Origin: Nitrospira sp. UW-LDO-01
GTDB taxonomy: Bacteria; Nitrospirota; Nitrospiria; Nitrospirales; Nitrospiraceae
Assembly: GCA_002254365.1 (NCBI GenBank)
Contig: NIUT01000113.1
Span: forward strand, 1 to 38,870
Direction: 5' to 3'
Length of the DNA stretch: 38,870 nt
Below are positions 1 through 38,870 of the stretch, one piece after another (the stretch's first letter is position 1; the number at the start of each line of letters is the position of its first letter). The notes under the pieces were generated by a model. It was not told the origin of the DNA. It saw only the letters and a list, made by a program, of their open reading frames with translations, and ran no database searches. Both the position numbers and the translations under genes were made by a program.

Positions 1-170
1 CTGGCAGCGACCACGGCTGTAATCAGCCCGGCCGTTCCTGCTCCAACCACCACCATGTTGTACCGACCTGTCGGTTCAGGATTGACCCAATCGGCGGGAT
101 GCACATTGCTGACAAGCTGTTGATTCGACTCGTCGCACGGAAGAATCAATGGCTGATGGTGTTCACTCAT
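1..170 (-). CDS. FAD-dependent oxidoreductase, mercuric-reductase-like (N-terminus only)
   Basis: Only the first 56 codons are in the window; the gene runs off the left edge. The peptide has a polar leader followed by PEPTGRYNMVVVGAGTAGL, a nucleotide-binding Rossmann fingerprint (GAGTAG) at about residues 43-48. The family, the pyridine-nucleotide-disulfide oxidoreductases annotated as mercuric-reductase-like, typically carries this leader before the FAD site. Such genes often follow a TVP38/TMEM64 gene, as here, with a 78-bp gap and the same strand. The substrate cannot be inferred because the redox-active cysteine region is outside the window. The start is the only ATG before the fingerprint. 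Confidence 0.75.
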   Translation of the reverse strand, partial: MSEHHQPLILPCDESNQQLVSNVHPADWVNPEPTGRYNMVVVGAGTAGLITAVVAA

Positions 171-248
171 ATCGACGATTCCTGACAAAGGGTATGACAT
201 CATAGCCTGGTATCCTTGGTTGCGTATAATCAATCAAGAATTTATTTT

Positions 249-986
249 TCATACCGAATTTGTAGAAAACCGTTTATACACAACTGGGATCAGTGCCAGC
301 AGTCCTAAGAGCACAAAGGCGCCGATGACATTGGGCGAGGCAATTTCTTTTAGTGAATTAATCGTCCCAAGTTGACGCCCCGCATACGCGTACACAAACG
401 ATCCGGGAATAATGCCGATGGCTGTGGCAAGGATGTACGTTCCGACATTGACGCGTGTGAGTCCGGATACCAGATTGACGACAAAGAAGGGAAAGAGCGG
501 AATCAGCCGTAGGGTCAAGAGATAGCTGAACGCATTCTTCGCAAACCCTTCTTGGAACGGGCCAAGTCGAGCCCCAACCTTCTGCTCCACCGCATCACGC
601 AATACATATCGTGCAGTAAGAAAGGCCAGCGTTGCCCCTGTGGTTGCCCCCAGATTGATAAACAGAGTCGCCCACCCCGCACCAAACACAAATCCACCGG
701 CTAAGGTCAGGATCACAGCACCCGGAAGTGACAAGCCTGTCACCAGGATATAGGTTCCGATAAAGATCGCCACGGCAGCGGGGAAGTTGGCGTCCGTGAA
801 TGCCAGCAAGCTATCCCGGTTTTCCTTCAATGCCGTTAAGGAAAGAAATTTCCCAAGATCAAGATAGAAGAAAGCCCCAAGGGCGAGCACCACCACCATT
901 GCGATAGAGATCTTCCCTAAACTGGAATGTGCAGATTCAGGCTGATTCAAGGCTGGGGTTGTCATAGCGGCCTCGCGGCGTATCAT
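249..986 (-). CDS. TVP38/TMEM64 family (SNARE-associated/DedA-like) membrane protein
   Basis: Integral inner-membrane protein of about 245 residues with a first hydrophobic segment near residues 25-45 and a VTT/SNARE-associated domain at about 75-195. The core shows the glycine-rich re-entrant pattern LSLPGAVILTLAGGFVFG, then LRLIPLFPFFVVNLVSGL and IGIIPGSFVYAYAG, which are typical of TVP38. Family members are thought to act in lipid scrambling or ion-coupled transport; no substrate can be inferred here. I chose the ATG at 986 because GGAGGAGGT lies 5 nt upstream; an in-frame ATG at 1025 lacks such a site. It is probably co-transcribed with the flavoprotein that follows it. Confidence 0.88.
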   Translation of the reverse strand: MIRREAAMTTPALNQPESAHSSLGKISIAMVVVLALGAFFYLDLGKFLSLTALKENRDSLLAFTDANFPAAVAIFIGTYILVTGLSLPGAVILTLAGGFVFGAGWATLFINLGATTGATLAFLTARYVLRDAVEQKVGARLGPFQEGFAKNAFSYLLTLRLIPLFPFFVVNLVSGLTRVNVGTYILATAIGIIPGSFVYAYAGRQLGTINSLKEIASPNVIGAFVLLGLLALIPVVYKRFSTNSV

Positions 987-1128
987 GGGACCTCCTCCGC
1001 TGACTGTCAATGAAATAGGCGACATAGGGTGTTCGTCTCACCATGCTAAGAAACCTTACAGAGTCAACTTCAAGAAATCGGTTGCCAGGCCGGATGGGAT
1101 TTCCGTAGTCTAGCGTGAGGAGGCCATC

Positions 1129-1773
1129 ATGGATGAATCAAACCGTCTGATAAAGACCAAAGAACAATGGGCTCGTGCTCGGCGAGGCGGAGAAGAGCGT
1201 GAAGTGTTTTATGCCGGAGATGAGCGATTGCCGCCAGGCCAACACCTCGTCGAAAACTTCCCCGTGCTGGACCTCGGCTTTAAACCAGAAATTCCGTTGA
1301 GTGAATGGCGGCTCAGCATCGGAGGATTTGTCACGATCCCTCTGACGTGGACGTGGGAGCAATTCATGGCTCAACCCCAACTCACCCATCGGTCGGACTT
1401 CCACTGCGTCACGTCATGGAGCCGATATGACAATGACTGGGAAGGCGTGACTTTTAAGCACATCATCGCCGTCGTGAAGCCCCTGTCGCTGGCCAGGTTT
1501 GTCCTCTTCAAGTCGTACGACGACTACACGACCAATCTCCCGCTCGAGGCTTGCGACGACGATGATGTCCTCCTCGCCCGTCATTGGAATGGCAGCCCCC
1601 TTTCCCGAGACCACGGTGGGCCGGTGCGTGTCATCGTCCCGAAACGGTATGCCTGGAAAGGAGCGAAGTGGGTGAAAGAGATTACGTTTTCCGATAAAGA
1701 CGAGAAGGGGTTCTGGGAAGTCCGTGGATATTCGAACACCGCACTCCCATGGAACAATGATCGGTATGCCTGA
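1129..1773 (+). CDS. Sulfite oxidase-like molybdopterin-dependent oxidoreductase
   Basis: A protein of 214 residues containing essentially only the oxidoreductase molybdopterin-binding domain. The Mo-ligand cysteine is Cys93 in FHCVTSWSRYDNDWEGV, and the C-terminal half has the expected RVIVPKRYAWKGAKWVKEI and FWEVRGYSNTALPW signatures. There is no signal peptide, no heme domain and no dimerisation domain, so it resembles the short cytoplasmic COG2041 proteins rather than full sulfite oxidases. The true electron donor is unknown. A strong ribosome-binding site (GAGGAGG) precedes the ATG. It converges on ydbL with only 3 bp between the two stop codons. Confidence 0.9.
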   Translation: MDESNRLIKTKEQWARARRGGEEREVFYAGDERLPPGQHLVENFPVLDLGFKPEIPLSEWRLSIGGFVTIPLTWTWEQFMAQPQLTHRSDFHCVTSWSRYDNDWEGVTFKHIIAVVKPLSLARFVLFKSYDDYTTNLPLEACDDDDVLLARHWNGSPLSRDHGGPVRVIVPKRYAWKGAKWVKEITFSDKDEKGFWEVRGYSNTALPWNNDRYA

Positions 1774-1776
1774 TCA

Positions 1777-2115
1777 TTATTTCTTGACCCATCCGCCTGG
1801 ACCCTCGACAAAGTTTCCAGGTTTGGTGTTCTGAATCGCTTTTTCTCCTGCCAAAGTCTCAACCGACCGAAGATCCGTACGGTTCCGTTTGGCGATATCC
1901 TCATACGCCTGTCGCCGCTTCTCATTCACGTCCGCTATGACGGCTTGGGCTTCAGTGTTGGAAGGATTCACTGCCCCTAGATAGCCGTTAGGCCTCTCCC
2001 CGACCAACCCTCTTGCTTTCGCTTCATCTAACGACAGGGCAAACGCTGAAAAGGTAATCATGGTTCCTAGGACTGTCGTGCACACTGCAATAGCCAACCG
2101 TCGTACCATAGTCAT
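1777..2115 (-). CDS. ydbL: YdbL family periplasmic protein (DUF1318)
   Basis: A 112-residue exported protein with a signal peptide ending about Ala26 (SAFA before LSLDEAK). The mature part carries the DUF1318 pattern: an early AKARGLVGERPNGYLG, a NEKRRQAYEDIAKRN helix, then AGEKAIQNTKPGNFV near the C-terminus. In E. coli YdbL is the periplasmic partner of the YdbH-YnbE bridge. Here it is the last gene of the same three-gene set, 15 bp after ynbE. GGAGGGG lies 3 nt before the ATG. Assignment rests on both sequence and conserved gene order. Confidence 0.88.
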   Translation of the reverse strand: MTMVRRLAIAVCTTVLGTMITFSAFALSLDEAKARGLVGERPNGYLGAVNPSNTEAQAVIADVNEKRRQAYEDIAKRNRTDLRSVETLAGEKAIQNTKPGNFVEGPGGWVKK

Positions 2116-2130
2116 TGTCCCCTCCGATGT

Positions 2131-2343
2131 CTAGAACAGTCCGCTGTCCTTCGACAACACCTGATCCAGGTCCTTGTCGACTTTCAGTCGTATCTCATGA
2201 TCGATCTTGACATTGAGATTGATCGTAATGGGCTTCTCCGGCGCCGCGACTTCCACCCGAGGGGTGCACGCGATCATGATGAACGCCACAGTACCCCAGA
2301 GTAGCGTTCCTGCACATTTCTGCATTATCGGTCTCGTCAGCAT
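2131..2343 (-). CDS. ynbE: YnbE-like outer-membrane lipoprotein
   Basis: A very small lipoprotein (70 residues from the chosen ATG). A hydrophobic signal segment ends in MIAC, a plausible though imperfect lipobox. The mature part is CTPRVEVAAPEKPITINLNV followed by KIDHEIRLKVDKDLDQVL, the characteristic YnbE core. In E. coli YnbE is reported to stack onto the C-terminus of YdbH and complete a bridge across the periplasm. It lies immediately after ydbH on the same strand. The ATG at 2343 is preferred because TGAGG sits 6 nt upstream; an ATG at 2355 is also open but lacks a ribosome-binding site. Confidence 0.85.
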   Translation of the reverse strand: MLTRPIMQKCAGTLLWGTVAFIMIACTPRVEVAAPEKPITINLNVKIDHEIRLKVDKDLDQVLSKDSGLF

Positions 2344-2360
2344 GATCAGCCTCATAATGG

Positions 2361-5156
2361 TCAGGGGCGGCTATATTGACGCTCAATCATCCCATGAATA
2401 TCTTCGATCAACCGGAGACTCTTCAGGAGAGTCGGAATATGTTCCTGCACCGTGAGATTAAAGTGAATGGGTGGGGTCTGCGTAAGCTCTGGATTGCGGC
2501 CCTCCAATCGGGCACTTAAATTTAACATGCCGGTTTCTCCGTACGTGACCCCCACGCGCATCACCTTGTAGTGAAAGTTACTAAGCGCCTGCGCCACGAA
2601 CTGGAGAGACTGATCCGAATCTGAAAGCACTTTCGAGGACTCTGAGGTTGAGAGGTGTCGTATCACTCCGCCTGGAGGCTGCGCCTCAATGACTCCATCA
2701 TCCACCATCATGCCCCTTGAAGTAATCGTGACCGGGAGCGTCCCATTGAGCGTGCCGGTTCCCTCCAGTCCCCGTTGTTGTTCCACGCTGAGAATCTTTG
2801 CGAGATCAAGATCGCGTAAGGAAAAGGTTGTCGCGGATGAGGGCGACGCCAAGTCTACCACAAGACCAGGACTGGTAATCGTCCCTCCGAACATTTCACA
2901 CTGAAAGTCTTTTACCTCAACGACCGGAAATGCATCCGTCAATTTCCACCGTGCCTGATAGGAAGTCCTGACGTTGTTCACGTCCACCCCACTCTGGATG
3001 GCCGCCACAAAGAGAGAGGCCGGCTGAACCATCCTGATGGAATCCGTTCCCTCTGCACGAAGAACCATGGACGTGCTTACCCCCCTCATACCGTAGTCAT
3101 GATAGTACCCAGAAACGTTCTCCGCCACCAACCGCGCCGATGCTGAGGTCACCCTCGTGCCACTGCTGGAGTGGCTCCCAACCGTCTCACCCCAGGTTGC
3201 ATCAACTGAGGCACTGATGGTCCCATCAAGAAGATCGCTCGATGGTCCAGCAGCCTTCGTGAGTCTGCTGAGCCGCCGCTCCGCCCCATCAAACCTCACC
3301 GGACCGATCGTGCCATGCAACATACCGTACGGAGTCTGTAGTGATTGCTCAACCCTGGCGGTTACCACCCCTTCATAAGCCGGAAGATCGATCTGTAGAT
3401 CCGCCCCAATGTTCGTGTGATCAGCTGAGAACCTTGTCACCCAATGGCTTGGTGCGGGAATCGTCTCCCCGGCACCCACACGGACCTCATCAATCACCAA
3501 CATCCCCCCGGCTGTCCAATTCGTCCCTCTCGTCTCCATCTCCCGGACGCTGAGCAACCCCTGAGTACTGCTAACAGTTTGACCACCTATTCTGACGGTA
3601 GGAGCCAGAATCGTGGCGGTCAGTGGTCCCGCAGAGCAGTGCCTCGGAATCAGGTCACATTCCACCGTCAAGGGTTCGGAGAGATTCACGGTAGCTCCAG
3701 GGACGAAGACCGCACCTTGTCCGATCTGTTTTATTGTGATCGAAGACGGCGGTAATAACACCCCCGCGATATGTGCTCGTTCTAGCCGTACAGTCCCCCG
3801 AACTCTGCCTGCCGCCTCTTTTGCAGACAGCCGTTCGGTCAATGTTTTGGGGAGCACTCCTTCCAATTGATAGGCCCCTTCGACCAAGATCAATTCATTC
3901 CCACGTCCTTCAGCCCTGGTGGTTTCGAATGTGGCGACCACCGGGCCTGATGGCCTGCCGTAGGTCACCTGGAGTGGGCCTTGAGCCACGGTACGGATGG
4001 GACGATCTTTCCAGTAGAGCGTCCCCCGTACGACATTCTTGTTCTCAATCCGCACCAGCTGATCCCCATGAGGAAGGATCAACCGAACAGCGTCCGGAAT
4101 AAGACGAGGTTGGGTATTCACCGTAGCCGTAAGGAAAACACCGGGGCTCATCGCCCACTCCGCCTGCGTGGCATTGCCTGCAAACCTTCCCACATAAGCC
4201 AGGGCAATGTCCTTCGCCACGCCTTTCAATGCAGGAAGGGTGACATTGATACGTACTTGCCCGTCTACACGGGTATGCGCATCTTCCCAGAGGGATCCGA
4301 GCGCAGCCTCTGTCGCAGCAACCCCCGCCCAATCAAGTGCAACCTGTCCCGTCACCTTCTCCAGTTCCGGCCCGATGGGCACGAGGAGGGCAATGAACGG
4401 AGCCAGCTCCTGTACATCCATTCGAAGTTGCCCATCGACTTGAATGTCTGAACTACCAGTTGGACGCGATCGGGACTGCCAGGAAACAATCGGTGCTGCC
4501 TGTGGCCGCTGCGAGGACAGCGTGGCCGACCAAGTACTGGCCGACTTCCCGGCCACCACAAGGCTATAGGAGCCGGTATCTCTCCCTCGGAATGAGAGAT
4601 GCCCTCCTACCTCGTTGCCGGTCGAAGTCAGCTCCCCATCAATCGTGACTTTACGGAGCGGCCCCGTTGCTTGCTCGCGGAACACGGTCAGGCGCTCAAG
4701 CTGCAACTCACCAAAGGGAAGAATGGGAAGCGTGCGCAGAAGATCGCCTGCCGTCAGCAACCTCCACGGTGACGATTCTTCATCGCTGTTCTCTTCCTCT
4801 TGTTTCCCTCCAGTGGTGGCTGCTGTCGAATGCACGGTCAGCACATGGATGGCCACATCTCTGAGCAGGATCCTATTCGCACGACCTTGAAACAGCAGCC
4901 CCATGTCATACTGAATCTCCGCATCAGTAAGGGAGATCATGAGCCGTTCTTCTCCCAAATCTTGTTGGAATGAGACAACGGGTATGGTCATCTGGGTCCA
5001 GCCGGGATACCCGAGCTGAAGGATGACCTGACTGTACCCATACGCACGTAGCTGGTTGGCTAAGACATATGAAGCGCCCAATGGTAACAAGAGGTAGGAT
5101 CCACCCAGCATAACAACAGCCAATAGCACGGCAACTTGATAACGTTGTGTTAACAT
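2361..5156 (-). CDS. ydbH: YdbH-family AsmA-like intermembrane lipid transport protein
   Basis: A 931-residue protein with one N-terminal membrane anchor (about residues 8-28) and a very long beta-rich periplasmic part, the build of AsmA-like bridge proteins. The C-terminal YdbH/dicarboxylate-transport domain is recognisable in PPGGVIRHLSTSESS, then ALSNFHYKVMRVGVTYGETG and LEGRNPELTQTPPIHFNLTV, ending with a LLKSLRLIEDI helix. E. coli YdbH is about 880 residues and acts redundantly with TamB and YhdP in moving phospholipid to the outer membrane. It heads a tight operon with ynbE and ydbL. A Ser/Glu-rich patch near residue 125 is probably an insertion. Confidence 0.88.
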   Translation of the reverse strand: MLTQRYQVAVLLAVVMLGGSYLLLPLGASYVLANQLRAYGYSQVILQLGYPGWTQMTIPVVSFQQDLGEERLMISLTDAEIQYDMGLLFQGRANRILLRDVAIHVLTVHSTAATTGGKQEEENSDEESSPWRLLTAGDLLRTLPILPFGELQLERLTVFREQATGPLRKVTIDGELTSTGNEVGGHLSFRGRDTGSYSLVVAGKSASTWSATLSSQRPQAAPIVSWQSRSRPTGSSDIQVDGQLRMDVQELAPFIALLVPIGPELEKVTGQVALDWAGVAATEAALGSLWEDAHTRVDGQVRINVTLPALKGVAKDIALAYVGRFAGNATQAEWAMSPGVFLTATVNTQPRLIPDAVRLILPHGDQLVRIENKNVVRGTLYWKDRPIRTVAQGPLQVTYGRPSGPVVATFETTRAEGRGNELILVEGAYQLEGVLPKTLTERLSAKEAAGRVRGTVRLERAHIAGVLLPPSSITIKQIGQGAVFVPGATVNLSEPLTVECDLIPRHCSAGPLTATILAPTVRIGGQTVSSTQGLLSVREMETRGTNWTAGGMLVIDEVRVGAGETIPAPSHWVTRFSADHTNIGADLQIDLPAYEGVVTARVEQSLQTPYGMLHGTIGPVRFDGAERRLSRLTKAAGPSSDLLDGTISASVDATWGETVGSHSSSGTRVTSASARLVAENVSGYYHDYGMRGVSTSMVLRAEGTDSIRMVQPASLFVAAIQSGVDVNNVRTSYQARWKLTDAFPVVEVKDFQCEMFGGTITSPGLVVDLASPSSATTFSLRDLDLAKILSVEQQRGLEGTGTLNGTLPVTITSRGMMVDDGVIEAQPPGGVIRHLSTSESSKVLSDSDQSLQFVAQALSNFHYKVMRVGVTYGETGMLNLSARLEGRNPELTQTPPIHFNLTVQEHIPTLLKSLRLIEDIHGMIERQYSRP

Positions 5157-5468
5157 GGATAACCAGTGTTCCGCTTGATAGGAATCGTATGGCCACGGTT
5201 GTCAAACAAACTCATCAGCTCTGTCAAGATGTCTGAACGGCTCTACTTCTTGCTATAGGTTGATGAGCCACAGGCCGTGCCCTCTCATCCCTGCTTCACT
5301 CACAGCACGCCAATACCCTCTCTGCAAAGGCGGGAAGCGTGGGGGGTTGAGGCCTCTACCCCCTGTATTCTTGTTCTCGCAATGACTGGGGAATCTCAGA
5401 AGAGTCTACCGTGCACTCATTCTAGGAATGACAGACCAGAGGTAATTACCCGGCGTATCGCAGCAGAG
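5157..5468. other. Intergenic region, no gene seen
   Basis: A 312-bp stretch between the pilin-like gene and ydbH, both read leftwards. I see the candidate ydbH promoter near its left end and no convincing coding or RNA structure in the rest. Short open frames in it have no family-like sequence. Confidence 0.5.
5175..5205 (-). promoter_or_regulatory. Possible promoter of ydbH-ynbE-ydbL
   Basis: On the minus strand a consensus TTGACA (5200-5205) is followed, after a long 19-bp spacer, by TATCAA (5175-5180), about 20 bp before the ydbH start. The spacer is unfavourable and the -10 is weak. A second TTGACA lies about 22 bp further upstream. It is a candidate only. Confidence 0.25.
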
Positions 5469-6041
5469 TCATTTCAAGCAGAAATTCATATCGAGCAATC
5501 CATCCGCGGCCACCGTTGCTTCACCGCCTTTTCGACAGTCCTCCTGCTGTGCTTTTCTCGGTGTTCCCGTGCTCATCTCCGTCTGTCCCTCGAAACTCGA
5601 AGACATCCCGATCGGCAGAGACTGAACTTGACTTTGGCGGGCCAGTGTTCCGACCTCTTGCTTCTGGAGCGTTGTCCCATCCTTTGTATGCGTCAACACC
5701 AGAGCCGGCTGTGTCTGTTTTCCAAAGAGCGGTATGGCAACCGCTTGAAATGATCCTCCTCCGTCATCCAGCCAGACCTCGACCTTGTAGTACTTGAGCG
5801 TGGGTAGGAGCGCAAGGCCGATGGCCGTCACATCACCGGAATAGGTCCCATGATTGGCGTGGTAAAGCATTTCCAATCTCTTAACCTCCGCGAGGACCAC
5901 CTCGGCCTCCACCGCTTTGGCATGGTCGACAAAATGGCTGTGCGATACCATCGCGACTGCGGCAAGAATGCTCAGCATGGCCAGAACGACCAACACCTCG
6001 AGCAGGGTGAACCCACCGTTTTTCCTTTCTACACACGCCAT
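5469..6041 (-). CDS. Type IV pilin-like / type II secretion pseudopilin
   Basis: A 190-residue protein with a type III signal peptide: a short basic leader ending at Gly10, then FTLLEVLVVLAMLSILAAVA with Glu at position +5 of the mature chain. This is the prepilin peptidase recognition and N-methylation motif. The rest has a pilin-like alpha-spine (VEAEVVLAEVKRLEMLYHAN, with HGTYSGD following), a variable region, and two cysteines near the C-terminus that could form the usual disulfide loop. It follows the HAMP-protein gene by 8 bp, so the two are likely co-transcribed. Whether it is a true pilus subunit or a minor pseudopilin cannot be told; no assembly genes are in the window. Confidence 0.87.
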   Translation of the reverse strand: MACVERKNGGFTLLEVLVVLAMLSILAAVAMVSHSHFVDHAKAVEAEVVLAEVKRLEMLYHANHGTYSGDVTAIGLALLPTLKYYKVEVWLDDGGGSFQAVAIPLFGKQTQPALVLTHTKDGTTLQKQEVGTLARQSQVQSLPIGMSSSFEGQTEMSTGTPRKAQQEDCRKGGEATVAADGLLDMNFCLK

Positions 6042-6049
6042 GACATCCT

Positions 6050-6661
6050 TCAGCGTCTATTGGCCACCGCTCGAAAATCAAATTGCTGTAACGTTCCGGT
6101 GATCTCATCCAGAGCCGCCCGTGCGTCTTTCACACCCATAGGCTCAACCTTCTCAATCTTCTGAAGTGCCGCCTGCAAAGCTCGTGTCTGATGATGAATC
6201 TGTTCAAAGGACCGCTCGATACTTTCCAACGCACAGTTCGCGTGGTCAGCCAACTCATCCAGCCGATCGCTCGGCCGAAAGCGCATGCGCCAACGAAGGT
6301 TTCCCTTTGCCCACTGCTGAAGACTTTCGTCCAGGCGAGAAAGCGGACCTGCCACACGTCGCGTCACGACAAGACTGAAAATCACAGAACCGAAAAAGAG
6401 CACCGGAACCGCAACCCAGACCGTCTTGCTTATGGCCAACATCTCTTCAGCTGCTGCCTGCCGTTCCTCCAATGAATCACTCGTATAGAGCGCAACGACG
6501 GGCTTCAGATGAGCCCCATAGAAGGCCATCGTAAAAAACAATGCCGAATACAGAAACAGCAACAATCCGATCCACGCGGCGTACCCCTTTTGGATTCGAT
6601 GCACGAAGAATCTAGATCGAGGATCGCCCGTCGACATCGACGTGTGTGTCGCAGTGACCAT
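6050..6661 (-). CDS. HAMP-domain membrane protein without an output domain
   Basis: About 203 residues with two membrane segments (about 28-50 and 81-102) enclosing a short periplasmic loop. A HAMP module follows at about 100-155 (RRVAGPLSRLDESLQQWAKG, later RLDELADHAN), then a helical tail. There is no kinase, cyclase or methyl-accepting signalling domain, so it is a sensor stub or structural partner. It lies 8 bp upstream of the pilin-like gene, suggesting a joint role in surface sensing or pilus function, which is inference. I place the start at 6661 because GGAGG is 8 nt upstream; an ATG at 6667 and longer versions up to 6760 are open. Confidence 0.75.
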   Translation of the reverse strand: MVTATHTSMSTGDPRSRFFVHRIQKGYAAWIGLLLFLYSALFFTMAFYGAHLKPVVALYTSDSLEERQAAAEEMLAISKTVWVAVPVLFFGSVIFSLVVTRRVAGPLSRLDESLQQWAKGNLRWRMRFRPSDRLDELADHANCALESIERSFEQIHHQTRALQAALQKIEKVEPMGVKDARAALDEITGTLQQFDFRAVANRR

Positions 6662-6823
6662 TCTCATATCCTCCATTCCTCTCGACGTACCATCGAGGAA
6701 ACTGCCCATGTCTACAGTACCACCAAGGCTGCCATCCACCAAGAAAATGAATGGTTGCATAGATTGGAGATGGTCAGGAAAAGGTTGGAATCGACGCTGA
6801 GATGGGCGTGGGCTTTGTGCAGC

Positions 6824-7039
6824 TTATGATGGCGTGGGTGAAGCCGCCACAGGGGGCTCTTCGCATTTCTTACAGTTCAGCAGCGTGCCGAGATGCTGGT
6901 CACGTCCATGAGCGGTCAGGACCCAGGGGCGGTTGAAAAACGGTGGGTGATGTCGAACATGCTGTCCATGACCACAGGCCAGATCGGCAACCCAGTCACC
7001 ATACTCGTCTTGATGATAGCCAATGATCGATTGCTGCAT
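6824..7039 (-). CDS. DUF3565 domain protein
   Basis: A 71-residue protein that is almost entirely the DUF3565 domain. It opens with QSIIGYHQDEYGDWVADL, then ACGHGQHVRHHPP, RPWVLTAHGRDQHLG and LNCKKC. The conserved Cys and His residues (ACGHGQH and CKKC) suggest a small metal-binding domain, but the function is unknown. A stop codon lies in frame shortly upstream, so the ATG at 7039 is the first usable ATG. No clear ribosome-binding site is seen. Confidence 0.85.
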   Translation of the reverse strand: MQQSIIGYHQDEYGDWVADLACGHGQHVRHHPPFFNRPWVLTAHGRDQHLGTLLNCKKCEEPPVAASPTPS

Positions 7040-7141
7040 GTGGTGCGATCGCTCACAGTTAGATCATGATCCTCAAGAGAGAGAGACTGAACAGCATCGT
7101 GGTACACACGGGCAGAAACCCTTCCCTGACACTCGCCATCC

Positions 7142-7597
7142 TTATCGTTTGTCGAACGGCAATTCCGGTCGTTGAAGCGCGGACACATAGGTCCACTGTT
7201 TTTCCTGGTTCTGATCGAAGCTCCCAAGAAAGATCACGTCTCGATCAAGATGGCGAAATTCCGCAAGGCTGGTCTGACAGTTTTGGGTATCGATGACGCG
7301 AGCATCGTACTGTCCGACAACATACACTCGACCCTTCGCTGCCATGTAGACGTTCCGCCGCCCAGCGTAGCCCGTGTCGGGGAACAACTCGGTAGAGGAC
7401 CGACAACCTCCAGGTCCCTGGATATTCATAGTGAGGGTGAATCGCTGGAGAAATGGATCCGTGGCCGTTCTCACAATGGCCAATCGCAACTGGACCACCG
7501 CGAGTTCCAGTGACGCGGTTTCGGGAATATTACTATTGCATCCCATCACAGCCGGCAACATGGCGATCCCGAGCACCACCCATACTGGGACTCTCAC
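7142..7597 (-). CDS. Putative lipoprotein translationally coupled to the GlcG-like gene
   Basis: About 151 residues starting at a GTG that overlaps the stop of the preceding gene (GTGA overlap). The first 20 residues form a short signal peptide ending AVMGC, a plausible lipobox. The mature part has no family I recognise; it contains two cysteines (GGCRSSTEL and DTQNCQTSL) and a beta-strand-like middle. An ATG at 7654 is also open but would push the start far into the upstream gene and place an unusual polar stretch before the signal. The overlap suggests that it and the HbpS/GlcG-like protein are made together and both act outside the cytoplasm. Confidence 0.7.
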   Translation of the reverse strand: MRVPVWVVLGIAMLPAVMGCNSNIPETASLELAVVQLRLAIVRTATDPFLQRFTLTMNIQGPGGCRSSTELFPDTGYAGRRNVYMAAKGRVYVVGQYDARVIDTQNCQTSLAEFRHLDRDVIFLGSFDQNQEKQWTYVSALQRPELPFDKR

Positions 7598-8142
7598 TTG
7601 GCTGGAGACACCTTGGGAGCTGCCCCGATGGCATCCAGACCTCCCTGCGCGCAAGCATCATCCAGATGGGTGCCTGGCGCTCCACCAACCCCGATGCCAC
7701 CAACCACCTCTCCTCCAATTTCAATAGGAAGCCCGCCACCCAACACCAGCACCTCACCATTGATTTCACGAAGTGCCTGAAGCGTGGGAACGTTGGCAAT
7801 GAGATCGGCAAGCTCACTCGTGGGACGCCGTAGGCTGGCAGCGGTATAGGCTTTTTTTCGGCTGCTGTCGACTGTATGAGGCCCAGCGCCATCGGCACGT
7901 CCCATGGCACGAAGGACACCGTCACGATCTACCACCGAGACACTCACGCGGTAGCCGTCTTTTGTACAGGTATCTAACGCAGCTTGTATCGCCTTGTTCG
8001 CGAGTCCCAAGGGCAATACGGATTCTTTTGGCAAGGCATCCGCCCATGTGACGGAGAAACAGACGGGACTAATGAGAAGACACAGTGCCATAACGGTAAT
8101 GACAACTCGATACCTTCGGCTTGATAAAATCTTCATCAACAT
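7594..8142 (-). CDS. Exported GlcG/HbpS-family heme-binding-like protein
   Basis: A 182-residue protein with a signal peptide of about 35 residues (basic start, then VVITVMALCLLISPVCF, cleavage near WADA). The remainder is a single GlcG/HbpS domain: LANKAIQAALDTC, VSVSVVDRDGVLRAMGRADGA, SRKKAYTAAS, VLVLGGGLPIEIGGEVVGGI and the terminal GAPGTHLDDACAQGGLDAI. Family members bind heme or small metabolites; HbpS is an extracellular redox/heme sensor partner. The start has GGAG 8 nt upstream. The downstream lipoprotein overlaps by 4 nt. Ligand identity is not visible from sequence. Confidence 0.88.
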   Translation of the reverse strand: MLMKILSSRRYRVVITVMALCLLISPVCFSVTWADALPKESVLPLGLANKAIQAALDTCTKDGYRVSVSVVDRDGVLRAMGRADGAGPHTVDSSRKKAYTAASLRRPTSELADLIANVPTLQALREINGEVLVLGGGLPIEIGGEVVGGIGVGGAPGTHLDDACAQGGLDAIGAAPKVSPAK

Positions 8143-8234
8143 ATCAGAGGCTCCACACTATCTGCAGACTACGGATACGTCCTCTTTCCTGTCAAGAGAG
8201 GGAAAGAGTAGCCAGGATTGCTAGGCTCGACGAC

Positions 8235-10247
8235 CTATGAAACAGTGGGGCGCTTCTGTCGAACGGAGTTGATTGGATCAGGTGTGGTTCGCAATCCAAG
8301 ATCTTCAACCATGGCGCGCAGCGGTTCTGCCAGCGACCAGGCCTGCGCAGGACAGCCGCGTGGAGTATGTGGATGGTCCCCGTCGAAAATCTCCGATATG
8401 TGATCCAGACACGTCTCCTGTAGATTCGCTTCTATCCCATTGAGAAATGACCGCGCTTCACGTTTTATCTTGGAAGTGCGCCCGAACGTGTTCAGCCAGG
8501 CAGTCACAAAAGCTCCCAACAGAAACGGCCAAACAGTTCCCTGATGGTACGCACTATCGCGTTCTCTCGGTCCTCCTTCATAGTGTGGCCGATACCGATT
8601 GTCTTGCGGTGACAGCGTTCGAAGACCCACAGGAGTAAGGAGCTGCTCCTTGACGAGCTGAAGCACCCGTATGGCCTGCTCCTTTTTCAGCAAATCATCG
8701 CACAGGGAAATGGCATACACTTGATTGGGGCGGATCGAGGGATCGTCTCCCTCTGGTCCATCAATGGTATCGTACAGATACTGTCCACGCTGGTACCAAA
8801 ATCGTGTACGAAAGGATGTGAGGGCTCGTGTTCTATCTCTCCGGCAATCAGCCGCATAGGCTCGCTCACCAAACTGTGCGGCCAAACGAACGCCAACTTG
8901 CAATGCCCGAATCCACAAGGCTTGAATCTCTACCGGCTTTCCATGCCGTGGAGTGACGACCCAATCCTCGATTTTGGCGTCCATCCATGTCAGTTGTATC
9001 CCCGGCATGCCACCCGAAATCAGTCCATCGCTATCCATTTTTATATTGTATCTTGTGCCTTGACGATAGCCATCGAGAATCTGTTTGATGGCCGGCCAGA
9101 CAACGGCTCGTACTCGTTTCGAATCCTTGCTGTACGCCAGATAGCGATCGACGGCGTAGATAAACCAGAGGGACGCATCGATGGCATTGTATTCAGGGTC
9201 GTGGCCATGATCAGGGAAGCGATTCGGAACCATGCCCTCCGACACAAAGGGAACGAAGGATTCAATAATGTCCCAAGCGACCTTGTACTGTCCGGTCACA
9301 AGAAAGAGGCCAGGCAATGAGATGAACGTGTCTCGCCCCCAATCTGCGAACCAAGGATATCCGGCGATCACCGTCTGCTTCGAACCTTGGCGAACCAAGA
9401 ATGTATCGGCACCTCGCCGAAGTGCTTCAGCAAAGCGGTCTGCATCCTTCGCGGCCTGGTGATGCTTCATACGCCTAACACGTTCTTTGCGAATGAGTTC
9501 TCCGATCTCACTATCGTCCCCCCCCTCGCTGGTCAGAGCGAGAGCCTGCTCCCCACCCGGTTCCAAGTGGAACAGCAATTCTCCTGGAGACCACCAGTCT
9601 TCTTGAAAATCAAGCCCGCGTTCCCGTTCCAGAGGGAACTGCACATGCCGATACCAATCGGGGATATGGTGGTAGCTTCCGGTGTGTCCGCAATGCACGG
9701 CCGGAAGACTCTGGTAAGGCTGCCACGTCACCCACTGGTCGGTGATCGCTGCCGCAGGGGCAAGGGCTCCGTTCTCATGGTGCAGGGCATGATAGTCACG
9801 ACCCGTGAGCATCGGACGTACCCGTAGTTCGATTGAATCCGTCGTTGGGGTGAGGAGTCTCCAGCGCACCACAACCGTGCTCTGGCCTCGTACGCAGAAG
9901 ATTTCCCGGCTGACTGTTCGATCGTCGAACCTAAACGTCCAGGTTGGCCAAGGCGTCGATGAGAAGGAGATGCAGTGACGATACCCTTGAGGATGGATCA
10001 CACCGGGATACAGATTCGCCGAAATTGAAATTGCGCCGCCATCCAGATGAAGCCATTCCTCCAAGTGATTGACCAGCATGTAGCGATGGTTCTGATGGGG
10101 TGTCGCCACAAGCAACAACCCATGATAGCGACGCGTATTGGCACCAGCCACCGTGCCCGACGCAAATCCCCCACACCCATTCGTCTCCAACCATTCCAGA
10201 CTCAGTGCACGATCGGGATCTTGGCTTTCTTCTTCGCCGATCCACAT
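8235..10247 (-). CDS. Glycogen debranching enzyme (amylo-alpha-1,6-glucosidase)
   Basis: About 670 residues. The N-terminal bacterial/archaeal GDE domain opens with SLEWLETNGCGGFASGTVAG, then ANTRRYHGLL. The C-terminal (alpha/alpha)6 GDE domain is marked by AGYPWFADWGRDTFISLPGL, DHGHDPEYNAIDASLWFIYA and YHQGTVWPFLLGAF. It should remove alpha-1,6 branches during glycogen breakdown in the cytoplasm. It follows the GH63-like gene on the same strand, so both probably serve storage polysaccharide turnover. I prefer the ATG at 10247, which has GAGGA 6 nt upstream; a GTG at 10310 is the longer alternative. Confidence 0.92.
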   Translation of the reverse strand: MWIGEEESQDPDRALSLEWLETNGCGGFASGTVAGANTRRYHGLLLVATPHQNHRYMLVNHLEEWLHLDGGAISISANLYPGVIHPQGYRHCISFSSTPWPTWTFRFDDRTVSREIFCVRGQSTVVVRWRLLTPTTDSIELRVRPMLTGRDYHALHHENGALAPAAAITDQWVTWQPYQSLPAVHCGHTGSYHHIPDWYRHVQFPLERERGLDFQEDWWSPGELLFHLEPGGEQALALTSEGGDDSEIGELIRKERVRRMKHHQAAKDADRFAEALRRGADTFLVRQGSKQTVIAGYPWFADWGRDTFISLPGLFLVTGQYKVAWDIIESFVPFVSEGMVPNRFPDHGHDPEYNAIDASLWFIYAVDRYLAYSKDSKRVRAVVWPAIKQILDGYRQGTRYNIKMDSDGLISGGMPGIQLTWMDAKIEDWVVTPRHGKPVEIQALWIRALQVGVRLAAQFGERAYAADCRRDRTRALTSFRTRFWYQRGQYLYDTIDGPEGDDPSIRPNQVYAISLCDDLLKKEQAIRVLQLVKEQLLTPVGLRTLSPQDNRYRPHYEGGPRERDSAYHQGTVWPFLLGAFVTAWLNTFGRTSKIKREARSFLNGIEANLQETCLDHISEIFDGDHPHTPRGCPAQAWSLAEPLRAMVEDLGLRTTPDPINSVRQKRPTVS

Positions 10248-10349
10248 CAACTGTCCTCGTCGTTCGTATCTCGTGCTCTCCAGATTCGCTTCACCGTTCG
10301 ACAAACTCACGATCCGGAGCGAAGTCGTAGGACGAGTGCCACTTCCTCC

Positions 10350-13031
10350 CTACTCCCCGCTCTGCTGGATAAGCTTGGCGACTAAGCCGGTCCATCCTGT
10401 CTGATGACTTGCTCCAATCCCAGTCCCATTGTCGCCATGGAAATACTCATAAAATGGGATGGCATCTCGCCAACACGGATCGTCCTGAAATTTCCTGACC
10501 CCGCCATGCACGGGGCGCTGGCCCGTCTTATCACAAAGGAAAATACGCGTCAGTCGTCGGGACAGTTCGGAAGCGACCTCGTTCAACGAGATGAGGCGCC
10601 CTGATCGAACCGGATACTCGACCTTGAAGTCCTCACCAAGGAAGTAATGGAACTTTTGGAGCGATTCAATGAGGAGATAGTTGACGGGAAACCAAATAGG
10701 CCCCCTCCAGTTTGAATTGCCTCCGAAGAGCCCCGTATTCGATTCGGCCGGTTCGTAGTCCACCCGATACTCTCGGCCCATGAGAGAGAGCACATAGGGG
10801 TGGTCCTTGTGATACCGCGAGAGGGCCCGAATACCATAGGGGGACAGAAATTCCTCTTCATCCAACATATATCGCAGCACCGATTTCAACCGCGAACGAT
10901 TCACGAGGGATAAAAATCGTCGGACTTCACCGTTCTGGGACTGGGTCTCCACATGGATACTGAAATCAGGTCGGTTTTCAATAAACCACTGCATCCGGTG
11001 TTTGAACCGCGGGAGTTGATCGATCAACTCGGAGTCCAAGGTTTCGACGGCAAACAGCGGGATGAGGCCGACAAGAGATCGGACCTTGAGCGGACAGGTC
11101 TGCCCGTCCGGCAGGTGCAAGACGTCATAAAAAAATCCATCGTCTCGATTCCACAGCTCAATGTTCTCCCCGCCGATGTTATTCATGGCCCGGCAGATAT
11201 AGACGAAGTGCTCAAAAAACTTGCTGGCCACATCCTCGTATGCTCGATTGTCACGTGCCAGTTCCAGTGCGATCGAGAGCATATTGAGGCAATACATCCC
11301 CATCCAACTGGTGGCATCCGACTGTTCGATATGGCCGCCGGTCGGCAGGGGAGCACTCCGATCAAAGACTCCGATATTGTCTAGCCCTAAAAACCCTCCT
11401 TGAAAGATGTTCTTCCCTTCCGCGTCTTTCCGATTGACCCACCAGGTAAAGTTCAGAAGGAGCTTGTGGAAGACACGTTCAAGGAAGACGTGATCACCGA
11501 CGCCTTTCCGTTTCTTCTCGATCTTATACACACGCCAGGCAGCCCAGGCGTGGACCGGAGGGTTGACGTCTCCGAATGCCCATTCATAGGCAGGAATCTG
11601 CCCGTTCGGATGCATATACCACTCTCGGAGCATGAGAATCAGCTGCTCCTTGGCGAACGTCGAGTCGACAAGGGCCAGCGGAATGCAATGAAATGCTAAA
11701 TCCCACGCGGCGTACCAGGGGTACTCCCACTTGTCCGGCATTGAGATCACATCGGCATTGTACAGGTGTGTCCAGTCGGAGTTTCGCCCATGCAGTCGTT
11801 CTTGAGGCGGATCGGGCATCCCAGGATCACCCACGAGCCAGCGCTTGAGGTCGTAGTGGTAGAACTGCTTGCTCCACAGCAGCCCAGCGAAGGCTTGTCG
11901 TTGAACGAGCTTCGCATCCTCGGACAGCTGTGCCGGAGCCAGTTCCTCATAGAACTCATTGGCCTCCTGAATCCGTTGTTGAAAGAGTCCATCGCTGTGC
12001 TTCCCATAAACTCTTTTTGGATTAGATTCATTGGTCAGACAAAGCCGAACCAGGTCCGATTCCCCAGGAGCCAACGTCAGCACATACTGCGCCGCTGCCT
12101 TCGAGCCGATCTTCCCGGGATTCACCGCATCGGTCTGCCCATGAATGATGTAATCATGAAAGCTGTCCTTCACGTACCGTGAGCCGTCCTGATCTCCGTA
12201 CAATCGTCTGGAGTTTGTCTCGTTTTCAGTGAACAGCAACGATGGTTTTCGCTCACACCAGAGAAACCGCTTCCCGTAGTACTCGTGCTCCAGCTGAACG
12301 ACACTGAGATTGTTTGCTGTGACTCCTTCACGCATTCGTGGTCGACGAGCATCGAGTCCCCACGACCAGGTATTTCTGAACCAGAGAGTCGGCAGCAGGG
12401 TCAGCTCAGCGCGGTCAGGCCCTCGGTTTGTAACCTGGATCCTGATGAAGAGCTCCTCCGGTGTCGTCTTCGCATACTCAACCACCACATCGAAATAGCG
12501 ATCCTCATCAAACACACCCGTATCAATAAGCTCGTACTCTCCATCTCGTCGTCCCCGCCGGCGATTCTCCTCAGCCAACCTGGCATAGGGAAATTCAACT
12601 TGTGGATACTTATACAGATACTTCATATATGAATGGGTTGGCGTTGAATCTAAATAGAAATAATACTCCTTCACATCTTCGCCGTGATTCCCTTCATTGC
12701 CTGTGACTCCGAACACCCGCTCCTTTAAAATGGGATCGCGTCCATTCCAAAGCGCAATCGCGAAACAGATGTACTGATGACGATCCGAGACCCCGGCGAG
12801 CCCGTCTTCATTCCAGCGGTAGGCACGAGAGCGAGCATGATCGTGAGGAAACGATTCCCACGCCGTACCATAAGGACTGTAGTCTTCCCGAACCGTCCCC
12901 CAAGCCCGTTCGCTTAGGTATGGCCCCCAGCGCTTCCAATGCTGCTTCCGTAGAGCATCTTCTTCCAGCCGTTGCCGTTCGGCGCCATGAAGTGTCTGAG
13001 AACGAGAAGACCGCTGAACTGCTTTCGCCAT
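10350..13031 (-). CDS. MGH1-like / GH63-type glycoside hydrolase
   Basis: About 893 residues. It opens with [40 protein letters not shown] and [20 protein letters not shown], the signature of a bacterial family related to GH63 (mannosyl-oligosaccharide glucosidase-like, MGH1). The catalytic (alpha/alpha) barrel shows [20 protein letters not shown] and [20 protein letters not shown]. Its natural substrate is not established; position just before a glycogen debranching enzyme suggests an alpha-glucan or trehalose-type substrate. Start is uncertain: a GTG at 13124 has GAGGAGGG but 13 nt away and would add an odd hydrophobic leader, whereas the ATG at 13031 matches where family homology begins. 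Confidence 0.88.
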
Positions 13032-13290
13032 ACGAACCCCGTGCGTCTGACACCAGCTACAGTGTACAACGACTACGATGCACCCAATAGACCACAGAAT
13101 CAAGCGCGTGCCCAGTCGAGGCACTTGAAGCCAAGTCCCTCCTCGGTCTTTTTCTCACGTGCCTGAATGACCCAGGATGAACCACGAGCAGCACACACCA
13201 CGATCCGACAGGTGAGGAGTGATCCTGGAAGAACGCTATCTGATCCGAGAATATAATGAAGGAAGGCGGGAAGGGATACTGCTCAGAAAC

Positions 13291-13551
13291 TCAACTCCAG
13301 ATGACTTGTTCCTGATTCAGGAGGTACTCAATCACTTCGATACTGTTCCGCATCTGGATCTGGGCCTGTTCGGACATAGGGAGCACCGCACCGACTAATT
13401 TCCCCGACTCCATGTCCATGAGTGAGGGAATAGCCTCGCCGGAGAGTTTTTCGAGGTTGCTTCGGAAGCTAGCCAATGGACGACCTCCTGGTTGAATCTT
13501 TCTCGGCATGCTCGAGCCGTTACTTGAGCCGGAAAGGGCACTGGAAGGCAT
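13291..13551 (-). CDS. Small hypothetical protein
   Basis: An 86-residue open frame filling the space between the GH63-like gene and the beta-helix gene. It is soluble and slightly basic at the start (PRKIQPGGRPLASFRSNLEK), then helical (SEQAQIQMRNSIEVIEYLLN). I do not recognise a family. GAGG lies about 8 nt before the ATG at 13551; an internal ATG (MPRKIQPGG) gives 72 residues. No strong coding proof, so it may be spurious. Confidence 0.4.
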   Translation of the reverse strand: MPSSALSGSSNGSSMPRKIQPGGRPLASFRSNLEKLSGEAIPSLMDMESGKLVGAVLPMSEQAQIQMRNSIEVIEYLLNQEQVIWS

Positions 13552-13628
13552 TGGACTCGCCTCAAAGGATACCAGACGTATTTCAGCGAGGGGCGCACCT
13601 CACTATCCCCTTGCTTTTAATGAAATTT

Positions 13629-14666
13629 CTACTGAGTGGACACAGATGAGCGAGGGGGAAGCGCTCCAAGGTAGCGAAATCCACCCACATTGAGAAGCGT
13701 GGTATCGGACGGGAGACGAAAATCATCACGCTCCGCATCGACAAACCGAGGATCCACAAAGATATCGGACTTGGCCTTCAGCTCCGGGGCGGGACGATTC
13801 GGCGAACCAGCTCTCATATAGTCGGCCTCGCCGTTGAAGAGCAGGTTGTACCCAATTCGAATCTGACTCGATGGGGAGATCAGAAAGCCGACCTTATTGA
13901 AACTCACGATGTTCCCCATGGCCTCGATCCGCGAGGCACCGAGAAATGTCGCGCCACCGCCGTTCTTCACCAAGGTATTGTTCACTAACACCGCAGCAGC
14001 CTGATCACCGATGACGACAGCCTCAAAAAGACTTCTCGTAATGACATTGCGCTCAAATCGAACCGACGACTCGCCGGTGACGTTGATACCATAATCGTTG
14101 TCATGGATAAAATTTCCAACCAGGGTAGCTTGAGAGTCGGAAAAATGCGCGCCTGTCGTCTCGCTCCCACCAATAACGCAGTCTTCTATTCGAACGTCCT
14201 GGACCTGCTGGCTGAAAACCATTCCCTTGACATGAAGTTGACGAAGCACGATGCGGTTGCCATTAAAAAGGCCGAGCGCATGTCCCCCATGCTCATTGAT
14301 CGTCAGACCGCTGATCTCAATATCCGTGGCACCATACGGCCATTTCCCCACATGGAGAACGCCGACCATCTGCCCTCGCCCTTGCAAAACAACCTGTCCA
14401 ATCCCAACACCGATGATCTTGATTTTTTCCTTACTATGGATGGTCAGGTCCTGGGGATAGACACCAGCCTTAATCAATACCGTATCACCTTTCCCGGCAC
14501 TATCCACCGCCTCTTGTATCGATGAGAACTCGCCTGAACCGTCCAAGGCAACGGTGATCGTCCGCGGACTAGGGACCACGCCCTCTGTCCCGGCCATAGC
14601 AATCCCGGCACCGGCGAACGAACACATGACAACGATCAGCAGAACTCTAACCATGCCAAAATTCAT
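13629..14666 (-). CDS. Secreted right-handed parallel beta-helix protein
   Basis: 345 residues with a cleavable signal peptide ending at about Ala25 (GAGIAMA before GTEG). It then has the start of a pectate-lyase/NosD-type beta-helix (TITVALDGSGEFSSIQEAVD, GDTVLIKAGVY, LTIHSKEKIKIIGVG) and repeated short strands such as IRIEDCVIGG-, NFIHDNDYGINV- and NNTLVKNGGG-type rungs. Such solenoids bind or cleave polysaccharide or serve as scaffolds; no catalytic residues of a named enzyme family are evident, so I call only the fold. It is divergent from coaE across a 51-bp gap. Confidence 0.85.
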   Translation of the reverse strand: MNFGMVRVLLIVVMCSFAGAGIAMAGTEGVVPSPRTITVALDGSGEFSSIQEAVDSAGKGDTVLIKAGVYPQDLTIHSKEKIKIIGVGIGQVVLQGRGQMVGVLHVGKWPYGATDIEISGLTINEHGGHALGLFNGNRIVLRQLHVKGMVFSQQVQDVRIEDCVIGGSETTGAHFSDSQATLVGNFIHDNDYGINVTGESSVRFERNVITRSLFEAVVIGDQAAAVLVNNTLVKNGGGATFLGASRIEAMGNIVSFNKVGFLISPSSQIRIGYNLLFNGEADYMRAGSPNRPAPELKAKSDIFVDPRFVDAERDDFRLPSDTTLLNVGGFRYLGALPPRSSVSTQ

Positions 14667-14717
14667 ACAAGCAGAGAACGGGAGATGTCAATCTCAGTTT
14701 GTCGTCAAGGGTGACGC

Positions 14718-15356
14718 ATGATAAGCTCCGCCGCTATGATCCTCATAGGGCTCACAGGTGGAGTGGCCACAGGAAAGAGCACCGTGGCACAGATGTTCAA
14801 ACAATGCGGAGCCGTGGTCATCGATGCCGATGCCTTGGCACGAGAGGTCGTCCAGCCTGACAAACCGGCATGGAGGGACGTTGTTCGTACATTTAGCAAG
14901 AAGGTTCTGAATCCCGATCGAACGATCAACCGACAAGCCCTCGGGTCGATCGTCTTCAGATATCCCGCAAAACGACGCCGACTAGAACGCATCATCCATC
15001 CTCGCGTAGCCCGCGAACAACAACGACTGACCAGAGAAGCGGCCAGAAAAGATCCGACCGCCGTTGTGCTCTATGATGTTCCCCTTCTCTTCGAAGCCGG
15101 CATCGACAAGCGAGTGCAGAAGATCATCGTGGTCACTGCAGATCAACAGACTCAAATCGCCCGCCTTAAGAAGCGTAATGGTCTCTCACGAGCTGAAGCC
15201 CTTCGGCGCATTCGCAGCCAGATGCCACTGGCGAAAAAGGCCAAGATGGCCGATCTCGTCATTGACGGAACAGTGTCTCGCGCGGTTGGGAGGAGGAGGG
15301 TTCAGGAAGCATTTGCGATACTCTCTCACTGGGCAACCTCCAAGTCTCGCTTCTAA
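14718..15356 (+). CDS. coaE: Dephospho-CoA kinase
   Basis: Catalyses the last step of coenzyme A synthesis, ATP-dependent phosphorylation of dephospho-CoA, in the cytoplasm. The P-loop GGVATGKS is at residues 14-21, followed by VVIDADALAREVV (DxD at 36-38), RRRLERIIHPRVA and VLYDVPLLFEAG, all diagnostic of CoaE. Length (212) is normal. AAGGGTG upstream of the ATG at 14718 supports that start; an ATG at 14736 would still leave a complete protein. It begins the plus-strand housekeeping run with trxB and thiI. Confidence 0.95.
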   Translation: MISSAAMILIGLTGGVATGKSTVAQMFKQCGAVVIDADALAREVVQPDKPAWRDVVRTFSKKVLNPDRTINRQALGSIVFRYPAKRRRLERIIHPRVAREQQRLTREAARKDPTAVVLYDVPLLFEAGIDKRVQKIIVVTADQQTQIARLKKRNGLSRAEALRRIRSQMPLAKKAKMADLVIDGTVSRAVGRRRVQEAFAILSHWATSKSRF

Positions 15357-15501
15357 TCACATAGCTCCCAGTCGCTATTCTACAATAGGTTTTGCCTTTG
15401 ATCCGGGGTTGCAAAGTGAACTGCCTGACATCCTAATTTCAACCAAGCCTTAGACAACCTTCTACCGCTCGCTTCCCTCGCTGTGATAGAGTCTCTCTCT
15501 T

Positions 15502-16422
15502 ATGCAGAACGTCGTCATCATCGGTTCAGGACCAGCCGGGTTAACCGCTGCGATCTATACGGCACGAGCAAACCTGTCGCCCCTGCTCATCGAAGGTTGG
15601 CAATCGGGCGGCCAGCTCACGACAACGACGGACGTCGAGAACTATCCCGGATTCCCCAAGGGCATCATGGGCCCGGAGCTGATGAAAGAGATGCGCGCGC
15701 AAGCCGAGCGGTTCGGCTCGGAGTTTGTGACCGGGGATGTCACCGCAGTTGATTTCACCCAACCTCCCTTCAGCATCACAATTGATGGTGAGCGAGCCAT
15801 TCACACCAAGACCGTCATCCTCGCCACAGGCGCGTCCGCCATTCAGATGGGACTGCCGAATGAGAAGCGCCTCACGGGTCACGGCGTCTCCACCTGCGCC
15901 ACCTGCGATGGATTTTTCTTCCGTGGCAAGGAATTGCTGGTCGTCGGCGGTGGAGACAGTGCCATAGAAGAAGCAACCTTTCTGACCAAGTTTGCGACGA
16001 ATGTGTCGATTGTGCACCGCCGTGACAAACTGCGTGCGTCAAAAATCATGCAGCAACGGGCGATGAACAACGAGAAGATCGCCTTCGTCTGGAATACCGT
16101 GGTCGAGGATATTCTTGGCAGCGAGGTCGTCACCGGCGTACGCCTCAAGAATATCGTCACTGGAAAGACAATGGAGCGCTCCTGTGCCGGTGTTTTCGTG
16201 GCCATCGGCCATCGGCCAAATACGACCCTCTTCACTGGTCAACTCGACATGGATGAAAAAGGCTACATCCGAACGCATCAGGGCACGGCGACAAGCGTGC
16301 CAGGCGTATTTGCGGCCGGAGACGTACAAGACTCCCATTATCGCCAAGCTATTACAGCAGCCGGTACTGGCTGCATGGCCGCCATCGATGTGGAACGATT
16401 TCTTGAAGCGAATGAGAAGTAA
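15502..16422 (+). CDS. trxB: Thioredoxin reductase
   Basis: NADPH-dependent FAD flavoprotein that reduces thioredoxin. FAD-binding GSGPAG is at residues 8-13, the redox-active pair is Cys132 and Cys135 in STCATCDGFFF, the NADPH-site GGGDSAIEEA is at about 149-158, and the C-terminal FAD motif is GVFAAGDVQDSHYRQAITAA. At 306 residues it has normal length and no extra domains. No clear Shine-Dalgarno sequence precedes the ATG. It lies 145 bp after coaE and 59 bp before thiI on the same strand. Confidence 0.96.
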   Translation: MQNVVIIGSGPAGLTAAIYTARANLSPLLIEGWQSGGQLTTTTDVENYPGFPKGIMGPELMKEMRAQAERFGSEFVTGDVTAVDFTQPPFSITIDGERAIHTKTVILATGASAIQMGLPNEKRLTGHGVSTCATCDGFFFRGKELLVVGGGDSAIEEATFLTKFATNVSIVHRRDKLRASKIMQQRAMNNEKIAFVWNTVVEDILGSEVVTGVRLKNIVTGKTMERSCAGVFVAIGHRPNTTLFTGQLDMDEKGYIRTHQGTATSVPGVFAAGDVQDSHYRQAITAAGTGCMAAIDVERFLEANEK

Positions 16423-16481
16423 TATATGCTACCGAACGATTTTTCCCCCTACCTCTCACTTCTCACCTTTCACTTTTCACG

Positions 16482-17669
16482 ATGAGAACCGCCATTGTTC
16501 ATTATCATGAGCTCGCGCTCAAAGGTCGCAATCGGGACTCATTCGAGCAGTGCTTGATCGATAATATCCGGACGTCTCTGAGTGATCTCAGTATTCGACG
16601 AGTTGATAACCTCCAGAGCCGAATCCGCATCACGCTTCCATCAGAGACCGATCCGGACACGGTACGAGGCAGACTCGCACGGGTCTGTGGTATCGCCAAT
16701 TTCTCACTAGGCCACACCGTCCCTCTCCAGCTCGCGGCTCCAAACCTCGACGTGCTCGTATCGACCCTTCTCGATGAACTCCCGTCCAAGTCATTTGAGA
16801 CTTTTAGAGTCACAGCCCGTCGAGCCGACAAACGGTTAGTCCTGACCTCGATGGACGTCGAGAAAATGGTTGGGGCAGCCATCTGTCATGTCACTGGCAA
16901 GAAGGTGAACCTCAAGAGCCCCGACCTCACCATTTATATTGAGCTGCTCTCAAAAGACGCGTTCTGCTCCGTCGAAAAGACAGAAGGACCAGGAGGAATG
17001 CCCGTCGGTGTCAGCGGGAAGGTAGCCTGCCTCATCTCGGGTGGGATCGACTCGCCGGTTGCCGCCTACCGCCTGATCAAACGAGGCTGCCAAGCCTCAT
17101 TCATTCACTTTTCTGGCCGACCGTTGGTTAGCCGAGCGTCTGAGGAGAAGGTCCGTGACCTTGTGCAGACCCTGACCCAGTTTCAATATCACTCACGTCT
17201 CTATGTCGTCCCCTTTGGAGAAATTCAGCGTGAGATTGTCCTGAATGCGCCGGCGCCGTTCCGGATCGTGCTGTATCGCCGAATGATGATTCGGATTACG
17301 GAGGAACTAGCCAGGAGAGAACAGTGTTGGGCCTTAGTGACCGGCGATAGCCTGGGCCAAGTGGCCTCTCAAACTCCTCAGAACATCTGTGCGATTGAAG
17401 ACGCGGCAGAACTGCCGATCCTCCGCCCACTGATCGGGATGGACAAACGCGAGATCATCGACGAAGCCAGGCGGCTCAGCACCTACGAAACTTCGATCGA
17501 GCCGGACCAGGACTGCTGCAAACTCTTCGTGCCGCCCCACCCAAGCACGAAGACACGCCTGGATGATGTGCTGCGAATTGAACACATGCTGGATATTTCT
17601 TCGCTGGTCAAGCGGGGGCTGGATAATGCGGAGTTGACTGAGTTGTCGTTTCCCTCCTCAGGTGGGTGA
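16482..17669 (+). CDS. thiI: tRNA 4-thiouridine synthetase ThiI
   Basis: Adenylates uridine 8 of tRNA for sulfur transfer; in some bacteria it also feeds thiamine thiazole synthesis. The N-terminal ferredoxin-like and THUMP domains cover about residues 1-165, the PP-loop is SGGIDSP at 186-192, and a conserved cysteine pair Cys345-Cys346 lies in DQDCCKLFVPPHP, matching the position of the catalytic cysteine (Cys344) of E. coli ThiI. At 395 residues it ends where the E. coli enzyme continues into a rhodanese domain. That domain is absent, so sulfur must come from another protein, as in Bacillus. Confidence 0.95.
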   Translation: MRTAIVHYHELALKGRNRDSFEQCLIDNIRTSLSDLSIRRVDNLQSRIRITLPSETDPDTVRGRLARVCGIANFSLGHTVPLQLAAPNLDVLVSTLLDELPSKSFETFRVTARRADKRLVLTSMDVEKMVGAAICHVTGKKVNLKSPDLTIYIELLSKDAFCSVEKTEGPGGMPVGVSGKVACLISGGIDSPVAAYRLIKRGCQASFIHFSGRPLVSRASEEKVRDLVQTLTQFQYHSRLYVVPFGEIQREIVLNAPAPFRIVLYRRMMIRITEELARREQCWALVTGDSLGQVASQTPQNICAIEDAAELPILRPLIGMDKREIIDEARRLSTYETSIEPDQDCCKLFVPPHPSTKTRLDDVLRIEHMLDISSLVKRGLDNAELTELSFPSSGG

Positions 17670-17683
17670 TCACTCAGCTTTTT
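17663..17683 (+). terminator. Weak intrinsic terminator after thiI
   Basis: A 5-bp stem (17663-17667 with 17672-17676, one G-T wobble, GATC loop) overlapping the thiI stop codon and followed by a run of five T. The stem is short, so termination efficiency is doubtful. Confidence 0.3.
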
Positions 17684-17818
17684 CTATGGAGTGTCGAGGA
17701 AAATAGAGCCCCATGAAGCCATTGCAAATCATCACGCAGCACGGTAAGCTCGGCACACCTATTGAGCACGTTGTCCTCACCTGCTCGATACTCAAACCAG
17801 CCTACGTTCTACCATAAC

Positions 17819-17908
<90 letters not shown>

Positions 17909-18041
17909 TAGCAATCTTGCTGGTATCCCCCCCCGTATGAGAATGGATATCGGCGAGCCCGAGACTTATTCAAGCCTGGGCATCGGAAGTAAGCGATTCT
18001 ATCTGAAGCTCGTTGATTGTCGACGGCTGTTTCGCAAGGTC

Positions 18042-19865
18042 TCAATGAGTGAGTGAGACATCCCGCAATGACTTTTCTAACGTTTTTGCATCGTCGACGC
18101 CTGGGAAAGATGTGGAGAGGCTCAGCGCTTGTTTGATGAACCGTCGTGCTTCATCTCGATGTTCCATCGCAGCATGCACCGAACCCAGGTGATACAGAAT
18201 GGTAGGGTCCGTAAGGGACAGTGTCCTCGCCTGCTCTAACAATTTCAATGCATCAGCATGCTGGCCTTGCTTGTGACGAGCCCATGCGAATGTATCAAGA
18301 ATATGCGGCTCATTTTTCGCAATCGCGATGGCCTGTTTGCCCAATAATACAGCCTGGTTTAGGTCGCCGGCCTCGGTCATGAGTGCAGCAAGATTGTTTA
18401 ACGCCACAAGATGTTTCGGATCTTTCGCCAAAACCACCCGGTAAAGCTCTTCGGCTTCCTCAGCCCGGTTATCTGCTTCGTACATCATAGCTAAGTGGGC
18501 CTTCTGATCGAGATCGTCAGGCAGGAGGGTGACCATCCGGCCAGCCGTTTCAACGGCCTTGCGAGCCAGACCCTTCTTATAATAGGCATTGCTGAGCGCC
18601 TTCAGCGTAGCTGGCTCATCAGGCTTTAACGATTGAGCCTTTTCCAGTTCACTGATCGATTCGTCCAATTTACCAACATATCCGTAAAACAGTCCGAACC
18701 GGTAGTGGGCAAATGCATCCTGTTTGAACAGCTTCACCATTTGCTTGAAGGTCTGTTCCGCTTCTTTCAGCTGCATGTCTTGCTGGTAGGCTGTGCCCAG
18801 CAAGTCATAGTGTCGTACGGTGGCGCCTTTCGAACCGATAATCGATTTATAGATGGGTATTGCTTTACTTGCTTGATTTTGCTGCAAATAGACGTCAGCG
18901 ATCCGTTGTACGATTAAGGACGGATTCTTACTTCGGGATTTTGCCTTCTGAAACTGCACTAACGATTTGTCGTACTCTTTCATCGCGATATATGTTTCAC
19001 CTAACTGATAGTAGCCTGTCGATTGGTTAGGTTGTGCCACGATAAACCGATTCAAGATCTCAACAGAATCGGAGTGACGTCTCTTCTCCCTGTAGATCCC
19101 ACCCAACGCCAAGAGAGCATCGTTGATTTTTGGATCGCACTTTGCGGCCAATTCATATTGATGCATGGCCTCATCTAGTAATTGCTGTTGAAGATAGGCA
19201 TGGCCAAGGGTCAAGTGTGCCACTCCATTCGGAAACGAATCGGGCACAAGGTTCTTTATCAATGTGATCGCCTTCTCGCCTTGCCCCATTTGCACATAAA
19301 GCCTTGCCAGGTCGACCTTGATCCCGACATATTCAGGAGGAGTTCCTTCCAATCCCAGTTCATAGTGCTCAATCGCCTCCTTCGCCTTGTGAGCTTGGTC
19401 GAATAAGAGTCCGATCCTCTGATGTGCTCGGCGGTCTTGCGGTGTAATGTCAATCGCCATCCGGAATGCAGCCATTGCCTCTGACTTCTTTCCTTTCATG
19501 AGATAAACGTCACCGATTTTCGTGTAGGCAGAACTTTGTTTAGGGTCGATTTTCACAGCCTCCTGCAACTCCCGCATCCCTTCTTCGATCTGACCTTTGA
19601 GCACAAGCGTGGCACCCAGTAATTCGTGGCCAGGGGCTGATCCAGGCACCTCCTTCAGCAAGGTCCGAATCATCGGAATTGCCTCATTCAGCCTATTTGT
19701 ACGCACCAGCTGGAGGGCTTCGGCCAATTTCCTCTCCATTGGAGCAATCATGACATCTCCCAGCTCAAGCTGGGGCATCACTGGGAATGCTTGGGTCGGA
19801 ATTCCAAAAGCCTTTTCATGAAGCACCGTGCTGAACAGGAGCAGTAACAGGACGATCGACATCAT
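18042..19865 (-). CDS. Exported tetratricopeptide-repeat protein
   Basis: About 607 residues: a signal peptide (MMSIVLLLLLFSTVLHEKAF) then TPR motifs almost end to end, for example GHELLGATLVLKGQIEEGMR, AYTKIGDVYLMKGKKSEAMA and HYRFGLFYGYVGKLDESISE. TPR solenoids hold protein partners; no enzyme domain is present. It is the next gene after a PEP-CTERM protein on the same strand, but a strong terminator separates them, so it is likely expressed independently. Large TPR proteins do occur in PEP-CTERM/exopolysaccharide systems, but nothing ties this one to them by sequence. The ATG pair at 19863-19868 region is chosen as it begins the signal; a TTG at 19928 is open upstream. Confidence 0.85.
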   Translation of the reverse strand: MMSIVLLLLLFSTVLHEKAFGIPTQAFPVMPQLELGDVMIAPMERKLAEALQLVRTNRLNEAIPMIRTLLKEVPGSAPGHELLGATLVLKGQIEEGMRELQEAVKIDPKQSSAYTKIGDVYLMKGKKSEAMAAFRMAIDITPQDRRAHQRIGLLFDQAHKAKEAIEHYELGLEGTPPEYVGIKVDLARLYVQMGQGEKAITLIKNLVPDSFPNGVAHLTLGHAYLQQQLLDEAMHQYELAAKCDPKINDALLALGGIYREKRRHSDSVEILNRFIVAQPNQSTGYYQLGETYIAMKEYDKSLVQFQKAKSRSKNPSLIVQRIADVYLQQNQASKAIPIYKSIIGSKGATVRHYDLLGTAYQQDMQLKEAEQTFKQMVKLFKQDAFAHYRFGLFYGYVGKLDESISELEKAQSLKPDEPATLKALSNAYYKKGLARKAVETAGRMVTLLPDDLDQKAHLAMMYEADNRAEEAEELYRVVLAKDPKHLVALNNLAALMTEAGDLNQAVLLGKQAIAIAKNEPHILDTFAWARHKQGQHADALKLLEQARTLSLTDPTILYHLGSVHAAMEHRDEARRFIKQALSLSTSFPGVDDAKTLEKSLRDVSLTH

Positions 19866-19979
19866 AGTCAAGACAAACCTAGGTTTCAGTTCTGGTGAAA
19901 GGCCACCCGTGAATGGGCACTGGACCAATAGTATGGGGTGATTGCGCTGAAATCAAGGAAGCAGCGAAGGACCGAATAC

Positions 19980-20021
19980 AAAAAGAACGCGGGAAGGGAG
20001 GAATTCTCCTCCCCGCGTTCT
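19980..20021 (-). terminator. Intrinsic terminator of the VWA PEP-CTERM gene
   Basis: On the minus strand, AGAACGCGGG and its complement form a GC-rich hairpin, extended by GAGGA/TCCTC around an ATTC loop with a 4-nt bulge on one arm. It is followed by a run of five T. It lies 27 bp after the stop of the VWA gene. Confidence 0.85.
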
Positions 20022-20047
20022 CGTGCATCCGGATCAAATCGAAAGAT

Positions 20048-21157
20048 TTAGATCTTTTGACGATACCGAGCCACACCAAGACCCAGCGCACCAGCTCCGA
20101 AAAGGAGCAACGTACTCGGCTCCGGTACAGGATTCCCGCCGCCACCGCCAACAATGATCCGGTCAGATTCCGAAGCCACAATCCCGCCATCGACCAAAGC
20201 ATTGATCGAAAAATTATGCGTGCCCCCAGTAAGACCTGTAAAGGTGACAGTATAATCAAATGTGCGGGTGATCGATCGATCGAAAACTCCCGTAATCGGG
20301 CTGGAGACACTTACCCCTACACCGGGAAGATTGCCAACGGGGTCCAAGGAGACCGTGTTATAGGTTTCAAATGCTGATGTGATTGCATTGATAATCGCCG
20401 TCGCTGTGCCGCTGGAATTAAATCCGTTGAAGACCTCACCGCCAGTTGCATCAGCAAACCGATTTGCCTGACCGGCAGGTTCACCATCTACTGAAGAATT
20501 CATCCCGCTGGTCGACGTTCCAGTATTGATGATCTCCATTTGAATATCCTCCGCATTCAGTGCGGAGACTGCCTGAGTTTCCGTTCCATAAATACCGCCA
20601 ACGTGTCCTGGTGCATCACCAAATGTCACAATAAAGCGGCGAGAGTCGTCTCTCCATAACGCATCGTTCGCCACATTTGTCCATCCGATCAGATTGGCCT
20701 CCGGAAAATCGCCCCCACCCTCCGGCACACCCGCTTGCCAGTTATTGATGGCGGTTGTCACCGCTGAGAAGTTGCTGGTCAGATTTTGAGTAAGTCCACC
20801 GCTTGGATCTCCATAGAAACCCACGCCAAATCGCACATCTCCTAAACCTGAAAGAGTGCTGAGAATAGAAGATGCCCCGGCCTGCGCTGAGGCGATCTGC
20901 CCGGCCATGCTTCCCGTCGTATCGGCGACAAACACGACGTCGACCTTGGCGGTAGTCGGTACCCCTTCAGTAATCGTGACTGTCTTATTGATGGTGACAC
21001 TCTCACCGACACCAAGCGACGTGGTGAATGAGGATGGATTGATCGAATCCGCCAGCACCATCACTGGGCTCAGCAGGAGGGTCACTATGAATACCGAGAG
21101 TGCCGACACGGCCTCCTGTAAAGCTACCCACCTCGCACTAAACATTCTTCCCACCAT
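20048..21157 (-). CDS. VWA-domain PEP-CTERM surface protein
   Basis: About 369 residues with a signal segment (VSALSVFIVTLLLSPVMVLA) and a von Willebrand factor A domain starting KVDVVFVADTTGSMAGQI. The MIDAS motif is DTTGS (about residues 79-83), a DxTxS variant of DxSxS. The C-terminus is a canonical PEP-CTERM sorting tail: NPVPEPSTLLLFGAGALGLG followed by ARYRQKI. Such proteins are cleaved and anchored or released by an exosortase, which is not in this window. The start at 21157 has AAGGAGGG just upstream; an ATG at 21202 lacks this. It probably mediates adhesion or matrix interactions. Confidence 0.9.
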   Translation of the reverse strand: MVGRMFSARWVALQEAVSALSVFIVTLLLSPVMVLADSINPSSFTTSLGVGESVTINKTVTITEGVPTTAKVDVVFVADTTGSMAGQIASAQAGASSILSTLSGLGDVRFGVGFYGDPSGGLTQNLTSNFSAVTTAINNWQAGVPEGGGDFPEANLIGWTNVANDALWRDDSRRFIVTFGDAPGHVGGIYGTETQAVSALNAEDIQMEIINTGTSTSGMNSSVDGEPAGQANRFADATGGEVFNGFNSSGTATAIINAITSAFETYNTVSLDPVGNLPGVGVSVSSPITGVFDRSITRTFDYTVTFTGLTGGTHNFSINALVDGGIVASESDRIIVGGGGGNPVPEPSTLLLFGAGALGLGVARYRQKI

Positions 21158-21604
21158 TTTACCCTCCTTCAACAGGTCCCTTTGAGTGAACTCCGTTCTC
21201 ATCGCAATAAGAAGTAATTGTCTAGATCTATAAAGCCTTTATGCTTCCCATTCTCAAAGCCGACAGAACGAAGTGACCTGGATAGCTCGGTCTTCAGGTT
21301 CTATCTGGACAAGATACCAACGCATTCAAAAGCCCACTTCTAGTACTGTGCATAGTTGAAGTCACCAGATCAAACCACCTGCACACATTCCATAGCACCC
21401 GTCACCCAAGTATGACTATACACAAGTAGAGAACTGGCTACTTGGCTCTGCAAATTATGTGCTCACTGTCGACAAATTTCTAAGAGGTACAGAATTTCTC
21501 TTTCCCACAGAACTCTTTTGTATTTTTTATCAGTTACTTGTCTTATCAATAAAGCCCTTCTTTGGATAGCCTGAAAACTAGAGATCCAAGGAGCCTGATA
21601 ATCA

Positions 21605-21627
21605 ATGTGTAAAAAGTATTTACACAT
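21605..21627. promoter_or_regulatory. Dyad ATGTGTAAA-N5-TTTACACAT (possible operator)
   Basis: A perfect inverted repeat with 9-bp arms and a 5-bp centre. Its 17-bp core TGTAAA-N5-TTTACA recurs at 21712-21728. It lies about 450 bp upstream of the VWA gene. The regulator is unknown. Confidence 0.45.
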
Positions 21628-21702
21628 ACTATTGATGTGAACTCTCATAAGTCATTAATTATGCGTAGGAAAGATCCGACTTTTCAGAGACCGTCGCACT
21701 AC

Positions 21703-21729
21703 TTTACGTACTGTAAAACTATTTTACAG
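21703..21729. promoter_or_regulatory. Clustered half-sites including CTGTAAAA-N3-TTTTACAG
   Basis: A second TGTAAA-N5-TTTACA dyad (21712-21728) directly preceded by another TTTAC half-site at 21703, giving three half-sites spaced about one helical turn apart. It lies 12 bp beyond the stop of the DUF2779 gene. It could also be a weak hairpin, but no T-run follows. Confidence 0.4.
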
Positions 21730-21740
21730 ACAAGCGATCC

Positions 21741-23297
21741 TCACCAGGCTTCTTGAATGCCACAGTGTTGGGTTCCTACATTGGTTTTCAGCACCCGCCT
21801 CAGCTCCACCATTGCCAAGGTATCTCGTGCGCAATACCGGAGCAAGGCTTCTCGGATGGTCTCCCGTTCTACCCAATCGGTTTCGACGAAGACCATACGA
21901 TAATACTCCGCCGCTGCATGCCCGCCTTCTTGAATCGCCAGATCACCATACCCAAGCGACGGCACCACCGCCGGCAACACGGATTTAATCGAGTACGATC
22001 CGTTAAAGGCGGGATGGTAATAATGGTCTTTGATCACCGGCAGCAGATCCCACAACCGTTTTCCAATCTCTCGAAATGCGGATTTGAATTCAGGAAACGT
22101 GTCCGCTAGTTGGCGAATGAGCCCTGCTTCGTACGCGGAGTACACCAAGATACTGCCGGACTCGCCGAGGGACTCGATCAATGCCTCAGCCCAACGCCGG
22201 CGTGGCTCAGACGCCTCGTTGTGGAGAAACTCCTGATGCACGACCTCACCGGATTCAAGTTCAATGTGATTGGACCATTGCACCGGAAGGGCCTGATAGG
22301 GCCTGGTGGAGGGAAACCGTGGGACAGCCAACATCACTGTTTCCGCATCGAGATGGTGGATGGGGTAGCGGAGAGCACGAAGCAGTGAACCCAATTCCGA
22401 TGAAACCCATTCTACGTTGTTCTTGACCTTCTGCTGTGCATCCGACAGTCTGGTTCCCTCCGGAATCTCGTCGATCGTCGTGACCCCCTGCCGGACCAGC
22501 TGACTGACCATCTCTTTCTTCCCCGGCAAGTGATAGATCCAGCGTGGCGGCTTGTCCTTGGTACAATGGGCCCAGAAGGGACATTCATAGGGACTGTGGC
22601 AATGCTGATCCGGCTCGATCAGTGGAGCTTGTACCCCCAACAACATGGCCTTCATGGCAGCCAATCGTTCCAGCACCAGCATTCGTCTGGCCGTCACTGC
22701 TTCTGAAACATGTTCGACTGAAAAGAGTGCCTGTAGATCAACCGCACCCCCATCGTAGCGGTAGCCTGTATTGATGTGCATCAGGCAGGTCGCTTCCAGG
22801 TTTACTCCGGAACCTTGCACGACCGCGCTCTGGATCGCCAAATCATCGAGATGGACATCTTTCACTCTTGTTGAGGACTTCACTTCGATCAAACGCCAGG
22901 AAGGAGACTCCCCCGAACCGGTCTGGACGCGCTCGAGAATATCGACGCGAACAAGCACCCCATCGCATTCAAACGCTCCCTCAAAGATAGCGGGAATCGT
23001 GGAATCTTGAAGTAACCCTGCAGTCTCCGCGACCGCCGCCTCTCGCTGACGGAAGCCCGCCTTCACCAGGACGCCGCCGGGGAAGCGCTGCTGCGCCAGA
23101 ACCCCGATCTCGGTGCCCATATCCAAGATCGCCCGTGTCGACGCATCCGGCGGTGTTGCTAGAGCCGGCTGATGAATTTCCAGATAGAGTCGTTTGTGAC
23201 ATTGCAGTCCGGAGAGAAACTTGGATTTTGAAAGCCGCGGCGTGACTGCAGTAGGAACAATTCCGGTCTGAACATCCACGCTTGCGTTCCTCTCCAT
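21741..23297 (-). CDS. DUF2779 protein: Cas4-like nuclease plus RNase H-like exonuclease-type domain
   Basis: 518 residues. The N-terminal half has RLSKSKFLSGLQCHKRLYLE (Cys33), then D-x11-range acidic residues and EVKSS at about residue 141, the PD-(D/E)XK core shared with Cas4/RecB-type nucleases. A cysteine cluster CHSPYECPFWAHC at about 233-245 could complete an iron-sulfur site with Cys33. The C-terminal half resembles a DnaQ/RNase H-like fold: HLDAET at about 315 and LRYCARDTLAMVELRR near the end supply the acidic residues. The biological role of DUF2779 is not established. It is divergent from the MATE gene across 58 bp. No CRISPR array or cas gene is nearby. Confidence 0.85.
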   Translation of the reverse strand: MERNASVDVQTGIVPTAVTPRLSKSKFLSGLQCHKRLYLEIHQPALATPPDASTRAILDMGTEIGVLAQQRFPGGVLVKAGFRQREAAVAETAGLLQDSTIPAIFEGAFECDGVLVRVDILERVQTGSGESPSWRLIEVKSSTRVKDVHLDDLAIQSAVVQGSGVNLEATCLMHINTGYRYDGGAVDLQALFSVEHVSEAVTARRMLVLERLAAMKAMLLGVQAPLIEPDQHCHSPYECPFWAHCTKDKPPRWIYHLPGKKEMVSQLVRQGVTTIDEIPEGTRLSDAQQKVKNNVEWVSSELGSLLRALRYPIHHLDAETVMLAVPRFPSTRPYQALPVQWSNHIELESGEVVHQEFLHNEASEPRRRWAEALIESLGESGSILVYSAYEAGLIRQLADTFPEFKSAFREIGKRLWDLLPVIKDHYYHPAFNGSYSIKSVLPAVVPSLGYGDLAIQEGGHAAAEYYRMVFVETDWVERETIREALLRYCARDTLAMVELRRVLKTNVGTQHCGIQEAW

Positions 23298-23355
23298 GGT
23301 GTGATCGCTGAATTCTCACCTGGTCGACGAAGAATCTCTGTTAGGATAGCGCCCC

Positions 23356-24681
23356 ATGGGCAACGGTGTCACCCAAATCAGACGGTCCGTGATGGTTCTT
23401 GCACTCCCCGTCACCGTCACCACGCTCTTACAGCGGGCTGAAGGCATTGTCGCCGTCTTTTTGGTCGGCGGATTGGGCGCCACGTCCATTGCCGCCGTGG
23501 GGCTCGGCCAGCTGTTGGCCTTTGTGGCCGCCACGCTGATGTCGGGCGTGTCCGTCGGGACAAATGTCGTCGTGGCCCAGCTCTGGGGTGCCAGGCGGCG
23601 GCACGATGCCGGAGAGGCTGCTCGACATTTCCTCTGGCTAGCAATTGGCGCGTCACTCGTCTTGGCTGGAATCGGCATGGCCGGTAATCGGTTTGTGATG
23701 GAAGCGTTAGGCGCAGAACAGTCGGTTATTGAGCTGGCCCTTCCCTATTCCACTTTCATCTTCCTCATCTTTCCTTGTACAGTCCTCATTCAAGTGTTGG
23801 CGGCCGTACTTCAGGGTTCTGGCGATACCAAAACACCCATGTACGGGTTGATTGGAGTCAACCTCCTACACGTCGTCCTGGCCTACCCGCTCATCTATGG
23901 ACTGGGAGGATTTCCGGCACTCGGTCTCAAGGGCGCTGCGATTGCTGCCGGTGTGGCCGAAGCAGCTGGAGGCGTCTATCTTCTGCTCCGCTGCCGTCCG
24001 ATCTTTAAAGAGTCCTCCACCTTGCGTCTCGATCTGATTCGATCGATCTGGAACGTCGGGGCATCAGTCTCCGGCGAGCGGATCGTTCAGCAGGCCGGCA
24101 TTTTTGTCTACACCAAGCTGGTACTGCTCTACGGCACCGTGGCCTATGCCGCGCACCAGGTCGGCTTATCCATCGAATCGTTATCGTTTCTGCCCGGCTA
24201 TGGGTTGGCCATCGCCGCCGCCACGATGGTGGGGCAGAGTATCGGAGCGGGCAAGTATACGAGGGCGAAATTGGAGAATTGGGAGGCGAACCGGATAGCC
24301 ATTGCCATCATGACCTGCATGGGGTTCATCTTTTTCTTTTTCCCCTACGCCTTGCTCCGTGCCTTTACCACCGATGAGGCTGTAATCGAACTGGGAATCA
24401 TGTTTCTCAAGATCGTCGCCTTATTACAGATTCCGCTGGCACTGACCATGGTGCTCGCCGGATCGTTGCGCGGCGCCGGCGACACACGCTTCATCATGGG
24501 CGCCACGATGATCGGCATGTGGGGCGTGCGCGTGCCGTTGGCCCTCATCGCCGCTCTCTGGATGCGGCAATCCGTCTTGTTGATCTGGGCGGCGATGATC
24601 GCCGACTGGACCATACGGATGGGGCTGCTCCTCTGGCGGTATCAGTCCGAACGGTGGAGACAGATACAAGTGATTCGATAA
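23356..24681 (+). CDS. MATE family efflux transporter
   Basis: A 441-residue inner-membrane exporter with about 12 hydrophobic segments. It opens RRSVMVLALPVTVTTLLQRA and has the two related halves of MATE proteins (for example LQVLAAVLQGSGDTKTPMYG in the first and MVLAGSLRGAGDTRFIMGAT in the second, the conserved GxGDT motif twice). MATE proteins expel cationic drugs or other small molecules using Na+ or H+. The last 28 codons recur in diverged form at 30047-30130. It converges on the DUF1302 gene with 34 bp between. Confidence 0.93.
   Translation: MGNGVTQIRRSVMVLALPVTVTTLLQRAEGIVAVFLVGGLGATSIAAVGLGQLLAFVAATLMSGVSVGTNVVVAQLWGARRRHDAGEAARHFLWLAIGASLVLAGIGMAGNRFVMEALGAEQSVIELALPYSTFIFLIFPCTVLIQVLAAVLQGSGDTKTPMYGLIGVNLLHVVLAYPLIYGLGGFPALGLKGAAIAAGVAEAAGGVYLLLRCRPIFKESSTLRLDLIRSIWNVGASVSGERIVQQAGIFVYTKLVLLYGTVAYAAHQVGLSIESLSFLPGYGLAIAAATMVGQSIGAGKYTRAKLENWEANRIAIAIMTCMGFIFFFFPYALLRAFTTDEAVIELGIMFLKIVALLQIPLALTMVLAGSLRGAGDTRFIMGATMIGMWGVRVPLALIAALWMRQSVLLIWAAMIADWTIRMGLLLWRYQSERWRQIQVIR
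24595..24678 (+). repeat. Left copy of 84-bp imperfect direct repeat (MATE gene 3' end)
   Basis: The final 28 sense codons of the MATE gene. A copy in the same orientation sits at 30047-30130. By hand alignment the two differ at about 17 of 84 positions while 26 of 28 encoded residues are identical, so most changes are synonymous. Identity stops at the stop codon and just before the ATG/GTG that begins the repeat. Confidence 0.85.
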
Positions 24682-24715
24682 GATGAAGATCAGCATCGAA
24701 TTGAACAGCTGCAGC

Positions 24716-26080
24716 TCAAAGCCCCATCTCCATTCCAATCACGAGCCTATCGTTCCGATCAAATTGTCCAAACAAGCCCTTGCGATCGCCATAAAATAGA
24801 TCAAACCCTGTCCAGATTTTTAAATTATCCCGCAACTCATAACTGACTTTCGGTCGGACAAGTCCATCTCCTTGGTTGACGCTTTGCAACCAGATCACTT
24901 CAGTTTCTAACGTTTCATTCAAAAAATGGCGTCTCAGTAATACGGTGGTCATGGTATCTAATGGGTCTCGTACCATCCCGTCGCCTGGATGGAGCAACCA
25001 ACTTTGAAAGAGCTGGACACTCAGCATCGTATCTTGGATGCCTGACCAATCCAGCCCTAGGACATAGGCCATTTCACCGCTTTTGATCACACCATCACCG
25101 TCCCGTCGATTCGTGGTCAACACGAATTGATCGGTATTATAAATGGCTTCGCCCCGTACGGTCAGATTGCCAAACGCATTACTCAAGGACCCTCCGATGA
25201 GATGGTTGCGTTCATAACGAGGGTTTACTGTCACCGTGGCGCCACTTGGAGTTAACAACACTGATTGAAAGAGTACAGGGAAATCCGCAAAGTGGTAGAG
25301 ATAGTTGACCGTCAGGTCCCAGCCATGCCAAAACTTTGAAAACCGCATGCCAACGTCGGAATCCATCATGATATTGTGAGGACGTTCAAGCGGCCGAAGA
25401 TTCACCGTAACCCCGGGAGGCGCTTGAGGAACGATCAGCGGTGAGCTAAAGGCAAACGTAGCACCCGCTTGAGGCAGCCGATGATAGGTGCGATCCGGGA
25501 TCCAGAGCAATTGCAAGTTTCCGCCTCCAACAGGCACTTCGGCATTCACGGTCCACAGCGGAATACGAGAATCGTCAAAGTTATCGAGAATGAATTCCCT
25601 GAAGTTTTGTGGATTGACGACGTCGAGCAATTTCAGCCCATCGGCCTTTCCCCAGACGACCTGCTGTTTGCCGAGCGTAAGATGCATCCCCCAGAGTCGC
25701 GTTCTCATGTAGAACTCGCGCAGTTCTATGTCGGTTCGGTCGCCGAGTTGGAGGCGTCGGGAATTCGGCGCAACCTCTCCCTGGCTCAGGCGACCAGGTT
25801 CCAGGTGGTCAAACCCTTCCGTATACAGCCGAGCGATCCCGGTGATACGGGTATCGTCACTCCATCGATATTCCCACTGTGGCTCAAGCAGCATCTCCAG
25901 CTTATCGGCACGATCTCTTGCCATCCCATAGGCCGCTTCCGATTCAAGCACGGCGCTAAATCGATGATTGCTCGACTGACTCGATTTCGTCTCGTCTGGC
26001 GTGCTTTCGGCAAGGGCGCTGGCGGCGATGAGCCACCCCGCCAGCGCCAGAATTCCACACGCCGTATATGAACGTGCCAT
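24716..26080 (-). CDS. DUF1302-type outer-membrane beta-barrel protein
   Basis: 454 residues with a signal peptide ending ASALA and a long series of alternating beta-strands. Recognisable stretches include RTDIELREFYMRTRLWGMHL, TLGKQQVVWGKADGLKLLDV and VNPQNFREFILDN, which are typical of DUF1302 proteins found with RND permeases and LolA/DUF1329-like proteins. It is last in the marR-RND-lolA-like operon, 6 bp after the preceding gene, and would supply the outer-membrane step of transport. It ends in Leu rather than the common terminal Phe. AAGGA lies just before the ATG. Confidence 0.85.
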   Translation of the reverse strand: MARSYTACGILALAGWLIAASALAESTPDETKSSQSSNHRFSAVLESEAAYGMARDRADKLEMLLEPQWEYRWSDDTRITGIARLYTEGFDHLEPGRLSQGEVAPNSRRLQLGDRTDIELREFYMRTRLWGMHLTLGKQQVVWGKADGLKLLDVVNPQNFREFILDNFDDSRIPLWTVNAEVPVGGGNLQLLWIPDRTYHRLPQAGATFAFSSPLIVPQAPPGVTVNLRPLERPHNIMMDSDVGMRFSKFWHGWDLTVNYLYHFADFPVLFQSVLLTPSGATVTVNPRYERNHLIGGSLSNAFGNLTVRGEAIYNTDQFVLTTNRRDGDGVIKSGEMAYVLGLDWSGIQDTMLSVQLFQSWLLHPGDGMVRDPLDTMTTVLLRRHFLNETLETEVIWLQSVNQGDGLVRPKVSYELRDNLKIWTGFDLFYGDRKGLFGQFDRNDRLVIGMEMGL

Positions 26081-26086
26081 AGGTCC

Positions 26087-26899
26087 TTAATATCCGCGTC
26101 GCAAGGCATCTTCTGTGAACATTTCATCTTTGACACTTTGTCCATAGGTCACATCCTTGAAGGTAAACACAGTCTTGTGGCCGGTCTTGTGGTTTTCGAC
26201 GGATAGTTGATGGGCTGTCCAGATGTCCTGGATCAATGTGATCTCCCTGACCTGGAGGGTCTTCAACGGATTAGCCGCCACATCCCAGTACTTGGCTTGA
26301 CGGACCATCCAGATTTCGGCATCAATCCAGGACTGTACTTTGCTGTAGCCCAATTCCTTGGCCATTTTGTCAGTCACAGGAATCTCTTCGACGAGAAAGC
26401 ACCGATGACCATCGATGGTCTCCTCGCCGAGAGTTTTCCAGGAGTAATCTTCAATCCCAACCTTGGTTTCCTTGCGAATGTCTTCATATGTAAAGTCCGT
26501 CCCAAGGAAGTAGTCCCCTCGATCAGACGCGGAAATACGGCGAACTTTTCTGGCGGCGGGCAAGTACAACCATTGATCATCATCTCGATCGGCTTCCGGG
26601 TAATCGTACGTCAAAAATGCCGTATCCTTAATATTCGAAGGACTCAAATAGAAAATGATCGTTCGTTTCTCTTTCCCAAAATACTTTCGGATGCTCTTCG
26701 TTTCCCGCACTCGTTCGGTGCCGCTGCGATCCGTCATGGCCATCGTTATAAAACGCGAGACGACCTCTCCTTCGTTACGCGCATTGATGCGGCGGGCAAT
26801 TTCCTCGCCGGCAAGTAAGGATTCCGCCGCAACATCGGATACGGCCAATGGACTCAACAGAAAGAGCGCCATAATCAGGTTCTGCATGTGCGATCGCAT
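26087..26899 (-). CDS. LolA-like periplasmic outer-membrane lipoprotein-sorting protein
   Basis: 270 residues with a signal peptide ending at SDVAA/E. The mature chain begins LAGEEIARRINARNEGEVVS and has SRFITMAMTDRSG, FYLSPSNIKDTAFLTYDY, DDDQWLYLPAARKVRRISAS and GDYFLGTDFTYEDI. This is the LolA-like (outer membrane lipoprotein-sorting) family that accompanies MMPL-type RND permeases rather than LolA itself. It is a hydrophobic-ligand carrier by fold. It sits 5 bp after the RND gene and 6 bp before the barrel gene, and would shuttle substrate across the periplasm. Confidence 0.9.
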   Translation of the reverse strand: MRSHMQNLIMALFLLSPLAVSDVAAESLLAGEEIARRINARNEGEVVSRFITMAMTDRSGTERVRETKSIRKYFGKEKRTIIFYLSPSNIKDTAFLTYDYPEADRDDDQWLYLPAARKVRRISASDRGDYFLGTDFTYEDIRKETKVGIEDYSWKTLGEETIDGHRCFLVEEIPVTDKMAKELGYSKVQSWIDAEIWMVRQAKYWDVAANPLKTLQVREITLIQDIWTAHQLSVENHKTGHKTVFTFKDVTYGQSVKDEMFTEDALRRGY

Positions 26900-26904
26900 A
26901 GGAA

Positions 26905-29316
26905 TTACCTTCCTTCCTTCATGGTAGACACGGATAAGACCGGGTTAAGTTGCACTGCCTGAGCTGCTTCCTGATCGGAGGTCGCAAACCCAAGAAAGCG
27001 CGGACGAAACATCGTCGCCAGTGCTGGCATAACCGTAATACTAGCGAGAAAACTCACGGCCATGGCCACCGCCACCAAACTGCCGAAACGGATTAGTGGC
27101 GGCACAGCACTGATCATGAGGGTGCCGAACCCCAGGCTCATGGCCAGGAAGTTGAAAAACAGCGCCCGCCCGGTAGACGGGAAAAAATGCACCATCCGTT
27201 CCTCAAACGTGCCGGTCCCGGATCGCATGAGCTCGCGAATCCGCTGGGTCGTATGCTGGCCAAAATCGATCGCCAGCCCAGTCGCAATGGCCGCAAACAT
27301 GGAGGTCCCAACAGCAAGCCAAATCCCACCAAATCCCATGATGCCGTACACGAGAAGGACTGAAGCAAACACCGGCACCAGCGTGAAGAGTCCAGCGCCA
27401 AGTGAACGGAACAGCCAGGACGCCATGAGCCAGCTAATGACCAAGGCGATGCCTTCACTAACGAAGTGTGTGGAGGCAATGGTCTCTAACCAATGATGGT
27501 TGACGTTCACACGCCCGCTCACATGCCCCACGATCTCGTTAGTATTGAATTGCTCGTGGAGATACCGTTCAACCCGCTCAATCACCGCCCGGTTGTTCAC
27601 GTAATGGGATGTTTTGACGCTGGTGCGAATATTGGCCCGTCGATAGTCGTAATCAATTTCCTGCTGGAAATCTGTCGGATCGGAGGAGGCGGAGTAGAGC
27701 AGGAAGAGTTGCGCCACAAGGTCTCGGTTATCGGGGATGCGATACGCCTCCTTGCGGTTTTCGTTAATCGACCGATTCATCTGCTTCACATAGTCGACCA
27801 CCGACGTCGTCCCACCAACACCAGGCAACGTTTCGACAAATCTCTGGAGCGCCTCGATGCGATGCAGTGCATCCGGATTGAACAAGCCCTCACCTGTTGG
27901 AGTCTCCACCACAATATCCAGGTAATTGGTCCCGTCCATCACCTGGTTGATCACTGTGTCTGCGCGATAAATGGGTTCATCATGCTGAAAGTTTTCAATC
28001 ATCGCCTCCTCGATGATGAGACGAAACGCACCGATCGTCCCCAATACGGCAACGACGAGTGCCACGCTGAGAATGAGCCTTGGTCGATGAATCGCAAAGC
28101 GGCCTAATGCCGTCACGAGCTGGCCATAGCGGTCAATCGCCTGGTCGCCTTTGATGACAGGGGAAGGCTTGAATCGTACCAACATCAATGCGGCCGGAAT
28201 AAATACGAGACCGTAACCCCAAGCTCCCATAATCCCAATGGACGCAAAGAGACCAAAATACTGCATCGGCGGCATCCCGCCGGACGCATAGAGCGAAATG
28301 AACCCGACAACTGTGGTGAGAATGGTCATAGTCAGGGGTTTCCACACTTCGCTCATGGTGCGAACAATCATTTCCTGATGCGTGAGATGAGGATGAGCAC
28401 GACCCACTTCGTAATAGTGCGTAAGGAGATGAATTGGTTCCGCGACTGCCATCCCAATCAAAATGGAAAGGAGACCGTTGGTAATCACGTAGAATGGAAC
28501 GCCGCCCGCGGCCATGGTTCCGAAAGCGGCCGCCGCCGTGCCGAGCACGACCAAATTCGGCAGCAGCATCCCGCGCACCGTCCGAAAGGCGATGAAAAGG
28601 ACAATAGTGATGACGATTGCCACAACCGGATTGATTCGCTTCGCATCGTGGTCAATGTAGTTGAAGAGATATCCGGAGATCGCCCCTTCGCCGGCCACAT
28701 GGAGCTCGACCCCTGGCAACCGAGGAGCCTCTTGAACCAGGCTCATGAATGCCTGATACGTTGCCTCGTTCTTCATCTCGTCAAGGACTTCAGCCGTGAC
28801 CAAGGTCGCCGTAGCATCACGTGCCACTAGGCTGCCCTGGTAGAGCGGAAAATCAGCGATCGCCGCACGAATGGTATCGGCCTGACTCTGTGTGACTGGC
28901 GGCGGCTCGAAGAATTTCTTGACCTGCATGCCGTCAGCCGTGCCGACAATATTGTTCTCCGTGGCCAGGCTCATCACTCGATCAGGATCAACGTTGGGAA
29001 TGGTTTTGACTTGATCTGTCAGCCACTGCACCAATTGCAAGGTCTCGGGGTTAAAGACGCCGGTGGCCCCACGATTAATGACCGCGATAACAAACGGATC
29101 TGATAAGCCAAAGACCTTTCTGACTTGATCTCGATAGACGCGGGCGGGGTTATCCTTGGCAATGAACGAATCAGCCGAAGTATCCATGGTCAGCTGCGGG
29201 ATGAATGCGGCTAGGCTCCCTATTAGTATGACTCCCGCTAGAACAAGCGCCTTCGCGTGCGCGGTGACCCACCAGAAAAACTGCTCGGCTCTGCCATGAT
29301 CTATCGCCTGACTCAT
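26905..29316 (-). CDS. RND/MMPL-family export permease
   Basis: About 803 residues with the duplicated RND layout: a first membrane helix (AKALVLAGVILIGSLAAFIP), a large periplasmic loop, and six-helix bundles containing LIGMAVAEPIHLLTHYYEVG in the first half and ATGLAIDFGQHTTQRIRELM in the second. These acidic/His residues in the transmembrane helices fit proton coupling. It lacks the length (over 1000) of AcrB-type pumps, matching hydrophobe/lipid-exporting MMPL proteins. No membrane-fusion protein gene is present; a LolA-like gene takes that place. The start at 29316 has AGGAGG 8 nt upstream. A GTGTATATACAC dyad lies 18 bp upstream of this start. Confidence 0.93.
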   Translation of the reverse strand: MSQAIDHGRAEQFFWWVTAHAKALVLAGVILIGSLAAFIPQLTMDTSADSFIAKDNPARVYRDQVRKVFGLSDPFVIAVINRGATGVFNPETLQLVQWLTDQVKTIPNVDPDRVMSLATENNIVGTADGMQVKKFFEPPPVTQSQADTIRAAIADFPLYQGSLVARDATATLVTAEVLDEMKNEATYQAFMSLVQEAPRLPGVELHVAGEGAISGYLFNYIDHDAKRINPVVAIVITIVLFIAFRTVRGMLLPNLVVLGTAAAAFGTMAAGGVPFYVITNGLLSILIGMAVAEPIHLLTHYYEVGRAHPHLTHQEMIVRTMSEVWKPLTMTILTTVVGFISLYASGGMPPMQYFGLFASIGIMGAWGYGLVFIPAALMLVRFKPSPVIKGDQAIDRYGQLVTALGRFAIHRPRLILSVALVVAVLGTIGAFRLIIEEAMIENFQHDEPIYRADTVINQVMDGTNYLDIVVETPTGEGLFNPDALHRIEALQRFVETLPGVGGTTSVVDYVKQMNRSINENRKEAYRIPDNRDLVAQLFLLYSASSDPTDFQQEIDYDYRRANIRTSVKTSHYVNNRAVIERVERYLHEQFNTNEIVGHVSGRVNVNHHWLETIASTHFVSEGIALVISWLMASWLFRSLGAGLFTLVPVFASVLLVYGIMGFGGIWLAVGTSMFAAIATGLAIDFGQHTTQRIRELMRSGTGTFEERMVHFFPSTGRALFFNFLAMSLGFGTLMISAVPPLIRFGSLVAVAMAVSFLASITVMPALATMFRPRFLGFATSDQEAAQAVQLNPVLSVSTMKEGR

Positions 29317-29333
29317 CGCCATCCCCTCCTATG

Positions 29334-29345
29334 GTGTATATACAC
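29334..29345. promoter_or_regulatory. Probable MarR operator before the RND operon
   Basis: A perfect 12-bp palindrome GTGTATATACAC immediately before the AGGAGG ribosome-binding site of the RND gene. On the minus strand it contains TATATA, a possible -10 element. It shares GTGTA-NN-TACAC with the site at the marR promoter. Confidence 0.7.
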
Positions 29346-29482
29346 GTAAACTTCGAAAACATTTCTCATTACTTGTCCACGAACCTGAATTCCATGATCG
29401 AGTAACCTGAAAGATGGAACTTATAATGCCCGAGATGCTCTATATGAGCTGCATACCTAGGGTGTCAGTATAAGTTCGAATA

Positions 29483-29494
29483 GTGTATCTGCAC
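29483..29494. promoter_or_regulatory. Degenerate third copy of the GTGTA-NN-TACAC site
   Basis: GTGTATCTGCAC, one mismatch from the two perfect copies, lying between marR and the RND gene. It could be a secondary binding site or chance. Confidence 0.35.
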
Positions 29495-29534
29495 TCTTCA
29501 TGACATTATGAACTACCCATCTACGGTGAATTCG

Positions 29535-29987
29535 TTAGATTGATTGTTTGCTTAATGATCGAATTGCAGACAATTCTTTCATCAGGGTCTTGAAACGCGC
29601 ATGTCCAAGATCCTGAACGACCGTCTGCTGTGCTTTCTTCCAATAGGGCAACGCCTTCATCAGCGCCTCTCGCCCCGCAGGGGTCAACTGAATCGACTTC
29701 GTACGTCCATCTTTACCAGGTCCGACTGCAATGAAACCGCGAGTTTCTAGTACTTTCAAGTTCCTGGTTAACGTCGTTCTGTCTACACCAAGGCGATCTG
29801 CCGTTTCCGTGATTGGCAACTCACCTGCTAGGTGAGCGACTGTCAACAGGGAGAATTGCGTTCCCTGTATCCCGGAAGGCTCGAGGACAGAGTCATAGAA
29901 TCGCGTGATCGCACGTGCGGCTTTTCGCACGTTGAAACATGCGCAATCAACGCATTCCCTAAATTCTTCTGAGCATTGCGACTTCAT
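29535..29987 (-). CDS. MarR family transcriptional regulator
   Basis: 150 residues, a single winged helix-turn-helix domain: TQFSLLTVAHLAGELPITET, ADRLGVDRTTLTRNLKVLET and the wing GPGKDGRTKSIQLT. The N-terminus is cysteine-rich (Cys5, 12, 15 and 17 in QCSEEFRECVDCACFNVRKA), which could make it redox- or metal-responsive, though a similar CxC pair occurs in many relatives. It is encoded upstream of the RND operon on the same strand. Longer frames start at 30032 or 30011, but a consensus promoter and an operator dyad lie inside that extra region, so the ATG at 29987 is preferred. Confidence 0.88.
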   Translation of the reverse strand: MKSQCSEEFRECVDCACFNVRKAARAITRFYDSVLEPSGIQGTQFSLLTVAHLAGELPITETADRLGVDRTTLTRNLKVLETRGFIAVGPGKDGRTKSIQLTPAGREALMKALPYWKKAQQTVVQDLGHARFKTLMKELSAIRSLSKQSI

Positions 29988-29992
29988 AATTA

Positions 29993-30025
29993 GTGTATGT
30001 ACACCATTCATCCCAATTGTGTCAA
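29993..30025 (-). promoter_or_regulatory. marR promoter with overlapping operator
   Basis: On the minus strand a perfect TTGACA (30020-30025) is followed after 18 bp by TACATA (29996-30001). The near-palindrome GTGTACATACAC (29993-30004) covers the -10, a classic autorepression layout. The expected transcription start falls almost at the ATG of marR, implying a leaderless or nearly leaderless transcript. Confidence 0.65.
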
Positions 30026-30046
30026 GAAGCATTTCGAACAGTACGA

Positions 30047-30130
30047 GTGATTGCAGATTGGACCGTGCGGATGGGACTGCTCCTCTGGCGATATCAATCG
30101 GAACGCTGGCGGCAGATTCAGGTCATCAGA
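30047..30130 (+). pseudogene. Relic of a MATE transporter 3' end (right copy of direct repeat)
   Basis: An isolated in-frame stretch of 28 codons reading VIADWTVRMGLLLWRYQSER then WRQIQVIR, matching the last 28 residues of the MATE protein at 23356-24681 in all but two positions. There is no upstream transporter sequence and the stop codon is lost (TGT where the next codon should be TAA). Because most nucleotide differences are synonymous, it derives from a MATE gene that evolved under selection, not from a recent copy of the neighbour. It abuts the marR promoter region. Confidence 0.85.
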
Positions 30131-30343
30131 TGTCGGCATGCAGAGACAAGTTGCTCTTTGCTAGGCGACCTTGTACGGTCTACCCTCTCTCAATTATTCC
30201 TATTCCTCTTTCCAGCACACCATAGATCGTCAAACTCCATCATGACGATCGAGGAGCCCACTCCGGCATACGTAGTAGTAATAAGTGCATGCGCGTGAAA
30301 CCTGCAACGAGGGACTACCCTACGAACAGCTGGAGAATCAGTG

Positions 30344-30559
30344 TCACGGAGTGAACAAACGGCCGTTCATCATCCAGTGAACGCCGATACTGGCCACATA
30401 CCCCAACGCGATCACCCATGTCCATTTCAGGTGGGAAAAGAAGGTATAGACACCTCGTGCTTGTCCCATGAGGGCCACGCCGGCAGTCAAGGGCCTTCGA
30501 TCAAATATCGCTTCTAGCGGGCAAATCGCATCAGCTATCAAATAACAAGCGGCGGTCAC
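30344..30559 (-). CDS. Small putative membrane protein after the SulP-carbonic anhydrase gene
   Basis: 71 residues starting at GTG, 8 bp after the SulP-carbonic anhydrase stop on the same strand. The C-terminal half contains one likely membrane helix (WTWVIALGYVASIGVHWMM) and a short amphipathic segment before it. I do not recognise a family. Its tight spacing suggests co-expression with the transporter; function unknown. No clear ribosome-binding site. Confidence 0.5.
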   Translation of the reverse strand: MTAACYLIADAICPLEAIFDRRPLTAGVALMGQARGVYTFFSHLKWTWVIALGYVASIGVHWMMNGRLFTP

Positions 30560-30567
30560 GCTCTATT

Positions 30568-32808
30568 CTATATCCTCACCTCGCCTAGCCCATCTTCTAC
30601 TAAAAAATCGATGCCTCCTGTAGAAATGTCATACATCGCACCGATAATGGCAATGCGTCGTTCGCAAACCAAGTTGTCAAGCGTCCGACTCTGTTGGCGT
30701 AGTTCCTTGACTACGCGCAGGACATTTTCTCTGGCAACAGCATCTGCGATCACTCCGGCATCAGGCGAAGCCGGTTTCACAGCCGGCTGATTGGGAATAC
30801 CTCCTACAGACCGCTGGATCTCGCTCACAATAGCATCTAAATGCTGACATCCTGTCGCGTCGGCAACCGTTAGGTGTGAGCCTAGGAGTTTCACAGCGGC
30901 CGAGACCGCCCCACATCCGGTATGCCCTATCACGATCATGAGTTTTGCCCCTGCCACCGCACACCCGTATTCTGCACTCGCCAACACCTCTCGACTTGTG
31001 ATGTTGCCCGCCACACGGATACTGAAAATGTCGCCCATGCCGAGATCGAAGATCAATTCCACAGGGGTACGTGAATCGATGCAACTGAGTGCGACGGCCA
31101 ACGGATGTTGGGCCGCTGCCGTGGCCTGAACCTGGCGACTATAGTCTCGGGTCAGGCGACGACCGGTGCGGGCCCGCTCGTGACCGTCCTTCAGAATCTG
31201 CAGGACCTGCTGCGGTGTGATGGCCTGTTGAAGTTCACGGGTCGAATAATCCACATAGTGAATCTGGTCCTCAAAGTGATACTCACTCCGAAACCCGATG
31301 AGACTCACCTCGACACCGTGGGCTGGTCCGGTTTGATCTTTAAAGTCTCGAATCAAGTCCAGCACATCCGGATCAATATAATCCGTGCTTCGCGCATCAA
31401 GAAGTACACGGCCATTCCTGGGTACATCATTCAACGCTTTGGCAAGAGCGGCGCGATTCAGGACACTTACCTGGTTGGCCAGTTCGATATGCACGACGTC
31501 ACCACCAAGATGCCTCTCGACCAACCGATGCACTGGGCGACGCATGTTGCTATTAAGAATAAACCCAATGGCCACGATCAGCCCAATCACGATGCCGATC
31601 AAAAGATCAGTGAACACGATAGCAGTCACGGTTGCCGCGAACGGAATAAACTGGTATCGGCCCTCGCTCCACATTTGCTTGATAAGAGCTGGGCTGGCCA
31701 GTTTAATACCGGTCACTAACAAAATAGCCGCTAGGCAGGATAAAGGAATGGTATTCAACCAGGTCGGAATGAGCGGAACACTGGCGAGAAGCAGGATGCC
31801 GTGGATGATTGCAGCCAGCTTTGTTTGGCCGTCCGCATTCACATTCACCGAACTCCGGATGATCACGGAGGTGATTGGGAGCCCGCCGATCAATCCGCAC
31901 ACCACATTCCCGATGCCTTGCGCACACAGTTCTTGGTTCGGCGGTGATGTGCCTTGGCGTGGATCAATCCGGTCAACAGCCTTGAGATTCAGCAAGGTTT
32001 CAAGAGAGGCCACAAGAGCCAGCGTCATCCCCGCGGTATAGACTGCCGGATTCATCCATTGCGAGAAGTCTGGTCGAGGAAGCAGTCTGAACAGCTCAGC
32101 AAGGTTGCCCGCCACCGGCACCTGCACCAGATGGCTTGGCTTGATGATCCATGGCTCGCCGAGATGTTCGAACCACAATCCGCCCCCAATACCGAATAAG
32201 ACCACGGCGACAGGAGCGGGAAAGAGAGACGTCTTCAACGGCTTCCAATTGTCCCAGAGGAGGAGCAGTGCCACGGACAACAGACCAACAACGGCAGCCC
32301 CCAGCTGAAAATATCCGAACATGCGGAAGAGCTCGGAAAATGTCGTTTCGAGATCCGGCTGGGAGAAGGACAGGTCTCCTTCCGGATCGGCGTCATGCCC
32401 GACGAGGTGGGGAATTTGTTTAAAGATGATGATCACGCCGATCGCGGCCAACAACCCTTTGATGACACTGGAGGGGAAAAATTCAGAGATGAACCCTCCT
32501 CTGGCGACGCCGAGACTAATTTGGATCATCCCGGCAAGGATCAGAGCCATCAGAAAGGCGGAGAACGAACCGAGTGAGAGGATTTGCGAGGCCACGACCG
32601 CCGACAGTCCCGCAGCCGGGCCGCTCACACTGGTATGGGATCCACTGAGGAGTCCCACCACAGTCCCGCCGACGATTCCGGCCACCAATCCTGACATTAA
32701 TGGAGCACCGGAAGCCAAGGCGATCCCCAGGCAGAGCGGTAGCGCCACAAAGAACACCACAAGACCTGCCTTCGTATCGGCCAGGACGGAAGAAACCGTA
32801 CTACTCAT
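30568..32808 (-). CDS. SulP anion transporter fused to STAS and beta-carbonic anhydrase
   Basis: 746 residues. The SulP membrane domain occupies about 1-420 (KAGLVVFFVALPLCLGIALA near the start, GSHTSVSGPAAGLSAVVASQ after it). A STAS-like domain (HIELANQVSVLNRAALAKAL, RVLLDARSTDYIDPDVLDLI) lies at about 435-545. A beta-carbonic anhydrase follows from about 565, with zinc ligands in ALSCIDSRTP (Cys near 575) and IGHTGCGAV (His and Cys near 628-631) and the CxDxR dyad intact. Fusions like this are proposed to couple bicarbonate or other anion transport with CO2 hydration. For an autotroph this would help supply inorganic carbon. Substrate remains unproven. Confidence 0.93.
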   Translation of the reverse strand: MSSTVSSVLADTKAGLVVFFVALPLCLGIALASGAPLMSGLVAGIVGGTVVGLLSGSHTSVSGPAAGLSAVVASQILSLGSFSAFLMALILAGMIQISLGVARGGFISEFFPSSVIKGLLAAIGVIIIFKQIPHLVGHDADPEGDLSFSQPDLETTFSELFRMFGYFQLGAAVVGLLSVALLLLWDNWKPLKTSLFPAPVAVVLFGIGGGLWFEHLGEPWIIKPSHLVQVPVAGNLAELFRLLPRPDFSQWMNPAVYTAGMTLALVASLETLLNLKAVDRIDPRQGTSPPNQELCAQGIGNVVCGLIGGLPITSVIIRSSVNVNADGQTKLAAIIHGILLLASVPLIPTWLNTIPLSCLAAILLVTGIKLASPALIKQMWSEGRYQFIPFAATVTAIVFTDLLIGIVIGLIVAIGFILNSNMRRPVHRLVERHLGGDVVHIELANQVSVLNRAALAKALNDVPRNGRVLLDARSTDYIDPDVLDLIRDFKDQTGPAHGVEVSLIGFRSEYHFEDQIHYVDYSTRELQQAITPQQVLQILKDGHERARTGRRLTRDYSRQVQATAAAQHPLAVALSCIDSRTPVELIFDLGMGDIFSIRVAGNITSREVLASAEYGCAVAGAKLMIVIGHTGCGAVSAAVKLLGSHLTVADATGCQHLDAIVSEIQRSVGGIPNQPAVKPASPDAGVIADAVARENVLRVVKELRQQSRTLDNLVCERRIAIIGAMYDISTGGIDFLVEDGLGEVRI

Positions 32809-32919
32809 CGGTGGTTTCTCAACCTATTTATTCTCTGGAACGAGGCGTTCCGTTATTAAAAATGTCATCATCAGCCAGCATACCTCTGAATGGCGATGTA
32901 GGAACAACTCCTTGGATCC

Positions 32920-33528
32920 TTAGAACCGGCTGGCACCTCGGGTAGGAAACTGTTTTCTGACCACGCTCTTCACAGGTGTTTCAAGTGGGGCTACCAGAGT
33001 GGGACAGCCCTCTGCCCCGTATGTCTCGCCCATATACTCGGCAGCGATTCCTTTCTCATGACTGACCTGTCGTGTCATCCATCCCGTAAAGAACCCTGTT
33101 TGCATCTCAAGATCCAGAGTACCCAGTGCCGTACATGCTCGTGGCCGAATGGTAAAGGCGGTCGGCAACACGGTGTGCCAAATGCCTCGTGTACCTGCCA
33201 AACTGATGTCGGTGACACGATAGGAACCGACTGGGAGTTGCACCGCGAACGGGCCATCAAGCGGAAGATGCCCGATCATCAAGCGAGTCCCCGTCGCTTC
33301 ATCTTCAACCCACCATTTCATCTCTTTCGGCCAACTCAACCCTTCCGATGGTGACTTTCCATCCCGAGTGAGGTGAATCTTACCCAGTAACAGTCCGTGG
33401 TCTTCATCCGGGATCGCAATCTGTGATGTTGGGAGCGGAACTCTGAGGCCTGCACACCCCAGCATCACACTGACAGCCCAGATGGAGAGACCGATAACGA
33501 AACCATGATAACGCGTATTCCTGTTCAT
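32920..33528 (-). CDS. Putative lipoprotein, paralogue of the next upstream gene
   Basis: 202 residues with a lipoprotein signal (SIWAVSVMLGC). The mature protein is beta-rich and unrecognised. It shares with the 33542-34153 product a clear pattern: LLLG near the start, KEMKWWVEDE, GPFAVQLPVGSYRVT, VLPTAFTIRPRACTALGT and GFFTGWMTRQVSHE. A ribosome-binding site AAAGGG lies 9 nt upstream and the gene follows its paralogue by 13 bp, so the pair is one operon. The LPVGSYRVT segment resembles loops in small secreted beta-sandwich domains (PEGA/carboxypeptidase-regulatory type), but that is only suggestive. Confidence 0.75.
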   Translation of the reverse strand: MNRNTRYHGFVIGLSIWAVSVMLGCAGLRVPLPTSQIAIPDEDHGLLLGKIHLTRDGKSPSEGLSWPKEMKWWVEDEATGTRLMIGHLPLDGPFAVQLPVGSYRVTDISLAGTRGIWHTVLPTAFTIRPRACTALGTLDLEMQTGFFTGWMTRQVSHEKGIAAEYMGETYGAEGCPTLVAPLETPVKSVVRKQFPTRGASRF

Positions 33529-33541
33529 GAGATTGGCCCTT

Positions 33542-34153
33542 TCATTCCTGCGCCTCTGAGCGGTCCAGTCTGACTGGTTGCTTCACCGATGACGTCAGGG
33601 GAGCCTTGGAGATCAAACAACGATTTCCTCCGATCAGTTGATCATGATTCGCACGACTGATTTCCTGCTCATGAAGCACATGGCGAGAAATCCATCCAGT
33701 TACAAACCCCACTCGCATCTGAAGCATTGAGGTTCCTAGCGAGGTACATTCCCATGGCCGTATCTCAAAGGCCGTGGGCAGGACGCCGTGCCAAAACCCC
33801 TCAGGGCTAGGGAATCTCATGGTTGTCACACGGTAGGATCCGACTGGAAGTCTCACGACAAATGGGCCATGCGTAGGCACAAGTATTGTGAGAAACCGTT
33901 TGCCCTCAGTGACTTCTTCAATGTGCCATTCCATCTCCTTCGAGTAAGTAAATTCCTGGGCGTGACCTTGCTCATTATGGCTGACGTTCGTGACGAGGTG
34001 ATGTGTTCCAAGCAACACACCGTAATCGTCATCCGCTTGCACCCTCTCCAAAACTGAGTGCGGAACGACAACGGCAGTAGAACCAAACGACAAATCGGCT
34101 TGCAAGATCAACAGAGCTACGAGGCACATAGACCGACATACCGAGCAATTCAT
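33542..34153 (-). CDS. Exported protein, paralogue of the adjacent lipoprotein
   Basis: About 203 residues with a signal peptide (CRSMCLVALLILQADLSFGS) and no good lipobox. The body aligns along most of its length with the neighbouring lipoprotein: VLLGTHHL, KEMEWHIEEVTEGKR, GPFVVRLPVGSYRVT, GFWHGVLPTAFEIRPWECTS and GFVTGWISRHVLHE. The duplicate differs in membrane anchoring, which suggests division of labour. Function is unknown. AAGGAG lies 6 nt before the ATG at 34153; a longer frame from 34243 lacks a site. Confidence 0.75.
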   Translation of the reverse strand: MNCSVCRSMCLVALLILQADLSFGSTAVVVPHSVLERVQADDDYGVLLGTHHLVTNVSHNEQGHAQEFTYSKEMEWHIEEVTEGKRFLTILVPTHGPFVVRLPVGSYRVTTMRFPSPEGFWHGVLPTAFEIRPWECTSLGTSMLQMRVGFVTGWISRHVLHEQEISRANHDQLIGGNRCLISKAPLTSSVKQPVRLDRSEAQE

Positions 34154-34354
34154 GACACGCTCCTTCTCTACAAAAACACCCCACCTCATTCTGAACGATA
34201 GACGGCATACCAACTTCCCGCTGGTAGCCGAATGGTCATTCAAACTCTCTGATCATTTTGACACGCAACGAATTCATCGCTACGTGAATGCCATCAGAAC
34301 GGGACGCATCACGCAGAATGTCTCGACGTTGTCATGTTGAGTGAACGCGACGTA

Positions 34355-34654
34355 CTAGAGAGAAGGAGGATGGAAGAGGGATGTCGTCAAAATTGGTAAC
34401 CGTCGCACCGGATGAGATTCAGTGACCATGGTAAGAAGTCTCGGCCGCTCCGACTCAAGTGAGGGAGATACGGTCGTATGATCTTCCGAGACAGGCTCCA
34501 CCTTCACGAGCGCATCGGAACTCAGCAGGTCCACGAGCGTGGCTGGTACTCCCAGCATCTGTACAACCACACAGATGCAGAGCAAGAGGACAAGACCTCC
34601 CACCGTTGTGACGCAACATGGAAAACATGATGTCGTTCGGTTCCCTAGGCTCAC
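34355..34654 (-). CDS. Small single-pass membrane protein, member 1 of a two-copy local family
   Basis: 99 residues from a GTG start. One membrane helix (GGLVLLLCICVVVQMLGVP, about 19-37) is followed by TLVDLLSSDALV and a polar, Ser/Pro-rich tail ending PILTTSLFHPP. The helix-exit motif QMLGVPxTLxxLLxSDxxV and the terminal FHPP recur in the protein at 36365-36685. I recognise no family. No good ribosome-binding site, so the start is uncertain; the paralogy is the main evidence that it is a gene. Confidence 0.65.
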   Translation of the reverse strand: MSLGNRTTSCFPCCVTTVGGLVLLLCICVVVQMLGVPATLVDLLSSDALVKVEPVSEDHTTVSPSLESERPRLLTMVTESHPVRRLPILTTSLFHPPSL

Positions 34655-35193
34655 AAAATCAATCTAACATACGAATGACAGGCTGTCACGTACGCACTTG
34701 TGACAATTGTCGTGAGCAGCCGTTCTTGTCTCGCCCGATGATAACCCCACCACCCATCCCAATCTATAGAAGGGCGACTCCTCGCCTATCAAATGCCCGG
34801 TGAATCCCTCAATAACCAATTGATCGTCAACCTCCGCACAAAAATTGAAAATGCCCTATCGGTATGGATGAAGGCGACGGGATCGTTACGGGAGGGACTC
34901 GCCGTGAGGGAACGGGCCTACGCGACGGAAATACCGTCGCGTAGGCCGCCCCAAGTCAGGATGTCACCGTGCGGGCCGTAAACTCCCGGACGAGACTGAA
35001 CAGCCTGAGCTGGAACAGGATGCTCAGCCATCGCATTGGCCCTTGGTCGCTTTCTAAACAGGGATTGGTCTAACTATCTTTCCCCCACTCGTCAATTGGT
35101 AATCCTTTCTACCCATCGCAGCCTCATCAGGAGATAACGGTTCAAGGATGATGAACCGAGGGTCTCATGATCTTGAACCGATGCCTCAGGTCG
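34655..35193. other. Intergenic region with a strong hairpin
   Basis: 539 bp with no convincing gene. It contains a perfect 14-bp inverted repeat at 34915-34947, described separately. Small open frames in it show no family-like sequence. Confidence 0.55.
34915..34947. repeat. Perfect 14-bp inverted repeat hairpin
   Basis: GGCCTACGCGACGG, loop AAATA, then CCGTCGCGTAGGCC. No T-run follows on either strand, so it is not an ordinary intrinsic terminator. It may be a REP-like element or a structured RNA segment. Confidence 0.7.
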
Positions 35194-35538
35194 TCAATTC
35201 CGCCTCTGCATGCGCTTCGACTTCTCTTTTCCTTCCTCCACATCAGTAACCGTCCCCATGTGGGCATCAATGTGGATCTCCATGACCCGTTTCTCCGGCG
35301 TGACGACTTCGACTTCCCATATCAATCTGTCGTGTTTCTGCTCAAGCCCAGCTTGAATGACTGTCCCTGACACTTTCTCCCGTGCCAATGTGATAGCCTC
35401 ATCGATCGGTACTTTTGCTGAAGCGGCCTTCTCGACCTTATTCGGTTCCGCACAGGTGTACTCCGTCATGGTCACGGCTCCGGCGGTTACCACAAGCACG
35501 ATCAACCAAATCCTTGTAAACAATCCCTTGCACATCAT
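35194..35538 (-). CDS. PepSY-domain exported protein
   Basis: 114 residues with an N-terminal signal/anchor (FTRIWLIVLVVTAGAVTM) and a PepSY-like domain: VPIDEAITLAREKVSGTVIQ, AGLEQKHDRLIWEVEVVTP and EIHIDAHMGTVTDVEEGKEK, then a basic tail. PepSY domains are thought to inhibit peptidases or bind ligands at the cell surface. GGAGA precedes the double ATG at 35538/35535. It follows a small hypothetical gene by 26 bp on the same strand. Confidence 0.88.
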   Translation of the reverse strand: MMCKGLFTRIWLIVLVVTAGAVTMTEYTCAEPNKVEKAASAKVPIDEAITLAREKVSGTVIQAGLEQKHDRLIWEVEVVTPEKRVMEIHIDAHMGTVTDVEEGKEKSKRMQRRN

Positions 35539-35564
35539 TTTCTCCGCAACCTCACCGTGAAGTC

Positions 35565-35762
35565 CTACGCCCGCCGCTCACGCAATGTTTGCCTCGTCCT
35601 TTCGACATAGTCTCTGCGCATCGTATCAATCTCCTTCGGGCTAATCCTCACAAGGTAGCCACATCCGGAGTCGGGGCCGATATATATCGACCCAAGTAGT
35701 GGGGCGCGGAAGAAGACAAAGTTGGCAATCTCCGCTTCGAAGTACTTCGTGCTGAATCGCAT
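35565..35762 (-). CDS. Small hypothetical protein upstream of the PepSY gene
   Basis: 65 residues from the ATG at 35762 (a TTG at 35783 adds seven). It reads RFSTKYFEAEIANFVFFRAP, LLGSIYIGPDSGCGYLVRIS and a basic, helical tail. No signal peptide or known family. GAAGGA and GGAGG precede the ATG. Close spacing to the PepSY gene suggests co-transcription. Moderately likely to be real. Confidence 0.45.
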   Translation of the reverse strand: MRFSTKYFEAEIANFVFFRAPLLGSIYIGPDSGCGYLVRISPKEIDTMRRDYVERTRQTLRERRA

Positions 35763-35882
35763 AGACCTCCAATCCTTCCCCAAATCCAGTTCTACTGCCT
35801 GTACAGGCTCGCGTCGGTGGCCGTATGACGCCTTCTCTCCTGCACAGCGCCCGTTGTTGTCATCGTCGGTTCATCGCCAAGC

Positions 35883-36209
35883 TCAATTCGTTGCCCTCAC
35901 CGTTTGTAAAATGGCTGAGCCCCAATGATTCCGTTTATCGGATGCAGGCAATTGGGGATCCAATAATCGCTGAGCTCTGTCCTCGTTCTTGCCTACCGCA
36001 CAACCAGCTCGTTCGGTGCTCCGACCGACCTCCTCCATACTGAAATTGAGCAAGGCTTCCTCGACCAGCCTCTTCTCAATTCCAATCCCGACGCGTTGAC
36101 TCACAATCTGTCCGTACGCTCCATACTCGGCAACTGCCATGGGCACATTCAACATGCCCAGCAACACTACCCACAGCACTCCATTTCCCAACGTACCAAT
36201 CTCTGTCAC
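35883..36209 (-). CDS. Small hypothetical exported protein
   Basis: 108 residues from a GTG preceded by AAGGGG. The first 27 residues look like a signal peptide (NGVLWVVLLGMLNVPMAVA, cleavage before EYGAYG). The rest is polar and unrecognised. The hydrophobic stretch VVLLGMLNVPMAV vaguely echoes the QMLGVPxTL motif of the two small membrane proteins nearby, but the tails do not match. It may or may not be coding. Confidence 0.42.
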   Translation of the reverse strand: MTEIGTLGNGVLWVVLLGMLNVPMAVAEYGAYGQIVSQRVGIGIEKRLVEEALLNFSMEEVGRSTERAGCAVGKNEDRAQRLLDPQLPASDKRNHWGSAILQTVRATN

Positions 36210-36364
36210 CTTTCCCCTTCACTCCGGCCATAATGACCGGATAGTACGATATTTCGAACTTGCAGAAACATTCACACCGTATCACTGGCATGGCACAGCG
36301 ACACGCCACGGGTGAACGTCCCAGCCGACACGTGTACCGCCAATTGATAGGACCCTAACGAAGA

Positions 36365-36685
36365 CTACGATTGAGGAGGATGAAAGACTGCGGTCGAGAA
36401 GATTGGATGATACCCGGGAGATTGACTCTCCACACTACTAGAACGAGAGTGGCTCGGAACACTCGGTTCCGGTATGACCGGAGGAATAGAGAAGCCTTCA
36501 GAGAGTGATTCCACAGGAGTATCCGACGTCAGGAGACCAAGCAAGGTGACGGGAACTCCCAGCATCTGTAACAGCACGCCAATACAAACAAGGCCGATCA
36601 GAATGACTGCACCTGTTCCCACAGGCAAGATACGAACCGTCCTTTGCTTAACCTGACTCCCGGTAGGGAATATACTCTGACTCAT
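36365..36685 (-). CDS. Small single-pass membrane protein, member 2 of a two-copy local family
   Basis: 106 residues: a basic N-terminus (QVKQRTVRILPVG), one membrane helix (GAVILIGLVCIGVLLQMLGV), then TLLGLLTSDTPVESLSEGF, a Pro/Ser-rich segment and a C-terminus PIFSTAVFHPPQS. It parallels the 34355-34654 product in order, size, helix-exit motif and terminal FHPP. At DNA level both carry ACAGATGCTGGGAGT at the helix end. No known family recognised. The basic side before the helix predicts a cytoplasmic N-terminus and an outward tail. Confidence 0.68.
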   Translation of the reverse strand: MSQSIFPTGSQVKQRTVRILPVGTGAVILIGLVCIGVLLQMLGVPVTLLGLLTSDTPVESLSEGFSIPPVIPEPSVPSHSRSSSVESQSPGYHPIFSTAVFHPPQS

Positions 36686-37325
36686 ACGTGATGGGCAACC
36701 TATATAGAAACAGTTTTCATCCTCACTAAATCGATCAACGAGATGGCGATGGCCAGGATGCTAAATCGCCATGATCTCATTCGTCAATCAGTTACGTCTT
36801 GTGTGTTGGTACTGTCTCTTCAGGTTGCTTTCAGCTTACGCGCATGCCAGGTGTTGGGAAGGCCCTAGACAATGCTCTTCACATGCACCGAACAGGTACT
36901 ACAGCCATCCTATGCGATAGCCATCGGAATAGGCCTTTGTCGGTCTCGATATCTGAATTGAGCTATCGTGTCCTGCAAACACCACTGAGCTCATGGAGCA
37001 TGATCCATCGCTTCTCCCTAGAGATTTCTGATAGAAGGTTGTATAAGGGATTTAAGTGAAGTATGAATACCTCCAGACAGTTATGCGTCGTTATTCATCA
37101 TTAGCGGCTCCAGTCCAAGAGCGTAGAATGCACTGCTCCTCCAGCCATGTTATCGGTTCTCGTCCTCGAGACTTACTGGCCTTTGTCTACCGCCACGGAT
37201 CGGATCCTCCAAAGAACCGCTGAAGTCTCAGCTCGATTCATATTAGTCAGCCCCCTCTTCTGAGAAGAGCCGATGTAGGCTTTAGCAGAAAGGTGTTGGT
37301 CTTTCTAACACAAGGGAATCATTAC
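36686..37325. other. Intergenic region between divergent gene sets
   Basis: 640 bp between the leftward small membrane gene and the rightward cupredoxin-like lipoprotein gene. It must hold promoters for both directions, but I see no clear -35/-10 pair or RNA structure. Open frames here look non-coding. Confidence 0.5.
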
Positions 37326-37751
37326 ATGTTGATCCACGGCATGATATGGGTGGCTCTATTTGTGTCCACCCTCACCGGTTGTGTGACATCGTCTCCCAGA
37401 GATCGACTTCCACGCATTCACGACATTCAGATTGACAGCCAGGATTCGATTACTCCCGCTGAATTGTATGCCGCCGTCGGAGAAGAAATTCGGTGGCACA
37501 ATGCGCTCTCCGTTCCCATTCACCTGGGATTGCTCGGGATTCATCCGATAGCGGGAACAGGTTGCAACAAAGGATTCAAGACGTGGTTCGGAACGATGAA
37601 GGACATGGTCACCATCCCACCTGGCGACTATGTCAGCCTCTGTTTTCTCCGAGCTCGAACGGTCCGGTATAATATCTGGACGAATCTCGCCGAGCCGGTC
37701 CGCTCCATGAGTCCGACAGCGGTGATTCATCTTGATGCGACGGCCTCATGA
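37326..37751 (+). CDS. Cupredoxin-like lipoprotein
   Basis: About 141 residues with a good lipobox (STLTGC) after a short signal peptide. The mature part has AVGEEIRWHNALSVPIHLGL, the strand pattern of cupredoxins (V-G-x-x-I-x-W-x-N), then GCNKGFKTWFGTMKD and VTIPPGDYVSLCFLRARTVR. The metal ligands of a standard type 1 copper site are not clearly in place, so copper binding is uncertain. AAGGGA lies 8 nt before the ATG at 37326; an ATG at 37293 lacks a site. It precedes another exported copper-type protein by 43 bp, probably in one operon. Confidence 0.72.
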   Translation: MLIHGMIWVALFVSTLTGCVTSSPRDRLPRIHDIQIDSQDSITPAELYAAVGEEIRWHNALSVPIHLGLLGIHPIAGTGCNKGFKTWFGTMKDMVTIPPGDYVSLCFLRARTVRYNIWTNLAEPVRSMSPTAVIHLDATAS

Positions 37752-37794
37752 GAATGATAGATATCGACAACAACGGATCCTGTGAAAGGAGGCA

Positions 37795-38748
37795 ATGATG
37801 AAGAGAGTTACATGGCATGGTCTGATGGTCGCAGGTGTCTGTGCGTTCAATCTCGCGGTTACGCCTGGCAGCGAAGCCTATGAAGAAATATTTTTGGCTG
37901 AAGGCGGATCGCTTTCTGGAACGGTTCACCTCCACGGCAAAGTCCCGATGCCAAAAGGGTACAATCTCACAACCGTGCCGGACCCGGTCTATTGTGGTCG
38001 GATTTCTGATGGGAGAGGGTGGAGGTTGCTACAACCGTTTGACGTCGGATCACAGGGAGAGTTCCGCAACGTCGTTGTGTATCTCGACGGCATCGAGAAG
38101 GGTAAGTCGTTCGGCGAGTACACACCGCCGAGAATCGAAGCCATTGATTGCCGTTTTATGCCGTATATCACACTTGTTCGCGATCTTCACAACGTAATGG
38201 TGGTGAATATGGACCCTGCCTTACACGACATTCAAGCCTATGAGACATCGAACCTCGGACCTCGCGTCTTGTTCAATATTCCATTACCGATCAGCTCACG
38301 ATATCCTCGCGAAGCCGGGTTGAGCGCGCATGTCCACAAGCACTACGAAGGAGCCACCGTGATTCAATCGGTCAAGATGACCAAAGATCGGAAGATTTTC
38401 ACCATGCAATGCGGGTTTCATCCGTATATGGAGAGTTGGGCGCTGGTCACCGACCATCCATATTACGCAGTGGCCGATCACGAGGGACGATTCCAGCTTA
38501 CCGACATTCCCCCCGGTACCTATAAGTTGAAAGTCTGGCATCCATATACTGGGGACAAGATTGAGCAGACCGTCACAATTGAGCCTAATACGCAGTCAAG
38601 CGTGGATGTGACGATTGAAGCGCCGACCGGCCGGCTCTATGCCAATCAAATGGTTGAAAACGCCTATGTCCGATACACGATTACGGAGGACGTGCAGAGT
38701 CAAATCGTACCGACATTGGAGAAGCAACGTCTCAACGAAGGACCGTAA
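37795..38748 (+). CDS. Exported cupredoxin-like protein with C-terminal carboxypeptidase-regulatory domain
   Basis: 317 residues with a signal peptide cleaved near GSEA28. The N-terminal part (about 35-222) resembles a cupredoxin: His144 in DPALHDIQAY and Cys206/His209/Met212 in MQCGFHPYMESW form a plausible type 1 copper set. A carboxypeptidase regulatory-like beta-sandwich follows (about 222-275: YYAVADHEGRFQLTDIPPGT then YKLKVWHPYTG). Proteins of this build occur in Nitrospira-like and other chemolithotrophs and could act in periplasmic electron transfer or copper handling. GGAGG precedes the ATG pair at 37795/37798. It converges on the hflC-like gene. Confidence 0.85.
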   Translation: MMKRVTWHGLMVAGVCAFNLAVTPGSEAYEEIFLAEGGSLSGTVHLHGKVPMPKGYNLTTVPDPVYCGRISDGRGWRLLQPFDVGSQGEFRNVVVYLDGIEKGKSFGEYTPPRIEAIDCRFMPYITLVRDLHNVMVVNMDPALHDIQAYETSNLGPRVLFNIPLPISSRYPREAGLSAHVHKHYEGATVIQSVKMTKDRKIFTMQCGFHPYMESWALVTDHPYYAVADHEGRFQLTDIPPGTYKLKVWHPYTGDKIEQTVTIEPNTQSSVDVTIEAPTGRLYANQMVENAYVRYTITEDVQSQIVPTLEKQRLNEGP

Positions 38749-38781
38749 GATCGACCTGAAGGAACTGGGCTGCGGAGCAAG

Positions 38782-38870
38782 TCAACGTTGCTTCAAGTAG
38801 CGGAAGAATTCTGAGTCCGGGCTCATCACCAGGGTTGAGCCGTCCTTAAACGCGGTCTTATAGGCCTCCA
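38782..38870 (-). CDS. hflC: HflC-like protease modulator (C-terminus only)
   Basis: The last 29 codons of a gene entering from the right edge: EAYKTAFKDGSTLVMSPDSE followed by FFRYLKQR and a stop. This matches the conserved C-terminus of HflC, a SPFH/prohibitin-family membrane protein that with HflK surrounds the FtsH protease. Only the tail is visible, so HflK or another SPFH protein is possible. Confidence 0.72.
   Translation of the reverse strand, partial: EAYKTAFKDGSTLVMSPDSEFFRYLKQR

Follow-up and report, generated by a model that had tools for sequence, protein, structure and literature searches.

The window, a 38,870-nucleotide stretch of DNA from Nitrospira sp. UW-LDO-01 (contig NIUT01000113.1), carries two minus-strand genes for small membrane proteins at 34355-34654 and 36365-36685, denoted members 1 and 2, respectively. 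A preliminary description placed both open reading frames at the right coordinates and correctly ~1.7 kb apart, and omitted their strand. The genome to which the window belongs is 3.9 Mb in size and is of the comammox type as amoA is present. A third copy of the gene resides on contig C175 of the same genome. The locus comprises the following features.

30568..32808, minus strand: SulP transporter fused to a beta-carbonic anhydrase (CA), the last gene of the run
32920..33528, minus strand: second copy of the 'lip2' family, exported, with a Cys that could be lipidated
33542..34189, minus strand: gene downstream of member 1, an exported beta-rich protein of the 'lip2' family whose nearest relatives usually follow clade-B members
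34190..34354, minus strand: spacer between member 1 and the next gene, 165 nt, conserved in clade B, with a pyrimidine-rich start typical of the family
34355..34654, minus strand: clade-B member of the family (member 1), 99 aa, beginning with GTG and ending with TAG at 34355-34357
34364..34375, minus strand: FHPP of member 1, codons TTC CAT CCT CCT, two codons before the stop
34553..34615, minus strand: predicted transmembrane helix (about residues 14-34) of member 1, placed through the alignment to member 2
34661..34689, minus strand: promoter-like GTGACA-N17-TAGATT of member 1, ending 6 nt before the GTG start in a leaderless arrangement
35194..35538, minus strand: PepSY-domain protein, further downstream of member 2
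35883..36209, minus strand: gene downstream of member 2, a 108-aa exported protein of the 's112' family
36210..36364, minus strand: spacer between member 2 and the next gene, 155 nt, containing the clade-A block CTGGGACGTTCACCCGTG
36365..36685, minus strand: clade-A member of the family (member 2), 106 aa when read from the ATG at 36685, ending with TAG at 36365-36367
36374..36385, minus strand: FHPP of member 2, codons TTT CAT CCT CCT, two codons before the stop
36560..36622, minus strand: predicted transmembrane helix of member 2, residues 22-42, AlphaFold2 pLDDT about 70-90
36669..36698, minus strand: promoter-like TTGCCC-N18-TATATT of member 2, inside the 5' end of the annotated open reading frame

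Two further regions of the window contain genes with counterparts elsewhere. A 71-aa open reading frame at 30344-30559 (minus strand) groups with CitMHS transporters of other genomes, where these follow the family, and looks like a remnant of such a CitMHS gene. On the plus strand, 37293-38748 codes for two proteins, one of 152 aa that is exported and one of 317 aa that has a carboxypeptidase-regulatory-like domain, and both of these families recur near members in other genomes.

The resemblance between the two window proteins (QMLGVPATLVDLLSSDALV...PILTTSLFHPP and QMLGVPVTLLGLLTSDTPV...PIFSTAVFHPP for members 1 and 2, respectively) was confirmed to lie far beyond chance: a single BLASTP comparison gave 38% identity across 96 residues with an E value of 2e-11. 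The FHPP-tailed, ~100-residue membrane proteins of Nitrospira are a real and undescribed family, as had been proposed. No convincing profile match was found in Pfam, NCBIfam, PHROGs or PADLOC, where hits were scattered, confined to single members and of E 0.004-0.1, and no PDB sequence matched the family. Members were detected in 56 of 79 Nitrospira genomes, with ~150 matches and up to 12 per genome; the 23 genomes that yielded no match were mostly small ones, and most genomes sampled were drafts. Single-sequence searches recovered members from 29 of 59 relatives and from one of 11 genera. When a profile built from 66 members was applied to a sample of the phylum (396 genomes, 169 genera), the family was identified in 55 genomes and five genera, all of one GTDB family, Nitrospiraceae, to which the four genera other than Nitrospira also belong, and it was found in no genome of the sample outside that GTDB family. 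As amoA was observed in 49 of the 79 Nitrospira genomes, and the family occurs both with and without this gene, a link to ammonia oxidation was rejected. Decayed copies split over two frames were noted at L027:4846-5130 and L131:6592-6876, which points to gene loss within the paralogue array. Proteins of 1145-1150 aa in several relatives that matched the helix region are MFS / acyltransferase / AMP-ligase fusions, and these matches were taken as chance similarity between membrane helices.

The family consensus reads LVxxLCxCVVxQMLGxPVTLLxLLxSDxxxESxSEDFS ... LPxxxTSVFHPPxx. Residues Q40, G43, F101, P103 and P104 (member 2 numbering) are invariant in the 66-member alignment. The earlier view of a single-pass membrane family with selection on both the helix and the tail was supported. 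Among 119 family tails, the FHPP phenylalanine is present in 117 and replaced by leucine in two, the next position is His in 89, Arg in 29 and Gln in one, and both prolines are present in all. The region between helix and tail had been described as variable, which holds for its sequence but not for its length: the distance from the conserved Gln to the Phe is 60-62 in 112 of 114 members, and exactly two residues follow the Pro-Pro in 84 of 114. A conserved CxC (C34, C36) lies inside the transmembrane segment, about 68 residues before the last Pro. The AlphaFold2 model of member 2 (mean pLDDT 60) contains one confident helix at residues 22-42, a break at GxP, a short helix at 47-53 and a tail without order. 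The stretch before the helix has a mean net charge of +1.5 and that after it one of -3.4, and the N-terminal side is the more positive in 99% of members; this positive-inside bias argues for an N-in/C-out topology. Comparison of 56 pairs with 70-97% identity gave a median dN/dS of 0.32, indicative of purifying selection on the protein. Lack of homologs in close relatives and lack of a synonymous bias had been named in advance as evidence against the family; homologs are present and the family is kept there, and synonymous changes exceed non-synonymous ones. Between member 2 and its nearest relative (L129), dN/dS was 1.17 on few changes, and this member may be relaxed. Several other assignments of the protein were considered and rejected. 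A cleaved signal peptide that would release a secreted peptide was discarded on reading of the sequences, which display no typical AxA, a conserved Pro after the Gly, and hydrophobicity that extends past QMLG. The conserved Cys pair lies outside any lipobox, which dismisses a lipoprotein, and the Arg in 29 of 119 members at the position of the tail His dismisses a role for the latter as metal ligand.

The family tree was built from 89 columns and many of its forks are unresolved. A clade of 24 rows that includes window member 1 usually is followed by lip2, a clade of seven is followed by a 131-aa gene and in most cases then by CitMHS, and a clade of 27 that includes window member 2 is found mostly between a 126-aa membrane gene and s112 or s150 genes. 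Based on their positions in this tree, window members 1 and 2 are old paralogues from different clades. The preliminary description had suggested that the two copies might be parts of one envelope complex. This suggestion was not supported, as the copies belong to different well-supported clades and many genomes have a single copy; elsewhere members lie mostly at different places and beside different genes, often with promoters of their own. A related proposal, in which the window proteins act as subunits or anchors within an envelope complex that includes the neighboring exported proteins, draws on lip2, for which all 30 hits that scored over about 240 bits were within about 2 kb of a family member and mostly just downstream of clade B. 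However, lip2 is present in 32 of 79 genomes compared to 56 of 79 for the family, one clade alone is tied to it, and the window copies are of ancient divergence in a family that many genomes hold as a single copy. This proposal is considered improbable. The tandem lip2 genes (32920-34189) have no Pfam match, and the lip2 structure was predicted as a beta-sandwich of moderate confidence (pLDDT 63) with one Foldseek hit under 1e-3 at TM 0.32, from which no functional clue was taken.

Ion transporters also recur beside the family. SulP-CA, CitMHS, P-type ATPases, RND proteins and Na/H and Na/Ca exchangers are recurrent neighbors, and CitMHS lies within about 2 kb of a member in six of 15 genomes examined, in several arrangements and with two different CitMHS paralogues. 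These associations, along with the purifying selection on the protein, speak for a function of the mature product itself. In this reading, it would be a bitopic microprotein of the inner membrane that binds and tunes ion transporters encoded nearby (SulP-carbonic anhydrase, CitMHS, P-type cation ATPases and Na+/H+ exchangers), in which the helix with its C, Q and G residues would be the contact and FHPP a periplasmic docking peptide. Polytopic proteins were encoded within 2.5 kb of 55% of members compared to 25% of background points, but the excess shrank to an unconvincing 0.39 vs. 0.25 when averaged over 16 synteny groups. Thus, a general enrichment of transporters that was clear in raw counts became weak when synteny groups were weighted equally, and was set aside. 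Moreover, no single partner is common to all members, and transporter tuning leaves the nucleotide biases at the gene end, described below, unexplained. It is regarded as the main rival of the arrest reading set out below and as less likely than not, although decidedly more probable than the envelope complex.

The 3' ends of the genes possess signals beyond the encoded peptide. The two prolines of the tail are specified by CCT in 149 instances, CCC in 48, CCG in 23 and CCA in 10. The CCT share of 65% compares with 24% (203/833) for other Pro codons in the same genes and 15% for the background, and third-base pyrimidines at these positions reached 86%, where genome codon usage predicts 42% (z = 13.6 with members counted as independent, although counts of related sequences are not so). 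Other codons of the tail had third-base pyrimidines in 52% of cases with 51% expected (z = 0.8), so the codon choice is specific to the Pro-Pro. By eye, the CCT bias was weaker in other genera. Among 106 non-redundant members, the stop codon is TAG in 65 (61%), TAA in 30 and TGA in 11 (10%), whereas background genes have 105 TAG (25%), 94 TAA and 215 TGA (51%). Position +4, immediately past the stop, is occupied by C or T in 93 of 106 members (88%) compared to 48% for background. The 25 nt after the stop have a C minus G value of +0.17 and 66% pyrimidine vs. 0.00 and 49%, respectively, and the signal ceases near +25. Members that lack a same-strand gene downstream retain FHPP and also these biases, which therefore cannot depend on one fixed downstream partner; in the group that faces a convergent GH15 gene, 11 of 12 Pro codons are CCT. 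Selection acts on the nucleotides of the gene end too, at the Pro codons, the stop codon and the post-stop bases, which a purely structural tail does not explain.

A conserved 3' end that acts mainly as RNA or DNA, for example as a Rho-loading site or by pairing with the Shine-Dalgarno sequence of the next gene, with the peptide secondary, would accommodate both the pyrimidine-rich bases that continue past the stop and the complementarity of CAUCCUCCU to GGAGGAUG. However, purifying selection extends along the whole protein, F, P and P stay invariant despite variation in the codons that specify them, and the bias marks only the Pro-Pro and, weakly, the His, without spreading over the tail. This explanation is deemed very improbable, even more so than an envelope complex. 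The same confinement of the third-position bias discounts a Rho site in the coding part and leaves the post-stop stretch as the sole evidence for such a site.

The gene order downstream also is atypical. For 95 of 118 members, the credible gene that comes next shares their strand, as it does for 396 of 656 neighboring genes, and same-strand gaps of ≤20 nt occur in one of 95 members (median gap 197 nt) but in 28% of neighboring genes; small unsupported open reading frames were removed for these counts and the comparison ignores relatedness. Within the spacer, a block from +40 to +60 is kept in clades A, B and C with a pairwise identity of 0.67-0.71, higher than at the third codon positions of these genes (0.53-0.65) and in the far upstream flank (roughly 0.35-0.5). 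RNAalifold analysis of two small sets of related spacers gave z values of -5.0 and -3.7 relative to column shuffles. An 18-sequence alignment of the clade-A spacer disclosed no pair of a consensus RNA structure, and covariation in a hand-drawn spacer stem did not rise above that of a shuffled control.

At the 5' end, strong sigma-70-like matches precede 51 of 95 non-redundant members compared to 19 of 327 conserved neighboring genes with starts as called, and for 39 of these 51 only 6-9 nt separate the end of the -10 element from the start. A 5-base Shine-Dalgarno sequence was noted for one of 95 members vs. 20% of conserved neighboring genes. Gene calling was home-made (longest open reading frames) and start sites were inferred; with any possible start allowed, a promoter match 5-9 nt upstream was found for 46 of 90 members and 45 of 1230 other genes. 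From the position of these promoters, about half of the members probably are expressed from leaderless mRNAs. The true start of window member 2 (36365..36685) is uncertain, as the promoter-like element lies inside the annotated open reading frame and the codon 7 nt past this element is GGG where related copies have ATG. Genes for a ~421-aa exported protein (L168, L176, L178, L179, L191, L192) and a 284-aa protein (L172, L173, L175, L177, L194) also have a sigma-70-like promoter directly before the ATG. Since similar promoters precede these other conserved genes, the arrangement is not unique to the family, and it suggests that leaderless mRNAs are not rare in Nitrospira.

The combination of a membrane helix, a conserved C-terminus and nucleotide biases at the gene end recalls peptides that arrest the ribosome during their own translation. 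CruR of Bordetella pertussis (bp2923, DUF2946, PF11162) has an N-in/C-out transmembrane segment or signal in >95% of homologues, RAPP three residues before the end with fixed spacing, a stretch in which C exceeds G that includes CCT codons, and Rho-dependent termination before gene 2 (PMC9426467). The family is akin to CruR in its small size and proposed leader role, N-in/C-out helix, near-C-terminal Pro-Pro, fixed spacing from an upstream element to the Pro-Pro, C/T-rich RNA near the gene end, and spacer before the next gene. In contrast, the family has CxC inside the helix whereas CruR has CxxC about 45 residues before its motif, the tail is F[H/R]PP instead of RAPP, and the family, for which regulation is proposed by analogy, probably is leaderless, has up to 12 paralogues, and precedes other downstream genes. 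None of 66 members matched the PF11162 (DUF2946) profile at E 0.1. In a published description of arrest peptides (PMC12992588), a Pro-Pro close to the C-terminus of a small secretory or membrane protein figures as a trait, and PepSY genes are among those enriched downstream; a PepSY gene also lies downstream of window member 2. More generally, arrest peptides are recognized by an export signal, a conserved C-terminus and a spacer of >30 residues (PMC10987492), and the family displays these traits (criteria ii-iv therein), with an export signal or transmembrane segment. The Sec/YidC arrest peptides, including those with the RQH motif as well as ApdA, ApdP, ApcA and SecM (PMC10987492, PMC10951233), likewise have an export signal or transmembrane segment, a spacer of >30 residues and a C-terminal Pro motif. 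However, the residue three before the last Pro is F in the family and R, Q or H in RQH peptides, and the FHPP family is restricted to Nitrospiraceae. The motif [R/Q/H]-[A/G]-P-P near the C-terminus was not found in the 119 aligned tails.

MifM of Bacillus subtilis is about 95 residues in length with one N-terminal transmembrane segment and an arrest region near the C-terminus, about 60 residues after that segment. It monitors membrane insertion, stalls at several acidic residues and controls yidC2. The family matches MifM in size, the single N-terminal helix and a C-terminal motif about 60 residues past it, and differs in possessing F[H/R]PP instead of a stall at acidic residues and in its other downstream genes. 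The FxxYxIWPP stalling peptides reportedly were obtained by random screening in the Buskirk laboratory. They resemble the family tail in that Pro-Pro comes after aromatic residues and the eighth position ahead of the last Pro holds a large hydrophobic residue, but are artificial, lack a transmembrane segment, and have W before the prolines where the family has H or R. FHPP was not among the arrest motifs in the literature searched, and the known ones are RAPP-like; accordingly, the family is classed as arrest-like but outside both CruR and RQH.

The reading preferred here is that members of the family are membrane-anchored arrest peptides that would function in the manner of CruR or MifM and use F[H/R]PP as the arrest signal. 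A probability of about 45% is assigned to it. It is favored because the choice of Pro-Pro codons, the choice of stop codon, the post-stop pyrimidines and the rarity of short gaps are not predicted by a purely structural tail, whereas they would be expected of a protein that pauses at the Pro-Pro during its translation. Many of the genes would be transcribed from their own promoters as leaderless mRNAs, as promoter position suggests, and the N-terminal helix would insert N-in/C-out, consistent with its flanking charges. At the conserved stretch LPxxxTSxF[H/R]PP, which ends two codons ahead of the stop, the ribosome may pause or arrest owing to the two slow Pro codons and to the upstream residues that then occupy the exit tunnel. 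With about 60 residues between it and this site, the helix would by then have emerged from the ribosome and lie in the membrane, such that, as in MifM, its insertion or the state of the membrane could relieve the arrest. As in CruR, what happens to the pyrimidine-rich RNA around the stop codon and to the 100-250 nt spacer would depend on whether the ribosome remains or departs, and this may set the expression of the next same-strand gene, be it for an exported protein, SulP-carbonic anhydrase, a CitMHS transporter or others.

A number of observations weigh against arrest. At least 17 members, including those that face the convergent GH15 gene, have no good close same-strand downstream gene, so cis control of the next gene cannot be their role; no argument against cis control is stronger than these members, in which pausing may serve the insertion of the protein itself or which may carry another function. 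The downstream genes vary from clade to clade, and secA, secDF and yidC were absent from the identified frequent neighbors in the gene maps. In addition, the excess of C over G within the open reading frame is explained in part by amino acid composition, and the conserved tail could equally be a protein-binding motif. The weaker CCT bias in other genera, the departure of F[H/R]PP from the published [R/Q/H]-[A/G]-P-P motif, the absence of a consensus RNA structure in the clade-A spacer and the lack of excess covariation in the hand-drawn stem also count against arrest.

Even without arrest, a widespread and unannotated membrane protein family of Nitrospiraceae is a useful new entry, and a codon bias restricted to a Pro-Pro next to the stop may help to single out candidate arrest peptides. 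Should arrest be the correct reading, it would add an arrest motif, probably leaderless translation, and the case of one family multiplied within a genome and attached to different genes, and it would be the first for a phylum that has no arrest peptide in the literature searched. More tentatively still, a lineage-specific set of leaderless arrest peptides, expanded to up to 12 per genome and bearing the new motif F[H/R]PP, might couple the state of the inner membrane to genes for bicarbonate, sodium and cation transport and for exported proteins in nitrifying and comammox Nitrospira. The arrest reading would provide testable regulators of ion and bicarbonate handling in nitrifiers that are environmentally important and hard to manipulate.
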